Assembly: GCA_000196815.1 (NCBI GenBank)
Contig: FP929003.1
Location: 1,302,001 to 1,366,000 of the forward strand
Direction: 5' to 3'
DNA: 64,000 nucleotides
Source: Nitrospira defluvii
GTDB taxonomy: Bacteria; Nitrospirota; Nitrospiria; Nitrospirales; Nitrospiraceae
How positions within the stretch are numbered: the first letter of the stretch is position 1; the number at the start of each line of letters is the position of its first letter. Position numbers and translations under genes: made by a program. This document shows, piece after piece, positions 1-64,000 of the stretch. The notes below the pieces were generated by a model. The model ran no database searches, was not told the DNA's origin, and saw nothing but the letters and a program-made list of their open reading frames with translations.

Positions 1-435
1 AATAAAAGCGAGATGAGCGTCGGATACGCGACGCTGTACGGCGATATGGCCGGAGGGTTTGCGGTGATCAAGGATGTGCCGAAGACCATGGTGTATGAGT
101 TGTCGCACATGCGCAACCTGGTCGGGCCGGTTCCGGTCATCCCGAAACGTGTGCTCGAGCGGGCTCCGACCGCGGAGTTACGGCCCGATCAAAAGGACGA
201 AGACAGTTTGCCGCCCTATGCCATCCTCGATCCGATTCTCAAGGCCTACGTCGAGGAGGACCGTGCGTTGGAAGACATTACAGCGATGGGGTTCGATCGG
301 GAGACGGTCGCGCGGGTGATCGCGTTGGTGGACCGGAGTGAGTACAAGCGGCGGCAGGCACCGCTGGGAATCAAGATTACGCATCGAGCGTTCGGGAAGG
401 ATCGGCGGATGCCGATCACCAACGGGTATCGGTAG
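1..435 (+). CDS. nadE: NAD+ synthetase, C-terminal part (cut by window start)
   Basis: The reading frame is open from base 1, so this is the last 144 residues of a larger protein. The visible part matches the C-terminal end of glutamine-dependent NAD+ synthetase, which amidates nicotinic acid adenine dinucleotide to NAD+ using ATP. Recognisable blocks are [20 protein letters not shown] (residues 2-21 of the fragment; the ATP/NaAD-binding synthetase domain), [18 protein letters not shown]-like at about 58-75 (here [17 protein letters not shown]), and the terminal EYKRRQAP...[19 protein letters not shown] tail. The ATG at base 13 is internal and not the start. The amidase domain expected upstream is outside the window. 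Stop TAG at 433-435 is followed directly by the leader of the next transcription unit. Family assignment is firm; regulation cannot be judged. Confidence 0.93.
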
Positions 436-450
436 TACGGGCCGCATCAG

Positions 451-493
451 GACCGACAACGACGTCGGTCGGCAACACTGGCAATGGCGCCAG
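451..493 (+). promoter_or_regulatory. Paired hexaloop hairpins, probable ANTAR-protein RNA target (leader of the barrel-amt-gln block)
   Basis: Two adjacent hairpins are visible. The first has a 7-bp stem (451-457 with 464-470) closing the loop AACGAC. The second has a 5-bp stem (478-482 with 489-493) closing the loop AATGGC. Both loops have A at position 1 and G at position 4, the diagnostic feature of RNAs bound by ANTAR-domain antiterminators such as NasT, NasR and EutV. Only 7 bases separate the hairpins. Downstream, 503-537 can form an imperfect hairpin, but its U-run (544-547) starts 7 bases after the stem, so a classical terminator is not clear. Release of the ribosome-binding site at 563-567 is another possibility. 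Function is inferred from structure. Confidence 0.7.
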
Positions 494-571
494 AGAGTCG
501 GGGCTCACAGACCGTTCTATACGACGGTCTTCTGAGCGGGCACTTTTACTTCTTCTCTCTTTGGAGGCGTC

Positions 572-1450
572 ATGAATATGCTGGTTGGCCGAAAGGCACG
601 GACATGGGTGTTGGGGTTGGCATTACTTGCCGGAGTCGGTGGTGGGGCGCTTGGCGAGGCGCAAGCCGGGGCAACAGATGACCTCATGGATACGACCAAA
701 CACCCCGTGTCGGTCACCATGGCGATGCAAGCCGATAGTTTCTTCGGGTTCAATCCCTCCATCTACGGGACCTATGGATTGACCGACAACATCGCCCTGG
801 CCTTCAACTTCACCTATTGGACCATGATCAACGGCGTGGGTGTGCACGACAACGCGCCCTGGCTAGAAACTGACATGGGCTTGAATTTTACCTTCCTGGA
901 AAAGCGGCTATCGGTCACTCCTATGATCGGATTCGTGCACGGGCAATTGCTCTCTTCGCGCGGGGGCTTCTTTCCCAACGGCGGTGGGAGTGTGAACGAG
1001 CGAACGACGGCGTTTGAAGGCGTCGTGCCCAACATTATCGCGAATTATACGGATGATCGCTTCGAAGGCGAGTTCTATCTGGGCTACTACAAGGCTATCC
1101 GGAGTGAAGGGGGCAGCGGAGGCGGCGGTGCAACCGGGTGCAGCGGACTTGTCGACACGAATTGTTTGGGCACCAGTCAGACCGGTGGTCGAGGAACCTG
1201 GGACTTCTTGCATTATTGGGTGAGTGCCGGCATGCGTGTGAACAGCATGTGGTCCCTCGGTGCCCACTATGAGCATTTGCTGACGACGAGAGACAGCAGC
1301 GCCCCCGGGGCGGCTCAGGACTATTATCGCTGGATCGGACCGTACGTCGAAATGAAATTGCCGGGGAACATGGCCTTCCGGTTCACAGTGGGTAAAGACC
1401 TGACAGATAATCAGGATTTCTATAAGTTGAAGTTCACGAAGACGTTTTAG
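572..1450 (+). CDS. Outer-membrane beta-barrel protein, unknown substrate
   Basis: A 292-residue protein with an N-terminal signal peptide (basic start MNMLVGRKAR, hydrophobic core, likely cleavage after AQA near residue 31). The mature part alternates short amphipathic stretches with turns, for example NPSIYGTYGLTDNIALAFNF and EGEFYLGYYKA, and ends in a strand terminating in Phe (KLKFTKTF), the usual C-terminal signature for BAM-assembled outer-membrane barrels. A glycine-rich loop with two cysteines lies near residues 180-200. SD GGAGG at 563-567 fixes the start. It stands between a putative ANTAR leader and amt, so a role as an outer-membrane entry channel for nitrogen compounds is plausible but only inferred from context. 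No named family was recognised. Confidence 0.75.
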   Translation: MNMLVGRKARTWVLGLALLAGVGGGALGEAQAGATDDLMDTTKHPVSVTMAMQADSFFGFNPSIYGTYGLTDNIALAFNFTYWTMINGVGVHDNAPWLETDMGLNFTFLEKRLSVTPMIGFVHGQLLSSRGGFFPNGGGSVNERTTAFEGVVPNIIANYTDDRFEGEFYLGYYKAIRSEGGSGGGGATGCSGLVDTNCLGTSQTGGRGTWDFLHYWVSAGMRVNSMWSLGAHYEHLLTTRDSSAPGAAQDYYRWIGPYVEMKLPGNMAFRFTVGKDLTDNQDFYKLKFTKTF

Positions 1451-1461
1451 TCTCTCGCCCG

Positions 1462-1494
1462 GGCCTCCTCCTCTGCTGAGTCAGGGAGGAGGCC
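1462..1494 (+). other. Perfect 10-bp stem-loop between barrel gene and amt
   Basis: Bases 1462-1471 pair perfectly with 1485-1494, leaving a 13-base loop. The structure starts 12 bases after the barrel gene stop and ends 33 bases before amt. There is no U-run after it, so it is more likely an intercistronic stability or partial-attenuation hairpin than an intrinsic terminator. Confidence 0.6.
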
Positions 1495-1527
1495 GATCGG
1501 TGAGCGGCGCAGCCGAAGGAGGATACG

Positions 1528-2856
1528 GTGAAGAGATCGGCACAGCGGAAAACGGTCGTCGTGGGCGTGGCAGGGGCGTTGATCCTGCTGGCGGAGTCAT
1601 GGGGGACTCAGGTCTGGGCGCAGAATACGCCGCTGAAGGTCGATACGGGTGATACGGCATGGGTGCTGGTGTCCTCGGCGTTTGTGCTGGCGATGCTGAT
1701 GCCGGGACTGGCGTTGTTTTACGGGGGCTTGGTGCGGACCAAGAACGTACTCGGCACGATCATGCAAAGTGTCATGATCCTGAGTGTGGTGAGTCTACTG
1801 TGGATCCTGTTCGGGTATAGCCTGGCGTTCGGGCCGGATAAGGGCGGGGTGATCGGAGGCTTGGAATGGGTCGGGCTCAGCGGAGTGGGCAGTGAGCCGC
1901 ACCCGGTCTATGGACCGACGATTCCCCACCAGGCCTTCATGTTGTTCCAATTGATGTTCGCCGCTATCGCACCGGCGTTGATTACCGGCGCGTTTGCCGA
2001 GCGGAAGCGGTTTACCGCGGTCGTCCTATTTGCTGCCTTGTGGTCGGTGTTCGTCTATGTGCCCCTGGCGCACTGGATCTGGGGCGGAGGCTGGCTGGCC
2101 AAGCTCGGTGCCTTGGATTTCGCCGGCGGCGCGGTGATCCATATCAGTTCCGGCGCGGCGGCCCTGGTCTGCGCCATTGTCTTGGGGAAGCGCCGAGGGT
2201 ACGGGACAGATTATATGGCGCCCCACAACCTGCCGATGACCTTGCTCGGAACCGGATTCCTTTGGTTCGGCTGGTTTGGGTTCAATGGAGGCAGCGCGCT
2301 CGGTGCCAACGGGATCGCGGTCTCCGCGATTATCGCGACCCATGCAGCGGCGGCGATGGGGGCCATTGCCTGGTGCGGCGCCGAATGGACGCATCGCGGC
2401 AAACCCACGGTGCTTGGAGTCGCCAGCGGTGCGGTGGCAGGATTGGCGACCGTGACCCCGGCCGCCGGCTATATTTCCGCCATGTCGGCCATTGCCATCG
2501 GTTTAGTCGCCGGCATGACGTGTTACGCCGCGATTGTCTGGAAGGGGCGATTCGGCTATGATGACTCGCTTGACGTCGTGGGAATCCACGGAGTCGGGGG
2601 GGTGATCGGGATTCTGGCTACAGGACTGTTCGCCAGCAAAGTCGTCAATCCGGGCGGCGCCGATGGATTGTTCTTCGGTAACCCCGGCCTCTTCGGCATC
2701 CAACTCCTGGTCGTAGCCGTCACGACGATTTTCTCGATCATCGGCACGTTTGTCATCCTCAAGCTGGTGGATTCTATGACCGGGCTACGGGTCTCGTCTG
2801 AGGAAGAAGCGACCGGTTTGGATTTGAGCCAACATAACGAGCGGGCGTATTCGTGA
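1528..2856 (+). CDS. amt: Ammonium transporter Amt
   Basis: A 442-residue Amt/MEP/Rh family ammonium channel of the inner membrane. It begins with GTG preceded by AGGAGG (1517-1522). A signal peptide of about 32 residues precedes the usual 11 membrane helices, as in many bacterial Amt proteins. Family landmarks are visible: GLALFYGGLVRTKN in the first helix, the two pore histidines (His205 in VIHISSGAAALV and His354 in GIHGVGGVIGILATGLF), and a conserved DDSLDVVGIHG segment just before the second. The cytoplasmic C-terminal tail binds PII proteins in this family, and glnB is the next gene 106 bases downstream, the classical amtB-glnK arrangement. In a nitrite oxidiser its likely job is ammonium scavenging for biosynthesis. 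Confidence 0.96.
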   Translation: MKRSAQRKTVVVGVAGALILLAESWGTQVWAQNTPLKVDTGDTAWVLVSSAFVLAMLMPGLALFYGGLVRTKNVLGTIMQSVMILSVVSLLWILFGYSLAFGPDKGGVIGGLEWVGLSGVGSEPHPVYGPTIPHQAFMLFQLMFAAIAPALITGAFAERKRFTAVVLFAALWSVFVYVPLAHWIWGGGWLAKLGALDFAGGAVIHISSGAAALVCAIVLGKRRGYGTDYMAPHNLPMTLLGTGFLWFGWFGFNGGSALGANGIAVSAIIATHAAAAMGAIAWCGAEWTHRGKPTVLGVASGAVAGLATVTPAAGYISAMSAIAIGLVAGMTCYAAIVWKGRFGYDDSLDVVGIHGVGGVIGILATGLFASKVVNPGGADGLFFGNPGLFGIQLLVVAVTTIFSIIGTFVILKLVDSMTGLRVSSEEEATGLDLSQHNERAYS

Positions 2857-2926
2857 AGCCAACTCAGCGCAATCGGCCATCAGTCGTCAGCAGGATTGTC
2901 AGGACTCTTTTCCCGCTGAGAACTGA

Positions 2927-3301
<375 letters not shown>

Positions 3302-3303
3302 GT

Positions 3304-5988
3304 ATGTCGCACGCGGTGAATGCGGATTCTCATTCGGCCCACGACGCGGCTTCCGCGTCGGTATCCCAGTTGCTGGTCGAGCAACGACAGGCGATTCGGC
3401 AACGGCTGCTCGCAGGCGCCTCTGGCGACGAGGTGGTCACGGCGACAACCGACATGGTCGATGGATTGATCATCGGCCGCTATCGGACCGCGGCGCGAAC
3501 CGGCGGCGAGGCGCTCACGACGGCGGGTTTTCAACATTGTTGCCTGGTGGCGATCGGCGGGTACGGCCGGCGGGAATTGGCACCGTACTCCGATATCGAC
3601 CTGATGTTTCTGTTTCACCCGGACGCCGCGAAGGTGATGCCCGAGCTGGTCAAGCAGGTCCTCCACCCGTTGTGGGACAGCGGATTTCAGGTCGGCCATA
3701 GCGTACGGACGATTCAAGACTGCGTGGATTTGGGACTTGCCGATCTGACGGTCCGGACGTCGATGATGGAGGCTCGGTTCCTGGCCGGCAGCGCCGACCT
3801 GTTTCAGCAGTTTCATGCGCGGTATGAGCGGAGAGTCGTCTCGCATGGATTCGATACCTACCTCGACCAGAAGGTGGCCGAGCGGCAGCGCGAGTACCAG
3901 AAGTTCGGCGAGACCGTCTACCTTCTGGAGCCAAACGTTAAAAAAAGCAAAGGCGGGTTGCGAGATCTCCATCTCCTGCAGTGGATCGGGGCTGCGCGCT
4001 TCCATACCGCGACGATTCGTGAATTGTCCGATCGTGGAATTCTGTCCCAAGCCGATTATCGGGCGATCAAGGAGGCGAAAGAGTTTTTGTTGCGCGTCCG
4101 CTCGTTTCTCCACACTCGGGCCGATATGGCGCAGGAGATTCTCACGTTTGATGAGCAGGTCTGGCTGGCCACACATCTGGGTTTCACCGACCGGCCGCAT
4201 TTGCTCGCCGTCGAACAGTTCATGCAGCAATACTATCGGCACACGATGGGGCTGCACGCGGCGTTGATGCGCTTTGTCGAGCGGTGTCGCCGTCGCTCCT
4301 TGTGGCAGCAGGTGGCTCGATGGTTGCCGTCTCCCCGGATCGATCGGTATTTCGTCGTCGACGGCGAGGCGTTGACGGTTCCGGTTGAGTTGCGATCCCA
4401 GGTCCTGGAACGCCCCGCTTCGCTGCTGACCCTGTTCGATCTGGCGCGATCGCGCCGATTGACGATCGACCCGTCGCTCCTTGAAGACATTCATCGTCAG
4501 GCGGAGACGCTGTCGTCTGAGCAATTTCATACACCGGAGACCGGCCGTACGTTCTTGTCGATTCTCGCGGGGCCCGGCACGGCGCGGACACTGGAGGCGA
4601 TGCATCGAGCGCATCTCCTGGAGAAACTGGTGCCGGCCTTTTCGCGTGTGCGCGGGCTGATGCAATTCAACCAGTACCACAAGTATACGGTCGACGAGCA
4701 CAGTCTGTTGGCAGTGGCGAAGGCCGAAGCCTTGGCTGAGCATACCGGTGTGCTTGGTGAAGTCTATCGGGAGATCAAGCGGAAGGATTTGCTGCATCTG
4801 GCGTTGCTGCTTCACGATCTGGGGAAGGGCCACGAAGAAGACCACAGCGAAGTCGGGAGGCGGTTGGCGGAAGAAACGGCCGCGCGATTGGGGTTTGACG
4901 AGCGGGACTCGCGGACGTTGGTCATGTTGGTGCATCGCCATCTGCTGATGGCCCATACGGCCTTTCGTCGCGATCCCTACGATGAAAAAGTGTTGCTGCC
5001 GTTCGCACGCGAAGTGGGCACGCCGGAAGTGTTGCGCAAGTTGCTGACTCTCACGGCCGCAGATATCGCCGCGGTCGGCCCGGATGTCCTGACCAAGTGG
5101 AAAGAGTCCCTGTTGATCGAGTTATACCTGCGGGCCATGCAGGAAGTGTCCGGCGAGCGTGAGACGGCGGATGAACCGCAGCGCCTCGCGCGTATTGCCG
5201 ACGAGGTGGTTTCACAACAGGGGGTCGATCGGGAGCTCCCTTCCGACAAGGCCTGGATCCGGTCGGAGCTGGAGCAGTTCCCTCTGCGATACGTCTACGG
5301 AACCTCTCCCCGACGCATCGCTGCGCATCTTGGCGCCATTCGCCGGTTGCAAGCCGGTGGGGTGGTGGTGGAGACGGAATTCAATGCCCCGTTGGGGACC
5401 TGCGAATATGCCGTGATTGCGCACGACGATCTGATCCCCGGGTTGTTCTCGAAGATCGCCGGTGTCATGGCCGCAGGCGGATTGCAAATTCTGGATGCCC
5501 AGATCGTAACGCGAAAGGACGGCGTGGTCGTCGATACCTTCCAGGTGGCTGATCCTGACTACCAGGGTGCTCCGCCTGCCGACCGGTGTGAATCGATCGC
5601 CGGCACGATCACGGAGGTGTTGACGGGGCGTCAGGCCATTGAGGCCCTGATGCGTCGCGGGACCAGGCTGAACATGGGGCGATCGTTGCCTGCCCACCGG
5701 CAGCCGTCTGAGGTGCGGATCGACAATGAGACGTCCGACCGCTTTACCATTCTGGATGTTTTTGCGGATGATCGGCAGGGATTGTTGTACATTATCACGA
5801 ACGCGATTTTTCAGTTGGGGTTGTCGGTGCATGCGTCCCGGATCTCCACCCGGCTCGATCAGGTGGCCGACGTGTTTTATGTCACGGGTATGGATGGGAA
5901 GAAGGTGGAGGAGGCCGGTCGTTTGGAATCGATTCGGGCGTCGATTCTCAATGAGATAGAACTGTTTCTCGGGGCTCATGCGGCGTAA
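3304..5988 (+). CDS. glnD: [Protein-PII] uridylyltransferase / uridylyl-removing enzyme
   Basis: An 894-residue bifunctional enzyme that uridylylates PII when glutamine is low and removes UMP when glutamine is high. The nucleotidyltransferase site is GGYGRRELAPYSDIDLMFLF, with Asp97 and Asp99 as metal ligands. The HD hydrolase domain shows HDLGKGHEEDHSEVG, with the His-Asp pair at 504-505. Two C-terminal ACT domains follow, around 702-760 (VVVDTFQV) and 812-870 (ILDVFADDRQGLLYIITNAI), which sense glutamine in this family. All activity motifs are intact and length is typical. It starts 2 bases after glnB and is followed by glnA, giving a compact amt-glnB-glnD-glnA unit. A large open frame on the opposite strand is only a mirror of this gene. 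Confidence 0.96.
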   Translation: MSHAVNADSHSAHDAASASVSQLLVEQRQAIRQRLLAGASGDEVVTATTDMVDGLIIGRYRTAARTGGEALTTAGFQHCCLVAIGGYGRRELAPYSDIDLMFLFHPDAAKVMPELVKQVLHPLWDSGFQVGHSVRTIQDCVDLGLADLTVRTSMMEARFLAGSADLFQQFHARYERRVVSHGFDTYLDQKVAERQREYQKFGETVYLLEPNVKKSKGGLRDLHLLQWIGAARFHTATIRELSDRGILSQADYRAIKEAKEFLLRVRSFLHTRADMAQEILTFDEQVWLATHLGFTDRPHLLAVEQFMQQYYRHTMGLHAALMRFVERCRRRSLWQQVARWLPSPRIDRYFVVDGEALTVPVELRSQVLERPASLLTLFDLARSRRLTIDPSLLEDIHRQAETLSSEQFHTPETGRTFLSILAGPGTARTLEAMHRAHLLEKLVPAFSRVRGLMQFNQYHKYTVDEHSLLAVAKAEALAEHTGVLGEVYREIKRKDLLHLALLLHDLGKGHEEDHSEVGRRLAEETAARLGFDERDSRTLVMLVHRHLLMAHTAFRRDPYDEKVLLPFAREVGTPEVLRKLLTLTAADIAAVGPDVLTKWKESLLIELYLRAMQEVSGERETADEPQRLARIADEVVSQQGVDRELPSDKAWIRSELEQFPLRYVYGTSPRRIAAHLGAIRRLQAGGVVVETEFNAPLGTCEYAVIAHDDLIPGLFSKIAGVMAAGGLQILDAQIVTRKDGVVVDTFQVADPDYQGAPPADRCESIAGTITEVLTGRQAIEALMRRGTRLNMGRSLPAHRQPSEVRIDNETSDRFTILDVFADDRQGLLYIITNAIFQLGLSVHASRISTRLDQVADVFYVTGMDGKKVEEAGRLESIRASILNEIELFLGAHAA

Positions 5989-6038
5989 GCGACAGCGTGT
6001 GGTGCGGTTATTTTATCGGCGGTTGAAAGGAGGAGGGG

Positions 6039-7448
6039 ATGAACGTTCGTGAGGTGTTAGATTTTGCAAAGAAGAATAAGGTCCAGGTCGTGGACATGAA
6101 GTTCGTGGACCTGATCGGCACCTGGCAGCATTTTACGATTCCAGTCAGCGAACTGACGGAAGGCCTGTTCAAGGACGGGTCCGGGCTCGACGGATCGTCG
6201 ATTCGAGGCTGGAGGGCGATCAACAACAGCGACATGCTGCTCGTGCCGGACCCGGCAACCGCCTGCATGGATCCGTTTTGTTCGGTGCCCACCTTGAGCC
6301 TCATCGGCAATGTCGTCGATCCGATCACACGTGAAATGTACGATCGCGATCCGCGGTTCATCGCCCAGAAAGCGGAAAAATATCTGCAAAGCACCAAGAT
6401 CGGCGACACCTCCTACTGGGGGCCGGAAGCCGAGTTTTTCATTTTCGATCATGCGCGGTACGACCAGACGAACCACAGCGCCTACTACCACATCGATTCC
6501 GACGAGGGCGTGTGGAACATGGGGCAGGAGGGCGTCAACCTGGGCGGCAAGATCCGCCATAAGGAAGGGTATTTCCCGGTTCCGCCGACCGATACCCAGC
6601 AGGACATCCGTACGGAAATGATTCTCGAGATGGAAAAGGCGGGCATCGCCACCGAGAAGCATCACCACGAAGTGGCCACGGCAGGCCAGGCTGAAATCGA
6701 TATCCGCTTCGACAGCCTGCTGAGAACCGCGGACAAGATGATGATGTTCAAATACATCGTTAAGAACGTGGCGCGTCGGCACGGCAAGACGGTCACCTTC
6801 ATGCCGAAGCCGATTTTCGGGGATAACGGATCGGGCATGCACACCCACCAGAGCATCTGGAAGGACGGGAAGCCGCTCTTCGCCGGGAAGGAATACGCCG
6901 GCGTGTCGCAGATGTGTTTGCACTACATCGGTGGGATTCTGAAGCATGCACCGGCCCTGGCGGCCTTCACCAACCCCTCGACGAACTCGTACAAGCGCCT
7001 GACGCCAGGGTTCGAAGCGCCGGTGTTGCTGGCCTATTCGAGCCGGAACCGGTCGGCCGGTATCCGGATTCCGATGTACTCCCCGAGTCCGAAGGCGAAG
7101 CGGATCGAAGTGCGCTTTCCTGATCCGGCGGCGAATCCGTATCTGGCCTTTGCAGCCATGCTCATGGCCGGCCTGGACGGGATCGAAAACAAGATCAACC
7201 CGGGAGAGCCGGCTGAGAAGGATCTGTACGATCTCGAAGCCAAGGAAGCGGCCAAGATTCGCACGATGCCGGGGAGTCTGGACGAGGCCCTCAATCATCT
7301 GGAGAAGGATCACCAGTTCCTGCTCAAGGGCGGGGTATTCAGCGAGGACCTCATTGAAGCCTGGATCGGGTACAAGCGTACCAAGGAAGTGGATACGATG
7401 CGGCTGCGGCCGCATCCGTACGAGTTCTTCCTGTATTATGACGTGTAG
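6039..7448 (+). CDS. glnA: Glutamine synthetase type I
   Basis: A 469-residue GSI enzyme that condenses ammonium and glutamate to glutamine. Visible family blocks are the DGSSIRGW latch region near residue 50, the metal/ATP site [10 protein letters not shown], the [11 protein letters not shown] block near 208-218, the [19 protein letters not shown] glutamate site, and NRSAGIRIP. The adenylylation tyrosine is present in DLYDLEAKE; it is residue 397 counted from this start, the same number as in enterobacterial GlnA, so this is an adenylylation-controlled GSI-beta form. The GlnE-like genes at 16-20 kb would act on it. A strong SD (AAGGAGGAGG) precedes the ATG. The gene follows glnD by 50 bases and a new promoter with inverted repeat begins right after its stop. 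Confidence 0.97.
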
Positions 7449-7457
7449 TCGGGGTTT

Positions 7458-7489
7458 CCTCGTGGAGAGCGCTTGACGAATCCACGAGG
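7458..7489. repeat. 9-bp perfect inverted repeat flanking the nirC -35 box
   Basis: CCTCGTGGA at 7458-7466 is the exact inverse of TCCACGAGG at 7481-7489, with a 14-base spacer. The -35 hexamer of the predicted nirC promoter (7473-7478) lies inside the spacer. It could be an operator, or a stem ending the glnA transcript; no U-run follows, which favours the operator reading slightly. Confidence 0.5.
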
Positions 7490-7501
7490 CGATGGTATAC
7501 A
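7473..7501 (+). promoter_or_regulatory. Sigma-70-type promoter of the nirC operon
   Basis: TTGACG (7473-7478) and TATACA (7496-7501) are separated by 17 bases, close to consensus. Transcription would begin near 7508 and give a leader of about 255 bases before nirC, which holds the two attenuators described below. Confidence 0.7.
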
Positions 7502-7520
7502 TGCAGGGGTTGGGTGAGAA

Positions 7521-7612
7521 CAGGCAACGACGCCTGAAATCACACCCGCATGAAATACGGCAAACGGACAACGGCGTCCGTCATTCTTTCAAGAGTGGCG
7601 GACGCCTTTTTT
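7521..7612 (+). promoter_or_regulatory. ANTAR-type antitermination element, proximal copy
   Basis: Hairpin 1 has stem CAGGC/GCCTG (7521-7525, 7532-7536) and loop AACGAC. Hairpin 2 has stem CGGAC/GTCCG (7565-7569, 7576-7580) and loop AACGGC. Both loops have A1 and G4. The 3' part of hairpin 2 (7573-7580) is also the first arm of the terminator at 7573-7612, so hairpin 2 and the terminator exclude each other. This is the architecture known for NasR/NasT and EutV targets, where protein binding stabilises hairpin 2 and lets transcription continue. The downstream nitrite-assimilation genes fit NasT-like control. No ANTAR gene lies in this window. Confidence 0.85.
7573..7612 (+). terminator. Intrinsic terminator inside the nirC leader, first
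   Basis: GGCGTCCG (7573-7580) pairs with CGGACGCC (7599-7606), and the inner bases continue the stem with one G-U pair at the junction and another inside, leaving only a tiny loop. TTTTTT follows at 7607-7612. It overlaps hairpin 2 of the ANTAR element by 8 bases. Confidence 0.85.
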
Positions 7613-7617
7613 ATTGC

Positions 7618-7723
7618 TGTCGACGCTGAAGTCGGCACACAGCACCGGGCGAGGTCGTAGCAACCTTGCCGAGCAGGACAACGACGTCCTCTTCCCGAAT
7701 GCGGGATGAGGACGTTTTTTTTT
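7618..7723 (+). promoter_or_regulatory. ANTAR-type antitermination element, distal copy
   Basis: Hairpin 2 has stem AGGAC/GTCCT (7675-7679, 7686-7690) and loop AACGAC, with A1 and G4. Its 3' side overlaps the first arm of the terminator at 7684-7723. A candidate hairpin 1 at 7618-7637 has a 7-bp stem and loop GCTGAA; G4 is kept but position 1 is G instead of A, so this partner is degenerate. The element repeats the logic of the proximal copy within the same leader. Confidence 0.72.
7684..7723 (+). terminator. Intrinsic terminator inside the nirC leader, second
   Basis: Bases 7684-7697 pair with 7702-7715 (one T-T mismatch) around the 4-base loop AATG, followed by a run of nine T from 7715 to 7723. 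It ends 39 bases before the nirC start. Confidence 0.88.
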
Positions 7724-7762
7724 GAGTTGTGCGGACACCATGACCACCGAAAGGAGAGCCTC

Positions 7763-8593
7763 ATGCATACAGCGGATCACGAGCGGATCGCAGGGGTGGC
7801 AGCAAGGAAGTGGTCGTTTTTCGAACGGTCACCGGGCGGATATCTCATCCTCTCGGCTTTGGCCGGGATCTATCTCGGGTTTGGAATTGCGTTGATCTTC
7901 AGTGTGGGGGGACCGTTGGCGGCGGCCGCGTCTCCGGTGGTCAAACTCGTGATGGGGGTGTCGTTCGGGATTGCCTTGACGCTCGTGATCTTCGCGGGGT
8001 CTGAGTTATTCACCGGCAACAACCTCATCGGCACGATCGGTGGTCTGACACGAAGTCTCACCTGGGCGCAAGTCATTCAACTCAATGCCTGGTCCTGGCT
8101 TGGCAATTTGGCAGGTTCGTTGGGGTTGGCCTGGCTCATTGTCCAATCGGGCGTGTTTGCCAAAGGGCCGACGACGGACCTGATCGAGAAAGTGGCGGCG
8201 GTAAAAATGTCGCTGCCTGCCTGGGAGCTGTTCGTGCGGGGCATTCTCTGCAATTGGCTGATCTGTCTGGCGGTCTGGATGACAGGGCGAACGAACAACG
8301 ATACGGCGAAGATTCTCCTGATCTTCTGGTGCCTGTTCGCCTTCATCGGCACCGGGTTCGAGCATAGCATCGCGAATCAATCGTTGCTGGGCATGGCGTT
8401 GTTTCTGCCGCATGACGCGGCTGTGAGTTGGGGGGCCTTTTGGTACAACCAGCTGTTCGTCGTGCTGGGGAACCTGGTGGGCGGCGGGTTGTTTGTCGGG
8501 GGGCTCTATTGGATGGTGAGCCCCTATCGCGTGACGGAAGCGACGGCGGCCCCGGTGGCTCAACCGGTGGTGTCGGCGGTGGCAGGATCGTAA
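7763..8593 (+). CDS. nirC: Formate/nitrite transporter family protein, probable nitrite channel
   Basis: A 276-residue inner-membrane protein of the FNT family with six hydrophobic segments. Family marks are the SGGPLA-like turn (here SVGGPLAAAA), the GSELFTGNN motif near residue 80 and the paired FGIALTLVIFAGSE and GFEHSIANQSLLGMALF pore segments. The start at 7763 is chosen because AAAGGAG (7750-7756) sits at the right distance; a longer reading from 7706 would begin inside the terminator. Position upstream of cynS and nirA makes nitrite or cyanate uptake for assimilation the likely role; formate cannot be excluded from sequence alone. It is the first gene after a leader with two attenuators. 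Confidence 0.9.
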   Translation: MHTADHERIAGVAARKWSFFERSPGGYLILSALAGIYLGFGIALIFSVGGPLAAAASPVVKLVMGVSFGIALTLVIFAGSELFTGNNLIGTIGGLTRSLTWAQVIQLNAWSWLGNLAGSLGLAWLIVQSGVFAKGPTTDLIEKVAAVKMSLPAWELFVRGILCNWLICLAVWMTGRTNNDTAKILLIFWCLFAFIGTGFEHSIANQSLLGMALFLPHDAAVSWGAFWYNQLFVVLGNLVGGGLFVGGLYWMVSPYRVTEATAAPVAQPVVSAVAGS

Positions 8594-8646
8594 TGAAGCG
8601 CGGTGCGGGAGTGTATTCACGGGCGAATCACTAAAGGGAGATCACA

Positions 8647-9087
8647 ATGGAAAAAGCAGCAGTACGCAAGGCGATCAAGGCACAACGGTTGAACAAGAAG
8701 GTCACGATTGCAGAGGTGGCGAAGACGGTCGGGAAGAATCCGACGTTCGTCGCCGCCGCGTTGAACGGGAATCACCGCCTGTCACCGGAGGAAGCGGGCA
8801 AAGTGGGGAAGCTGCTGGATTTGGATAAAGAACAAATCAGCTCCCTGAGTGCATTTCCCGTCCGGGCCGATTTCCCGAATGCGACGGATCCATTTAAGTA
8901 TCGCCTGTTGGAAGTCATCGGTGTGTACGGCGATTCGATGCGGGAGATGGCGAATGAAATGTTCGGCGACGGGATCATGAGCGCCATCGACTTTACGCTG
9001 GATATGGAAAAGGTCACCGGCAGTCAGGGAGAGGCCCGGTGCAAGATCACGTTGAACGGCAAGTGGCTCGAGTACAAAACGTTTTAA
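8647..9087 (+). CDS. cynS: Cyanate hydratase (cyanase)
   Basis: A 146-residue cyanase, which converts cyanate and bicarbonate to ammonia and CO2. The catalytic triad is present as Arg86, Glu89 (YRLLEVIGVYG) and Ser112 (FGDGIMSAIDF), each exactly 10 positions below the E. coli residues Arg96, Glu99 and Ser122, so the active site is fully conserved. The N-terminal half is the usual helix-turn-helix-like domain (residues 1-75). It lies 53 bases after nirC, with its own SD (AAAGGGAG), and before nirA. In Nitrospira cyanase is known to supply ammonium from cyanate; here it is embedded in the nitrite-assimilation operon and would share its leader control. Confidence 0.96.
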   Translation: MEKAAVRKAIKAQRLNKKVTIAEVAKTVGKNPTFVAAALNGNHRLSPEEAGKVGKLLDLDKEQISSLSAFPVRADFPNATDPFKYRLLEVIGVYGDSMREMANEMFGDGIMSAIDFTLDMEKVTGSQGEARCKITLNGKWLEYKTF

Positions 9088-9138
9088 GAAGCACCGGTTC
9101 CTGATGCACGGATGGCGATCAACCGAAAGGAGGACATC

Positions 9139-9333
9139 ATGAGCACGAATGCTGAAACTGCGGTACTGACGGTCCTGGAGCATCAGGCTCCTCAGACATT
9201 CGAGCAACTGATGGCCCTCTCCGGCTTGAGCGCGTCACAGGTGTTGCTGGTCGTGGATCAGTTGAGTCGGGCAGGAGCGGTGGTGTTGAGGAAATCCGGA
9301 CCGGACTATTCCGTCGCATTGGGAGGCACGTGA
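9139..9333 (+). CDS. Small winged-helix-like protein
   Basis: A 64-residue protein. Residues 8-60 (LTVLEHQAPQTFEQLMALSG, then SASQVLLVVDQLSRAGAVVL) have the helix-turn-helix-wing pattern of MarR/IclR-like DNA-binding domains, ending in a short wing (LRKSGPDYSVAL). The ATG at 9139 is chosen over 9112 because AAAGGAGG (9126-9133) precedes it. Its TGA stop overlaps the nirA ATG by one base, so translation of nirA is probably coupled. It might be a local regulator or an accessory factor for nirA; neither is shown. No named family recognised. Confidence 0.7.
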   Translation: MSTNAETAVLTVLEHQAPQTFEQLMALSGLSASQVLLVVDQLSRAGAVVLRKSGPDYSVALGGT

Positions 9334-10928
9334 TGAATAAGATCGAGGTAATCAAGTCTGAGCGGGATGGGTTAACGGTGCGGGACATGATCGCACACTA
9401 TGCGGAAGCCGGATGGGAGGCTATTCCGGAAGACGATATTCAACGGTTGAAGTGGTACGGATTATTTTTGCGAAATCCGACTCCGGGTCACTTCATGTTG
9501 CGGGTACGCCTGCCGGGTGGTCAAACCACGTCGGCTCAACTCGACGCGTTGGCCGACATCGCGCTGCAATACGGCAACGGCGTGGTCGATGTCACCACCA
9601 GACAACAGGTCCAACTCCGGCATCTGACGATTGGCCATGTGCCGTCAGTGTTCAGCAAATTGGAGGAGGCCGGCTTGACGTCGTTGCAAACCGGAATGGA
9701 CACGGTACGGAACATCATGACCTGTCCCGTGGCAGGCCTGAATCCCAACGAGTTGCTCGACGGGACGGACATCGTGCGCGCGATCAATCACGAAGTACTG
9801 GGTAATCCGGCCTATACGAATCTGCCGCGCAAGTGCAATATTGCGGTCACCGGTTGCCCGGACAATTGTCTCCACACGGAGACGCAAGACATCGCGCTGG
9901 TCCCGGCCTATCACGACCTGGGGCATGACAAGTGTTACGGGTACAACGTGCTGGTCGGGGGAAAATTGGGGTCCGGCGGCTACCGCATTGCCGGCTCCCT
10001 GGACATGTTCGTCAATCCGGCGGAAGCCTTCGAGGTCTGCCGGACGCTGCTGCATATCTATCGCGATCATGGACCGCGTGAGAATCGCACCCAAGCGCGC
10101 CTTGCCTTTCTGGTGGAGGCCTGGGGCGAAGCTCGGTTGCGGCACGAAGTCGAACGGCTGGTCGGGAGAACCCTGCCCACGGCGGGGGTGGATGCGAGGG
10201 GAGCGGCGGAGCGCGACCACATCGGCATCTTCCGTCAAAAACAACGGGGCATGAACTATGTCGGGCTGAAGGTGCTGGTCGGCCGGGTGAAGGCGGCTGA
10301 TCTCCGAAGCATCGCCGCGTTGGCGGTTCGGTACGGCAACGGAGAAGTCCGTCTCTCGCCGGCGCAAGCCTTCGTGATCCCTCATATCAACGACCGGCTG
10401 GTGGGTGAACTGGCGGAAGAGCCGCTGGTGAAGCAATTCGCCTACAACCCGTCCGCCCTCTACAAGGGACTGGTCAGTTGTGTGGGAAGCGACTACTGCA
10501 ATCTGGCCGTCATTGAAACCAAAAGCCGGGCCGTCGAAACGGCCCGGGTGCTGGAGCGGAAGCTGGGCGATACCCTCAAGCCGATCACCTTGCATTGGTC
10601 TGGTTGTCCGGCCGGGTGCGGGAACCATCTGGTGGCGGATATCGGACTCTTGGGCAAGAAGGCGAAGGTGGGCGGCAAGGTCGTCGATGCCGTGGATGTG
10701 TTCGTGGGCGGGCGCTCGGGCCCCGATCCCAAGCTCGCCACCAAAATCATGGAGGATGTGCCCTGCGACCGGCTTCCAGCGGTGTTGGAAATGATCATGC
10801 CCTACCACACGCGCGAAAAAATGCATCGCGTACGCGGGAAGGCCGTGCCAAAAGGCACGGGAGCCTCAAAGTCGACGGCATCCGGCAACGAGACGACGGG
10901 GCTCACGCCCCAACCGCTTCCTGCCTAG
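9333..10928 (+). CDS. nirA: Ferredoxin-type assimilatory nitrite reductase
   Basis: A 531-residue siroheme/[4Fe-4S] enzyme of the nitrite/sulfite reductase family that reduces nitrite to ammonium in the cytoplasm. It has two ferredoxin-like halves. The N-terminal half shows VDVTTRQQVQLRHL and RNIMTCPVAGLNPNELLDG, typical of ferredoxin-nitrite reductases. The cluster cysteines are Cys383 and Cys389 (CVGSDYC) and Cys425 and Cys429 (CPAGCGN). The choice of nitrite over sulfite reductase rests on these blocks and on the neighbours nirC and cynS. The start is ATG 9333, which overlaps the preceding stop as TGATG; GGGAGG at 9321-9326 is its SD. The last 25 residues are a low-complexity tail. Confidence 0.94.
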   Translation: MNKIEVIKSERDGLTVRDMIAHYAEAGWEAIPEDDIQRLKWYGLFLRNPTPGHFMLRVRLPGGQTTSAQLDALADIALQYGNGVVDVTTRQQVQLRHLTIGHVPSVFSKLEEAGLTSLQTGMDTVRNIMTCPVAGLNPNELLDGTDIVRAINHEVLGNPAYTNLPRKCNIAVTGCPDNCLHTETQDIALVPAYHDLGHDKCYGYNVLVGGKLGSGGYRIAGSLDMFVNPAEAFEVCRTLLHIYRDHGPRENRTQARLAFLVEAWGEARLRHEVERLVGRTLPTAGVDARGAAERDHIGIFRQKQRGMNYVGLKVLVGRVKAADLRSIAALAVRYGNGEVRLSPAQAFVIPHINDRLVGELAEEPLVKQFAYNPSALYKGLVSCVGSDYCNLAVIETKSRAVETARVLERKLGDTLKPITLHWSGCPAGCGNHLVADIGLLGKKAKVGGKVVDAVDVFVGGRSGPDPKLATKIMEDVPCDRLPAVLEMIMPYHTREKMHRVRGKAVPKGTGASKSTASGNETTGLTPQPLPA

Positions 10929-11032
10929 AGCGCCCTTCAACGCCGACGGACTTTTTCAGCAGCCTGCCAGGCGCGAAGGCTTGAGCCGCTGCCACAGTTG
11001 CGTTATTCTCTTGCCCTCAACAAGGAGGCAGC

Positions 11033-11809
11033 ATGGCCAAGAGAGTGAAATCGAGTCAGGAGCCGGCGGATCTTCTCAGCCGGCACATAGAGCAGATTCA
11101 AGCGACGTTGGTGGCGATCCAGCCATTCTTATCCCGACGTAAGGCCACCGCCTCACTGGACGGGTTCGATGAGCAGACTGAAGAGGTGCTGAGCGAAACC
11201 TTCGGCGGAGCGTCCGAGGAACTCGAAGCCTATCAGTACGCCAAGCTGGGTGAAGCCGCGATCCTGCCGGAGGAAGCGCAAGAGGCCGGCACGCACAACG
11301 TGGATCGTGAAAGCCTTCATCAACGGAAGCAGGTGTTGGAAAGTTGTCTGGCCCAGCTTGAGTTGAGAAAGGCCACCAGAGCCGGTCGGGATTGGCGGCG
11401 GACCCTTGGTGAGCGGATCGACGGTCACACGGTGGCCGAGTTCATGTCGGCCGAAGTCCGGAGCGTGCATAAGAAGGCCTCGATCAAGGAGGCAGGCCGG
11501 CTGCTGCAGAAGTGGCGGATCGGTTCCCTGCTGGTCGACGACGGATCGCGGTATATCGGCATCATCACGGATACGGATCTCAGCCGGAAGGCGGTCGCTA
11601 AGGGACTGGACCCGAACACGACCACGGTGCTCTCCTGCATGAGCAAATCCGTGGTCACCATCGAGGACAGTGAGCCGCTGATGGAAGCGCTCAGTTTGAT
11701 GAAAAAAGAAGGCATCCGACATCTGCCGGTCACGGAGGACGGCACGATCATCGGAGTGCTCTCCGTGGGCGACTTACTCCGGGCCTATCAAAAGGTGCTG
11801 GAACTGTAG
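11033..11809 (+). CDS. CBS-domain protein with N-terminal helical region
   Basis: A 258-residue soluble protein. Residues 1-135 are charged and helical (for example RHIEQIQATLVAIQPFLSRR), with no domain I can name; the layout resembles the N-terminal part of DksA/TraR-like proteins but lacks the zinc-finger cysteines. Residues 137-195 and 203-258 form a pair of CBS domains (VAEFMSAEVRSVHKKASIKE, then IGIITDTDLSRKAV, then MSKSVVTIEDSEPLMEALSL and HLPVTEDGTIIGVLSVGDLL), which usually bind adenine nucleotides and modulate a partner. SD AAGGAGG precedes the ATG. It follows nirA by 104 bases and may be its own unit. Partner unknown. Confidence 0.85.
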   Translation: MAKRVKSSQEPADLLSRHIEQIQATLVAIQPFLSRRKATASLDGFDEQTEEVLSETFGGASEELEAYQYAKLGEAAILPEEAQEAGTHNVDRESLHQRKQVLESCLAQLELRKATRAGRDWRRTLGERIDGHTVAEFMSAEVRSVHKKASIKEAGRLLQKWRIGSLLVDDGSRYIGIITDTDLSRKAVAKGLDPNTTTVLSCMSKSVVTIEDSEPLMEALSLMKKEGIRHLPVTEDGTIIGVLSVGDLLRAYQKVLEL

Positions 11810-12177
11810 GCCTACGTAGGAAGTCTCCTCAGTCCATTCGCTCTTCATGCGGAGGCTGACCATACCGCACAGGGTACGTGTCGCCTCCGCGTCGGCTGTG
11901 GCCTCGCTGCCGCGGCCTCAGTGTATATATTGCCGCAGCCCATTTCTTCTACTGCTTCACCTATCGCCTCGTCGTGGGCGCGCGAAGCCAAATCTGATTC
12001 CGATCCCATGTAGGACCGTTGCACGACCGTCCTCATTTCCACTACGTCAAGGCCGTGCTGACTGGTATGGCGGCACCACGGCCTTCCTGCCAGAATCGGT
12101 CCTCGTCAGAGGCCACCCAGATGATGGCCGTCCCCGATGTCAGCGGGGTTTTGGAATGGTTGAGAGACGGAGGTGCG
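11810..12177. other. Intergenic stretch without a supported gene
   Basis: Open frames exist here but have no ribosome-binding site and no family resemblance. A short hairpin, CCCC (12132-12135) with GGGG (12145-12148) followed by TTTT, could be a weak terminator just before the next gene. Nothing else was seen. Confidence 0.5.
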
Positions 12178-13344
12178 ATGAACGGCGGCGGACAGCAATC
12201 TCGGAAATGTCGTTTCGGATATCCGGTGGCCATTCAGCGGCATGGCGTCGCCATGGGCCTCGCGATTTTGATTGTCTGCGCGGTATGTACCGGCGGGTGG
12301 GCAGAAACGAGTGGCCCTGCTGGATCGTCGCTTCAGGGTGCGGTGAAGTGGCACCCCGGCCACTATTATGCGCTGATGAATTTCATGAGGACCAACCCCA
12401 AAATCATGGCGCAGGTGTATAGCGAACTCAAAGCGACACCTGCCTTGCGCGGGTTGCAGGTTCGTTATGAGTGGCCTGAATTGGAGCCGGAAGAAGGCCG
12501 GTATGACTTCACGGCGATCGAGCGGGTGTTGGCTGAACTGGCGCCGCAGAACAAGCGGCTGATTGTGCTGTTGGAGCTGAAATCCTTCAAGCCTCAGGTG
12601 TTGCCCGTGCCATCCTACATGGCAACCGAGAAATATGAGGGAGGGGCGTTCCCGTTCAGCAGTTACGGTAAGGATGCGCCACGCGGAAATAATCTGAAAC
12701 TCTGGAACCCGGCGGTTCGTGATCGCCTCGTTGCGCTCATTCGTGAGTTGGGACAGCGCTTCAATGACCACGCATCTTTCGAGGGCATCGGTCTTCCGGA
12801 AACTGCGATGGGACAACCGCTCGTCCCGGTGTCCAAGCGGGACGTCGAGCGACAGTATGACCATCTGCTCAGCGTGCAACGAGCCATGCGCGCGGCGTTT
12901 CCGAACACGATGACGTATCAGCTCGTCAACTATCCGCGCGAGATGTTGCCCTCGTTCGTCGGCCAGATGCGCACAATCGGGACGGCATTGGGCGGGCCCG
13001 ATGTGTTCATCGACGACCCGGGCTTGAATTTCGATCACCCCAATCAGCCCAAAGGAATCTATCATTTTTATGCGCCGGTGTCGGGGATCGTGCCGCTGAC
13101 GCCGTCGGTGATGCAGTCCAACTATGAGAACACGCAACACGACGGACGAGGGAGAGTACCGACCATCGCCGAGTTGTTCGCGTTTGCGCGAGACCGGTTA
13201 CGGGCGAATTACATTTTTTGGACCCGCGCCCCGAACTACTACCCCAAGGTGTTGGAATTTATGAGTGGGCTGTCTGCGGCGGACGGCCAGGCCCGTGGGC
13301 TCAATCCGACCTGCCCCAAGGTCTACGCGTCGTGTGTGGAGTAG
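12178..13344 (+). CDS. Secreted TIM-barrel protein, glycoside-hydrolase-like
   Basis: A 388-residue exported protein. The start at 12178 follows ACGGAGGTGCG and gives a signal peptide (hydrophobic AMGLAILIVCAVCTGGWA, cleavage near residue 43); a longer reading from 12019 is unlikely. The mature part has the look of the (beta/alpha)8 glycosidase superfamily: LRGLQVRYEWPELEPEEGRY is like the early strand of GH5/GH42-type enzymes where a ligand is fitted to a W-x-x-L-E-P-xx-G-x-Y/F-D pattern, followed by RLIVLLELKSF and later GIGLPETAM with a glutamate in the position of an acid/base catalyst. Substrate is unknown and hydrolase activity is an inference. Not linked to the neighbouring genes. Confidence 0.6.
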   Translation: MNGGGQQSRKCRFGYPVAIQRHGVAMGLAILIVCAVCTGGWAETSGPAGSSLQGAVKWHPGHYYALMNFMRTNPKIMAQVYSELKATPALRGLQVRYEWPELEPEEGRYDFTAIERVLAELAPQNKRLIVLLELKSFKPQVLPVPSYMATEKYEGGAFPFSSYGKDAPRGNNLKLWNPAVRDRLVALIRELGQRFNDHASFEGIGLPETAMGQPLVPVSKRDVERQYDHLLSVQRAMRAAFPNTMTYQLVNYPREMLPSFVGQMRTIGTALGGPDVFIDDPGLNFDHPNQPKGIYHFYAPVSGIVPLTPSVMQSNYENTQHDGRGRVPTIAELFAFARDRLRANYIFWTRAPNYYPKVLEFMSGLSAADGQARGLNPTCPKVYASCVE

Positions 13345-13424
13345 GGGCAGCCGGAGAGTGCCAAGGCCATCTGGGCAGAGGCGGCGGTGGAGATCGCCTT
13401 GGACGGCCCAATCCGATAATCGGG

Positions 13425-13856
13425 CTAGGAACTCCCGCAGGCGGCTTTCAAGAGCCCTCCGGTGGCGGTGCCCTGTGTGGCTGCAGACCACTGGTTTGAG
13501 GTGCCGCCGGAGCGCACGATAGTACCGGCTCCCATTTGCCCGGAAAACCAGCTCGACTTGAGCGACTGGCTTTTCTTGTTTTGGCAGTCGTATTCGCGCT
13601 GTGTGGCTTTGGAAAGAGCAGGGGCGTTTCCACCTTCGGTCTGTGCGCTCTTGTAATCGAACAGGTCGAGCATCACGACGGTTTCATCGGCTTTCTTGAT
13701 GCTGGCGTAATCGGCGTAGTAGACGTAGGTGTCCGTCTCGCCGATCTTCGCCCATTCTCCCACCGGCTTGAGGCCGGAACCGGCGCTGTCACCGCTTTCC
13801 CCGCATGCAGTCAGACCCGCGCAGCAAAGCAGGACCACAGATAGTCGTCGTAGCAT
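13425..13856 (-). CDS. Lipoprotein, surface-adhesin-E-like
   Basis: A 143-residue lipoprotein with lipobox LTAC near residues 17-20 (signal LSVVLLCCAG). The start at 13856 is preceded by GGAGGG. The mature part has WAKIGETDTYVYYADYASIK, a central VMLDLFDYKSAQ strand and a conserved YDCQNKKSQSLKSSW block, the pattern of the small surface-adhesin-E-like domain found in many Gram-negative lipoproteins (aromatic first strand, DC motif, two cysteines). A disulfide between the DC cysteine and the C-terminal AACGSS cysteine is likely. The name refers to fold only; adhesion is not implied. It is convergent with the secreted protein upstream. Confidence 0.65.
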   Translation of the reverse strand: MLRRLSVVLLCCAGLTACGESGDSAGSGLKPVGEWAKIGETDTYVYYADYASIKKADETVVMLDLFDYKSAQTEGGNAPALSKATQREYDCQNKKSQSLKSSWFSGQMGAGTIVRSGGTSNQWSAATQGTATGGLLKAACGSS

Positions 13857-13992
13857 GATTCCCTCCAATCACTCCGCAGCTCCCACTGTAACATGGTTTG
13901 GCCGAATCTCGACGCGGGGCAATGCGCTACGTAGACAAAAGAAGAACACGATGAGGGTGCTTCTGGAATGTGGGAGAGTAACGGAGGAGACG

Positions 13993-14286
13993 TTACGTGT
14001 GTGGCTTCCGCCGGAGCCGCTCGGTCAGATCCTCATAGACAGAACGACGGTGGCCGACGGCCATCAGGCGAATGATTCGTTTTTTCTGTTCAATGGAATA
14101 CACAATACGAAAGCGACGAACGCGATACTTTCGCAACCCGTCCAGTTCCCGCTTGAGCGGGCCTCCGCATTCAGGGTTGGTCGAGATGGCTCGAATAGCC
14201 GCCTTGATCAGTTGCTTGAGATCAGGATGGAGCCCTCGGATCACCTCGGCCACATGCGGAGGAATGTCCGGGCGGAAGGAGATCAA
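13993..14286 (-). CDS. RelE/ParE-family toxin
   Basis: A 97-residue protein of the RelE/ParE toxin superfamily, which in most characterised members cleaves mRNA at the ribosome or inhibits gyrase. The N-terminal helices (HPDLKQLIKAAIRAI), the LKRELDGLRKYRVRRFRIVY strand block and IRLMAVGHRRSVYEDL match the family closely; the basic-rich YRVRRFRIVY strand and the GHR-x-x-VYE ending are diagnostic. It starts with TTG at 14286, overlapping the TGA stop of the antitoxin gene (14283-14285), so translation is coupled. Together they form an ordinary type II module with the antitoxin first. Whether it is RelE-type (RNase) or ParE-type cannot be decided here. Confidence 0.85.
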   Translation of the reverse strand: MISFRPDIPPHVAEVIRGLHPDLKQLIKAAIRAISTNPECGGPLKRELDGLRKYRVRRFRIVYSIEQKKRIIRLMAVGHRRSVYEDLTERLRRKPHT

Positions 14287-14579
14287 GCCGTGCGCCGCTT
14301 CTTGACGGGCGTGAGGGGCTCGCCAAATACGTCCTCAAACGAGAGCCCTGTCTGTTTGGTTTTGTAATAGGCCCGGCTTTCGGCAATCTGGCTCATGAGT
14401 CCAGGATCGCTCAACACATCCACGGTCTCTTTCAGGCGGGTATATTCATCGACATTCATCAGAATGGCAGCGGGACGCCCATTCTTTGTGATGATGACTT
14501 CCTCCTCGCGCTCCTGTACCCCGGCCACCAGCTCGGGTAGGCGAGTTTTGACCTCTGACAGCGACAGTGTTTTTGCCAT
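14283..14579 (-). CDS. Phd/YefM-family antitoxin
   Basis: A 98-residue antitoxin. The N-terminal MAKTLSLSEVKTRLPELVAG and VIITKNGRPAAILMNVDEY blocks are the typical Phd/YefM DNA-binding dimer domain; the C-terminal third (AYYKTKQTGLSFEDVF) is the toxin-neutralising part. Its stop overlaps the start of the RelE-like gene. Such pairs usually repress their own promoter, which would lie in 14580-14700 on this strand. The module sits in an accessory stretch between a lipoprotein gene and a DUF3800-like gene. Confidence 0.88.
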   Translation of the reverse strand: MAKTLSLSEVKTRLPELVAGVQEREEEVIITKNGRPAAILMNVDEYTRLKETVDVLSDPGLMSQIAESRAYYKTKQTGLSFEDVFGEPLTPVKKRRTA

Positions 14580-14767
14580 TGGGGGACCTCGTAAAAGAGA
14601 CTAGAATTCTGGTCTTCAGAATATAGTCGTAGTGGTGAGGTTGTCAAATAGACTGGGGGTGTTGCCTGAAGGAAGTCCTGGAAGAAGGAAAGGAATGGCA
14701 TCGGAAGGTTTCCAATGGCATGGGGTAGGCTGTCGAGCCTGGAGACCTGCTGTGGGCTGAGGTCGAT

Positions 14768-14968
14768 ATGCTGAGCGGACCGAAAAGACTCTTGATCACT
14801 TTACTTCTTTTCAGGGCAAGCTTCGCGGCTTTGCTTCCCGACATTAATTCTCAAAGCTGGTTGGCGCTGCCTAGTATGAATAAAGTACTAATTGAGTGGG
14901 GCCTGATCTTCATGGGGATCGTTTTCGGATATATGTTAACTTCTGCGTCAGCCAGTACCGAGACTTAG
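14768..14968 (+). CDS. Possible small membrane protein
   Basis: A possible 66-residue protein with two hydrophobic stretches (LLITLLLFRASFAALL near 8-23 and WGLIFMGIVFGYMLTSA near 44-60). There is no clear ribosome-binding site and no recognised family, so it may be a chance reading frame. It is listed because it fills part of the 409-base stretch between the antitoxin gene and the DUF3800-like gene, where nothing else is apparent. Confidence 0.25.
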   Translation: MLSGPKRLLITLLLFRASFAALLPDINSQSWLALPSMNKVLIEWGLIFMGIVFGYMLTSASASTET

Positions 14969-14988
14969 AAAGATAGATTTATAATCTC

Positions 14989-15909
14989 ATGAACGAATTG
15001 ACCGTGGTCATTGACGAAACCGGCGCTACTCCTTCTGCCAATGGGTTTGGCGTTGGAGCTATTCTTTTTCCTAAAGAAAGGACGGATTTGCTCAGGGGCG
15101 CTGCAAAGGAAATCGCAGTGCTGGTGAGTAAAGAGGATTTTAAGTACAAGCATGTGCAAAATAATTCAAGCGCAAGAGCAAAATTTATCCAGACCCTCCA
15201 GTTGAAAGGTGTGCGGATTTTTGGGTTTTATTCCTCCGCGTCGGGAATGAAACAGCGAATTGATCGCTTCAATGAGGTGGCACCTATTTATGGGAGGCAC
15301 ATGCTGGATTATGACAGTTCCCCAGCCATTCAGTTGATGGATCTGTTTCTCGGTTATGGTGTTGGGCCAATCGCTTGCCACGCCTTGGTTAATAGGTATA
15401 CGGCAGATCTCTATTGGGACCGGAGAAATGATCTCAAGTTGATCGAATCCTTAGTCAAAAAACATATTGAAAAGTACGCGAATCATCCACGCTTAGCTGG
15501 AGCAGAAAAGAGCATTCGGTTTGGAGGACAAACCGCTGGTAGGTTAAACAGCGTTGCAAGATTGGCGGGGGTTTTGGCTGGAGATCTTCGCTTATTTTTT
15601 GACTTGCATGGCTCAAAAATCTGGAAGTGCTTGGATGTAAATGGATTAAGAATGCAGAATGATCCGTATGGTATGCAGCACGCGGCCGCATCGTCTCGCC
15701 TGATGGCTACAAGCGAGGAAGCTCTTGCGGATAGAGATCCCTATAGCTCCTCCCCCGGCACTGTAATGCTTCAGGCGTATTACAAAGGATTCCTCAAACA
15801 CATCGATACTAAACGTAACCTTATTTCATTTTGCGATCCCCAAGGGCGCATGGGATTGCTTGAAATAGAGCATGGCCAACGGTGGCATGTTAGGCAGTCT
15901 GCAGACTAA
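14989..15909 (+). CDS. DUF3800-like protein
   Basis: A 306-residue protein resembling the DUF3800 family, whose members have an RNase-H-like fold and occur in phage, defence and mobile regions. The N-terminal LTVVIDETGATPSANGFGVG has the acidic D-E-[ST]-G opening of that family; an internal FKYKH and the later ARLAGVLAGDLRLFFD, with an acidic residue after a hydrophobic helix, match its pattern of putative metal ligands. The gene is visibly more AT-rich than its neighbours, with many AAA/AAT/TTT codons, and no SD is seen, both consistent with horizontal acquisition. TATAAT lies at 14980-14985, too near the ATG to serve a normal leader. Assignment is by motif only; activity unknown. Confidence 0.5.
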   Translation: MNELTVVIDETGATPSANGFGVGAILFPKERTDLLRGAAKEIAVLVSKEDFKYKHVQNNSSARAKFIQTLQLKGVRIFGFYSSASGMKQRIDRFNEVAPIYGRHMLDYDSSPAIQLMDLFLGYGVGPIACHALVNRYTADLYWDRRNDLKLIESLVKKHIEKYANHPRLAGAEKSIRFGGQTAGRLNSVARLAGVLAGDLRLFFDLHGSKIWKCLDVNGLRMQNDPYGMQHAAASSRLMATSEEALADRDPYSSSPGTVMLQAYYKGFLKHIDTKRNLISFCDPQGRMGLLEIEHGQRWHVRQSAD

Positions 15910-16051
15910 ATGCGTAGTGACTGGCTCGCCGCTGCGGAGGTTGATGCCGAGGCACTCCTCTAGGGCGTGAGTTTGTGTCATGTGTTTCAGGCGCCACCGA
16001 GAATTAAATGTCAGGTCTTGCGATAAGGCCCATCCCATCGCTATCCCCTCC

Positions 16052-18328
16052 TCACACCTTCCCGAACATCTTCTCAAAGAATTCCCGATTCTGTTTCATA
16101 TGCTGTTCGATGTCCGAGAGGAGGTGTTTGGCTCCGGCTTGCCAATCTTCTGTCTGGTAGCCTACCCGGCGGGCGAGGAAGATGAATTCATCGGAGTCGG
16201 ACGGCGGGATGACGAGGTCTTTGGTGTTGCCGCGCACCATGCGCAGGCCATCGATGAGCATGCGGATGAAGAGATAGGATTTGCGCAGGTTCTCGCCGGT
16301 GGCGCGGGGGATGAGCCCTACGTCGATCAGGGCGGCTAAGGCCCGGAGGGTGTTCGGCGTGCGCAGGCTCGTGTGCCGGTGGCCGTGCATGACCTGCAGG
16401 TACTGGATGGCGTATTCCAGCGTGACGATGCCGCCGTGGCTGTGCTTGAGGTTGATTTGGCCCGGCTCGACGAGTTGTTTGACCTGTTGCCGCCGCAGGT
16501 CGAGCGCCACCGCCAGATCCCAGGGTGCGCCGCTGTAGACGAAGCCGTCGCGATGGGCTTCGACTTTCTTGCCGAGTGCGGCGTCGCCCGCGATATGGCG
16601 CAGCTTAATGAGCGCCTGCCGCTCGAACGGAGCCGCCTGGCCTTCGGCGCTGTAATACTTGCAGACTTCATCAAAGGCATTGGCAAGGGACCCCTTGCCG
16701 CCGTGGGGCCGCAACCGGACGTCGATGTGAAAAATGCCTTCCTGTTTGGCTTCGATCCATTGCAAAAATTCCTGCGCGAGGCGTTCGAAGTATTCGCTGT
16801 TCTCGATCCCCTGTTTGCCGCTTGTGCGTCCGGGTCCGCCGTAGACGAACAGCACCTCGATGTCGGAGGCATAGCCCATTTCCTTGCCGCCGAATTTTCC
16901 CGCGCCAAGGATGGCAAATGGACAGGGCTTTCTGTTGGTCAAACGGGGGCTGCCGTAGAGCTTCGTCAGCTTGGCCTGGCAGTCGAGGAGGCTGCGTTCG
17001 ACGATCACTTCCGCCAGTTCTGAGATGGCGAGGGAGAAGTCGGGCAGGCTCGTCCCCGGTTCGACGATGTGTTTCATGTCGATGCGGAAGAGTTCCTGGT
17101 CTTTGAAGCGGTTGAGCGCTTCCTTCCGCGCCTCGTCGGTCTTGGCCTTGGCGATGGCGCGGTTCAGTTCCTTGCGCAACGTTGCCTGGGATTTGATGAG
17201 CGGCGCATCGCGATAATCTTTCAGCAACGGCAGCAAGTTGACGTGTTGCCGGCGGAGGAAGTCTTCCCACAGAAAATCACTCGCCCCGAGCAGCCGTGCC
17301 AGGAGCGGAAAGGTGTTCTTGTCTTTCACGAAGGCCCAGGCCTGTTTTCGCCCGGCCTGACGAGAACCTTCAAACACGAGGTCCAGGAACTGGTCGAAGG
17401 CTTCCAGCGCCTTGGCCGGATCGGGCGCCCAGGTGAGGGCATGGGTGAACTGTTTGATGAGCACGGCGGTGAGGCGCAACTGCTCCAGGTCGCCCGGATC
17501 GAGCAGCTTCTGTCCGAAGCGGTTGCGGATGTAAAAACGATCGTGCAGCTTGCCGTCTTCGATCGCGAACAGCGCCTTGCTGATGTAGACGTTGCGCATT
17601 GCCAGCGCGTTCGCGAACGCATAGAGAAAGGCCGGCGTGTCGTCGGACCGGATGTCCATGATCGTATCGGTCGCCGACTGGCTGTTGTCGAAAGTGATCT
17701 GGACGGTGTGGAGCAGGCCGCTGAAGGAACTTCGGCGTTTGCCCAGGTGTTCGACTAATTGGCGGTTGACCTGCTGCCGGGCCTCGTCCAGTTGTCCTTC
17801 GTCGAGCAGCATGATCATGCGGGTGAGTTGGTCGGTCAGGCGTTTGCGATTTGCAGCAGCAAACGTCTGCCCCTCGATGGGGCTCACCGTGAACACGTCC
17901 ACGATCTTCTTCCGCGTAAGTCCGGGGCGACCTTGCGGCCTTGTCCGGATCGGGTACGGATCTGCCGATCGGCTACGGCTGGATTGTTCACTTTCTGCAG
18001 AAGTAAAGATGCGCCCTTCCTCGATGTTGAGACCGAAGGCAGACAGGAGCCCGCAGATCGTGGCGAATTCCGAAAAGTAATCGTAGGCCACGATGGTGAT
18101 GAGGAAGTGGCCCCCTGTGGTGTCCTGAATGGACACATCGCATGGATGGTCCGGTGTGAGGGTGGCGGCTTGCTTGACGTGTGCGGCGAGTGTCTTCGGC
18201 GGAAAGGCGGAGAAATAGTCCGGGTCCATCCGCGTGACGAAGTCTTGCAGGATGTCGTGGTCGATGTCCTGGCAGAGCGGAGCCAGGGTCGCGAGGATCT
18301 GGTCGCGGTCGGCGTTCGCGTGCAGCAT
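16052..18328 (-). CDS. GlnE-type nucleotidyltransferase with two N-terminal ACT domains
   Basis: A 758-residue protein with an unusual order of domains. Residues about 75-150 form a first ACT-like unit (FLITIVAYDYFSEFATICGL then KKIVDVFTVSP), interrupted by a basic insertion at 111-140. Residues about 220-275 form a second ACT unit (TIMDIRSDDTPAFLYAFANA then LHDRFYIRNRFGQKL); both resemble the C-terminal ACT domains of GlnD. The rest is a GlnE-family nucleotidyltransferase and helical domain with GAGKFGGKEMGYASDIEVLF at 475-494. The second metal-binding acid is Glu491 instead of the usual Asp (SDxD), while Asp489 and the later HIDVRLRPHGGKGSL block are kept. The GYxSD form resembles the adenylylating half of GlnE. 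A glutamine-synthetase-modifying enzyme sensing a small molecule directly is the likely reading. Confidence 0.8.
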   Translation of the reverse strand: MLHANADRDQILATLAPLCQDIDHDILQDFVTRMDPDYFSAFPPKTLAAHVKQAATLTPDHPCDVSIQDTTGGHFLITIVAYDYFSEFATICGLLSAFGLNIEEGRIFTSAESEQSSRSRSADPYPIRTRPQGRPGLTRKKIVDVFTVSPIEGQTFAAANRKRLTDQLTRMIMLLDEGQLDEARQQVNRQLVEHLGKRRSSFSGLLHTVQITFDNSQSATDTIMDIRSDDTPAFLYAFANALAMRNVYISKALFAIEDGKLHDRFYIRNRFGQKLLDPGDLEQLRLTAVLIKQFTHALTWAPDPAKALEAFDQFLDLVFEGSRQAGRKQAWAFVKDKNTFPLLARLLGASDFLWEDFLRRQHVNLLPLLKDYRDAPLIKSQATLRKELNRAIAKAKTDEARKEALNRFKDQELFRIDMKHIVEPGTSLPDFSLAISELAEVIVERSLLDCQAKLTKLYGSPRLTNRKPCPFAILGAGKFGGKEMGYASDIEVLFVYGGPGRTSGKQGIENSEYFERLAQEFLQWIEAKQEGIFHIDVRLRPHGGKGSLANAFDEVCKYYSAEGQAAPFERQALIKLRHIAGDAALGKKVEAHRDGFVYSGAPWDLAVALDLRRQQVKQLVEPGQINLKHSHGGIVTLEYAIQYLQVMHGHRHTSLRTPNTLRALAALIDVGLIPRATGENLRKSYLFIRMLIDGLRMVRGNTKDLVIPPSDSDEFIFLARRVGYQTEDWQAGAKHLLSDIEQHMKQNREFFEKMFGKV

Positions 18329-18338
18329 GTGTCGCTGG

Positions 18339-18344
18339 AGTATA
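18339..18344 (-). promoter_or_regulatory. -10 box of the ACT-GlnE gene
   Basis: On the minus strand TATACT lies 10 bases upstream of the ATG at 18328, leaving a 5' leader of only about 0-4 bases. No good -35 hexamer or SD was found. The transcript may be leaderless. Confidence 0.4.
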
Positions 18345-18360
18345 CCCGAAGGCGGTCTCG

Positions 18361-18389
18361 TTGTACCGGAAGAATTGCGCCAGTATAAT
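18361..18389 (+). promoter_or_regulatory. Promoter of the glnE-like gene
   Basis: TTGTAC (18361-18366) and TATAAT (18384-18389) are spaced by 17 bases, close to sigma-70 consensus. The ATG follows only 8 bases after the -10 box, so the mRNA would start at or just before the start codon (leaderless); no SD is present. Confidence 0.65.
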
Positions 18390-18397
18390 GCGGCCTC

Positions 18398-21864
<3,467 letters not shown>

Positions 21865-21911
21865 TTAATCGTCCAGTAGTCGTTTTTCAGGTGTTTGGGG
21901 GTCAGACAGAA

Positions 21912-22214
21912 TTAGTTGGTGAAGATGCCGAGGATGTCTTCTTCCTTGAGGATGAGGCACTCTTCGTCTTCGATCCGGAGCTTGCTGCCGGAATACTTGT
22001 CGAACAACACCTGGTCGCCGACCTTGATGTTCTCGACCTTCTTCCCGATGGCCTGCACAATACCCCGCTGCGGCTTTTCCTTCGCAGAGTCAGGGACATA
22101 GATCCCACCGGAGGTCCGTTCCATTTCCTCGGTGTAGGTGACGAACAAACGGTCACCGAGCGGCTGAAAATTCTTTGCAGCTGTGGACTTCTTGTCTTTC
22201 GCTTCCGTAGCCAT
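21912..22214 (-). CDS. groES: Co-chaperonin GroES
   Basis: A 100-residue co-chaperonin that caps the GroEL ring. Family blocks are FQPLGDRLFVTYTEEMERTS with the mobile loop GGIYVPDSAKEKPQ, and KVGDQVLFDKYSGSKLRIED. The start ATG at 22214 is chosen because GGAGG precedes it at the usual spacing; a TTG two codons upstream would overlap the SD. It is first in the groES-groEL operon. A predicted promoter at 22329-22356 and a leader hairpin at 22268-22287 precede it. Confidence 0.96.
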   Translation of the reverse strand: MATEAKDKKSTAAKNFQPLGDRLFVTYTEEMERTSGGIYVPDSAKEKPQRGIVQAIGKKVENIKVGDQVLFDKYSGSKLRIEDEECLILKEEDILGIFTN

Positions 22215-22267
22215 ACCCAATCCTCCTTCTGGTAATGAGCGTCGAGGCCCTAATGTACAGTTGTGTG

Positions 22268-22287
22268 AAAGCTGGTAAATCAGCTTT
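22268..22287 (-). other. Perfect 7-bp hairpin in the groES leader
   Basis: AAAGCTG (22268-22274) is the exact inverse of CAGCTTT (22281-22287) around a 6-base loop. It lies about 55 bases upstream of groES and downstream of the predicted promoter. It is not a CIRCE element. It could be an RNA structure or an operator. Confidence 0.45.
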
Positions 22288-22328
22288 GACGTGTTACCGC
22301 AAGGGCTACCTGCAGTAAACCCGAGACA

Positions 22329-22356
22329 TAGATAGCGCTAGCAAGAGGCAAGTCAA
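22329..22356 (-). promoter_or_regulatory. Predicted groES-groEL promoter
   Basis: On the minus strand TTGACT (22351-22356) and TATCTA (22329-22334) are spaced by 16 bases. The leader to the groES ATG is about 105 bases. The rest of the 312-base gap (22357-22526) holds no gene or recognisable signal. Confidence 0.5.
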
Positions 22357-22526
22357 TGGATGGATGATAAAATTATTCTACGGTGAGATGCAATGGGATA
22401 ATAGCCCCTAAGATATTGATTCTCTAGAGCCTGCTTTCTGAGTCTTTCCTTCTATATTTCGCAAATGCTCGCCTCAAGGTTGCGCCAAGGGCTCAGGTCG
22501 GAGTCAGAGGGAAGGCGAAATCCTGA

Positions 22527-24098
22527 TTACTGGGCAGGCGAGAGGGTCTTACGGGCCAGCAGCTCCAGGATATGGCGGGTGATCTGTTGGGCGGCCTCAC
22601 TGGTACGGGCCGTTCGTAGCGCCGGCACATTGTAATCGTCCAGGCCCCAACTCCACTGGATGGTTCCTGACGCAAACACGGGAGATCCGCTCGGAGTTTG
22701 GTAGAGGGTCATATCGCCATACACGATCTGTCCATCCCGTAGGTAGGGAGAATGGGCAAGGATCACCAAACCGGCCGGCCCGTCGGGGAACGCCCGGTCG
22801 ATCTCGTATCCCAGCAGGCCGGGCAGGCGATGGTCAGGCGGCAAAGGGATGCCACTGAACAGCGGATGAGCGGGACGGGTGATGACCAGATCTCCGTCCA
22901 CCGGAACGGTCTCGAACATCACGCCGATTAGCTGGTGTTCGGGTCGGTTCAGTGGCTGATCGCGCCATTGAACGGTGATCAGGTGGTCGTTGGACGGATC
23001 GCCATCCAGGGCATAGGGATCCTCCGCCAGAGCCACCTCCTTATATGACACCATGGTTCGGTTCGGTTCGCCTGTGATTGGGCTGGGTTCGAGCCGGATT
23101 TGCCAGTAACAGGTATTGGCAGAAAAGAAGCCGAGTCCCAGGCCCTGGTCGCGGGCCCCCTCCACATGGCGTCGCATTTCATCGGACCAGTATTCATCGT
23201 GGCCGACCGACAGCCAGGCCCTGTGGCCCTTCCAGAAATCTGATCGGCTGTGGGTGTCGATATCGGTGCTGTAGGTGACGTCGTAGCCATTGCGCTCCAG
23301 CCAACGGACCATGTTGTATTCCCACCCGGCGGTCGAGAGAGAGCGGGTCGGGTGGATCGACATGGCGGTCAGGAACTCTCCGGCACCTACGCCGCTGCCG
23401 CCTTGAGGATGTTGGCTTCGGCCATAGGGACGGTTGAACGAGACTTTCCGTGCCCAGCGTTCTTCGCGGCTGTTCGATGGATAGGTCGATTTGCCGCCCC
23501 AGTTGTTATAGGCCTGGAAGGTTGTGACGCTGGACTGAAACAGAAAGTCGGCCGGCCGGTCGTCTTCCCTGACGACGAAGATAATGTAGCTTTGTTTGCC
23601 GCTGGTTGCGCCGGTCAACTTGGCGAGGTAGATGCCGCTCAGCCATTCACCGGGGTCGTCCGTTGCCGTGTTCAGCGTGTACGACACCTGCCAATCGCAT
23701 TCGATCAGTCCGGTCACCGGGTCTGCCGACGGCATCGGCTGCCGCACCCCCGGCAGCGAAATGCCGCCTTGGACCAACCGGGCTCCGGCGCCAGCATACC
23801 AACCCATCCGATAGATGGCGACGGTGATACGTGGGTCGGTGCTATGGATGTGGAAGTGGAGCTTGTCCCCGCGCTGGATGCTGGTGGCGGAGGCATACCC
23901 TTCGACCTCATGGTCGGCCGGGTCGGTGAGGATCCAGTCGGTACCGCCCGGTCGGGCATTTTCCCGGGTAATGGGAGAGTCGGCGAGTGAGCGGACGGGT
24001 GAAACGATTTCGCCGACCGCCGCCAGTAGGAAGCCGGCGATGGCGATCCTGAAGAAGGTCGCCGTCCTACATCCGAAGGCGGTCAAAGTCTTTGACAT
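22527..24098 (-). CDS. Secreted N,N-dimethylformamidase-like protein
   Basis: A 523-residue exported protein whose body resembles the large-subunit domain of N,N-dimethylformamidase. Landmarks are a jelly-roll-like N-terminal part with ITVAIYRMGWYAGAGARLVQ, then FQAYNNWGGKSTY, and the strongly conserved SVGHDEYWSDEMRRHVE motif of that family. An N-terminal hydrophobic segment (RIAIAGFLLAAVGEIV) indicates export. The ATG at 24098 lies inside the end of the sigma-factor gene (32-base overlap), so the two genes are probably co-transcribed. Only a minority of proteins with this domain have been tested, so amidase activity and substrate are unknown; the fold assignment is reasonable. Confidence 0.7.
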   Translation of the reverse strand: MSKTLTAFGCRTATFFRIAIAGFLLAAVGEIVSPVRSLADSPITRENARPGGTDWILTDPADHEVEGYASATSIQRGDKLHFHIHSTDPRITVAIYRMGWYAGAGARLVQGGISLPGVRQPMPSADPVTGLIECDWQVSYTLNTATDDPGEWLSGIYLAKLTGATSGKQSYIIFVVREDDRPADFLFQSSVTTFQAYNNWGGKSTYPSNSREERWARKVSFNRPYGRSQHPQGGSGVGAGEFLTAMSIHPTRSLSTAGWEYNMVRWLERNGYDVTYSTDIDTHSRSDFWKGHRAWLSVGHDEYWSDEMRRHVEGARDQGLGLGFFSANTCYWQIRLEPSPITGEPNRTMVSYKEVALAEDPYALDGDPSNDHLITVQWRDQPLNRPEHQLIGVMFETVPVDGDLVITRPAHPLFSGIPLPPDHRLPGLLGYEIDRAFPDGPAGLVILAHSPYLRDGQIVYGDMTLYQTPSGSPVFASGTIQWSWGLDDYNVPALRTARTSEAAQQITRHILELLARKTLSPAQ

Positions 24099-25089
24099 CC
24101 TTCTTGATGTAGTCGCGGAGGCGTTTAATGATCCGCGCCTCCAACTGCCTGGTGCGTTCCTTGGTGATGCCGTATTTGGCGCCCATGTCCTCCAGGGTCA
24201 ACGGTGTTTCGGAAAGGATGCGGTTGCGCAGGATGTCTTCTTCCCGCTCATCAAGGGTCTTCGTGAATTCGGCCAGCTTCCGGCGGAATAGCGCCTTGAG
24301 TTGGGTATCGGCCAGTCGTTCGTCCGCCGGCTGCTCATGCGCAGGCAGGATATCCATGAGCGTTCCATCGTTCTCCTGGCCGATGGGCTGATCGAGTGAC
24401 AGTTCCCAGCTGCCGAGCCGCTGATCCATCTCGATGACATCGCGTTCGCGCACGTTGAGGCGATCCGCCAGGAGTTTGCTGTCCGGCGCGAAGCCTTCCC
24501 GTTCGAGCTTGGCCTTTTCCTTCTTCAGATTGTAGAAGAGCTTGCGCTGGTCCTGGGTCGTGCCGACTTTGATCAATCGGTAGGTATTCAGCAGGTACCG
24601 GAGAATGTAGGCCCTCGCCCACCAGGCCGCGTAGGCATAAAAGCGGACGTTCTTCGTGGGGTCGAATTTTTTGATCGCCTGGAGCAGGCCGACGTTGCCT
24701 TCCTGAATCAAATCCATGTGGTCGGCGCCGGTATGGAGGTACTCCGACGCAATGGAGACGGAGACCCGCAGGTTGGCGAGGATGAGCTTCATGGCCGCAT
24801 CGCGGCTACCCCGGAGCTGGTATTCCTCGAAGAGCCGGAGTTCTTCTTCTTTGCTCAGGTAGGGATAACGACGGATTTCTGTCAGGTATTGCTGGAGCGT
24901 GGTGACCGGGACCAGGGAGGTTGAGAGCGGGGCCTCCTGCGGTTCCTTCGACGGCTGGTGGTCGGCGGCCTCATGTTCCTCCGTGACCTCTTCGTCCGTC
25001 GGCTCAAGGGCCTCGGGTTCGATGGCGTCGGCGTCTTCGTCCAAGTCTGCGTGAGAATCCGAGTCGTGCGTCTGTTTGCGCTGTGTCAT
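24067..25089 (-). CDS. rpoH: RpoH-type alternative sigma factor (sigma-32 family)
   Basis: A 340-residue sigma-70-family factor without region 1.1. An acidic N-terminal extension of about 60 residues precedes region 1.2 (LQQYLTEIRRYPYLSKEEEL). Region 2 shows NLRVSVSIASEYLHTGADHM, DLIQEGNVGLLQAIKKFDPT and FYAYAAWWARAYILRYLLNT. The RpoH box QRKLFYNLKKEK follows, which distinguishes heat-shock sigma-32 from RpoD and RpoS. Region 4.2 is LTLEDMGAKYGITKERTRQL. It lies 1.8 kb upstream of groES on the same strand, with a secreted-protein gene between. Regulation of groESL by this factor is likely from family knowledge but not shown. The start has no strong SD. Confidence 0.85.
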   Translation of the reverse strand: MTQRKQTHDSDSHADLDEDADAIEPEALEPTDEEVTEEHEAADHQPSKEPQEAPLSTSLVPVTTLQQYLTEIRRYPYLSKEEELRLFEEYQLRGSRDAAMKLILANLRVSVSIASEYLHTGADHMDLIQEGNVGLLQAIKKFDPTKNVRFYAYAAWWARAYILRYLLNTYRLIKVGTTQDQRKLFYNLKKEKAKLEREGFAPDSKLLADRLNVRERDVIEMDQRLGSWELSLDQPIGQENDGTLMDILPAHEQPADERLADTQLKALFRRKLAEFTKTLDEREEDILRNRILSETPLTLEDMGAKYGITKERTRQLEARIIKRLRDYIKKDVKDFDRLRM

Positions 25090-25294
25090 AGGGGTCGAAA
25101 CTGTGGGCCGCCAGCCAGGACGCTCATCATGAATCGTCCGGGCAGGGGTTGACTATACCAGATGTCGGGTGTCAGGCAACAACGTGATAGGCCGGCTTGT
25201 CCGCGCGTCCCTTGCGTCTCTGAAATCGCGCCTCGTATAGTGCGGGAATGATGCTGAAAAACTACACGGATGGCATGGACGCAGCCGGCGCGGA

Positions 25295-26536
25295 ATGAAG
25301 TCGTTGATGAGTCTCAACACGTTGGGGGTCGCCTTGCGCAGCGGGCATTGGCCGACCCTGGCCGGGGCCTGGGTGCATCTCACCGTGAGTTTCATGGTGT
25401 GGCTGTTGTTCGGAGCCTTGGCCGTGGCGATCGGGCAGGAGCTCGGGTTGAGCGCGACCCAACAGAGTGTGTTGGTGGCGCTGCCGTTGCTGGGCGGCGC
25501 GGTGCTGCGAATTGCCGCCGGCTGGGCCTGTGATTGGTATGGGACGAAGCGGACCGGTCTGCTGGTGCTGGGCGTTCAACTGCTCGCGGTCATCTGGGCG
25601 GTGTTCGGGGGGAGAAGTTATGCGGAGCTCCTTGGCATTGCGCTCCTGCTGGGTGCCGGAGGGGCGAGTTTTGCGGTGGCGATGCCGGTGGCCAGCCGGG
25701 CCTATCCCGCGACCCATCAAGGTCTGGTGTTGGGCCTGGTGGCCTCGGGAAATATCGGAACCGTGTTGGTGCTGCTGCTCGCGCCGCGATGGGAAACGGC
25801 ACTCGGGTGGCACTGGGCCTGCGGAATCATGGCCATCCCCATTCTGATCGCGATCGGTCTCTTTACTACTGTGGTGCAGAGCGAGCCGATCGTGCGGGCG
25901 GAAGGAGAGGGAGCCTGGTGGCAGGCGGCCTGGGCGATGGCGCGGGTGCCGTCGGTCTATTGGCTCTGTATGATTTACGGCGTCACGTTCGGTGGATTCG
26001 TCGGGCTGACGAGTTTTCTCCCGGTATTGTTGCACGATCAGTATGGGAGCGATCCGATCGTCGGTGGTTCCATTGCCGCGCTCTGCGGGTTCACGGGAAG
26101 TCTGATTCGTCCGGTCGGCGGATATGTAGCGGATCGATGGGGCGGGCTGCCGGTGCTGGTCGGGGTGTTTGTTGCACTCGCTTCGATGACGGTGCTGGCG
26201 GGGTCGCTTCCGGCGTTGCCCTGGGCCGTAGGGTTGCTGGTGGCGACGATTGCCGTGATGGGGTTCGGGAACGGGGTGATTTTTCAAATCGTCTCCGAGT
26301 GGTTTCCAAAGGACATCGGTCTGGCCTCCGGCCTGGTGGGCGCGGCCGGCGGGATCGGCGGGTTCCTGGTGCCCATCGGGTTCGGATTGCTGCGGGAAAG
26401 TACGGGCACCTTCCTGTTCGGATTCGTGGGATTGGCGGTCGTGAGTGCCGCCGCGGCGATGACGGTGGCTCCGGCCCTGCGGTGGCGTCCGCAGGCCGTC
26501 GTGCCGGCCCCGAGCCCCGGTAGTTTTTCCCGTTGA
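25295..26536 (+). CDS. Nitrate/nitrite transporter of the NNP (NarK) family
   Basis: A 413-residue major-facilitator protein with 12 hydrophobic segments. The two nitrate-signature regions are recognisable: GAGGASFAVAMPVASRAYPA with HQGLVLGLVASGNIG, and GFGNGVIFQIVSEWFPKDIG with GLVGAAGGIGGF. The second is highly conserved in NarK, NasA and NrtP proteins. Direction and preference (nitrate uptake, nitrite uptake or nitrate/nitrite exchange) cannot be read from sequence; in a nitrite oxidiser nitrite import or nitrate export are both sensible. The start at 25295 has only a weak SD; an ATG at 25307 is an alternative. It stands alone between the divergent sigma-factor gene and ribBA. Confidence 0.88.
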   Translation: MKSLMSLNTLGVALRSGHWPTLAGAWVHLTVSFMVWLLFGALAVAIGQELGLSATQQSVLVALPLLGGAVLRIAAGWACDWYGTKRTGLLVLGVQLLAVIWAVFGGRSYAELLGIALLLGAGGASFAVAMPVASRAYPATHQGLVLGLVASGNIGTVLVLLLAPRWETALGWHWACGIMAIPILIAIGLFTTVVQSEPIVRAEGEGAWWQAAWAMARVPSVYWLCMIYGVTFGGFVGLTSFLPVLLHDQYGSDPIVGGSIAALCGFTGSLIRPVGGYVADRWGGLPVLVGVFVALASMTVLAGSLPALPWAVGLLVATIAVMGFGNGVIFQIVSEWFPKDIGLASGLVGAAGGIGGFLVPIGFGLLRESTGTFLFGFVGLAVVSAAAAMTVAPALRWRPQAVVPAPSPGSFSR

Positions 26537-26601
26537 CAGGGGTGGTTTGAAAAGAGTTAGCTGGGCCACCGAAGCAGGCCGGCCTGCACAATCGAGGGAC
26601 T

Positions 26602-27810
26602 ATGGCGACACCGTTTAATTCGATCGAAGACGCGATTAAAGATATCAAGAAGGGGAAGTTCATCATCCTCGTCGATGACGAAGATCGCGAAAACGAGGGC
26701 GATCTCGTGATGGCGGCCGGCAAGGTGACGCCACATGCCGTGAATTTCATGGCCAAACATGCGCGTGGCCTCATCTGTCTGGCGCTGACCCCGGAACGCG
26801 TCGAGGAATTACAACTGACCCCGCAGGCGGCGGAGAACACGGCCACCTTCGGCACCGCGTTCACGGTCTCCATCGACGCGCGCAAAGGAATCACCACCGG
26901 GATTTCGGCGGCCGATCGTGCCACGACCATTCATGTCGCGATCGATCCCCGTTCGACTCCGGCCGACCTTGCGCGCCCCGGCCACATTTTTCCCCTCAAG
27001 TCACAAGTCGGCGGGGTACTTCGACGCGCGGGGCAGACGGAAGGGTCGGTTGACCTGGCACGATTGGCCGGACTCTACCCGGCCGGCGTCATCTGCGAGA
27101 TCATGAACGAAGACGGCACGATGGCCCGAGTGCCGGAATTGAACAAGTTTGCCAAACGGCACAAGTTGAAAATGGTCACGATCAAGGCGTTGATCGAGTA
27201 CCGCATGCATCGTGAGACGTTCGTGCGGCGAGCCGCCAGCGCCTTATTGCCTACCACCTTCGGCGATTTTGAAGCGATCGCGTTCGAGAACGATATCGAC
27301 GGCGCGACCCACATTGCGCTGGTAAAGGGCCGGGTGGATGCCGAGACGCCGATGCTGGTCCGGGTCCATTCCGGTTGTCTGACGGCGGATGTGCTGGGAT
27401 CGTTGCGGTGCGACTGTCGTGAGCAACTCCATCGGGCGATGGAGATCATTCAGAAGGACGGTCGAGGTGTGTTGCTCTACCTCAATCAAGAGGGGCGCGG
27501 GATCGGCCTGCTGAATAAGATTCGTGCCTATGGTCTGCAGGATTCCGGCAGCGATACCGTTGAAGCGAATCTGCAGCTCGGTTTCAAGGCCGATCTGCGG
27601 GACTATGGAGTCGGCGCGCAGATCCTCGTGCAGCTCGGGCTGCATCGAATCCGCCTGATTACGAACAATCCGCGCAAGATTGTCGGCATTGAGGGCTACG
27701 GCCTGAAGGTGGTCGAACGGGTGCCGATCGAGATCGCTCCCCGCGCCGACAACGAAAAATATCTCCGCACCAAAAAGGCCAAGCTCGGCCACCTTTTGAA
27801 GAAGGTCTAG
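26602..27810 (+). CDS. ribBA: 3,4-dihydroxy-2-butanone 4-phosphate synthase / GTP cyclohydrolase II
   Basis: A 402-residue bifunctional riboflavin enzyme. The N-terminal half makes dihydroxybutanone phosphate from ribulose 5-phosphate: [20 protein letters not shown] carries the acidic metal loop, and the [11 protein letters not shown] and PGHIFPLKS blocks follow. The C-terminal half is GTP cyclohydrolase II with the zinc cysteines in [20 protein letters not shown] and the [17 protein letters not shown] signature. Both halves have intact catalytic blocks. It is followed by ribH and nusB, a common bacterial riboflavin arrangement. No FMN riboswitch was seen upstream. Confidence 0.96.
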
Positions 27811-27971
27811 CGTCGCGCGCCGCTCTCGATCCTGAGTCATCCTCGTGGGGGAAAGATGCGTGCGCCGACGGCCTGAAACGTGTAGCCATTTGAGGGCGTT
27901 TCCAGGTATGATCCCCCTCTTTCTTCGGCACACACACAGTCCATGAGACGTCTGATTCGTTATCTCATCCC

Positions 27972-28514
27972 ATGAAGCTTCGTAAAGGTTCGCAGGACGC
28001 AACGGGGCTAACCTTCGGCATCGTGGCGAGCAAATTTAATAAGTTTGTCACCAGCCGGTTGTTGACGGAGTGCGTGAAGGCGCTGACGAAGGCCGGCGTG
28101 ACGGACGAGGCGATCGAGGTGGTGCGGGTGCCGGGCGCGTTTGAAATTCCCCTTGTGGCCCGCCAGCTTGCTCGATCCGGCCGATTCGATGCGGTCATCT
28201 GTCTCGGCGCCGTGATCCGAGGTGATACGCCGCATTTTGAGTACATCAGCACCGAAGTCAGTCGTGGGATTCTGCAAGCGTCGATGGAGTCGAATATCCC
28301 CGTCATTTTCGGCGTCCTCACCACCGAAACCGTGGCGCAGGCCATTGAGCGCGCCGACCCCGAAAAGTTGAATCGCGGCGCCGATGCGGCGAAAACGGCG
28401 ATCGAAATGGTCAATGTGATGCGACTGCTGAAAAAGGAAGGAAGCGGGGACGCGCCGCAGCCGGCCCCCCAGCCACGACGAGCCGGGCGATCGGCAGCGA
28501 GGCCGAAACGCTGA
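27972..28514 (+). CDS. ribH: 6,7-dimethyl-8-ribityllumazine synthase
   Basis: A 180-residue enzyme that joins dihydroxybutanone phosphate with the aminopyrimidine to give lumazine, the penultimate step to riboflavin. The [17 protein letters not shown] block and the active-site histidine in [11 protein letters not shown] are present; the histidine is residue 88, the number known for the B. subtilis enzyme. The C-terminal 25 residues (rich in Pro, Arg, Ala) extend beyond the usual family length of about 155 and are disordered-looking. The gene follows ribBA by 161 bases and precedes nusB by 13 bases. Confidence 0.96.
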
Positions 28515-28527
28515 CCGGCGTTGCACT

Positions 28528-29001
28528 ATGGCCTCTCGACATCAAGCCCGCGAACGGGCGGTACAGATTCTCTTTCAATACGACATCCATGGTCAGGCGG
28601 GCCCCTGGCTCGACGATTTCTGGATTCAGTATCCCTTGGCCGAAGAATTGCGGGTGTTCGCGGAGCGATTGGTCGCCGGCGTCCGAGCCAACAAGAAGGA
28701 ACTGGATGCGTTGATCGGCACGTATGCGACCAATTGGAAGGTCAGCCGGATGCCGATCATCGACCGCAATATTCTCCGCATGGGGTGTTTTGAATTGCTG
28801 CATGTGCCGGAGGTGCCGGCCAAGGTCACGCTGAATGAAGCGATCGAGCTGGCCAAGAGTTTCGGCGATGAGGAGGCTTCCAAGTTCGTGAACGGCATTC
28901 TCGACAAGCTGCTCGGGTCGGATGCACGGTTGGAACGGAAGCGTGCCTTTCCCGAATTGCCGGTGGTGGGCAGCGACAGCAGCGTGAAGGGTGATGCGTG
29001 A
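28528..29001 (+). CDS. nusB: Transcription antitermination factor NusB
   Basis: A 157-residue all-helical protein that binds boxA RNA with NusE (S10) in rRNA antitermination complexes. The N-terminal [20 protein letters not shown] and the C-terminal [29 protein letters not shown] segments are typical. ribH-nusB adjacency is widespread. The last codons and stop overlap the left arm of a dispersed repeat (28997-29055). Confidence 0.93.
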
Positions 29002-29055
29002 AGCGTATCTCGCGGGGCGCCCCCCTCGGCTTTCCTGAACAAACGACGCTTCACG
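28997..29055. repeat. Dispersed repeat with 10-bp inverted ends, copy 1
   Basis: CGTGAAGCGT (28997-29006) is the inverse of ACGCTTCACG (29046-29055). The same ends and an inner GAAGCGTATCTCGC recur at 63791-63858. The left arm overlaps the end of nusB and contributes its stop. Confidence 0.65.
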
Positions 29056-29077
29056 AGCGACGACTAACGAGGAAGAG

Positions 29078-30412
29078 ATGATTGACCGATACACCCGTCC
29101 GCAGATGAGTGCCATCTGGGACCTTCAACATAAATATGAAATCTGGCTGGAAGTGGAGTTGCAGGCCTGCGCTGCGTTCGAGCGTGGCGGACAGATCCCT
29201 CGCGGGACCAGCGCCCGGATTCGCAAGAAAGCCAAGATCGATGTGGCGCGCATTGCCGACATTGAAAAGGTCACAAAGCACGATGTGATCGCCTTCCTCG
29301 AATCACTGATGGATTCCGTCGGACCTGAACACCGGTTCCTCCATATGGGACTCACCTCCTCTGACATCGTCGACACGTCGCTGGCGGTGCAGATGACCGA
29401 AGCGCTCGACCTGATTCTCGAGGATCTCGACGAGCTGATCGCGGTGCTGAAGAAGCGGGCGATCGAGCATCGCCATACGGTGATGGTGGGGCGGTCGCAC
29501 GGTATTCATGGCGAGCCGGTGTCGTTCGGGTTCAAGCTAGCGATTTGGTATGAGGAGGCCTGCCGGCACCGGACACGCCTTGAAGCGGCCCGCAAGGATA
29601 TCGCCGTCGGCAAGCTTTCGGGCGCGATGGGCACCTTTGCGCATCAAGGCCCCGAAATTGAAGAGTATGTCTGCGCCAAGATGGGGCTCGCGTCGGATCC
29701 GGTGTCCAACCAGATCGTACAGCGTGACCGGCATGCGGCCTATGCCTCGGCGCTTGCGCTGCTGGCGGCGACCATTGAAAAAATCGCCACCGAAATTCGT
29801 CATCTGCAGCGCACGGAGGTGCTGGAGGCGGAAGAATATTTCTCCGTCGGACAGAAGGGCTCATCGGCGATGCCACACAAGCGCAACCCGATTGCGTCGG
29901 AAAACCTGTGCGGCCTGGCGCGTCTGGTACGCGGCAATAGCCTGGCCGCGTTGGAGAATGTGGCGCTGTGGCATGAGCGCGATATCAGCCACTCTTCGGT
30001 GGAGCGGGTGATCATGCCGGACAGCACCATTCTAGTTGATTACATGTTGGCCCGCGTGACCGACCTGGTGAAGAATCTGATCGTGTATCCCGAGCGAATG
30101 CAACGCAACCTCGATCTGACCGGAGGTCTGGTCTACTCGCAGCGGCTGCTGCTGGCCTTGATCGATAAGGGTGCCCAGCGCAAAGAGTCGTACGAAGCGG
30201 TTCAGCGCAATGCGATGACGGCTTGGAAAGGCGGGGTCGGGTTTCAGGAGCTGGTCGGTCGCGATCCGTTCATCACGACCCACTTGAAACCGCACGAAAT
30301 CACCGCCTGTTTCGATCCGGCCTACTACCTGCGGCATCTGGACCAAGTCTTCCGCCGGGTGTTCGGATCGAGTGGCGCTTCATCGGCAAAGCGACGGAGG
30401 TCACGGGCATGA
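29078..30412 (+). CDS. purB: Adenylosuccinate lyase
   Basis: A 444-residue lyase acting twice in purine synthesis, releasing fumarate from SAICAR and from adenylosuccinate. Family blocks are RSHGIHGEPVSFGFKLA (near 150), MGTFAHQGPEIEEYV and the fumarase-superfamily signature GSSAMPHKRNPIASEN near residue 277. A GAGGAAGAG SD precedes the ATG. It heads a run of purine genes on this strand, and its stop overlaps the start of cld (ATGA). Confidence 0.96.
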   Translation: MIDRYTRPQMSAIWDLQHKYEIWLEVELQACAAFERGGQIPRGTSARIRKKAKIDVARIADIEKVTKHDVIAFLESLMDSVGPEHRFLHMGLTSSDIVDTSLAVQMTEALDLILEDLDELIAVLKKRAIEHRHTVMVGRSHGIHGEPVSFGFKLAIWYEEACRHRTRLEAARKDIAVGKLSGAMGTFAHQGPEIEEYVCAKMGLASDPVSNQIVQRDRHAAYASALALLAATIEKIATEIRHLQRTEVLEAEEYFSVGQKGSSAMPHKRNPIASENLCGLARLVRGNSLAALENVALWHERDISHSSVERVIMPDSTILVDYMLARVTDLVKNLIVYPERMQRNLDLTGGLVYSQRLLLALIDKGAQRKESYEAVQRNAMTAWKGGVGFQELVGRDPFITTHLKPHEITACFDPAYYLRHLDQVFRRVFGSSGASSAKRRRSRA

Positions 30413-31203
30413 ACTTCCGGTCGGCAGGACGAATCGCGGTGTTGGCCGGTTTGCTGGTGCTGGTCGCGGTTTGGCCTGCTCCCGCAGCCGATCGCGAGAA
30501 GTTACTGACCGAGTCCGGCGTCTACGGGACATTTGCGACCTTCCAGATGGACCATGACTGGTGGGATCTCCCGGGTGAGTCGCGTGTTATTTCAGTGGCG
30601 GAGGTGAAGGGATTAGTCGAGCAGTGGTCCGGCAAGATTTTGGTCGAGTCCTATCTGCTCCGGGGGTTATCCGACCATGCCGATCTCATGTTTCGTGTGC
30701 ATGCCCGGACCTTGTCGGACACACAGCAGTTTCTCTCGGCATTCATGGGTACTCGATTGGGACGCCATCTCACCTCAGGCGGACTTCTTCATGGCGTGAG
30801 CAAGAAGCCGACCTATGTTGCCGGTTTCCCTGAATCCATGAAGACGGAGTTACAGGTGAACGGCGAATCCGGTTCCAGGCCGTACGCAATTGTGATCCCT
30901 ATCAAGAAGGACGCGGAATGGTGGGCACTGGACCAGGAAGCACGGACCGCCCTGATGCAAGAGCATACGCAGGCGGCGCTTCCCTATCTGAAGACGGTGA
31001 AACGAAAACTGTATCATTCGACGGGTCTCGACGACGTCGATTTCATCACCTATTTTGAAACCGAGAGGTTGGAGGACTTTCACAATCTGGTGCGGGCGCT
31101 GCAGCAGGTGAAGGAATTCCGCCACAATCGACGCTTCGGACATCCGACCCTATTGGGCACGATGAGTCCGCTGGATGAGATCCTGGAAAAGTTCGCACAG
31201 TAG
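30409..31203 (+). CDS. cld: Periplasmic chlorite dismutase
   Basis: A 264-residue heme b protein that converts chlorite to chloride and O2. The ATG at 30409 overlaps the purB stop, has GGAGG at 30396-30400, and gives a signal peptide cleaved after residue 26 (PAPA|ADREK). In mature numbering the proximal heme ligand is His160 (precursor His186) and the distal catalytic arginine is Arg173 (precursor Arg199 in KRKLYHSTG), exactly the numbers reported for 'Ca. Nitrospira defluvii' Cld. Length and the C-terminal heme-binding ferredoxin-like domain match the long, homopentameric lineage. The physiological substrate in Nitrospira is uncertain; chlorite detoxification is the known activity. Its location inside the purine operon is unexpected. 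Confidence 0.96.
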   Translation: MNFRSAGRIAVLAGLLVLVAVWPAPAADREKLLTESGVYGTFATFQMDHDWWDLPGESRVISVAEVKGLVEQWSGKILVESYLLRGLSDHADLMFRVHARTLSDTQQFLSAFMGTRLGRHLTSGGLLHGVSKKPTYVAGFPESMKTELQVNGESGSRPYAIVIPIKKDAEWWALDQEARTALMQEHTQAALPYLKTVKRKLYHSTGLDDVDFITYFETERLEDFHNLVRALQQVKEFRHNRRFGHPTLLGTMSPLDEILEKFAQ

Positions 31204-31218
31204 TCGAAGGAGAGAGGG

Positions 31219-31932
31219 ATGACCGTCGAACCAGCAGGCACGATGATCTATGAGGGCAAGGCCAAGAAGATTTTCACAACTGATCGGCCCGACCAGGTGT
31301 TGCAGTATTTCAAGGACGATGCGACGGCCTTCAATGCACAGAAGCGCGGAACCATCGTCGATAAAGGGGTGGTGAACAATAAGGTGTCGGAGCGGCTGTT
31401 CCGGCTTCTCGAACAGCAGGGGATTTCGACGCACTTCATCGAACGCGTCAGCGACCGGGAGATGCTCACCAAGAGAGTGACGATTGTGCCGGTCGAAGTG
31501 GTGGTCCGGAACGTCGTTGCGGGGAGCCTCGCGAAGCGGCTGGGCCTCAAGGAAGGCGCGGCCATCGACCCGGCGATCATCGAGTTTTATTACAAAGACG
31601 ATGCCTTGGGCGATCCGCTTGTGAACGACGATCACCTGCGTCTGTTGAATGTGGCGACTCCGGCCGTGCTGCGGGAGATGCGTGAGCTAGGCCACAAGAT
31701 CAATGCCGTGTTGCTGCCGTTCTTCAAAGAACGCCGGATGATGCTTGTCGATTTCAAGTTGGAGTTCGGCGTCTTTCACAATCGACTCATCCTCGCCGAC
31801 GAAATTTCTCCCGATACCTGCCGGTTCTGGGACCAGACGACCAAAGAGTCGATGGACAAGGACCGGTTCCGGAAGGATTTGGGCAAAATCGAAGAGGCGT
31901 ATCAGGAAGTGTTGAGGCGGGTGTGCGAATAG
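31219..31932 (+). CDS. purC: SAICAR synthase
   Basis: A 237-residue enzyme that ligates aspartate to CAIR in purine synthesis. The N-terminal YEGKAKKIFTTDRPDQVLQY ATP-binding block, the VVRNVVAGSLAKRLGLKEG segment and the LVDFKLEFGVFHNRLILADE and SPDTCRFWDQTTKES signatures are intact. SD AAGGAGAGAGGG precedes the ATG. It follows cld by 15 bases, so cld is bracketed by purine genes. Confidence 0.96.
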   Translation: MTVEPAGTMIYEGKAKKIFTTDRPDQVLQYFKDDATAFNAQKRGTIVDKGVVNNKVSERLFRLLEQQGISTHFIERVSDREMLTKRVTIVPVEVVVRNVVAGSLAKRLGLKEGAAIDPAIIEFYYKDDALGDPLVNDDHLRLLNVATPAVLREMRELGHKINAVLLPFFKERRMMLVDFKLEFGVFHNRLILADEISPDTCRFWDQTTKESMDKDRFRKDLGKIEEAYQEVLRRVCE

Positions 31933-31939
31933 GGGCGGC

Positions 31940-32167
31940 ATGAACCGGTTTCTCCAGTTGTTTTTGAACTATGGTCTGGTGGCGGCGATTCTGGTGTGGG
32001 CGGCCACGGTGGCGTTGATGGCCTATCACCTCACGGAATCCCCCTGGCGTTGGGCGTTTGTCCTGATGTCGCTGGCAGGGCTCGGGACCATCGGCGTGAT
32101 CTTTTGGATCAGGAAGTACGTGCAGAGGGTCGGCAAAGCACAGCAGGAAGTGGGAAAAGCACAATGA
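31940..32167 (+). CDS. Small two-helix membrane protein
   Basis: A 75-residue protein with two predicted membrane helices (LFLNYGLVAAILVWAATVAL and WAFVLMSLAGLGTIGVIFWI) and a short basic tail. It lies 7 bases after purC, and its TGA stop overlaps the purS ATG, so it is translated as part of the purine operon. SD AGGGGCGGC is weak. No family recognised; the role in purine metabolism, if any, is unknown. Confidence 0.65.
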   Translation: MNRFLQLFLNYGLVAAILVWAATVALMAYHLTESPWRWAFVLMSLAGLGTIGVIFWIRKYVQRVGKAQQEVGKAQ

Positions 32168-32403
32168 AAGCCAAGATTCATGTGACGCTGAAGCAGGGAA
32201 TTCTCGATCCGCAGGGGAAGGCGATCGAACATGCGCTGGACTCCCTCGGGTTTAAGACTGCGGGAAACGTGCGGGTCGGCAAGTACATGGAAGTCGACGT
32301 GAACGAAGCGGACCGCGCCAAGGCGGACGCCCAGGTGAAGCAGATGTGTGAAAAATTGCTGGCGAATACGGTGATCGAGGATTATCGGTACGAACTCGGA
32401 TAG
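32164..32403 (+). CDS. purS: Phosphoribosylformylglycinamidine synthase, PurS subunit
   Basis: A 79-residue small subunit that bridges PurQ and PurL in the FGAM synthase complex. The MKAKIHVTLKQGILDPQGKA opening and the end NTVIEDYRYEL are characteristic. The start overlaps the stop of the preceding membrane-protein gene (ATGA). Followed by purQ and purL as usual for the three-subunit form. Confidence 0.95.
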   Translation: MKAKIHVTLKQGILDPQGKAIEHALDSLGFKTAGNVRVGKYMEVDVNEADRAKADAQVKQMCEKLLANTVIEDYRYELG

Positions 32404-32497
32404 GAGCAGATGGCTTGTAGCCTATAGCTGTTGGCAGGGGCCGTGACCTCGTTCCAGTCTCATGCCCTATGCCATGGGCCGCAAGCTCGTTGGAATT

Positions 32498-33220
32498 ATG
32501 AAAATCGGCGTGGTGGTATTTCCCGGCAGTAATTGCGATCACGATTGCCAATACATCTTTAAGGATGTGCTCGGCCAGTACGTGGAAATGATCTGGCATA
32601 AGGAAACTCTGCTCGCAGGCCTGGATGCGATCGTGCTGCCGGGCGGGTTTTCCTACGGGGATTATTTGCGGACTGGCGCCATCGCGCGGTTTTCTCCGGT
32701 GATGGGAGCCGTGAAGGCCTTTGCGAATAAGGGTGGCCTGGTCATCGGCATCTGCAACGGGTTTCAGATTCTTCTGGAAGCGGGTTTGTTGCCGGGTGTG
32801 ATGTTGCGCAACACCTCGCTCAATTTTATCTGCAAAGACGTCTACGTGAAGGTAGAAAATGCGGCGACCCGATTTACGAATCAATGCGAATCCGGCCAGG
32901 TGCTGAAGATTCCCATCGCGCATGCCGACGGCAACTATTACACCGACCCGGTCACGCTCGGCGGCATCAAAGCCAATGCACAAGTGATCTTTCGCTACTG
33001 CACGGCAGACGGCAAGGTGACGCCCGATGCGAACCCGAACGGTTCGCTGGATAACATCGCCGGAATCATGAATGCGGATGGAAATGTGCTGGGCATGATG
33101 CCGCATCCCGAGCGCAGTGCGGAAGCGATATTGGGCAATGAAGATGGCCGGCTGATCTTTCAGTCGATGTTGAGCTCGTTCGGTAAGCCTGAATTGCAAT
33201 CCAAGTTGATTGGAGTATGA
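32498..33220 (+). CDS. purQ: Phosphoribosylformylglycinamidine synthase, PurQ subunit
   Basis: A 240-residue glutamine amidotransferase that supplies ammonia to PurL. The nucleophile is Cys86 in [19 protein letters not shown]; the oxyanion block [16 protein letters not shown] and the late His/Glu ([10 protein letters not shown]) complete the class I triad. The start at 32498 ([14 protein letters not shown]) is chosen by alignment with the family; an ATG at 32462 would add 12 atypical residues and has no SD. Spacing of 94 bases from purS is the largest gap in the purS-purQ-purL group. Confidence 0.95.
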
Positions 33221-33288
33221 CGGTCGGATCGCGTGAGCAGCGATACCGGAACTGTCGGTAACCCCCTACGATTGAGAATGTGTCATTC

Positions 33289-35535
33289 ATGAACGCACTG
33301 GTTATTACCAAAGCCATCCTTGAACAGCATAAGCTGAGCGATGACGAATATAAGAAGATCCTGGAGATCCTGGGGCGAGAACCCAACTGGACCGAATTGG
33401 GTATGTTTTCGGCCATGTGGAGCGAACATTGTTCCTACAAGAGCTCCCGCATCCACCTGAAGAAGTTGCCGACGACGGGGCCGCGTGTGGTTCAGGGGCC
33501 CGGCGAAAATGCCGGCGCTGTGGATATCGGGGATGGTCTGTGCGCGGTGTTCAAGATGGAGTCTCACAACCATCCTTCTTTCATCGAGCCCTACCAGGGT
33601 GCGGCCACGGGAGTAGGTGGAATTCTGCGCGATATTTTTACGATGGGTGCCCGGCCGATTGCGTTGTTGAACTCGCTAAGATTCGGCGGATTGGACAATG
33701 CGAATACCCGCCATCTGCTCAAAGGTGTGGTGTCGGGCATTGCCGGTTACGGCAACTGCATGGGGGTGCCGACCGTCGGCGGGGAGATTGTCTTCAACGA
33801 CATCTATGCCCTGAATCCTCTGGTGAATGTGTTCTGTCTGGGCATTGCCAAGAAGGATAAGATTTTTCTGGGTAAGGCGGCCGGCATCGGCAACCCGGTA
33901 ATCTATTTCGGTTCGAAGACCGGGCGTGACGGGATTCACGGCGCGACGATGGCCTCGGACTCGTTCGATGAACAAGCCGCTCAGAAGCGTCCGACCGTAC
34001 AGGTCGGTGACCCGTTTACTGAGAAGCTATTGCTCGAAGCCTGTTTGGAACTGATGGCCGGTGATTGCCTGGTCGGCATTCAAGACATGGGCGCTGCCGG
34101 TTTAACGAGTTCGGCCTGCGAAATGGCTTCGCGTGAAGGCACGGGTGTGGAGTTGGAATTGGCAGATGTACCGCGCCGAGAACCGGGGATGACGCCCTAC
34201 GAGATCATGCTCTCGGAATCCCAGGAACGGATGTTGATGGTGGCGAAGGCCGGTCGTGAAGATGAAGTGATTAAGATCTGCCGTAAGTGGGATCTGGATG
34301 TGGCGGTGATCGGCCGGGTGACGGATACGGGCAAGGTCGTCCTCAAAGAGAATGGCCAAGTGGTTGCCGAGATTCCAGCCAAGGCTCTGGCCGACGAGGG
34401 GCCCCGGTATGACCGGCCGAGTTCGCCGCCTGCCTATCAGGAGATGTTGCAGGCGTTGAATCACGATGCGCTGCCCGATGTCAAAGACGCCAATGCCGCA
34501 TTGCTCGCGCTCCTTGATTCGCCGACCATTGCCAGTAAGCGGTGGGTTTACGAGCAGTATGACCACATGGTGCGAACGAATACGATGGTGCGTCCAGGAT
34601 CGGATGCGGCGGTGTTGCGGGTGAAGGGGACGAATAAGGCGCTGGCGTTATCCGTCGATTGCAACGGACGCTATTGTCTCCTGAATCCTTATGAGGGCGC
34701 CAAGATTGCCATTGCGGAATGTGCGCGAAACCTGGCCTGCTCGGGAGCTGAGCCGATCGGCGTGACCGACTGCCTGAATTTCGGCAATCCGCAACGGCCT
34801 GAGGTCATGTGGCAGTTCGTGCTTGCGATTGAAGGGCTCAAGGATGCGTGCGAGGCGTTGAATGTGCCTATCGTGAGCGGCAACGTGAGTTTGTACAATG
34901 AGACGAACGACCTATCGATTTACCCCACGCCGATGATCGGGATGGTCGGGTTGATCGAAGACGCCGATTGTGCCGTGACGCAGTGGTTCAAGGGACGCGG
35001 CGATGCGATCATTCTCCTAGGCCAGACCCGTGAAGATCTCGGTGGAACGGAATACTTAAAGGTATTGCACCATCGGGAGCAGGGTTCGCCGCCTTTGCTG
35101 AGTCTGGATACCGAAAAGGCTGTGCAGGCTTGCACGATTCGACTCATTCGCGAGGGGTTGGTGTTGTCGGCCCATGACTGTTCCGATGGCGGATTGGCGG
35201 TGGCGCTGACGGAGTGTTGCATCTCGGGTTCAGCTCAACGACTGGGCGCTGTGGTACAATTGCCCCTTGACGGTCTTCGTCGAGACGCATTGCTTTTTGG
35301 GGAAAGCCAATCGCGAATTCTGCTCTCCGTGAAAGCGGAGCTGGCCGAGCGGGTCTTGGATGTGGCCTGGGATGCCGGTGTTCATGCCGCTCGGATCGGT
35401 ACAGTCGGAGGTGACCGGCTGGTGATTCAAGTAGACGGTGATCAGCGGGCGTCTGGCTGCAACATCGATCTCGAGTTGACCGCACTGTATGACCATTGGG
35501 GATCGGCGATCCCTCGTGCATTAGGTCAGGACTAG
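33289..35535 (+). CDS. purL: Phosphoribosylformylglycinamidine synthase, PurL subunit
   Basis: A 748-residue small-type PurL that forms FGAM from FGAR, ATP and ammonia passed from PurQ. Recognisable are [20 protein letters not shown], the [12 protein letters not shown] segment, [26 protein letters not shown] (ATP/metal site) and [15 protein letters not shown]. Length fits the B. subtilis-type enzyme that needs PurS and PurQ, both encoded just upstream. The start at 33289 is preferred over GTG 33280; neither has a strong SD. Confidence 0.96.
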
Positions 35536-35547
35536 GATACGAACGTC

Positions 35548-36978
35548 ATGGCCAACGAACTCCCGCTGATTTCTCCCGATAAGTTCCACGACGAATGTGC
35601 CGTGTTCGGTATTTACGGCCATAAAGAAGCCGCGAACCTCGCCTATCTTGGTCTTTACGCGCTGCAACATCGCGGACAGGAAGCTTCCGGCATTGTCTCG
35701 AATGACGGCGAACAGTTCTATGTCGAAAAGGGGCAGGGCCTCGTCGCAGATATTTTTTCGCAACAGGCCTTGGCACGTCTGCCCGGCACGATGGCGATCG
35801 GCCACAACCGCTATTCCACCGCGGGTGGGGCGGGCCTCAAGAATGTGCAGCCCTTGAGCGTCAATTTCGCCTTCGGTAACCTGGCCGTGGCGCACAACGG
35901 GAATTTGATCAATGCCACCATGCTTCGCAGTGAACTGGAAGCCTACGGTGCTATTTTTCAATCGACGTCCGACACGGAAGTCATCATCCATCTCATCGCT
36001 CATTCGCGGGCGGATACGCTGCTGGACCGGGTCATCGATTCGCTCACCCAGGTTCGCGGCGCATTTTCGGTGGTTCTGATGACCGATCAGGGCATTGTCG
36101 CCGCGCGCGATCCCCATGGATTCCGCCCCCTGTGCCTGGGACGGTTTCGTGACGCCTGGATAGTGGCCTCAGAAAGTTGCGCGTTCGATCTGTTGGATGC
36201 CGAATATGTAAGGGAGATCGAACCGGGAGAGCTGGTGGTACTGGATCATCAGGGCGTCACCAGTTATAAGCCATTCGCTCAAACCAAGCCGGCTATGTGT
36301 GTGTTTGAATATGTCTACTTTGCCCGTCCTGATAGCCGCATTTTTGGAGGCAAAGCCGTCTATTCCATCCGGAAGGCATTCGGACGGCAATTGGCGCAAG
36401 AATCACGGGTTGAGGCGGACATCGTGATTCCTGTGCCGGATTCCGGGGTGCCAGCGGCGTTGGGTTACTCGGAAGGGTCGGGGTTTCCTTTTGAAACCGG
36501 ACTGATCCGGAATCATTATGTGGGTCGCACCTTCATCGAGCCGGAGCAGTCAATTCGTCACTTCGGGGTGAAGGTGAAGCTCAATGCCGTTCCCGAAGTG
36601 CTCGAAGGGAAACGCGTCGTCGTCGTAGACGATTCGTTAGTCCGGGGAACGACGAGCCGAAAAATCGTTAAGATGCTGCGTCATGCCGGAGCCAAAGAAG
36701 TGCATATGCGCATTAGTTCTCCGCCGATCGTGTCGCCCTGTTTCTATGGCATCGATACCCCGACCAAGAAGGAATTGATCGCGTCCAGCCACACCACCGA
36801 AGAGATTCGCAAATACATCACCGCTGATAGCCTTGCCTACTTGAGCCTGGACGGCATGGTGAAGGCGGCTCCCGGCTCGCCGGGGCAGTACTGCGATGCC
36901 TGCTTTACCGAACAATATCCCATCTCCTTTACCCGGGCAGAAGAACTCCAACTCGGGCTCTTTGAAGCTCCACGCTGA
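35548..36978 (+). CDS. purF: Amidophosphoribosyltransferase
   Basis: A 476-residue enzyme for the first committed purine step, PRPP plus glutamine to phosphoribosylamine. Cys17 (HDECAVFG) is the N-terminal nucleophile expected after removal of a 16-residue propeptide. The PRPP loop is [20 protein letters not shown]. Four cysteines placed like the B. subtilis Fe-S ligands are present: Cys251 (MCVFEYVYF), Cys398 (CFYGID), Cys449 and Cys452 (CDAC), so this is the [4Fe-4S], oxygen-sensitive class. It begins 12 bases after purL and closes the purine operon. Confidence 0.96.
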
Positions 36979-37010
36979 CCTCTTTGTCATCGGCGGTTCT
37001 TAGGATCGTC

Positions 37011-37038
37011 TGGACTTCCTCCTGCGCCTTGCTAGACT
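37011..37038 (+). promoter_or_regulatory. Predicted promoter of the RiPP-like locus
   Basis: TGGACT (37011-37016) and TAGACT (37033-37038) are spaced by 16 bases. The ATG of the first gene lies 7 bases after the -10 box, with no SD, which suggests a leaderless mRNA. Confidence 0.45.
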
Positions 37039-37045
37039 GATTGGC

Positions 37046-37486
37046 ATGTCGCTGGTCCGGAAATATCGAGTGATCGTTGCCACTGGTGTTGTGGTCGTTG
37101 GGGTCCGCATCGCGTCCCGCTTGACGAGTCTCAGGCGATTGCTCGGCTGGTTATTATGCGAGATGTCAGGTGATCCGGATGAGCGCACGATGGAAGATGT
37201 GGCCTATTACGTGGATCGATGGCTCGCGCTGTTTCCATACAATCTGAAGGGAAATTGTTTCCCCCGAGCGTTAGCGCTGTTCTTTTTCGCCCGCCGTGCC
37301 GGCCTCCCCGTTCAATTCAAATGCGGAGTGATGATGCTCAATCAGCAGCTGGAAGGACACGCATGGCTGGTGCTGGATGGTCATGTGTTTCTTGAGCCGT
37401 CCTCCTACTGGCAATCGTTTACCGTGACGGTCAGCTTCCCCGAATCCCTGGTTTCTTCAAGTACTCGATCTTCTCGCATCTCCTGA
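37046..37486 (+). CDS. Transglutaminase-like protease, lasso-peptide B2 type
   Basis: A 146-residue protein of the transglutaminase-core family found as the B (or B2) leader protease in lasso-peptide loci. Its catalytic residues fit: Cys71 in LKGNCFPRALALFFFARRAG, His105 and Asp111 in EGHAWLVLDGHVFLEP. The N-terminal 30 residues are hydrophobic and basic. The last 20 residues (serine-rich) look non-conserved. It opens a locus that continues with a PqqD-like protein, a tiny precursor, a kinase-like protein and a nucleotidyltransferase. In known systems this enzyme removes the leader peptide after the PqqD-like B1 protein presents it. Confidence 0.8.
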   Translation: MSLVRKYRVIVATGVVVVGVRIASRLTSLRRLLGWLLCEMSGDPDERTMEDVAYYVDRWLALFPYNLKGNCFPRALALFFFARRAGLPVQFKCGVMMLNQQLEGHAWLVLDGHVFLEPSSYWQSFTVTVSFPESLVSSSTRSSRIS

Positions 37487-37810
37487 GACCTTCTCTGCAC
37501 ATGACCGTTCTTTTGCGGTCGGCTGGACCTGGCTGGCCTGGGCGAGTTTTAAAACCCATCAGCTCCCCAGCCGTACGCCCTTTTCATCTGTGTTCCATGA
37601 AAAAAACCGGCTCCCCCCAAAGGGAGGTGGATCCCAATCTCACTGGGAATGGCGAAACGAGCGTGGTGACGATAGTTTCGCCCTTGTGTTGCAGTGATGT
37701 GCACGATTTGCTTGTGGGGAGACCGTGACTTTGCGGAACAATCGGTTGGGGAGCGAATGATGGTATCAGAGCAGTCGCATGTTCTCAGCAATCTGACCAG
37801 GAGTAGCACT
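37487..37810. other. 324-base stretch between the B2-like and PqqD-like genes
   Basis: A possible 75-codon frame at 37501-37728 has no SD and a composition unlike a protein, so it was not called. No second precursor with a YxxPxL leader was found on the plus strand. Two small inverted repeats are present but neither ends in a U-run. Confidence 0.4.
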
Positions 37811-38128
37811 ATGCCTGCCACTGTGCATTTGTGGAGTGAGCGTCATCTCGAATTGTCCGAAGTGTTTCCCAGGCAGGATGAACAGGTCCACAGCACGGTT
37901 CTTGATGGTGAAAGTGTGCTGTTGAATCTGAGCTCCGGCCGTTACTACACGCTCAATGTCGTCGGATCAACCATCTGGGATTTGTGCAGAGGGGAGCAGT
38001 CGCTACGGCAGATTCACTCAACAATCTGTGCCAGGTTTGACGTGCCTGAACAGCAGGCTCAGGACGATATGTTGGAGTTGATGGTGCTTTTGGAGCAGGA
38101 AGGATTACTTCACACAGAAAGGAGGTGA
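37811..38128 (+). CDS. PqqD-like RiPP recognition protein (lasso B1 type)
   Basis: A 105-residue PqqD-family protein. SVLLNLSSGRYYTLNVVGST IWDL is the typical beta-sheet and helix of the RiPP recognition element, and SLRQIHSTICARFDVPEQQA plus MLELMVLLEQEGLL form the following helices. Such proteins bind the leader peptide of a precursor. The start at 37811 is preceded by AGGAG; an upstream ATG pair at 37757-37762 (MMVSEQS) has a GGGGAG and is an alternative giving a longer N-terminus. The next gene encodes a peptide with the matching leader motif, only 6 bases downstream. Confidence 0.82.
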   Translation: MPATVHLWSERHLELSEVFPRQDEQVHSTVLDGESVLLNLSSGRYYTLNVVGSTIWDLCRGEQSLRQIHSTICARFDVPEQQAQDDMLELMVLLEQEGLLHTERR

Positions 38129-38134
38129 GGGAGA

Positions 38135-38248
38135 ATGGAGCGACAGATAAAACCCGAATACGTCAAGCCTGCGCTCGTGAAACACGAGTTGCTGCGCGAC
38201 GTGACGGCCATTCAGTTGTCCCGCGTGCTGGATCGAACACCCGCATAA
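38135..38248 (+). CDS. Candidate lasso-type RiPP precursor peptide
   Basis: A 37-residue peptide (MERQIKPEYVKPALVKHELL, then RDVTAIQLSRVLDRTPA). Tyr9-x-x-Pro12-x-Leu14 is the YxxPxL motif that PqqD-like B1 proteins recognise in lasso leaders, and the Val-Thr-Ala at 23-25 fits the conserved threonine at position -2 of such leaders. The excellent SD AAAGGAGGTGA, the position directly after the PqqD-like gene and a strong stem-loop after the stop (38277-38307) support expression. Cleavage after Ala25 would leave IQLSRVLDRTPA with Asp at position 8, a ring acceptor position, but the core is short and does not begin with glycine. A decayed core is equally possible. Confidence 0.7.
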   Translation: MERQIKPEYVKPALVKHELLRDVTAIQLSRVLDRTPA

Positions 38249-38276
38249 CATGTCAGGCGCTCCTGTGAGAGTCATG

Positions 38277-38307
38277 GAGCTGGCCGGTTAAGTAGACCGG
38301 CCAGCTC
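38277..38307 (+). other. 12-bp perfect stem-loop after the precursor gene
   Basis: GAGCTGGCCGGT (38277-38288) pairs fully with ACCGGCCAGCTC (38296-38307) around a 7-base loop. No U-run follows. Stem-loops behind precursor genes commonly stabilise the precursor mRNA or cause partial termination before the enzyme genes, and that is the likely use here. Confidence 0.65.
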
Positions 38308-38362
38308 ACCCTATACCTGTATGGTAGTGACGACAGGCAGAAGGTTGAAAGGAGAAGCGGCA

Positions 38363-39403
38363 ATGTTCATGGCGTCGTCACTTAAGGAACTTCTACTCTC
38401 CGTCCATGGCATAGAGATGAAATTCACCACCAATTCGTCCGAGTTGGCCCATTCCGTTGAGGTGTTACTCCATCACTTTCAGCGCGATACCGTTGCGGCT
38501 CAGCCGATGCGGATGGAGTTTGATGCGATCGAACGGCGCGGAGATGTTCCGGTCCGGCTTCCCGGTGCAGCGAAGTTGTTGTATGGCGGCTCTGGCCTCG
38601 CAATCGGTCCTGATCGGGAGACAACATGGGCCTGCGACATATATTCAGACAACGACCTATTGATTGCCGATTTTCATGGAGAAGGCTTGGTCGTCATCGA
38701 GGGGGCCTCGCAATCTGCCCATGGCTATCTGGTGAGGCCGGAGGCAATGGCGCCGGATATTCGTGTGAGTTTTGTCCATTTCGCCATGACGGAACTTCTG
38801 AAACGGCGTGGAGTGTATACGTTTCATGCCACCGCCCTGGAGCATAAGGGGCAGGGGGTGCTCATACCTGGTTTCAGTGGGCGGGGGAAGACCACCACCT
38901 TCCTATCCCTGCTGCGAGCAGGGTATCGTTACCTCTCTGACGATCACCCGTTCTTTCGGGTCAGCGGCACGCGTGTGGAAATCCTCCCGTATCCGCTCAA
39001 GATCAATGTGACCGATCACACCGTATCGTTCTTTCCCGAACTGCGAGAGGCCCCGCCATCTCTGCTTCGTGCAGGTGTCCCCAAGCGCTATTTCCATGCT
39101 GAGGATATATATCCGGGGCCATTAGGCCAACCTTGCGAGCCAAGCGTGATTCTCTTTCCAGAGGTGGTCAATTCCTCGCACAGTTGCCTGGAGCCCTTGT
39201 CCAAGAAGGTGGCATTGGAAATGATCCTTCCGCATTCGTTGCTCGTGTATGACACGGAGGTGGCGCGCCGGGAGTTTCAAGCACTTGTTCGTCTGGTCGA
39301 GCAAACGGACTGTTATCGACTCCACTTCGGACGCGATGTACTGGAGTTGCCGTGGCTGGTAACGCCTCTTTTGGAGAAGCGGCAAGCAAGGAGAGAGAAC
39401 TGA
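38363..39403 (+). CDS. HPr kinase-like protein of the RiPP locus
   Basis: A 346-residue protein with an HPr kinase/phosphorylase-like C-terminal half. The P-loop is IPGFSGRGKTTTFLSLLRAG (near 168-187) and the following YLSDDHPFFRV has the paired acidic residues of HPr kinase. His155 (VYTFHATALE) precedes the P-loop as in the family. The start at 38363 is chosen from AAAGGAG (38348-38354); a reading from 38321 would run through the region without SD. Homologues occur in lasso-peptide loci, where one type phosphorylates the precursor at its C-terminus. Target here is unknown; the precursor has Ser29 and Thr35 that could be acceptors. Confidence 0.75.
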   Translation: MFMASSLKELLLSVHGIEMKFTTNSSELAHSVEVLLHHFQRDTVAAQPMRMEFDAIERRGDVPVRLPGAAKLLYGGSGLAIGPDRETTWACDIYSDNDLLIADFHGEGLVVIEGASQSAHGYLVRPEAMAPDIRVSFVHFAMTELLKRRGVYTFHATALEHKGQGVLIPGFSGRGKTTTFLSLLRAGYRYLSDDHPFFRVSGTRVEILPYPLKINVTDHTVSFFPELREAPPSLLRAGVPKRYFHAEDIYPGPLGQPCEPSVILFPEVVNSSHSCLEPLSKKVALEMILPHSLLVYDTEVARREFQALVRLVEQTDCYRLHFGRDVLELPWLVTPLLEKRQARREN

Positions 39404-39404
39404 C

Positions 39405-40700
39405 ATGGGACAGCGTCCTAGGTCCACCGTCGCACAATGGAACTCTTCTGGTCTGGGAGGTATTTCTCGAAAGGGGATGACGCCGGCGCCAGGTTCGGCC
39501 CTCATGCATGCGGAGGGACGATTACTTGCACTCTGTGCGCGAACGACGGTGAATGAGTTTATTCGAGTCGAAGTAGCAGATCTGGCCTGTGATGGAATTG
39601 ACTGGGAGCTGGTGTGGAAGCTGTCCAGAACCCATGGTGTGGCGCCGCTGGTGTATCGCAATCTGGTCACGATTTGTCCGGCTGCCCTACCTTCTTCCAT
39701 TCACGAATCTTTTCGTCGACATAATCAAGCGAACGCTCTTTTGAATAGCTTGTTGGCTAAAGAACTCGTGACCTTACTGGAGGCGTTGGCGGCAAAGGGG
39801 GTAACGGCGATTCCCTTTAAAGGCGTCACTCTTGCACAGACGGCGTATGGCGATCTAGGTTTACGGGAATGTGCGGATATTGATTTGATTGTTGAGCAAG
39901 GAGCGATTCCTCAAGCTCGGAAAGTCTTATGGTCTCAGGGGTATCAACTGACCAGCCAGGACATGGGGGGCGGGGACGAGTCAGGGGAGCCGTACCACTT
40001 TTTCCAGAGGCGAAACGGCATTGTTGCGGTCGATCTTCAGTGGATGATGGCTCGCCGGCATTTCGGATTCCGCCTTGATCGGAGCGTGTTTTGGGGAAGA
40101 CTGAAACCTGTTCACTTACCAACAAAATCGGTGATGGGCCTCTGCCCTGAGGATCTGTTGATTCTTCTTTGTGTGCATGGGTCAAAACATGCCTGGGAGC
40201 AGTTGAAGTGGGTCTGCGATGTGGCGGAGCTCGTGCGTCGGCGGCCGGCGTTAGATTGGAGTCGTGTGCTGTTTCAGGCGAGCGAGTGGAGATGTCGACG
40301 GTTCGTCCTGCTCGGCCTGGCGATGGCTCACAGCCTGTTCGATACCGCCGTCCCACGGACGATACTTCAGGAGATAGAAGCAGATGCAGACATCCCCATC
40401 CTCGTTCGAAAGATGCCTAAGCAACTGCTGAAGAATCCTCGTCATGGGATTGATGAAGATTCTGCAGACGCTCTATACATGACTCTCAAAGATTCCTGGT
40501 TTGAGCGGTGGAGACTGGGGGTCGCGTTTTGTCGTTCGGAAGCAGAGGTGCTCACCCGTTCGTTGCCCTGGTTCCGGTTTCAACGACGACTTCGTATGCT
40601 GGCCATTTGTTTGAAACCGTTTCATCGGATTGTCGCTAAATGCCTTTTTTCTGTCCGGATGCGTGAAGCAGTCGTGCGATGGTTGCAGAGCTCCGGCTGA
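39405..40700 (+). CDS. Nucleotidyltransferase-family protein of the RiPP locus
   Basis: A 431-residue protein of the uncharacterised nucleotidyltransferase family (Pfam NTP_transf_5 type) often found with lasso-peptide and PqqD genes. The metal site is LRECADIDLIVEQ with Asp158 and Asp160, preceded by IPFKGVTLAQTAYGDLGLRE. AVDLQWMMARRHFGF would supply a third acid. VHGSKHAWEQLKWVCDVAEL is a further family block. It starts 1 base after the kinase-like gene's stop, so the two are co-translated units of one operon. In related loci a nucleotidyltransferase is thought to act on the kinase product, but its reaction is not settled. Confidence 0.75.
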   Translation: MGQRPRSTVAQWNSSGLGGISRKGMTPAPGSALMHAEGRLLALCARTTVNEFIRVEVADLACDGIDWELVWKLSRTHGVAPLVYRNLVTICPAALPSSIHESFRRHNQANALLNSLLAKELVTLLEALAAKGVTAIPFKGVTLAQTAYGDLGLRECADIDLIVEQGAIPQARKVLWSQGYQLTSQDMGGGDESGEPYHFFQRRNGIVAVDLQWMMARRHFGFRLDRSVFWGRLKPVHLPTKSVMGLCPEDLLILLCVHGSKHAWEQLKWVCDVAELVRRRPALDWSRVLFQASEWRCRRFVLLGLAMAHSLFDTAVPRTILQEIEADADIPILVRKMPKQLLKNPRHGIDEDSADALYMTLKDSWFERWRLGVAFCRSEAEVLTRSLPWFRFQRRLRMLAICLKPFHRIVAKCLFSVRMREAVVRWLQSSG

Positions 40701-40717
40701 TCGTAGGCTTCCCGTCA

Positions 40718-40732
40718 TGAAACGTTTCTCCT
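40718..40732. repeat. Fragment of the dispersed repeat
   Basis: TGAAACGTTTCTCCT is identical to bases within the left arm of the copy at 63791-63858. No matching right arm was seen here. Confidence 0.45.
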
Positions 40733-40767
40733 TCGTCAATAGATAAATGTCCTGCCTCCCTAAGTGG

Positions 40768-40797
40768 TTGCCCCCGAAAAAAAACGCATGCTAGGAT
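40768..40797 (+). promoter_or_regulatory. Predicted promoter of the thioredoxin-like gene
   Basis: TTGCCC (40768-40773) and TAGGAT (40792-40797) are spaced by 18 bases, with an A-run in the spacer. The leader is about 90 bases. Confidence 0.4.
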
Positions 40798-40891
40798 GCC
40801 TGCATCACCAGCAGTGATGCTTGGCTGCTGCAAACCAGCTAGAGGAAGTATTGGCTTCCATCGTTGGCTTGGTTTCAGGAAGGAGGCTCTG

Positions 40892-41437
40892 ATGAAGCGA
40901 GTTCTCATAGCGGTTGCGATTGTATTGGTGCATCTGTGGGCTGTTCACCATGTAGTCGCCGCCGGATTTTTTAAAGTCGGAGAGCCGGCGCCGGCCTTCT
41001 CGTTGACGTCCGTAACAGGCGATGCGGTTTCGCTTGAGCAGTTAAAGGGGAAGGTGGTTGTCCTCGGGCTGTTTCATATTTGTGACCCCTGCATGACCCA
41101 AGGGACCAATCTGCAAAAGGTCCACGAGGCGATGGCCGGGAAAAATGTGGCCGTCGTCGGAGTCAATTCGTCGGGGGATTCCAAACGGGGCGTAGGCGAA
41201 TTCTTGAGTGCCTTTCCCGTGAAGGTCACCTACCCCTATTTGCTCGATCCGAATAAGACCACCGACAAACTGTATGGAGGTGGGAAATTCATTCCCAATG
41301 TGTATGTCATCGATCAGCGTGGTGTGATCAGGTGGCAGCGGGTGGGCAATATGGAATTGGCAGGTGCCGAGGTCATCATCCAGGAAGTGGAAAAGCTGTT
41401 GACAGCTGCGACTCCAGCCGGCGCAGGAGCCATGTAG
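40892..41437 (+). CDS. Exported thioredoxin-like protein (TlpA/ResA type)
   Basis: A 181-residue thiol protein. The start at 40892 follows AAGGAGG and yields a signal peptide or anchor (VLIAVAIVLVHLWAVHHVVA). The fold opens with KVGEPAPAFSLTSVTGDAVS LEQLKGKVVVL as in AhpC/TSA-TlpA proteins; the active site is ICDPCMTQG (CxxC as Cys-Asp-Pro-Cys). NVYVIDQRGVIRWQRVG is the cis-proline region with the conserved V-x-D-x-x-G pattern. Periplasmic disulfide reduction or cytochrome c maturation is the family role. The following genes to 43582 are close and probably co-transcribed. Confidence 0.85.
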   Translation: MKRVLIAVAIVLVHLWAVHHVVAAGFFKVGEPAPAFSLTSVTGDAVSLEQLKGKVVVLGLFHICDPCMTQGTNLQKVHEAMAGKNVAVVGVNSSGDSKRGVGEFLSAFPVKVTYPYLLDPNKTTDKLYGGGKFIPNVYVIDQRGVIRWQRVGNMELAGAEVIIQEVEKLLTAATPAGAGAM

Positions 41438-41456
41438 CAGGAAAAGAGGATCATTC

Positions 41457-41696
41457 ATGGACGAATGGGATGAGGGAAAGCAGAAGTTTCTGGAAGTCGT
41501 GCAGGGTATTGATCAGACCGTTCAGGTGGTGATTCCGACGAAGCCAACAAACAGCATGTTCCTTATTTCCCTCACGAAGGGGCCGAATCGGAAGTTCATT
41601 ACCCTCTCGGAAGACGATATCATCGATCTTCCCAGCGACGCTGGCATCTGCGCGAAGGTCACAAAGGCCCTCCAGGATGCGGTGGCAGCGTTGTAA
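41457..41696 (+). CDS. Hypothetical small protein
   Basis: A 79-residue acidic protein of alternating helix and strand (QKFLEVVQGIDQTVQVVIPT, NSMFLISLTKGPNRKFITLS EDDIIDLP). No family recognised. It follows the thioredoxin-like gene by 19 bases with the SD AGAGGATC and precedes an MBL-like gene by 24 bases, suggesting one operon. Function unknown. Confidence 0.6.
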   Translation: MDEWDEGKQKFLEVVQGIDQTVQVVIPTKPTNSMFLISLTKGPNRKFITLSEDDIIDLPSDAGICAKVTKALQDAVAAL

Positions 41697-41720
41697 TCTC
41701 ATCCACGTGAGGCAATATCT

Positions 41721-42317
41721 GTGAAGCAACTCCTTCCCGGCATTTGGCAATGGTCCTGGTTTTCAGAAGACAAGCAGCTCGATTTTAACGGGCTATTTCT
41801 CAATGTGGGAGAGCATAAGATTCTGGTTGATCCGCCGCCGATGACAGCCGAGGCTCACACATTTATTCGACGCCAGGGCGCCCTGGATTACATCATTGTC
41901 ACTAACCGTGACCATGTCCGTGAGGCGGCCTCGTACCAGGCCGACTTTCGTTGCCAGCTACAGGTGCCCGAGGCCGATGTCGCGCAGATGAATCTGGCGC
42001 CGTCCAAGACATTCAAGGATGGCGAGTTGTTGCCCGGCGGTATTTGGGTCATTCATTTGAATGATCAAAAATCTGCGGGTGAGTCGGCGTTGTATATTCA
42101 GCAGGGGAAGGGCGTGTTGATCGTTGGCGATGCGTTAATAGGCAAACCGGCGGGAAGCTTGAGCCTCCTGGATCCGGAAAAATATGGCGATATCACGAAG
42201 GCCAGAGACGGGCTCCGGCGATTGTTGAAATATAACTTCGACTCGATTCTTGTGGGCGATGGCGTTAGCATCGTATTCGGAGCTAAACAGGCTGTTGAGC
42301 AGGCGCTTCAGACGTAG
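41721..42317 (+). CDS. Metallo-beta-lactamase-fold-like protein with altered metal motif
   Basis: A 198-residue protein resembling the metallo-beta-lactamase fold: LNVGEHKILVDPPPMTAEAH matches the first strands, LDYIIVTNRDHVREAASYQA the position of the HxHxDH motif, and GVLIVGDALIGKPAGSLSLL the GD strand with its conserved Asp. The motif reads T-N-R-D-H, so the first two histidines are missing and only Asp-His remain; zinc hydrolase activity is doubtful. The start is GTG at 41721 with GAGG upstream. Neighbours are a small hypothetical protein and a TPR protein. Confidence 0.6.
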   Translation: MKQLLPGIWQWSWFSEDKQLDFNGLFLNVGEHKILVDPPPMTAEAHTFIRRQGALDYIIVTNRDHVREAASYQADFRCQLQVPEADVAQMNLAPSKTFKDGELLPGGIWVIHLNDQKSAGESALYIQQGKGVLIVGDALIGKPAGSLSLLDPEKYGDITKARDGLRRLLKYNFDSILVGDGVSIVFGAKQAVEQALQT

Positions 42318-42323
42318 GGAACA

Positions 42324-43148
42324 ATGGCCCTTCGAAACGGACTCTCAGAGGAACTCAACCGTCAGGGCAACGAGCATTTTGCGCGCGGGCACTATACAGA
42401 TGCCTACGCCTGTTATGCAAAGGCCCTGGAATGTGATCGCTTGACCGGTGATCATCGCGCTTTGAGCGCGACCTTGGGTAATCTCGGTAATATTTGCGCG
42501 GTTAGTGGTCGCCGTGAGTCGGCTCAGAGCTATTACCAGGAAGTGCTGGAGCTGCAGAAGGTTTTGGGGGACGAGAAGGGCATTGGGACGACCCTGGCCA
42601 ATCTCGGGAATCTCCGCGCCGACGCCGGGGAGTGGGATCGTGCGAGAGCCTATTACCTTGAGGCGCTCGATATCATGACGCGGGTACATGACGAACTGGG
42701 AAAAGCGGTGCTCTTTTCCGACCTCGGCCTCGTGGCGCGTGAAACAGGCCAGTTCGAAGAGGCGCTACGGTACTATGAGCAGTCTCTGGTGCTCATGCGA
42801 CGTCTCAACAATCAAGGAGGCGTTGCTGATGCCTGGCGGATGATGGGACGGACCTTTGCAATCCAAAAGCGCTATGATGATGCCATCGCTTGTTGCCATA
42901 CCAGTCAATCAATCGCGGAGCGCAGCCGAGATGAACTCCGCACAGGCGGAGCGCGTTACGTCTTGGCGCAATGTTATGAGGACCTAGGCCAATTGCAGAT
43001 GGCCGTGCAGTTGCTGGAGCAGGTGGTGCGTATGGACCGGAAGTACGATCTCCCTAAATTAGCCGAGAATGTGACTCGCCTCGAACGGCTTCGCGCTCGT
43101 TTAGACGCCGAAGACCCGACCCCCCAGCCTCGGGAGTCACGCGCATGA
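42324..43148 (+). CDS. Tetratricopeptide-repeat protein
   Basis: A 274-residue soluble protein made mostly of TPR units of about 40 residues, spaced like the TPR_12 type: ALSATLGNLGNICAVSGRRE, GIGTTLANLGNLRADAGEWD, KAVLFSDLGLVARETGQFEE, GVADAWRMMGRTFAIQKRYD and GARYVLAQCYEDLGQLQMAV. Such repeats bind protein partners. The stop overlaps the start of the next gene (ATGA). Partner not known. Confidence 0.82.
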   Translation: MALRNGLSEELNRQGNEHFARGHYTDAYACYAKALECDRLTGDHRALSATLGNLGNICAVSGRRESAQSYYQEVLELQKVLGDEKGIGTTLANLGNLRADAGEWDRARAYYLEALDIMTRVHDELGKAVLFSDLGLVARETGQFEEALRYYEQSLVLMRRLNNQGGVADAWRMMGRTFAIQKRYDDAIACCHTSQSIAERSRDELRTGGARYVLAQCYEDLGQLQMAVQLLEQVVRMDRKYDLPKLAENVTRLERLRARLDAEDPTPQPRESRA

Positions 43149-43582
43149 ATACCCTCGCGCTTCCATCATGGGAACAGGCTCGAGCACGGCTGGTGAGCAC
43201 GGTGCCGCAATTTTATGAGCTGGAGCCAGGTGGAGCCCTGACGCTCGATCTGGGGGATGATGGATGGCTGTTGGAGGTGCGGTCGGATGGACAACTCCTC
43301 TGTCAGCACGGAATCGCCATGGACGATGTGAAGAGCCTGATGTGCGATGGGACAACCGAAGACCTGGGTACCGATGAAGTGGCGAAACAGGCCAAATATT
43401 TTCTGGGTCCTGCGGTGTCCAAGAAACGTCCTGCTCTCCTGAAGGCGGGCTTCGTCGAACAGACCGATATGAACGACGAATATGTCGCCATCACGTTCCG
43501 CAAGGCAGTCGACTTTGATCGGTTTGATGATGTCCTGGCTGTCGTGCGCTGGTGTCAGAATCTATTCACGATTCAGCCATAG
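43145..43582 (+). CDS. Hypothetical protein coupled to the TPR gene
   Basis: A 145-residue protein of mixed alpha/beta character with no recognised domain (WLLEVRSDGQLLCQHGIAMD, DEVAKQAKYFLGPAVSKKRP). Its ATG overlaps the TPR gene stop, so translation is coupled and the two products may interact. It ends just before the methyltransferase remnant. Confidence 0.65.
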   Translation: MNTLALPSWEQARARLVSTVPQFYELEPGGALTLDLGDDGWLLEVRSDGQLLCQHGIAMDDVKSLMCDGTTEDLGTDEVAKQAKYFLGPAVSKKRPALLKAGFVEQTDMNDEYVAITFRKAVDFDRFDDVLAVVRWCQNLFTIQP

Positions 43583-43611
43583 CACGAGACAATTCAGCCG
43601 GGTTACCTCGT

Positions 43612-44073
43612 GACACGCCTCCCATCAACAGCATTGAAACCTTTCGTCGTGTCCTGGCTGCCACCGATTGCCGCGTGCGACTGTCACCGCCTGAGCTGAA
43701 GCTGTTTACCGCCATGAGGTCGGGGAACTGGTCGATCCGAAGCTGGCTCAGGCCTTCAATTGAGCCAAGCTCTGTTTCGGCGATTATATTCAGCATTATC
43801 CCCTGCGGACGACTGATCATTCAGGACTCATTTCTTCACGACCAAGAAGTCCTCTATCTCGAAGAAGCCAGGCTATTCGCCGTGAGCATGCTGCTGGTTA
43901 CACCTGCTCGAAATACCTATTCATTCAGTGAAACAGCCGAGTGGCTTCGAACTGCGGAGTTTGTAAAGATCAGACCGGTTAGGATGAAGAGGGGAACTGA
44001 AGATTGGGATGGGGGGCTGCTGGAGGCCTTTCGTTCGGCCGGAGGGAAAGCGCGCAACGGCCTCCGAGGATGA
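43612..44073 (+). pseudogene. Remnant of an O-methyltransferase, C-terminal part
   Basis: The frame reads FSIIPCGRLIIQDSFLHDQE and later FAVSMLLVTPARNTYSFSET AEWLRTAEFVKIRPVRM. This is close to the C-terminal part of class I SAM-dependent O-methyltransferases, where LkPGGrLvIqDfxLdd and AlNMLlxTxxGrtYs-xxEyxxWLxxAGF are expected. The N-terminal SAM-binding half is missing and the conserved Pro-Gly-Gly has become Pro-Cys-Gly. No SD fits. A decayed gene is the best explanation; the bounds are approximate. Its end overlaps the convergent membrane-protein gene. Confidence 0.45.
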
Positions 44074-44395
44074 TAAGGAGGAAGTTGATGAGGCTGCTTC
44101 CAAGTGTGAGTGCCAAGAAGAGCGGGCGAGGGGACGCCTTACTTGCTTCCTGGACGATGGTTGCGAGATCGAGCGCCAAGGCAATAGTACCGTACATGAC
44201 GGCTGCCATTACGACCCAGTGCTGACGGATCACGAGAAGCCCGCCGACCAACAGTGCCGGGAAACCGAAAAGAAATCCTAATAATACTCCCTCTCGGATT
44301 GTTGAAAGCGAAGCGGTTGATCCCGTCCTATAGAGGATACCTTCCAGCGCGATCAGAGCGACGAGAAGGGCGATGACCGGACGAAAGGCTTTCAT
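43979..44395 (-). CDS. Hypothetical membrane protein
   Basis: A 138-residue protein with about four hydrophobic helices (VIALLVALIALEGILY, GVLLGFLFGFPALLVGGLLV, VVMAAVMYGTIALALDLATI, LTLGSSLINFLLIILGG). The start at 44395 (MKAFRPVIAL) is preferred because the longer reading adds hydrophilic residues before the first helix. No family recognised; the gene overlaps the methyltransferase remnant at its 3' end. Confidence 0.55.
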   Translation of the reverse strand: MKAFRPVIALLVALIALEGILYRTGSTASLSTIREGVLLGFLFGFPALLVGGLLVIRQHWVVMAAVMYGTIALALDLATIVQEASKASPRPLFLALTLGSSLINFLLIILGGRCALSLRPNERPPAAPHPNLQFPSSS

Positions 44396-44625
44396 AGCGG
44401 CACTATAACTGTCGCGTTCGCCGACCGCAAGTTGTGCTGGCCCGTCTCCTATTCCAATGCAGACCATCTTGGCTGGTCTCGTAGGAATCTTCTTGTCTTT
44501 GCAAGTCCAAGCTCACCTCACGATGCGATTGTGTGCCCAACCTTTGAGGGGCCAGCCAGAACTGCTGTGTGATTTACCGCGTGTGAGTATTCGAGTGAAA
44601 ATCCGCCTCTGACAGGGAGGTACAC

Positions 44626-45582
44626 GTGGCCCTATATGTAATTTCAGCGAGCATTGCTGGGTGGTTTCTTGGGACGCGATCAAGCAGAAGGTCGAGAGGG
44701 TTCGGTCGTCTACCAACGGAGCGACGATTGGCGTTAGCCTTGTGGGCAACGAGTGTGCTTGTGCTCATTTCCAGTCTTGCTTCAGCCGCCCCCTCCCATA
44801 TATCTCCCGGAAGAGTAGCTACTCCTGGATTTGACGGGAAGGTCATGGCCCAAGCGCCTGCCGATCATTCAGACGTGTTGGCGGCAGGGTTTGGTTTTCA
44901 GGCGGCCGGGTTCTCAATGATTACGGTCCGGACGTACGAAGCGCCGTCAGGCGCCATCCTGTCGGAGGATTCGTTCGATGTGAACGTGAAGGAAGAGGGC
45001 GCCGCCGAACATGATGGTAATAGAGGGCGCATTTTTGCCGGTGGCATTGGAACTGACCCCAAAGGGAAGTCAGCCTTCATGTTGAGAGTGTATGACGCAG
45101 AAACGGGAAGGTTTCTCTGGGAAGGGCAGTTGAATTTGCTCAAAGTGGGGGAAGGTGGCCCGACGAGAGCCAGTGCGACGATCATACCGAGCGGTACATC
45201 GGTACAAAAGGTATCGGTCTCCAGCACCACTCCGCTTCAGATCCTCTTCTCGGTTCGCGCCGTAAATCCTTTCACGGGTGGGCTTGTTTGGCAGGATCAG
45301 TTCGCTCCAGGGATTCGGAAGCGCGCCCGGATCGAAGGGGTGTTATTCGACGGGCTGCTCGTTAGGCCGGTCGGTGACCCCATCGGACATATTTTTGATT
45401 TGGTTGTACGGACCTACGATCGCACATCCGGAACGCTCTTATGGGAGGATTCGTTCGAGCAACTGGATCGCATTGAGGAGCCTTCGACCGAGCCTGAGCT
45501 TCGTGCCTATCCTCAGGCCATTCCATCTTGGAATCCTAGCGCTTCGCTGGAGCGTCAGGCTTATCAGACGAAGCTGCGATAG
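44626..45582 (+). CDS. Exported protein with four PQQ-like repeats
   Basis: A 318-residue protein starting with GTG after AGGGAGG. An N-terminal hydrophobic segment (LALALWATSVLVLISSLASA, near residues 35-54) suggests export or anchoring. Four similar units follow at spacing of about 45-60: RTYEAPSGAILSEDSF, RVYDAETGRFLWEGQL, RAVNPFTGGLVWQDQF and RTYDRTSGTLLWEDSF. The pattern [RV]-x-x-[DN]-x-x-[ST]-G-x-[LI]-x-W resembles PQQ/Kelch-like propeller strands, but only four are seen, too few for a closed propeller unless it oligomerises. Function unknown. Convergent with the peptidase-like gene 3 bases away. Confidence 0.6.
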   Translation: MALYVISASIAGWFLGTRSSRRSRGFGRLPTERRLALALWATSVLVLISSLASAAPSHISPGRVATPGFDGKVMAQAPADHSDVLAAGFGFQAAGFSMITVRTYEAPSGAILSEDSFDVNVKEEGAAEHDGNRGRIFAGGIGTDPKGKSAFMLRVYDAETGRFLWEGQLNLLKVGEGGPTRASATIIPSGTSVQKVSVSSTTPLQILFSVRAVNPFTGGLVWQDQFAPGIRKRARIEGVLFDGLLVRPVGDPIGHIFDLVVRTYDRTSGTLLWEDSFEQLDRIEEPSTEPELRAYPQAIPSWNPSASLERQAYQTKLR

Positions 45583-45585
45583 CCC

Positions 45586-47028
45586 TTAGGATTTTGGCGG
45601 AACCACTGTGGAGCCCAGGCTGTCCGCCCATTGCTGCTGGAAGTGATCGTAGGACAGCAGCAGCCTATCCTGCATGGCGGCGGCAATTGTCTGTCGGGCC
45701 CTCAGGTGGAGCAGCACCTCGTGAACCTTGTGCATACCGAACCGTTCGATGAGATAGTGGGTGGCGGCATTGGCCTCTCTATAAGCGAGAGCGACCTTCT
45801 CCGCAGGCAGACTTTCCCAACTACCCTCAAGCGCCGTCAAAGGAACCAGGCTGTGTTCACCAGACGTGACGCCGGTCACTTCTTCCCAGGGATCGCCGGT
45901 CAGCTGCATGGCCAAGCCTTCATTCAGCCAGGTTGGAATCATTCCGCCGGTTGCCCCCAATTCCTCATGAATCAGGGCATGTACAAATTCGTGACGAAGC
46001 ACTCTAGTGAGCCAAGCTCGATCCGTTGCAGCGCCTTGGGTTGGGATTTGAATGCGCCCCAGGACGGGATCGAACAGGCCATCCGCCCAACCGGGGCTCC
46101 CCGTGGCGCCTTGAAACTGATTTTTTGTGTGCAAGACGACGATGATCGGCTTTGACGGGAAAAAATTGAATTTCTGACCGATTTCCCGATAGGCTTCTTC
46201 GAGAATATCCAGCACAGTCGTCCAGGTGTCCGGGTCGTCACCTCCGTCGTACTTGACGGTGAAGTGGATGCTGCTGTGCGTCGAGAATTTATCTTCAACT
46301 TTCTCGGCGCGATGCACTTTCGTCGTGACTGCCTTCAGGTAAGACTGAAGACCGGGGTCTTTCTTAATTCGCTCCTTGGCCTGGGCGAGGTGTTTGCCGG
46401 CCTCCGGGAGGTGATCCTTCTCCTGTAGCAAGTCTGCCAAGGCAACATGGGGGAACGGTTCATCGGGAGACAGGGCCACAACTCTCCGGAGGAAATCTTC
46501 CGTGAGTGCGGGGTCCCGCAGCCCCCAGTAGGCATGGGCAAGATTAAGGTGGGCAATCGAATTTTGAGGATCCAGCGCGACGGCTTTCTTAAACGCCTTC
46601 ACGGAAACTTCGGTCCCCCCGCTTCTTTCTTGGAGGATTCCGAGATTATTCCACAGGATGGCAATATGCCGCTTGGTGGCCGATTCCGACAGGATCGATG
46701 ACGGCAGTTCCTCCAGTTTCGTCTCTGCTAAGGCAATATTGTGTTTCTCGAGTTCTTCGTGAATGGCTCCGAGCAGTTCGGAATGTCTCGGAACTGGAAT
46801 GCTCACGGGATCGATGGTCCTCGACCGTTTGATCTCCGGGGCGGTACGTTCCTGTGATGGGGCCACAGGAGCGTTCGACGCAGGGGTGGTCTCCTCGACG
46901 ATGACCTGCGGGGGTGGCGCCGGTGTATCGTGGAAATAGTGAGGCTTTAGCCAGGTTTGATAGAAAATAAAGATACCGATCAACACGGCGAGAGGTCCGA
47001 GAATATGTTTGATATTGCGTCGATACAT
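45586..47028 (-). CDS. Membrane-anchored TPR protein with peptidase-MA-like domain
   Basis: A 480-residue protein. The start at 47028 follows GGAAGGA. One N-terminal membrane helix (ILGPLAVLIGIFIFYQTWL) is followed by a proline-rich linker and TPR units (HIAILWNNLGILQERSGGTE, SIAHLNLAHAYWGLRDPALT). The C-terminal half has the zinc-peptidase motif LRHEFVHALIHEELG (HExxH) followed by PTWLNEGLAMQLTG, where Glu of NEG is the third ligand; this is the gluzincin 'peptidase MA-like' layout. All ligands are present, so activity is likely. It probably acts in the periplasm. Substrate unknown. Confidence 0.8.
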   Translation of the reverse strand: MYRRNIKHILGPLAVLIGIFIFYQTWLKPHYFHDTPAPPPQVIVEETTPASNAPVAPSQERTAPEIKRSRTIDPVSIPVPRHSELLGAIHEELEKHNIALAETKLEELPSSILSESATKRHIAILWNNLGILQERSGGTEVSVKAFKKAVALDPQNSIAHLNLAHAYWGLRDPALTEDFLRRVVALSPDEPFPHVALADLLQEKDHLPEAGKHLAQAKERIKKDPGLQSYLKAVTTKVHRAEKVEDKFSTHSSIHFTVKYDGGDDPDTWTTVLDILEEAYREIGQKFNFFPSKPIIVVLHTKNQFQGATGSPGWADGLFDPVLGRIQIPTQGAATDRAWLTRVLRHEFVHALIHEELGATGGMIPTWLNEGLAMQLTGDPWEEVTGVTSGEHSLVPLTALEGSWESLPAEKVALAYREANAATHYLIERFGMHKVHEVLLHLRARQTIAAAMQDRLLLSYDHFQQQWADSLGSTVVPPKS

Positions 47029-47189
47029 AGGTGTCCTTCCGTGAATCCTACGCGAATTCACTGTACCACCGAGCCGAGAGCGGACAAAGAGAAGTTGAAA
47101 AAACAGCCCGGGTCTGTCCGCTGACTATCATTCGGCAAGAGTCCCCTCGTTGAGCCGCCAAGGTGGCTGTGGTACGATCCCGCTCCAGG

Positions 47190-49730
47190 ATGCCACGTCC
47201 TGAATCCGCCGACTCTCACGATCCGTTCCAAGCCTTCCTGCATCGTGTAACCAGACCGATTCAATTTGCTTGTCGCGATGCCTATGCCCATCTCCCAACG
47301 GTCAGGAATCTTGACCGTTTTGTGTCGGAACAGGTGATTAACACTCTCGGCGAGCGAGTCTATCCTCGAGCGATGGAGATGGACCTGCTCTCGCTGCGCA
47401 ACCTGTTTGTCGACTTCCACACACGACTCACACGCATCGAACAACAGGATCGGCTCACGAAAGCGCTGGCGCTGCTCAGCCGCCTGCAAGGGGACGCACG
47501 AGCGGTGAGTCAGCCGGCTGGGCCTTCGAAGGAGAACCAAGTACACCCTCCACCGGTTCGGTCCAGTCCTGCTCGACCGCTGTGGGAACTATCGATTCAA
47601 TATGCCAAAGGAGTTGGTCCCAAACGAACCCTCTTGCTGGAGCGGCTGGGCGCACACACTGTCGAGCAGGCCTTGTGGACGTTGCCCTGGCGTTATGAAG
47701 ATCGTTCGGTCATCACGCCGGTGGCCGAGCTTGTGCCGGGGGCTACACGGAGCGTTTGCGGCGTGATCACTCGGACAGAGGCAACGCGTGCGCGCGTTCG
47801 CCGGCTGTCGATTCTCGATGTGGCGGTTCAGGACGCAACGGGGACTGTGCACGCGGTGTTTTTTAATCAACCATACTTGGAAGATGTGTTGAAGGAAGGT
47901 CTGCGGGTCATGATGTCCGGGCGTGTGGCGGCCGGTCGGGGTGGGTGGACCGAAGTGCGGTTGGAAGCGACGCAATTTGAGGTTCTGGGCGGCGGCGAGG
48001 ATGAGTTACTCCATGTGGGGCGAATCGTTTCGATCTACCATGAGACCAAGGGGTGGACATCGCGCCAGATGCGGATCTTGATGCAGGGGTTACTCGCGGA
48101 GTATGGGGCTGACATGGAGGAGGTACTGCCTCTATCCGTTCGTGCGCGCCATCGGCTACCGCCTATTGGCGAGGCGATTCAGCAGGTGCATTTTCCTCTG
48201 CCGAAGACGGATCTAACCGCTCTGGATCAGGGAGTGACGTCTGCCCACCGCCGGTTGGTATTCGAAGAACTGCTGCTGCTGCAGGCAGCCATAGTGCTTC
48301 GCCAGCGGGAGATGAAGGAAGAGCCCAAAGCATTTCGGTTCAACCCTCATGTGTCGCAGCTGAAGCAACTGGCAAAGGTCCTTCCCTTTGCGCTGACCTC
48401 TGCGCAGGAACGCGTGTTTCACGAGATTCAAGCCGATATGGTGAGTTCGCGGCCGATGAATCGCCTGGTGCAGGGGGATGTCGGGTCCGGGAAAACCGTG
48501 GTGGCGCTGCATGCCCTGGTGATGGCTTGTGGATCGGGCTGCCAGACGGCGTTGATGGTCCCTACCGAAATTCTGGCCGAACAGCACTATCTGAATCTCG
48601 CCCCCTTATTAGAGGCCGTGGGATTGAAGGCAGTGCTTCTGACCAGCGGCGGTAAGGCCAAAGACCGAAACGAAACGCTGAAGCAGTTGGAGTCCGGCGC
48701 TGCGCAGGTCGCGATCGGCACCCATGCATTGATTCAAAAGAAGGTGCGGTTCGCGAGGCTTGGCCTGGTGATTGTCGATGAACAGCACAAGTTCGGCGTC
48801 CTGCAACGGAAGACGTTGCTGGAGAAAGGATATCGACCGGACGTGCTGGTGATGACGGCGACGCCGATTCCGAGAACTCTGGCCATGACCGTTTATGGAG
48901 ACTTGGATGTCTCAGTGATCGATATGTTGCCGCCGGGTCGCAAACCGGTGCGAACATTGCTCTATACGGACGGGCAACGTCACAAGACTTGGCAGCTGGT
49001 GGGGGATGAGTTGAAGGCCGGGCGCCAGGTGTATATCGTCTATCCGCTGGTCGAGGAATCAGAGAAGGTGGATCTCAAGGCGGCCATTCAGGGTGCGGAA
49101 CATCTGCAGCGCGAGATCTTTCCTCAGGCGCGGGTCGGGTTGCTGCACGGCCGGCTTCCGACCGCGGAAAAAGAGCGTACCATGGCGGCGTTCAAGGCCG
49201 GGACAATTCAGGTCCTTGTGGCCACAACCGTGATTGAGGTTGGGGTGGACGTGCCGAACGCGACGGTTATGGTTATCGAGCATGCCGAACGTTTCGGACT
49301 GGCGCAGTTACATCAATTGCGTGGGCGTGTCGGTCGTGGAGCGCAGCAATCGCTCTGTATTCTGATGGCCACGTACCTTGCGCGGGAGGCCAGGGCGCGA
49401 GTGAGTCGTGACGGTCGTCCGGAGGAGAATGTCTCCGGTGCACAGCAACGGTTGGCTGCCCTCGTGAATTCGAACGATGGATTTGTCATCGCCGAGGAAG
49501 ACCTCCGGATCAGAGGCCCGGGTGAATTTCTTGGGCTGCGTCAGTGGGGGGTGCCGGAGTTTCGAGCCGCGAATCTGGTGCGGGACGCGCAATTGTTGGA
49601 GCAAGCCAGGCAGGAAGCCGTGGCGTTGCTGGAACAGGATCCGGGCCTGACGTTGCCTCAACACCAGGCCTTCAAGGCCGCCATGTTCCGACGCTGGCGG
49701 GGCAAGCTGGCCTTAGGAGATGTGAGTTAG
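47190..49730 (+). CDS. recG: ATP-dependent DNA helicase RecG
   Basis: An approximately 846-residue branched-DNA helicase that reverses stalled forks and processes Holliday junctions. An N-terminal extension of about 130 residues precedes the wedge domain (SIQYAKGVGPKRTLLLERLG, then the OB-fold region LDVAVQDATGTVHAVFFNQP). Helicase motifs: GDVGSGKTVVALHAL (I), VPTEILAEQHY (Ia), DEQHKFG (II), TATPIPRTLAMTVYGDLDVS (III), VATTVIEVGVDVPNATVMVI (V) and QLRGRVGRG (VI). The ATG at 47190 is used; GTG at 47163 would add nine residues, and neither has a good SD. Confidence 0.95.
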   Translation: MPRPESADSHDPFQAFLHRVTRPIQFACRDAYAHLPTVRNLDRFVSEQVINTLGERVYPRAMEMDLLSLRNLFVDFHTRLTRIEQQDRLTKALALLSRLQGDARAVSQPAGPSKENQVHPPPVRSSPARPLWELSIQYAKGVGPKRTLLLERLGAHTVEQALWTLPWRYEDRSVITPVAELVPGATRSVCGVITRTEATRARVRRLSILDVAVQDATGTVHAVFFNQPYLEDVLKEGLRVMMSGRVAAGRGGWTEVRLEATQFEVLGGGEDELLHVGRIVSIYHETKGWTSRQMRILMQGLLAEYGADMEEVLPLSVRARHRLPPIGEAIQQVHFPLPKTDLTALDQGVTSAHRRLVFEELLLLQAAIVLRQREMKEEPKAFRFNPHVSQLKQLAKVLPFALTSAQERVFHEIQADMVSSRPMNRLVQGDVGSGKTVVALHALVMACGSGCQTALMVPTEILAEQHYLNLAPLLEAVGLKAVLLTSGGKAKDRNETLKQLESGAAQVAIGTHALIQKKVRFARLGLVIVDEQHKFGVLQRKTLLEKGYRPDVLVMTATPIPRTLAMTVYGDLDVSVIDMLPPGRKPVRTLLYTDGQRHKTWQLVGDELKAGRQVYIVYPLVEESEKVDLKAAIQGAEHLQREIFPQARVGLLHGRLPTAEKERTMAAFKAGTIQVLVATTVIEVGVDVPNATVMVIEHAERFGLAQLHQLRGRVGRGAQQSLCILMATYLAREARARVSRDGRPEENVSGAQQRLAALVNSNDGFVIAEEDLRIRGPGEFLGLRQWGVPEFRAANLVRDAQLLEQARQEAVALLEQDPGLTLPQHQAFKAAMFRRWRGKLALGDVS

Positions 49731-49768
49731 GCGGCATAGCTGCTGCCAGTTGGGCGGAGGGGTGATCG

Positions 49769-50095
49769 ATGGGAATGTTGCAGCGCTTGAGTCACGATTT
49801 GCGGGCCGGCTGGGTCACATTGCGGCACGGCACGGCCAAAGCCGCCACGCGTGCATTGGAAGAGGGCGAGTTACTACGTTACCGATTGGAGTTGCGAAAG
49901 GTAGATCAACAGCTTGACGATCTCCACGTTGATATCGGCGAACGGACGATCGCGCTGCACGATCGGGGGGAATCGGTCGACCGTATCCTGTCTGATTCTG
50001 AAATCACCCACCTCATGCAACAGGTGCGAACGCTGCAGGATGAACGCACCAAGCTGCTGCTGGAAATGAACGACATCACGGTCGAAGGACAGTGA
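49769..50095 (+). CDS. Hypothetical coiled-coil protein
   Basis: A 108-residue, highly charged, helical protein (ALEEGELLRYRLELRKVDQQ LDDLHVDIGERTI, then MQQVRTLQDERTKLLLEM) with heptad-like leucines, consistent with a coiled coil. No family recognised. It lies 38 bases after recG and 10 bases before the exopolyphosphatase gene, so it is probably part of a recG-ppx operon. Confidence 0.65.
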   Translation: MGMLQRLSHDLRAGWVTLRHGTAKAATRALEEGELLRYRLELRKVDQQLDDLHVDIGERTIALHDRGESVDRILSDSEITHLMQQVRTLQDERTKLLLEMNDITVEGQ

Positions 50096-50105
50096 GTTTC
50101 AACCG

Positions 50106-51056
50106 ATGGCCAACCGGACAACGGCTCCTCCTCGAATTTTCGCCGGTATCGATATCGGGACCCTCACCTGTCGCTTGCTCATTGCGGAACTGACCTCTGC
50201 CGGACCATTGCGGGAATTGCAATCTGACCGGCGCATCCTTCGCCTCGGCCAAGGAGTGGATCGAGATCGGGTGTTGCGTCCCGATGCCATGGCACGGGTG
50301 GTGGCTACGCTGAAGGAATGGCGCGAGGTCATCGACGGCTATCGTGTCGAGGCGGTTACGGCCGTGGCGACCAGCGCCGTGCGCGACGCCGGGAATCGTG
50401 AAGAATTCCTAAGCTTGGTTCGACGGGAAGCCGGGTTCGAAATTGAAATGATTTCCGGCGAAGAGGAAGCCCGCCGAACGGTGCTCGGTATCCGGTCCGG
50501 CTTGCCTCCAGGCGTGACGGATCTCCTGGCGTTGGATATCGGGGGAGGGAGCACCGAGTTTATTCTGGACCGGCCTGGTCGGACGACGCTGGCGAGATCC
50601 ATCGATATCGGTGTTGTGCGGTTGTGCGAACGCATGTTGCACAGCGATCCACCGACTTCAGATGAGGTGCGCAGAGCGCGGGACTGGGTGCGCAAGGAAA
50701 CCACCACTGCAATCACAGCGATGCCATGGTCGCCAGGAGTCACGTTCGTCGGCACCGCAGGAACCATCACTGCTCTGGCTGCAATGGCTCAGCAGTTGCC
50801 TGCCTATGAACCGGCAAGGATTCACAACTACACGCTAACGCTGCACAGGGTGAAGCAGTTGGAGGCGCAGCTACTCGGTTGCTCGAAGACGCAACGGGAA
50901 GGCCTGCCCGGGCTTGAGCGCGGTCGAGAAGACGTCATCGCTGCCGGTGCGGTGATCCTGCATACGGTAATGGAAACGTTGGGAATGACGAAAGTGCTGG
51001 TGAGCGACCTGGGGCTGCGGGAGGGGGTGTTGATACATCTTGCCTGTGGTCGGTAA
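50106..51056 (+). CDS. ppx: Ppx/GppA-family phosphatase
   Basis: A 316-residue protein of the ASKHA ATPase fold that hydrolyses polyphosphate or pppGpp. Motifs are AGIDIGTLTCRLLIAEL (phosphate 1), AVATSAVRDAGNREEFLSLV, ISGEEEARRTVLGI (catalytic Glu region), LALDIGGGSTEFIL (phosphate 2) and FVGTAGTITALAAMA. It is the short form with only domains I and II, without the C-terminal HD part of E. coli Ppx. Exopolyphosphatase versus guanosine-pentaphosphatase activity cannot be separated from sequence. Confidence 0.88.
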   Translation: MANRTTAPPRIFAGIDIGTLTCRLLIAELTSAGPLRELQSDRRILRLGQGVDRDRVLRPDAMARVVATLKEWREVIDGYRVEAVTAVATSAVRDAGNREEFLSLVRREAGFEIEMISGEEEARRTVLGIRSGLPPGVTDLLALDIGGGSTEFILDRPGRTTLARSIDIGVVRLCERMLHSDPPTSDEVRRARDWVRKETTTAITAMPWSPGVTFVGTAGTITALAAMAQQLPAYEPARIHNYTLTLHRVKQLEAQLLGCSKTQREGLPGLERGREDVIAAGAVILHTVMETLGMTKVLVSDLGLREGVLIHLACGR

Positions 51057-51136
51057 GTCCTGAATCTTTACGCAGTCATTCCGCCTTCTCCTTCAAGCGA
51101 TTGCGGGTCAATGACAATCAAGGAATTGCCGGAAGG

Positions 51137-52630
51137 TTACCGCTGCGAATACCAGCGGAGGCCGCTCTTCTGTTCAGTGAAGGTCGGTTGGGGAATGCCG
51201 CCCGGCTTTTCAAGCAGCAGCACTTTGAAGTCGATGAGGCCGAACCAGGCCGGGTCGGCGATGTCATGGTAGTGGCAACCTTGGAGTTTGGGAAGGATGT
51301 CGCCCAAGGCCTTGGTAAGTTCGCCTTCCGTATAGGCCCGCACCGAGAAGCTCTTTCCCAGTCCCTCGCAGAAGCGCTGGATCGTATAGGCTGCGCCGGT
51401 GCAGAGGACTTTTGTGTCCGGTTTGATCTGCAAGAACTGCGGGAGTGACAGGTACCGCTCCTGAAAGCCCAGCCACCGTACCGCTTGCCGGAGGTGGCTG
51501 TACTGTACCTCGTATTCCGTGTGATGCGGGAGTTTGACGGCGGCGGGCCAGCCCTCTTCAATGCCAAACTCCGTGAGAAAAGCCCGACCGCCCGGCTTGA
51601 GTACTCGCCAGACTTCGGCGACGAATCGCATCGGTCCCAGATTGAAGATCACCTCCTCCGGCAATTCTTTTTCGATCGGCAATCGCAGCCGCCTGATCCA
51701 GTCCAGGGCTTCCTGATGTTGTTCGGTCTCGCCCTTGCCCTCCGTAAGCTCCTTGCGGCTGAGCTTCACCGGTGTCATGTCGGCCATATTTTCGTTATCG
51801 ATGATGAGGTCGACAGAGTTGTCTCTAAAGGGCAGGCACTCGCCGTTGGCATGGGCGCCGGAGCCGGTCCATCCGCCGGCCTTCGCGCGTTTGGTCTGCA
51901 GCTGCAGGAACGGGCGCGTAACATCCAACGAAACGTATTGAATGCCTTGTTTCTCGAACGGCAGTAGCTCCTGTCCTAGCTCGCGGGCGACATAGCCCAG
52001 GCCACCACCGATCTCGACAATGACTTTGGGTTTCGGTTTGAACCAGCCAAGGCGGCGTAATTGGCGCATGAGCAGGCGGCCATAGGTCGTGCCGCCCAGG
52101 GCCTCGCAGGGCTCACGGAAGAGGTGGGACACGGTGGTTTCGATCAGATCGAAGTGCCCGTCCTCCAGGTCGCTTTCCTTCAACTCGTGGACATGGAAGT
52201 CTTCGAGGTGTTCTTCACCTTCGAACTCCTGCTGCCCCGACCAGCCTTCCCGGATCTGTTGCAGGAGCAGGTCCCATTTCGCCTTGTGGCGATGGCCCCC
52301 GGGCGGCTCCGTGCCGAAGTAGCAGAGCGAATAATTGGGCGTGGACCAGCGTGCCAGGTGCCAAGCCCCAGGCTGGCCGTCCGGGCCGCAGATCTTATTA
52401 CCATACTTCTCCAGGAGCGCGCCCACCGTAATGTGGCCGTTCATGGAGGTAAGCATTTCAATCCCGACGGCATTGAGCCGGACGAGCGGAAAGTCGTCGT
52501 CGAGCGGCGCCAGCCACCATTCGTCGAAGGCGTGCTGGTAGGCCACGAGGTCGGGAATACGCCAGGCAATCAGGCTGAGGGTGTCGCCGCTCAGGGTGAG
52601 GGGCTCTTGGATGGCTGCCGCAGCTTTCAT
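51137..52630 (-). CDS. SAM-dependent methyltransferase with a PqqD-like N-terminal domain
   Basis: A 497-residue protein. Residues about 45-80 (FPLVRLNAVGIEMLTSMNGH ITVGALLEKYG) have the pattern of PqqD-like domains (LN-x-x-G-x-x-I/M-x-x-L-x-G-x-x-T/S-V). Residues 205-345 form a class I methyltransferase: VIVEIGGGLGYVARELGQ (SAM loop), VSLDVTRPFLQLQ, GECLPFRDNSVDLIIDNENM and VWRVLKPGGRAFLTEFGI. It may methylate a peptide or another small acceptor. It stands alone, convergent with ppx. A sister function to the PqqD gene at 37.8 kb is possible but not shown. Confidence 0.7.
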   Translation of the reverse strand: MKAAAAIQEPLTLSGDTLSLIAWRIPDLVAYQHAFDEWWLAPLDDDFPLVRLNAVGIEMLTSMNGHITVGALLEKYGNKICGPDGQPGAWHLARWSTPNYSLCYFGTEPPGGHRHKAKWDLLLQQIREGWSGQQEFEGEEHLEDFHVHELKESDLEDGHFDLIETTVSHLFREPCEALGGTTYGRLLMRQLRRLGWFKPKPKVIVEIGGGLGYVARELGQELLPFEKQGIQYVSLDVTRPFLQLQTKRAKAGGWTGSGAHANGECLPFRDNSVDLIIDNENMADMTPVKLSRKELTEGKGETEQHQEALDWIRRLRLPIEKELPEEVIFNLGPMRFVAEVWRVLKPGGRAFLTEFGIEEGWPAAVKLPHHTEYEVQYSHLRQAVRWLGFQERYLSLPQFLQIKPDTKVLCTGAAYTIQRFCEGLGKSFSVRAYTEGELTKALGDILPKLQGCHYHDIADPAWFGLIDFKVLLLEKPGGIPQPTFTEQKSGLRWYSQR

Positions 52631-52711
52631 TTGGTTAGGTCCTGCGCACGAAAAGCCGCAGCGTACACGAGCGCGGCGCTGACGTGCAAGAACCTCGATG
52701 AGGAGGACCGG

Positions 52712-53086
52712 CTACGTCTGTGAGGGAAGCAGCGGCGACTCCGTCACGATGATCATGCCGCGCATAATGGGATGAATACGGCATTGGTAGGGATAACGGC
52801 CGGGCGGAAGGTTGGGGATCGTATATGCTCCCCCGGGCTCCACGGCACCGGAGTCGAAGGCGCAGCGGCCGCTGTCTTCAAAACAGGCATCATGGGTCAC
52901 AGTATGGTGGGTGGGCGTTGGATTTTCCCAGCGGATGGCGCCGCCGGCGGTGACGGTCACCGCTGCAGGCACATAATAGGGCGATCCGCTATCCATCAGG
53001 ACTTGCGTTGCCGGCGGGGTCGCAGAAGTTGGCCAGGCTGTCAGAGTACTTGTCGCCAATACGAAGAAAATCAGTCGCCAGCTCAT
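52712..53086 (-). CDS. Plastocyanin-like cupredoxin
   Basis: A 124-residue exported copper protein. The start at 53086 (MSWRLIFFVLATSTLTAWPT) gives a signal peptide. Type 1 copper ligands are visible: His in PTHHTVTHD, and Cys, His and Met in YPYQCRIHPIMRGMIIVTES. IRWENPTPTHHTVTHDAC and PGGAYTIPNLPPGRYPYQC are plastocyanin/azurin-like strands. An extra Cys pair (ACFEDSGRCAF) may form a disulfide. The likely role is electron transfer or copper binding in the periplasm. The longer reading upstream has no signal peptide and was rejected. Confidence 0.85.
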   Translation of the reverse strand: MSWRLIFFVLATSTLTAWPTSATPPATQVLMDSGSPYYVPAAVTVTAGGAIRWENPTPTHHTVTHDACFEDSGRCAFDSGAVEPGGAYTIPNLPPGRYPYQCRIHPIMRGMIIVTESPLLPSQT

Positions 53087-53337
53087 AGCGTTGTCATTCC
53101 CGTGGATCAATATACGTCTATTATACATAGAGACAGGTTCCCAACGGAAGGATTCAGGCGGCCTACGGGGTGGCGCCGGTGTCACGAATGTGAACGCGTG
53201 AAGGGGCGCGACAGCGTTGCAGTCTGGCACAGACTGCCATGCGTACCGGATGGTTGCAAGAACCTGGTTGTTCATGCTAGATGGAGGCCGCTTTACCACC
53301 GACGTGCCATGCAGAAGACCTGAGAGGAGGACGTGGA

Positions 53338-53925
53338 ATGGCGAAGAAAATCGTGAAAAAGAAAAGCGTTGCTGCCAAAGCCTCGCGGCCGAAAAAAGTC
53401 GCGGCGAAAAAGACGACGAAGCCGAAGAAGGCCGTGACGGCTAAGAAGCCTCTGAAGGCCAAGAAGGCGGTGAAGGGGACACCCGCTGCCAAGAAAGCCG
53501 TCAAGCCGGCAAAAAAAGTGGCCAAAAAGGCGGCCGCAACGGCTAAGCGTCCCTCTAAGGCCAAGCCCGTCTCTAAAGCGGTGAAGCCGGCACCGAAAGC
53601 CGTCAAGCCAGCGGCAAAGCCCAAACCCAAGCCCGCGCTCCCCAAGGTCAAACCTCCGGTCGAGCAGTCGGCCGTGATTCCTGAGTCGAAACCTACGAAG
53701 CCTCCAGTACCGGAAGTCAGCAAGGCGGCGAAGGTGGAACCTGAGCTTCAACCGCTGGACCTCGACGACGAAGAGGAGATGGCTGAAGACCTTGAGGATG
53801 TGTCGGAAGAAATCGAGGAAGAGATCGAAGAAGAACTCGGCCTCGATGGTGAAGACGACGACGTGGACTATCTGGAAAAATCGGAAGATCTCCTCGACGA
53901 CGCAGACGAGTATCGCAACAATTAG
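53338..53925 (+). CDS. Histone-H1-like basic protein with acidic C-terminal tail
   Basis: A 195-residue low-complexity protein starting after GGAGGACGTGGA. Residues 1-100 are Lys-, Ala- and Pro-rich with AKKAVKPAKK-type repeats, like the C-terminal domain of histone H1 and bacterial H1-like DNA-binding proteins. Residues 138-190 are strongly acidic (LDDEEEMAEDLEDVSEEIEE, then DGEDDDVDYLEK). A basic-then-acidic order suggests DNA binding with self-modulation, or an RNA-polymerase-related acidic tail; no family is firm. Its base composition follows from the codon bias for AAG/GCC. Confidence 0.6.
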   Translation: MAKKIVKKKSVAAKASRPKKVAAKKTTKPKKAVTAKKPLKAKKAVKGTPAAKKAVKPAKKVAKKAAATAKRPSKAKPVSKAVKPAPKAVKPAAKPKPKPALPKVKPPVEQSAVIPESKPTKPPVPEVSKAAKVEPELQPLDLDDEEEMAEDLEDVSEEIEEEIEEELGLDGEDDDVDYLEKSEDLLDDADEYRNN

Positions 53926-54136
53926 CCCATGTTGCTGTCGTGGCTTACCGGGTTGTGCTCGGTTGATGCCTCTCCGTGTCACATGCTCCCTAGCCAGTAA
54001 CGGCTCCACTGGACAAGCCTGAGGGGGTCTTCCGTCCAGACAGGCCCGGGACTGTCTCGGGGAGAGTCCTCGTGCCAGTTGCTGTCGTGCTAGGCTGGTC
54101 GCGGCTTCTGGCCATCATTCTGATCCTATAGATTTC

Positions 54137-54589
54137 ATGAGCCATTTTTTGTTTATCGCCGGCGCCCTTCGTGAACGGACTTCCCAGGAGAGTGCCGAGC
54201 TGCAGTTTGGCGCCGGGATTTGGGGGCTCTGCACGGCCCTGATTCGCGACAATCTCCAGAAGTTTTTGGCGCCTGACTCCCATGGACTGGTGTATGTGCT
54301 GAAGGAAGGCATCCGAGCGGAATTTGCAATTGCTTCACCTGTCCAGCCGTTTCAAGCCCTGGATGAATTGCTCAAGGACGAGGTGCGAACAGAAGCCAGA
54401 TATGGATTCGTTCGGATCACGCCGCTTCGGCGTTGGCAGGTTCATGCGCCGGATTGTCAGGCCTTGCTTCAGCGGGTGTTGGGGATTGAGGAGCAGGCAG
54501 AATTAACACGGCGACTGAGTCTCGGCATGCATCGTCTCACGGACGCGGAGTTTCGGGCGATCGTCGAAGGGTTGGGGGTGGAGGGGTAG
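54137..54589 (+). CDS. Hypothetical protein
   Basis: A 150-residue soluble protein with mixed alpha/beta composition (HFLFIAGALRERTSQESAEL, FGAGIWGLCTALIRDNLQKF, ALDELLKDEVRTEARYGFVR). No family recognised. It is preceded by about 210 bases (53926-54136) without any gene or signal, and no SD is obvious. Its convergent neighbour is a secreted Lon-like protease. Confidence 0.5.
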   Translation: MSHFLFIAGALRERTSQESAELQFGAGIWGLCTALIRDNLQKFLAPDSHGLVYVLKEGIRAEFAIASPVQPFQALDELLKDEVRTEARYGFVRITPLRRWQVHAPDCQALLQRVLGIEEQAELTRRLSLGMHRLTDAEFRAIVEGLGVEG

Positions 54590-54617
54590 CCCGCGAGGTC
54601 CACTGACCGCGGGACTC

Positions 54618-55298
54618 TTATTCGAGTGTGCCTCCGGTCATGAGGCGGTAGGCCTCCTCGACTGTGGCGACCTCCGTGACTTCAACGTTGAGTTCCCAGG
54701 CGAGCCGGTTGAGGTTCCAGCGCGGATCGTCCCGCTGGCCTTGGGGGATGAGGATCGTACGATAACCCTCGCGGGCTGCCGCACGAATCTTGTCGGGGAT
54801 GCCGCCCACGGGGCCGATGGTGCCGTCCTTGCTAATCGTACCGGTTAAGGCGATTCCTCGCCGGATATGATCCCCCTTCAAGAGTGCCGCAAATCCGACC
54901 GTCATCACTGCGCCGGCGCTCGGGCCGTCTGTCCCGGTTGAAGCGTATGCGATGCCCATGGCATTGACCGTTCCCGCATGATCAATCTGTGGGGTGTGGT
55001 CGAGCGCATATCGAAACGCAAGTATCATGGAACTGAGGTTCGTCTGTCCGGGCCGGATATTGCCGCCTTGCCATTGCAACTCCATGGGAGAGGGGCTTGG
55101 CCGGTGATCCCAACGCAACAGGAGCACTTCGAACACGCCGAGGTTATTCGCTTGGATTGCCGCGAGCATCGGGACTTCGACCACCGATTCTGCGCCGGCG
55201 AGGGGAATCGCTGCGAATAGCGCAGTGGCGCAGACAAAGGCGGCGCATAGGAAGCGTCGGCCTCTGCTGGTGCGAACCTCAGGCGTCCTGGCGATCAT
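54618..55298 (-). CDS. Exported Lon-type serine protease domain protein
   Basis: A 226-residue protein with a signal peptide (RFLCAAFVCATALFAAIPLA GAES) followed by a stand-alone peptidase S16 (Lon C-terminal) domain. Ser127 in GTDGPSAGAVMTVGF and Lys170 in IGPVGGIPDKIRAA form the Ser-Lys dyad; their spacing of 43 residues equals that of E. coli Lon (Ser679, Lys722). No ATPase domain is present. The start at 55298 gives the signal peptide; the longer reading upstream adds 77 unlikely residues. Export of a Lon-type protease domain is uncommon, and it probably works without ATP in the periplasm. Confidence 0.8.
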   Translation of the reverse strand: MIARTPEVRTSRGRRFLCAAFVCATALFAAIPLAGAESVVEVPMLAAIQANNLGVFEVLLLRWDHRPSPSPMELQWQGGNIRPGQTNLSSMILAFRYALDHTPQIDHAGTVNAMGIAYASTGTDGPSAGAVMTVGFAALLKGDHIRRGIALTGTISKDGTIGPVGGIPDKIRAAAREGYRTILIPQGQRDDPRWNLNRLAWELNVEVTEVATVEEAYRLMTGGTLE

Positions 55299-55380
55299 AT
55301 GAGTCGAAGTGTAGCAAAGGCATTGGGGGAGTAAAGTGTTCGCATCTTTACAAGTTTCTCGGTTGGTTCGGAGAGGGTTT

Positions 55381-56490
55381 ATGGAGTCATCACCCCGATC
55401 AGCTCGACCTTGTGGATTTCCGATCTGGGCCGCAATGGCGGTGTTTTGGGGAATGGTGCTGCTCCCTGGGATGCTGCGCGCGGAATGTGCCGAGGAGACG
55501 GGTGCAAAAAGCGCAGCGGCCGTGTTCACCCTGCATTTGCCGAATACCTGTACTGAGGCTGAGCGGGAGGCCCGCGCCGTATCCGCGCAAGAATTGCTGC
55601 GGGCGCTGGTGGCGGGAAAGGGGCTGGACTTGTCGGGGGTTGTGATTCATGGCGACCTGGTGCTCGATGAGCTGCCGACTCAGAGGGTGCATGCGGTGAG
55701 CGACCTGGCACCCGAGGACCGTCGAGTGCTTGAGGGGCTAAATGACGAGGAGGTGCACGTCATTCGCGGGCCATTCGTGATCAAGCAGTCGAGGGTGAAA
55801 GGACGGATCGTCAACCGGCTGAAGAGCGGGTTTCTGTTGATCACCGGACCGGTGGTCTTGGCGCACACGGAATTCGCCGGATTCGTCGACCTCTCGCGCA
55901 CCGTGTTTCTCGGCTTGGTCGATGGATCGAATGCGACCTTCCGTCAGGAGAGTTATTTTGTTCAGGATCGATTTACACAGGGCGCCATGTTTTCGGATAC
56001 GCATTTCGGTCCGCACGCTCGATTTCACCGCTCGATGTTCTCCGGCCCGGCGATTTTTCGCGGGGCGACCTTTCAGGGGTTGACTGAGTTTCTGGAAGTG
56101 GTGTTTGAGCAGGATGCGAATTTTTCGCGCGCGGCATTTCACCTCGGCACCGGATTCTCCGGCGCACATTGCCGTGCGAAGTGCGACTTCTCTTCGTCTC
56201 AGTTCGATCGGGAAGCCTTTTTTCTGTTCGCCATCTTCGACCGTATGGCCACTTTTGCCTCCGCGCGGTTCGGAGCACAGGCCGACTTTTCGGATGCCGC
56301 ATTTAAACAGGCCGATGATCTCGCGCAGGCGACTTTCGTGCGCGCACCGCTGCTGACCAGAACCGCTCGTGTCAGCACAACGGTGCCGGGTCCTACGGTT
56401 TCCGCCTCGGCACCATTTTCCCAGGCGGTCACGATTGTCCTTTTTGTGATGGCGCTCGGGCTGTTGGTCTATATCATCAGGGCCAAGTAG
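55381..56490 (+). CDS. Exported pentapeptide-repeat-like protein with C-terminal membrane helix
   Basis: A 369-residue protein. The start at 55381 gives a signal peptide (WAAMAVFWGMVLLPGMLRAE) and has GAGAGGG upstream; a GTG at 55336 is less likely. Residues 150-320 contain tandem units with a central phenylalanine, such as ARFHR, SMFSG, PAIFR, GATFQ, DANFS, RAAFH and ADFSD, which is the pentapeptide-repeat pattern of a right-handed quadrilateral beta-helix. A C-terminal helix (AVTIVLFVMALGLLVYII) anchors it. A periplasmic or surface-exposed scaffold is likely. No enzymatic motif was seen. Confidence 0.72.
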   Translation: MESSPRSARPCGFPIWAAMAVFWGMVLLPGMLRAECAEETGAKSAAAVFTLHLPNTCTEAEREARAVSAQELLRALVAGKGLDLSGVVIHGDLVLDELPTQRVHAVSDLAPEDRRVLEGLNDEEVHVIRGPFVIKQSRVKGRIVNRLKSGFLLITGPVVLAHTEFAGFVDLSRTVFLGLVDGSNATFRQESYFVQDRFTQGAMFSDTHFGPHARFHRSMFSGPAIFRGATFQGLTEFLEVVFEQDANFSRAAFHLGTGFSGAHCRAKCDFSSSQFDREAFFLFAIFDRMATFASARFGAQADFSDAAFKQADDLAQATFVRAPLLTRTARVSTTVPGPTVSASAPFSQAVTIVLFVMALGLLVYIIRAK

Positions 56491-56588
56491 CCCTGGCTGA
56501 ACCCACAACATATAGTTTTAGTCTTGCCCGGTCCCCCCATAAATTGGTATAAGATTGAAACTTTGGCCAAGGGAGCCTCTCGTACCTG

Positions 56589-57368
56589 ATGGACCAACCT
56601 GAACTGCCCTACCAAGTCAAGATCGAGAATTTCGAAGGTCCTCTCGATCTCCTTTTGCACCTCATCAAGAAAAACGAAATCAACATCTACGATATTCCGA
56701 TTGCGCTGATCGCTCAGCAGTATTTGGACTATCTATCGGTGATGAAGGAATTGAACCTGGCTGTGGCCGGTGAATTCCTCGTGATGGCGGCGACGTTGCT
56801 GCATATCAAGTCACGGATGTTGTTGCCGGTCGACGAGGTAGCGGTGGACGAGGAGGACGGCCCCGATCCGCGCGAGGAACTCGTCCGGCGACTGCTCGAA
56901 TATAAGCAGTTCAAAGAGGCCGCTTCCCAGCTGGACTACAAAGAACGTTTGTGGCGGGATGTGTTTTCGCGCGAGCCCGGTCCGCCGGTCGAGGTCACCA
57001 AAGACGAGAGTCTGCTCGATGAAATTTCCCTTTTTGACCTGGTCGATGCACTGCAGGGGGTCCTGTCCCGCCATCCAGGCAAGCGACTTGTTGAAATTAT
57101 TCCGGACAACCTCACGGTCCGCACCCGTATGAGCGCCATTATCGAGGCGTTGGAACTGCATGAATCCATGGCCTTTACGGCGCTGTTCGAGGAGTCGAGT
57201 CATCGGCTTGTGGTGATTGTGACATTTCTGGCCCTGCTCGAACTGATTCGAATTAGGGTCGTGCGCGTGTTTCAGAGCGAAACCTTTGGAGCAATTCTTG
57301 TCTCGCGTGCCTTCTCGGCGGTTGCGGAAGGGGATCTAGTGGAGGAGTCTGAATGGAAGAACCTATGA
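56589..57368 (+). CDS. scpA: Segregation and condensation protein ScpA
   Basis: A 259-residue kleisin that links the SMC heads. The N-terminal PYQVKIENFEGPLDLLLHLI KKNEINIYDIPIALI signature and the central AATLLHIKSRMLLPV block are typical. The C-terminal winged-helix contact region (FLALLELIRIRVVRVFQSET) is present. The scpB start lies 16 bases inside its end, the usual overlapping arrangement. Confidence 0.95.
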   Translation: MDQPELPYQVKIENFEGPLDLLLHLIKKNEINIYDIPIALIAQQYLDYLSVMKELNLAVAGEFLVMAATLLHIKSRMLLPVDEVAVDEEDGPDPREELVRRLLEYKQFKEAASQLDYKERLWRDVFSREPGPPVEVTKDESLLDEISLFDLVDALQGVLSRHPGKRLVEIIPDNLTVRTRMSAIIEALELHESMAFTALFEESSHRLVVIVTFLALLELIRIRVVRVFQSETFGAILVSRAFSAVAEGDLVEESEWKNL

Positions 57369-58270
57369 GTCTCGGCGTGGAGGAGGCAATTGAGGAATCG
57401 ATCGAGGTGCGGGAGCCGGTTGACGAGCCGACTGCGTCACTCGATGCCGTCGAGGTGGAGCCCGAGGTTGGCCAAGGCGCTATCACTGAAATGTCGGCCC
57501 CGGCGGCCGATCCTGCGCTGTCCGATATGCGAGCCCTGAAGGGCATCCTTGAGGCCTTGCTCTTTGTGACGGCCGAGCCTATTCCGGTCACGCGGTTCTT
57601 GGCATTGCTCGGAGCGGTTACCAAGCAGGATGTCGATCTGGCGCTCGCGAGTCTTGCTCAGGACTATGAGCAGGAAGGCCGCGGGCTGCAGTTGGCTGAA
57701 GTGGCCGGCGGTTACCGGATCGTCACCAAGGCCGAATTCGCCCCGTGGCTGAAACGGTTGGAGAAGGTAAAGTCTCCCTCAAAGCTCTCGCGCTCGGCCT
57801 TGGAGTCCCTGGCGATCATTGCCTATAAGCAACCGATCGTTCGCGCGGAGGTAGAGCAGATTCGAGGAGTCGAAACATCGGGGGTCATTCGGACGTTGCT
57901 GGAGCGAAAACTCGTGCGCATCGTTGGCCGGAAGGAAGAGCCCGGACGCCCGATCATGTATGGGACGACCAAGTTTTTCCTCGAGCATTTTGGGCTGCGC
58001 GATTTATCTCAGTTGCCGCCGCTTCGTGAGTTCAAGGAGTTGGGCGAATCCGAACAGGCGATGTTGCCGATTGATGAGGTGGTGGCAGTGGATGGAGAGC
58101 CGTTGCTGCAAGGCAGTGAGGCATCAGGAGAAGGCCTGTCCGAAGGTATGGCTGAGCCTGTGGCTCTTCTTGAGCCGGCAGATGAAGCGGGGCAGACTTC
58201 AGAGTCATCTGTTCTGGAGAATGAGGCCGGAGGGGACCTTTTAGTCGCCGATATCGCCGAAGAATCCTGA
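57353..58270 (+). CDS. scpB: Segregation and condensation protein ScpB
   Basis: A 305-residue partner of ScpA. LKGILEALLFVTAEPIPVTR FLALLG, YRIVTKAEFAPWLKRL and SKLSRSALESLAIIAYKQPI VRAEVEQIRGV are the winged-helix signatures of the family. It has an acidic N-terminal extension of about 55 residues and a glutamate-rich C-terminal tail beyond the conserved core. The ATG at 57353 follows GGAGGAG and overlaps scpA; a second ATG at 57365 overlaps the scpA stop. A bidirectional terminator follows at 58332-58381. Confidence 0.93.
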   Translation: MEEPMSLGVEEAIEESIEVREPVDEPTASLDAVEVEPEVGQGAITEMSAPAADPALSDMRALKGILEALLFVTAEPIPVTRFLALLGAVTKQDVDLALASLAQDYEQEGRGLQLAEVAGGYRIVTKAEFAPWLKRLEKVKSPSKLSRSALESLAIIAYKQPIVRAEVEQIRGVETSGVIRTLLERKLVRIVGRKEEPGRPIMYGTTKFFLEHFGLRDLSQLPPLREFKELGESEQAMLPIDEVVAVDGEPLLQGSEASGEGLSEGMAEPVALLEPADEAGQTSESSVLENEAGGDLLVADIAEES

Positions 58271-58331
58271 CGGCTGTTCGCAGTCTCTGCTGAGGAGTTC
58301 CGGGAGATTCGATCCGCAGTCGTTGTGCATA

Positions 58332-58381
58332 AAAAGGCCTTCGAGAGACTCCTGTGAAGGGGGGGATCCCGAAGGCCTTTT
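58332..58381. terminator. Bidirectional intrinsic terminator between scpB and the convergent gene
   Basis: AAAAGGCCTTCG (58332-58343) pairs with CGAAGGCCTTTT (58370-58381), a perfect 12-bp stem that ends in T on both strands. It serves scpB from the left and the gene at 58420-58986 from the right. Confidence 0.88.
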
Positions 58382-58419
58382 CTGTCTGACGATCGGTAGC
58401 CGGCCGTGGCTGTGGGCAC

Positions 58420-58986
58420 CTAGTGGCAACCGATTGGAACAAAACCCGCGCCGAAGATCTGTGACAGGGTGACGTATCTGGCATTGTCATAGAATGAGTA
58501 GCTCGGGGTGTACCAGTTTCGAGCTGTCGGATTGCTGCCGTACGAGGGATCAGTGCCGAAGAAGTGACCGCCACGGCTGTTCTGATTTAGATGAATCCAT
58601 TCCATATACATGCTGCAAACTTCCCCTTGGACCGATCCGCCGCTGGTGTTGCCCGCATACCAGTCGCGTCCAGATTCGGGTATCTGAGAGAGATTGCGCA
58701 AGGCGCCGATGGGAGTGTCGTATGAAAAATCTTTCGCTTTCGGGGGCGGTAGATAGGTTGAACCGCTGGGAGGTGTGAGTGGGAGATCGGGTAGAGAGGG
58801 CACAACGGAGAGCGCTTTGAGGACCTTGGCCTGGCAATCGGGCCGCTCTTTATTGGTGTAGAGGATCGTTCCCTCTGGCCCTGGGCATTCCCACATTTCT
58901 ACCGGGGCTGACTCGACCGCGCGCACGCTGGGAACAAGGAGCAGACTCGCGGCGAGGGTTGCGAGCAGAAGTCGTGTTGGCCACAT
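58420..58986 (-). CDS. Exported hypothetical protein
   Basis: A 188-residue protein with a signal peptide (RLLLATLAASLLLVPSVRAV). The mature start MWECPGPEGTILYTNKERPD CQ resembles the short DUF4124-like domain in which a Cys-containing strand and a Y-T/S-N/D-K turn recur. The rest, rich in Gly, Ser, Tyr and Pro, has no recognised domain. Convergent with scpB across a terminator. No SD stronger than GGAGG at about 58991-58995 (minus strand) was noted. Confidence 0.6.
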   Translation of the reverse strand: MWPTRLLLATLAASLLLVPSVRAVESAPVEMWECPGPEGTILYTNKERPDCQAKVLKALSVVPSLPDLPLTPPSGSTYLPPPKAKDFSYDTPIGALRNLSQIPESGRDWYAGNTSGGSVQGEVCSMYMEWIHLNQNSRGGHFFGTDPSYGSNPTARNWYTPSYSFYDNARYVTLSQIFGAGFVPIGCH

Positions 58987-59310
58987 GGTACACCTCCGAT
59001 TGGTTCATCTTACCGGGCGACGTGTGTTGTTATCCAACGTCGAGAATGCAGAGCCTATGACATTCGAAAGAAATGCGTCCATCCAGCTTTGGGGGGATGG
59101 ATGCCTACCTGCTCGTCGTCCGAGCACGCAGCCTCTTGCGCGCTCGTCGACTCGATGTCTCTGTTGCCGCGGCGTAAGCGGGAGCCTCCAGCGCGCCCCA
59201 AGCCATGCTGGTCTTGCCTTGACTCCCTTCTTTTCGCTTTGTTAGACTGCCCGATCTAAGTTATTGAAACATCCGCCAATCTTCACCAATCTCGTACCAC
59301 GAGGAACACC
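58987..59310. other. 324-base intergenic stretch upstream of the NHL gene
   Basis: Apart from the promoter at 59219-59248 nothing supported was found. A short frame at 58985-59245 has no SD and no family resemblance. Confidence 0.45.
59219..59248 (+). promoter_or_regulatory. Predicted promoter of the NHL-repeat gene
   Basis: TTGACT (59219-59224) and TAGACT (59243-59248) are spaced by 18 bases (or TTAGAC with 17). The leader is about 55 bases and carries GAGGAA before the ATG. The -10 hexamer is the same as that of the RiPP-locus promoter at 37033. Confidence 0.5.
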
Positions 59311-62280
59311 ATGATCAAGGCTTGGCTGCTCGACGAAATGTTTCGGTTTGACCGGCGGTATCTCACGGCGGAGGGGAGTCAAAGCGAATGGGGCGCCGGG
59401 GACTCCGTTGCTGAGGAGGAAGATCTGCCTCCTGCACCGACGGGAGTGGCCGCCAAAGCCGGAAATGGCCGGGTGATGATCACCTGGGACGCTGTGCCGG
59501 AGGCCATGTATTACAACCTGTATTTCATGACCACCAAGGGCGTGCAGATTAAATTTTCCGAACTCACCCGTCCCATCGCCAGCGCGGAAGATTTTAAGAC
59601 CGTCATCGGTGTGACCAAGGAAAAGGGGACCTGTATCGAAGGTGCGCAATCGCCCTTCATGCATGACGATTTGGCAAACGGAACGTGTTACCACTATGTC
59701 GTGACCGTGGTGACTCAGAAGGGGGAGAGTCCCGAATCCCAGGAAGTCATGGCGATCCCGGCTCCCTACCTCATTGCCAAGGTCATCGGGCAGGAGGGCG
59801 TGGAGGACGGCGAGTTCAGTTCTCCGACCGGTATTGCGGTAGATAAGGACGGCAATATCTATGTTGCCGACACCGATAATCACTCTATCCAGAAATTCGA
59901 TAAAGACGGAAAATTCCTTGGTCGCTGGGGCGGCGAAGCCGGCAGCGCAGAAGGCGGCTTCTATTATCCGCGCGGACTGACCACGAATTCGGACGGGCAG
60001 GTGTACGTCGCCGATACCGGCAACAATCGCGTGCAGCGCTTCGACACAGACGGCAATCCCATGAAGGCCTGGGGTAAGTTCGGGTTTGCCTGGCGCGGGG
60101 CCGACATGAATAAGTTCGACGCTCCCTGGGGTGTGACTACCGATCAGGACGGCAATATCTACGTGACCGATACCAACAACGCCCGCATTCAAAAGTTCAA
60201 GGGCGATGGAACTCCGTTGTTGAAGTGGGGGCGAGATGGAAGTTTCGACGGAGCCTTTTTCTTCCCGCGTGGTGTGGCCGTGGACTTCGTCGGGAATACA
60301 TATGTGGCCGATGAAGGGAATAATCGCATTCAGAAGTTCGATACCCGCGGAAGCTTTTTGACCAAGTGGGGCCGTGAAGGAAGCGGTCCCGGCCAGTTCA
60401 AAGCCCCCTGGGGCGTGACCTGCGATGCCTTGGGCAATGTGTACGTCGTCGATCAGGGTAACCACCGCATTCAAAAGTTCGACGGAAACGGGACCTTCCT
60501 CTGTGCCTGGGGAAATCGTGGAAAGACTGAGGGGCAGTTAAACTTTCCCTCCGGCGTGGCCGTGGACAAGGAAGGGGCGGTGTACGTCGTTGATAGCGGT
60601 AACCATCGGGTCATCAAATACGTGCCGACCGATGAAGAATTGGACCGTGGCAAGGCGGAACGCGAACGTGCGCAAGCCGTCAGTGAGTACCCGATTCCCC
60701 GCAATCTGGCGATCAAGCCCGGAGATACCGAAACATTCTTGAGCTGGATGGATGTGCCGGGGGCGGTCTCCTACAATCTCTACTTCCATACCTCGGCCAA
60801 TCTGACTCAAGAAGGCGGCACCAAGATCGAGGGCGTCACCAGTCCGTACAATCACTCGGGGTTGACCAACGATCAGGCCTACTATTACGCGCTGACGGCG
60901 GTCTATGAGGACGGCACGGAGAGTGGATTGTCGGATGAAGTGTCCGCTACGCCGGTACTGATCGATATCACGGCTCCGCAGACGCCCTATGCGGTGATCA
61001 ACCACGGCGCGTTTATGACGAACTCACCTGAAATTGTCGTCACGATTTCAGCCACCGACCTCGATACCGGCGTGGCGGCGTACTACATCTCAGAGAACCC
61101 AATGACCCCGATGGCGGGAACGCCGGGCTGGGTCGAGGTGCCCCCGGCGATCAAGTTCGGCGCAACGATCCCCTTCATTCTGTCTCCTGGGGACGGGCAA
61201 AAGACCGTCATCGTCTGGTTCAAAGATCTTGGAAACAATATCTCCACGCCGGCGAGTGCGACGATTCTCGTCAACACGTCCGGCTATCTTTGTGTCTCCA
61301 AGTGGGGCAAGCCTGGTCGCGGCGCCTCGTTGTTGCACGGCGGCGAATTCATGGCCCCGATGTATGGTCTGGCCATTGATCAACAGGGGTCGATCTTTGT
61401 TGTGGACAACGGAAACAACCGTATCCAGAAATTCGATCGCACGGGGAATTTCATCATTCTCTGGGGAAATTTCGGCGCCGCCAATGCGAACTTCCATAAC
61501 CCGACGGGTATTGCCTGCGACGCCAAGGGGGATGTCTACGTGGTGGATACGAACAATCACCGCGTGCAGAAGTTTGACGGGAAGCTGGGCGGCTATTTGA
61601 TGAAGTTCGGATCACGAGGGAACGGCGAAGGCCAGTTTAATGCCCCATGGGGTATCGCGATCGATCGGGTGCGCGGATACATCTATGTCGTGGACAGCGC
61701 CAACTTCAGAGTGCAGAAGTTCGACATGAGCGGAGAGTTCATCATGTCCTGGGGCAGTTTCGGCAACGGCGACGGTCAATTTTATTTCCCTCGCGGGATC
61801 GCCGTAGATCAGGCCGACGGCACGGTGTATGTCGTCGATATGGGCAATCACCGCGTGCAGAAGTTCGATACCAGCACCAACGTGTTGCCGCAGTTGCTCA
61901 CCAAGTGGGGCGGCAGTTCGGAGGCCGGCCACGCCAGCAGCCCATTGGCGCAGGAAGCCGGACAGTTGCGCTCGCCTTGGGGTATTGCCGTCGATGGTCA
62001 GGGCGATGTGTACGTCACGGATACCGGCAACCATCGTGTCGAGAAGTTCGACCGGGAGGGCAATTTTATCGCTCAGTGGGGCGGATTCGGCGGTGGTGAC
62101 GGACAATTCAACTTCCCGTACGGCATCGTGGTGGATTCCCGGGGGAGTGTGTTCGCCGTTGATAGCGGAAACACTCGGGTGCAGCAATTCATGCCGGCGG
62201 ATGAAGGCAGCGAGCGTTTGCAGGAAGAAGCGGAAGCCGCTGCAGAGTTGGGACAGGTCGATAAAACCACGAGAGTGTAG
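59311..62280 (+). CDS. Large NHL-repeat protein with fibronectin-type-III domains
   Basis: A 989-residue modular protein. Residues about 42-150 are a fibronectin-III-like domain ([33 protein letters not shown]). Six NHL repeats follow (about 155-450), each like [32 protein letters not shown] second FnIII unit spans about 470-555 and a chitobiase-like strand region about 560-655. Six more NHL repeats (about 660-970) form a second propeller. No signal peptide is visible at the start ([20 protein letters not shown]), so export by a route that does not need one, or cytoplasmic location, must be considered. Role unknown; NHL propellers bind proteins or RNA. Confidence 0.82.
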
Positions 62281-62318
62281 GGGGAACGGGCGAAAGGCCC
62301 GGGAGAGGGTGGCGACTG

Positions 62319-63785
62319 ATGTTAGAGAAGGAGATTCGGCTCGGGCTCACCTATGACGACGTCGTCTTGGTACCGGCTAAATCACAGGTCCTCCCCAGCG
62401 AGGTCGATACCCGTACTCGCCTGTCTCGAAACATTCAGCTGAATATTCCTATCGTCAGTGCGGCCATGGACACCGTGACCGAGGCGCGACTGGCCATTGC
62501 GATGGCGCAAGAGGGTGGAATCGGCATTGTGCACCGTGTGCTTTCTCCTACCGATCAGGCGGCTGAAATCGATAAGGTGAAGAAATCCGAGAGCGGGATG
62601 ATTCTGGATCCTATTACGATCTCGCCGGATCAAACGATTCGTGATGCGCACGACCTCATGGCCCGATACCGGATTTCCGGTATCCCTGTGACCAAGGCTG
62701 GTAAATTGGTCGGGATCCTCACGAATCGAGACTTGCGTTTTGAGACGCGCATGGAACTGAAGGTGTCGCAGGTGATGAAGCGCGATAAGCTCATTACCGC
62801 CCCGGAGGGAACCAGCCTCGAAAAGGCCCGTGAGATTCTGCATGAGCATCGAATTGAGAAACTGCCGGTGGTCAATAAGCAGTTCGAACTCAAAGGCCTG
62901 ATTACGATTAAAGACATTGAGAAACGGATCAAGTATCCCAATGCCTGCAAGGATGCTCACGGTCGTTTACGGGTCGGGGCGGCGTTAGGAGTCGGCCCGG
63001 ATACCGGAGACCGTGTGGCGTTACTGGTGAAAGCCGGTGTGGACGTGGTGGTCGTGGATACGGCGCATGGGCATTCGCAGGCTGTGTTGGATACGGTCAA
63101 GATGGTGAGAAAAGCATACCCCAAGCTGGACATCATTGCCGGCAACATCGCGACGGCACAGGCGGCCAAGGATTTGGTGAAGGCCGGTGTGGATGCGGTG
63201 AAAGTGGGTGTAGGGCCCGGTTCGATCTGCACGACGCGGATGGTGTCCGGCGCCGGCATGCCGCAATTGACGGCGATTGCAGACTGCGCCAGGGCATTGG
63301 CCGGATCGGGTGTTCCGGTCATCGCCGATGGTGGAATCAAGTACTCGGGCGATATTACAAAAGCCCTGGCAGCCGGTGCCTCGGTGGTCATGCTGGGCAG
63401 TTTGCTGGCAGGAACGGAAGAGGCCCCCGGTGAAACGGTGCTATTCCAGGCACGCACCTACAAAGTGTACCGCGGTATGGGTTCGATCGGGGCCATGGAG
63501 CGGGGTGGCGGCGATCGATACGGCCAGGGCGGACGACCGACACCGAAGTTGGTTCCTGAAGGCATTGAGGGACGGGTGCCCTACAAAGGCACGCTTGCTC
63601 CGCATATCTACCAGATGGTGGGCGGCGTGAAGTCCGGCATGGGCTACTGCGGATGTAAGACCATCCCGGATTTGCAGCAGAAGGCGACGTTCATCCGCCA
63701 GACAGTGGCCGGTCTCCGCGAGGGGCACGTGCATGACGTCATCATCACCAAAGAAGCTCCCAACTATCGCACTGATTGGGAATAG
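62319..63785 (+). CDS. guaB: IMP dehydrogenase
   Basis: A 488-residue enzyme that oxidises IMP to XMP, the first step to GMP. The opening [20 protein letters not shown] and [22 protein letters not shown] are typical. Two CBS domains lie between about 95 and 205 ([39 protein letters not shown]). The catalytic cysteine is in [17 protein letters not shown], and the mobile-flap [11 protein letters not shown] is intact. It is followed by guaA, the next enzyme in the pathway, with one repeat element between. A weak SD (GGAGAG) precedes the ATG. Confidence 0.96.
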
Positions 63786-63790
63786 CCTCG

Positions 63791-63858
63791 CGTGAAACGT
63801 TTCTCCTGAAGCGTATCTCGCAATTCAGATCCCCTCACTAGACGAACGACGCTTCACG
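63791..63858. repeat. Dispersed repeat, copy 2
   Basis: The left arm begins CGTGAAACGT (63791-63800) followed by a GAAGCGTATCTCG unit; the right arm is ACGCTTCACG (63849-63858). Arm sequence and spacing recall copy 1 at 28997-29055. It lies between guaB and guaA. Confidence 0.65.
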
Positions 63859-63869
63859 GAAACATCTCC

Positions 63870-64000
63870 ATGGAACTCTGGCACGATAGAATTCTCGTCC
63901 TCGATTTCGGATCCCAGTACACGCAGTTGATCGCACGCCGTATTCGTGAAGCGCAGGTCTATTCGCAGATCCTGCCCTGCACCGTGCCGCTTGCGACGGT
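63870..64000 (+). CDS. guaA: GMP synthase, N-terminal part (cut by window end)
   Basis: The first 43 codons read [37 protein letters not shown], the N-terminal glutamine-amidotransferase opening of GMP synthase ([26 protein letters not shown]). The catalytic cysteine and the ATP-pyrophosphatase domain lie beyond the window. It follows guaB by 84 bases. The weak SD (ACGGAAACATCTCC) leaves some doubt over translation strength, not over identity. Confidence 0.92.

Follow-up and report, generated by a model that had tools for sequence, protein, structure and literature searches.

The closest described systems are those of Bradymonas (bsf), paeninodin and pseudomycoidin, which, like the locus reported here, combine a YxxPxL leader with a discrete B1 protein, a B2 protease and a homologue of HPr kinase, bsf and pseudomycoidin sharing with it a nucleotidyltransferase as well (PMC10368454; PMC9266682; PMC8498205). 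The Bradymonas kinase BsfK phosphorylates Ser3 of the core peptide, aided by B1, and the bsf leader motif spans positions −17 to −12 (PMC10368454); lasso kinases depend on a His-Lys-Asp-Asp motif whose importance has been demonstrated (PMC9266682). According to the available part of the RRE-Finder report, the discrete lasso RRE model calls almost 8,000 proteins; a peptidase and a cyclase co-occur with only about 4,000 of these, and the authors note that others might represent RiPP classes not yet characterised (PMC7470986). The locus described here, from Nitrospira defluvii, lies within a 64,000-nucleotide stretch of DNA that was analysed as a whole (the window). It differs from bsf, paeninodin and pseudomycoidin in having no cyclase C, no conserved ring acceptor and, throughout its genus, no exporter gene in the locus, and from the RREs without peptidase and cyclase in that it keeps the peptidase and misses only the cyclase. 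That part of the RRE-Finder report holds no description of a locus of this make-up (PMC7470986), and no paper about such products was among those listed for lasso peptides with Nitrospira or nitrite oxidisers. As most relatives of its B2 protease also have no adjoining cyclase, the product of the locus is probably a different kind of modified peptide.

Five genes make up the locus, between purF and a TlpA-like gene (Table 1), and the order proposed in the initial annotation (protease, PqqD-like protein, 37-residue peptide, HPr-kinase-like protein, nucleotidyltransferase) was confirmed for all five. The lasso-type anatomy that it proposed was borne out by the leader, described below, and by family searches, in which B2 matched PF13471 at 2.4e-22 and scored 50.7 bits on the lasso B2 model NF033537 (cut-off 33), the PqqD-type protein matched PF05402 at 2.1e-17 and the nucleotidyltransferase (NT) matched PF14907 at 1.1e-69. 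The HprK-like protein is related to HPr kinase, scoring 55.5 bits on HprK_rel_A, below the cut-off of 200, and matching 1ko7 at 6.7e-4. The nearest solved structure to the PqqD-type protein by sequence was TbiB1 (5v1u; 2.5e-8), and no solved structure was matched by the sequences of B2 and NT. The pqqD frame is open from 37694 and the hprK frame from 38321; homology starts, together with ribosome sites judged by eye, favour 37811 as the most likely start of the former and 38363 as the likely start of the latter. The reading that we favour, and judge somewhat more likely than not, is that these genes encode a RiPP pathway that derives from the early steps of lasso biosynthesis and has no cyclase, and whose product would be linear, phosphorylated on serine and further tailored.

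Table 1. Features of the locus and its borders (positions in the window)
Feature	Position	Strand	Basis or remark
purF	35548..36978	+	Conserved left border of locus; outside pathway
B2 leader peptidase, transglutaminase-like, 146 aa	37046..37486	+	PF13471, NF033537, alignment, trees
324-base gap separating B2 from pqqD	37487..37810	+	Window sequence
PqqD-type recognition protein (B1/RRE), 105 aa	37811..38128	+	PF05402, TbiB1 5v1u
Precursor peptide, 37 aa	38135..38248	+	Ribosome site, conservation, pN/pS
HPr-kinase-like protein, 346 aa from likely start	38363..39403	+	HprK_rel_A, 1ko7, motif, model
PF14907 nucleotidyltransferase (NT), 431 aa	39405..40700	+	PF14907, motif, model
AhpC/TSA (TlpA-like) protein	40892..41437	+	Conserved right border; outside pathway

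The precursor is preceded by the ribosome site AGGAGGTGAG and is intact in 19 genomes of the genus, as 24 copies that include two in tandem in each of five genomes. Its ribosome site, its constrained leader and this recurrence led us to reject a chance small ORF, and a lack of conservation of the precursor, which the initial annotation had named as a finding that would speak against it, does not apply. The leader extends from Y9 to A25, with YVKPAL and with T24 at −2, and the core begins at I26. Among 23 distinct precursors of the genus Y9, P12 and T24 are invariant and L14 nearly so, which gives a lasso-type leader with T at −2 and with YxxPxL in the register of the bsf motif, the residue at −2 being Ile in bsf. 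Position 1 of the core is Ile in 21 of these peptides, and the fourth core residue (Ser29) is Ser in 23/23. Over the 24 copies pN/pS is 0.09 in the leader, 0.20 in I26–R30 and 0.79 in the core tail; the tail is thus nearly unconstrained, which counts against our preferred reading.

The genus was represented by 29 genomes, two of which were left out of the precursor count; of the 27 assessable genomes, 19 have an intact precursor as well as an intact B2, and in the other eight both are lost or broken. This joint presence and absence speaks for our preferred reading, the losses themselves against it. Sister genera carry larger loci with an ABC transporter, an ATP-grasp pair and a hydroxylase, likewise without a cyclase, so that the cyclase-less order holds in the genus and beyond it, the outcome that the initial annotation had proposed to check in other Nitrospira; because of this, and because precursor and B2 co-occur as they do, deletion of a cyclase in a single strain was rejected. 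In genera g4 and g7 a collinear larger locus occupies the same place as that of the window, with ATP-grasp and mostly also ABC transporter genes at the position of the gap between B2 and pqqD. This collinearity, the losses within the genus and the nearly neutral core tail would fit a decaying remnant of a larger RiPP cluster, one from which the genes for exporter, ATP-grasp enzymes and hydroxylase have gone and which no longer has a useful product, a view that we consider unlikely given the constraint on the leader, the invariance of Ser29, the tandem precursor pairs and dN/dS values of 0.18–0.25 for B2, pqqD and hprK among close relatives.

Equally improbable, in our estimate, is a scaffold role for the peptide, in which the AIQLSR region would be converted to a small molecule resembling a cofactor and the tail would be discarded. 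PqqA is such a peptide scaffold, for PQQ, and both the presence of a partner of the PqqD family and the rise in pN/pS after Arg30 are in keeping with this idea; however, cores in the sister genera are quite different from that of the window and often longer, behind a similar leader, and a family search with the four partner genes gave no match to a radical-SAM or oxidase family.

The cyclase was the component reported absent by the initial annotation, and indeed no match to PF00733 (asparagine-synthetase-like) was found in the whole window. The possibility that such genes lie elsewhere was upheld in so far as the genome (one contig of 4,317,083 bases) contains seven PF00733 matches, four strong and three of 20.6–30.5 bits, but the four strong proteins look like amidotransferases of glycan loci: they start with MCG, which we take to denote a class II glutaminase, they are surrounded by glycan-type genes (judged by eye), and they score 185–332 bits on the NCBI lasso-cyclase model NF033535, against 494–521 bits, just below the cut-off of 525, for three cyclases that adjoin B2 in other Nitrospirota. 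None of the loci fetched from the genus and its sister genera contained a cyclase, and a profile of the genome's own asparagine synthases detected a cyclase in 11 of 82 loci scanned (L041–L068, L105–L138 and L168–L187), otherwise only PurF. For other genomes PF00733 was assessed among the matches listed, of at least about 228 bits, and weaker cyclases may exist outside the fetched loci. An Asp or Glu at core positions 7–9, as required of a ring acceptor, is found in 7/8 cyclase-linked control peptides, in 10/23 genus peptides (including that of the window) and in 28/67 sister peptides, so that the acceptor is not conserved in the latter two groups; the peptides that do bear one count against our preferred reading. 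Closure of a lasso ring in trans, from Ile26 to Asp33, by one of the four unlinked asparagine-synthetase-like proteins is the least probable of the alternatives and quite doubtful, for while core position 8 of the window's precursor is Asp and one genome (G301) holds two loci, one with a linked cyclase and one without, position 8 in the genus is also N, T, Y, G, Q, R, K or A, position 1 is mostly Ile, and the context and scores of the four proteins make it unlikely that any of them acts as a cyclase.

The B2 of the window belongs to a largely separate B2 lineage. In a tree of a smaller set, 11 cyclase-linked B2 proteins and that of L170 were separated from 49 without a cyclase (support 95, starred), and in a tree of 74 proteins all 19 cyclase-linked B2s lay on one side, with those of L170, L207 and L216, opposite 52 without (support 94, not starred). 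Those 52, the window's included, are cyclase-free in the fetched DNA and come from Nitrospirota, Planctomycetota and perhaps Verrucomicrobiota. That L170, L207 and L216 group with the cyclase-linked proteins although they are themselves cyclase-less counts against the preferred reading. The cyclase-linked Nitrospirota lasso loci (L168, L169, L171–L175, L178, L179, L182 and L185) share B2 with the window locus, and some share pqqD, hprK or NT; they differ in possessing a cyclase (the three scanned being those of 494–521 bits), and the eight precursors that could be read in the 11 loci, the control peptides above, have ..YG.. in the leader. Of the catalytic set Cys71/His105/Asp111 assigned to B2 by the initial annotation, the first two residues stand, being invariant in 61/61 aligned B2s, as is Trp107; Asp111, in whose place close relatives have E, H or N, is not conserved and was rejected as the third catalytic residue.

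The kinase residues H169, K190, D207 and D208 (numbered from 38321) are invariant in 59/59 sequences and form the His-Lys-Asp-Asp motif of lasso kinases, and its AlphaFold model (pLDDT 88.6) has a PEPCK/HPrK fold. The kinase tree comprises three clades, each with support of 100, which sit with three leader/core sets. The NT model (pLDDT 86.7) has a fold like those of MenT1, ANT(2'') and FKRP (against MenT1, Z 15.0 and rmsd 3.2 over 176 residues), and its KG...DxD motif is present in the window and in 25/29 genomes of the genus. The NT frame is open in 29/29, which leaves a strict dependence of NT on the peptide unsupported; in the eight genomes without an intact precursor KG or DxD is changed in four and kept in four. 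Since in five precursor-less genomes NT is open and under similar constraint (dN/dS 0.195 vs 0.182), it may have another role, a point against our preferred reading.

By analogy with BsfK, B1 and B2 of Bradymonas, and with paeninodin and pseudomycoidin, we infer the following enzymatic steps and cut site for the favoured cyclase-free pathway. The PqqD-type protein would bind the YxxPxL leader and present the peptide, the HprK-like kinase would phosphorylate Ser29, and the PF14907 enzyme would place a nucleotidyl or phosphosugar/hexose group on the Ser29 phosphate. B2, with PqqD, would then cut after Ala25, and the modified peptide set free would be linear and about 12 residues long (IQLSRVLDRTPA in the window); no ring would form, because no cyclase accompanies this lineage. 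As to the role of this product, our guess is that it most likely serves as a short peptide for signalling or interaction.

In 52/67 sister peptides the serine near the start of the core is Ser3. The other 15, in which neither position 3 nor position 4 is Ser, all carry a KYxE motif; most of these are nevertheless accompanied by a kinase, an observation that counts against our preferred reading. One sister set consists of cores of the KYxE and GxSxVK types that follow a leader ending in T-G, and it is with this set that the ATP-grasp pair would go. The pair scores 124 and 52 bits on TIGR04187, below the cut-off of 350, and is the point of likeness, at the same place, to the graspetide maturases (GRASP_SAV_5884, MvdC/MvdD); graspetide loci differ in that the five genes of the window, and its genus, are without ATP-grasp, and in that the sister pair is accompanied by PqqD, B2 and a leader of lasso type. 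We consider it an even chance that these systems form a RiPP class of their own, defined by PqqD, a distinct B2 branch, the kinase and the PF14907 transferase, cyclase-free and distributed in Nitrospirota, Planctomycetota (Scalindua, Brocadia) and perhaps Verrucomicrobiota, in which closely similar leaders would feed several unrelated core types, kinase clades would follow the leader/core sets and one sister set would also be served by ATP-grasp enzymes.

B2 and PqqD are usually taken as marks of lasso peptides. If the cyclase-free B2 branch is real, mining rules based on them would overlook one group of pathways or give it the wrong label, and the B2 branches themselves would provide a sequence-based means of separating cyclase-linked from cyclase-free pathways. 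The sister set served by ATP-grasp enzymes, if likewise real, would be a naturally occurring case in which leader processing of the lasso type and graspetide chemistry meet. The system is found in nitrite oxidisers and anammox bacteria, and the kinase and PF14907 transferase, which are extras in lasso pathways, may in the system of the window be the main chemistry.

All five genes that the initial annotation had read as a lasso-like RiPP locus, namely those for the leader peptidase (B2), a PqqD-type recognition protein, a 37-residue precursor, an HPr-kinase-like protein (hprK) and a PF14907 nucleotidyltransferase (NT), lie in that order on the plus strand, flanked by purF and by an AhpC/TSA (TlpA-like) gene. 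The precursor has the sequence MERQIKPEYVKPALVKHELLRDVTAIQLSRVLDRTPA and is preceded by AGGAGGTGAG; with Thr24 set at -2, its Tyr9, Pro12 and Leu14 take positions -17, -14 and -12, which is also the reported register of the Bradymonas BsfA leader (PMC10368454). The B2 is the single PF13471 protein of the whole genome, and the locus holds no transporter gene in the window's genus. A second PqqD-like domain of the genome, at 6365-8512 of L073 (region G000:C1:2668218), is part of a 715-aa frame that by eye adjoins HlyD-like frames.

Features of the window locus and of the sister-genus ATP-grasp pairs
Feature	Stretch	Position	Strand	Remark
B2	window	37046-37486	+	NCBI lasso-B2 model, 50.7 bits (cut-off 33)
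pqqD	window	37811-38128	+	
Precursor	window	38135-38248	+	
HPr-kinase-like gene	window	38363-39403	+	
PF14907 nucleotidyltransferase	window	39405-40700	+	
ATP-grasp pair	L105	7512-9327	minus	beside KYxE/GxSxVK-core precursors with lasso-type leaders
ATP-grasp pair	L114	5569-7384		beside KYxE/GxSxVK-core precursors with lasso-type leaders

The asparagine-synthetase-like cyclase that closes the lasso ring was likewise said to be missing from locus and window, and none of the seven PF00733 matches in the genome (one contig of 4,317,083 bases, 99.97% complete) lies within those 64 kb. Four of the matches score 244-413 bits and are strong; the other three are weak, at 20.6-30.5 bits, and one of these begins 494 bases past the window end. 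The four strong proteins, which answer the suggestion that such genes be sought outside the window, have an N-terminal MCG and neighbours that by eye resemble glycan-synthesis genes; they reach 185-332 bits on the NCBI lasso-cyclase model (NF033535) but score better as XrtA-type amidotransferases or asparagine synthases.

PF13471 matches above the cut-off came from 79 of the 395 Nitrospirota genomes. When 82 loci were scanned with a profile made from the genome's own four asparagine synthases, a cyclase was found in 11, all other matches being PurF; three of the 11, scanned on NF033535, gave 494-521 bits, slightly below the cut-off of 525. In a tree of 61 B2s with loci, a starred branch (95) splits the 11 cyclase-linked B2s and that of L170 from 49 without a cyclase. 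A second sample comprised the best 80 of 177 relatives matched by an NT profile in named genomes, and 15 of these 80 have a B2. A cyclase accompanies the B2 in eight of these loci and is absent from six (L188, whose contig equals that of L184 in length, L189, L190, L207, L216 and L244); the remaining one is the Nitrospira NOB1 locus L247, whose sole cyclase-profile match can be assigned to PurF from its length, start and place. The enlarged tree, in which 13 new B2s joined the 61 and L188 and L247 were left out, groups all 19 cyclase-linked B2s on one side, where three B2s from cyclase-less loci (L170, L207 and L216) also fall. The opposite side, set off by an unstarred branch of support 94, holds 52 rows with no cyclase in the DNA examined, several loci being short contigs, down to 3.7 kb. 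These rows include Scalindua, whose locus has a precursor ending ...KLTKHGDATKITAGFFGSFTP, Brocadia and a Verrucomicrobia protein (very long branch). One genome, G301, carries both a cyclase-linked and a cyclase-less locus. Many loci of the best 80 (of 177) relatives have pqqD, hprK or NT without any B2, and the kinase/NT module therefore has other settings too.

Comparison with other Nitrospira, also proposed in the initial annotation, found the cyclase-less arrangement conserved: in 28 relatives the flanks are purL-purF on one side (where the contig extends) and TlpA and metallo-beta-lactamase (MBL) genes on the other, and B2 is intact in all 19 of 29 genomes that have an intact precursor (24 copies, with two in tandem in five genomes). 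NT is present in 29/29. The precursor is broken or absent in eight genomes, where B2 is absent, carries stops or, in G014, lacks the catalytic Cys and the HAW part; two further genomes, at contig ends, are unjudgeable for the precursor, and there B2 has stops (G008) or no match (G019). Across the 24 copies, precursor pN/pS is 0.44 at the N-terminus, 0.09 over Y9-A25, 0.20 over I26-R30 and 0.79 in the tail, while dN/dS among six close genomes is 0.25 for B2, 0.18 for pqqD, 0.34 for the precursor, 0.19 for hprK and 0.18 for NT (purF, 0.03). Ser29 is invariant in the genus; Ser stands at core position 4 in 23/23 distinct peptides, with Ile at position 1 in 21. In L068 (G006, precursor lost), two overlapping IS transposase-like frames were seen by eye at 7592-8628, between purF and pqqD.

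At E <= 0.01 the precursor profile has matches in 51 of the 395 Nitrospirota genomes, of which 49 belong to the window's own family. Sister genera g2, g4 and g7 have larger loci at the equivalent site (purF left, TlpA/MBL right), and g14 has the right border in common. The order in L114 (g4) is purL-purF-B2-ABC-ATP-grasp-ATP-grasp-pqqD-precursors-hprK-fatty-acid hydroxylase-NT-TlpA-MBL, and L123 and L135 (g7) agree, with one or two genes unrecognised; the order in the window's genus, purF-B2-pqqD-precursor-hprK-NT-TlpA, looks as if the ABC, ATP-grasp and hydroxylase genes had been removed from such a locus. In g2 an additional unit, pqqD-precursor-hprK-NT-B2-ABC, stands first. The families concerned are ABC_tran (7.4e-33), RimK ATP-grasp (3.3e-6) and FA_hydroxylase (8.2e-25). 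On the model for ATP-grasp ribosomal peptide maturases (TIGR04187, cut-off 350) the two ATP-grasp proteins reach 124 and 52 bits, both below threshold, and the loci with the pair are possibly a hybrid of graspetide and lasso-type processing.

A loose leader pattern yielded 68 peptides (67 distinct; 55 with a stricter pattern) from 36 sister loci scanned. Their leaders resemble one another (Y..P....H.LRD[IV]T) and fall into two kinds: those ending T-A precede mostly xxSG cores (Cys-containing, Gly-rich or NNGxGNGxxDGVPGxS), and those ending T-G stand beside hydroxylase genes and precede KYxE or GxSxVK cores. The NNGxGNGxxDGVPGxS core recurs in 10/67 peptides (L117, L119, L129-L131, L133, L134 and L136-L138). 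With position 1 as the second residue after the leader Thr, Ser3 occurs in 52/67, the remaining 15 all having the KYxE motif. A ring acceptor is frequent but not conserved in the cyclase-less peptides, because Asp/Glu occurs at core positions 7-9 in 28/67 sister peptides and 10/23 distinct genus peptides (the window's included), as against 7/8 of the precursors that the 11 cyclase-linked loci yielded.

In the kinase, His169, Lys190, Asp207 and Asp208, kept in 59/59, correspond to the His-Lys-Asp-Asp motif reported to be important in lasso kinases (PMC9266682). Its predicted model (pLDDT 88.6) matches PEPCK (1j3b; Z 15.4, rmsd 4.4, 278 residues) and HPr kinase (1ko7; Z 14.0, rmsd 2.6, 138 residues). 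The kinase tree has three clades (support 100 each; six rows outside): 20 rows from the window's genus, 9 from the hydroxylase-linked unit and 24 from the unit with NT behind it. In this order they match the leader/core sets T-A with IQLSR, T-G with KYxE/GxSxVK and T-A with xxSG. This pairing of clades with leader/core sets suggests that kinase and substrate coevolve.

NT is still an open frame (dN/dS 0.195) in five genomes that lack precursor, B2 and hprK; open, constrained copies are those of the window, L063, L065, L067 and L068. Its KG or DxD motif is altered (K to H/R, D to E) in four of those five genomes and kept in the fifth. It is likewise kept in three further genomes outside this group whose precursor is broken or missing, in all 19 that have an intact precursor and in the two unjudgeable ones. 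Because the motif is intact wherever the peptide is present and altered in half of the eight genomes without it, the pattern is at most suggestive of an NT that would act catalytically for the peptide, the protein itself being retained for some other reason. The predicted NT model (pLDDT 86.7) matches MenT1 (Z 15.0, rmsd 3.2, 176 residues), ANT(2'') (4xje; Z 14.4, rmsd 3.5, 164 residues) and, lower in the ranking, the phosphosugar transferase FKRP (6kal; Z 9.3, rmsd 3.6, 148 residues). Likeness of fold does not by itself identify the group that NT would transfer. In pseudomycoidin the N enzyme is reported to lead to hexose addition at phospho-Ser through a route that is not settled (PMC9266682, PMC8498205), and the function of BsfN is described as not known (PMC10368454). 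A second NT relative in G011 (33% identity; L074, G011:C6:190000-206000, about 7674-10736) adjoins two frames judged by eye, one of 115 aa carrying an RR-type signal sequence and one of 409 aa with a PqqD-like start. Another second NT, in the sister-genus locus L105 (1500-2756, minus strand), lacks DxD in the alignment and is perhaps non-catalytic.

Of the proteins that RRE-Finder's discrete lasso RRE model calls, about half are reported to be without co-occurring peptidase and cyclase, and some of them may represent uncharacterised RiPP classes (PMC7470986). Searches of open-licence PMC papers gave no description of a cyclase-less B2, kinase and NT locus, or of one in Nitrospira. There is a fair chance that the cyclase-less locus is a class of its own; we call it a variant, not previously described in the literature searched, of the known lasso-type pathway. 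The best reading, each step being drawn by analogy from the named relatives, is a stepwise route in which PqqD would hold the precursor leader, the kinase would phosphorylate Ser29, NT would decorate the phosphate and B2 would cut after Ala25, and the product would remain linear.
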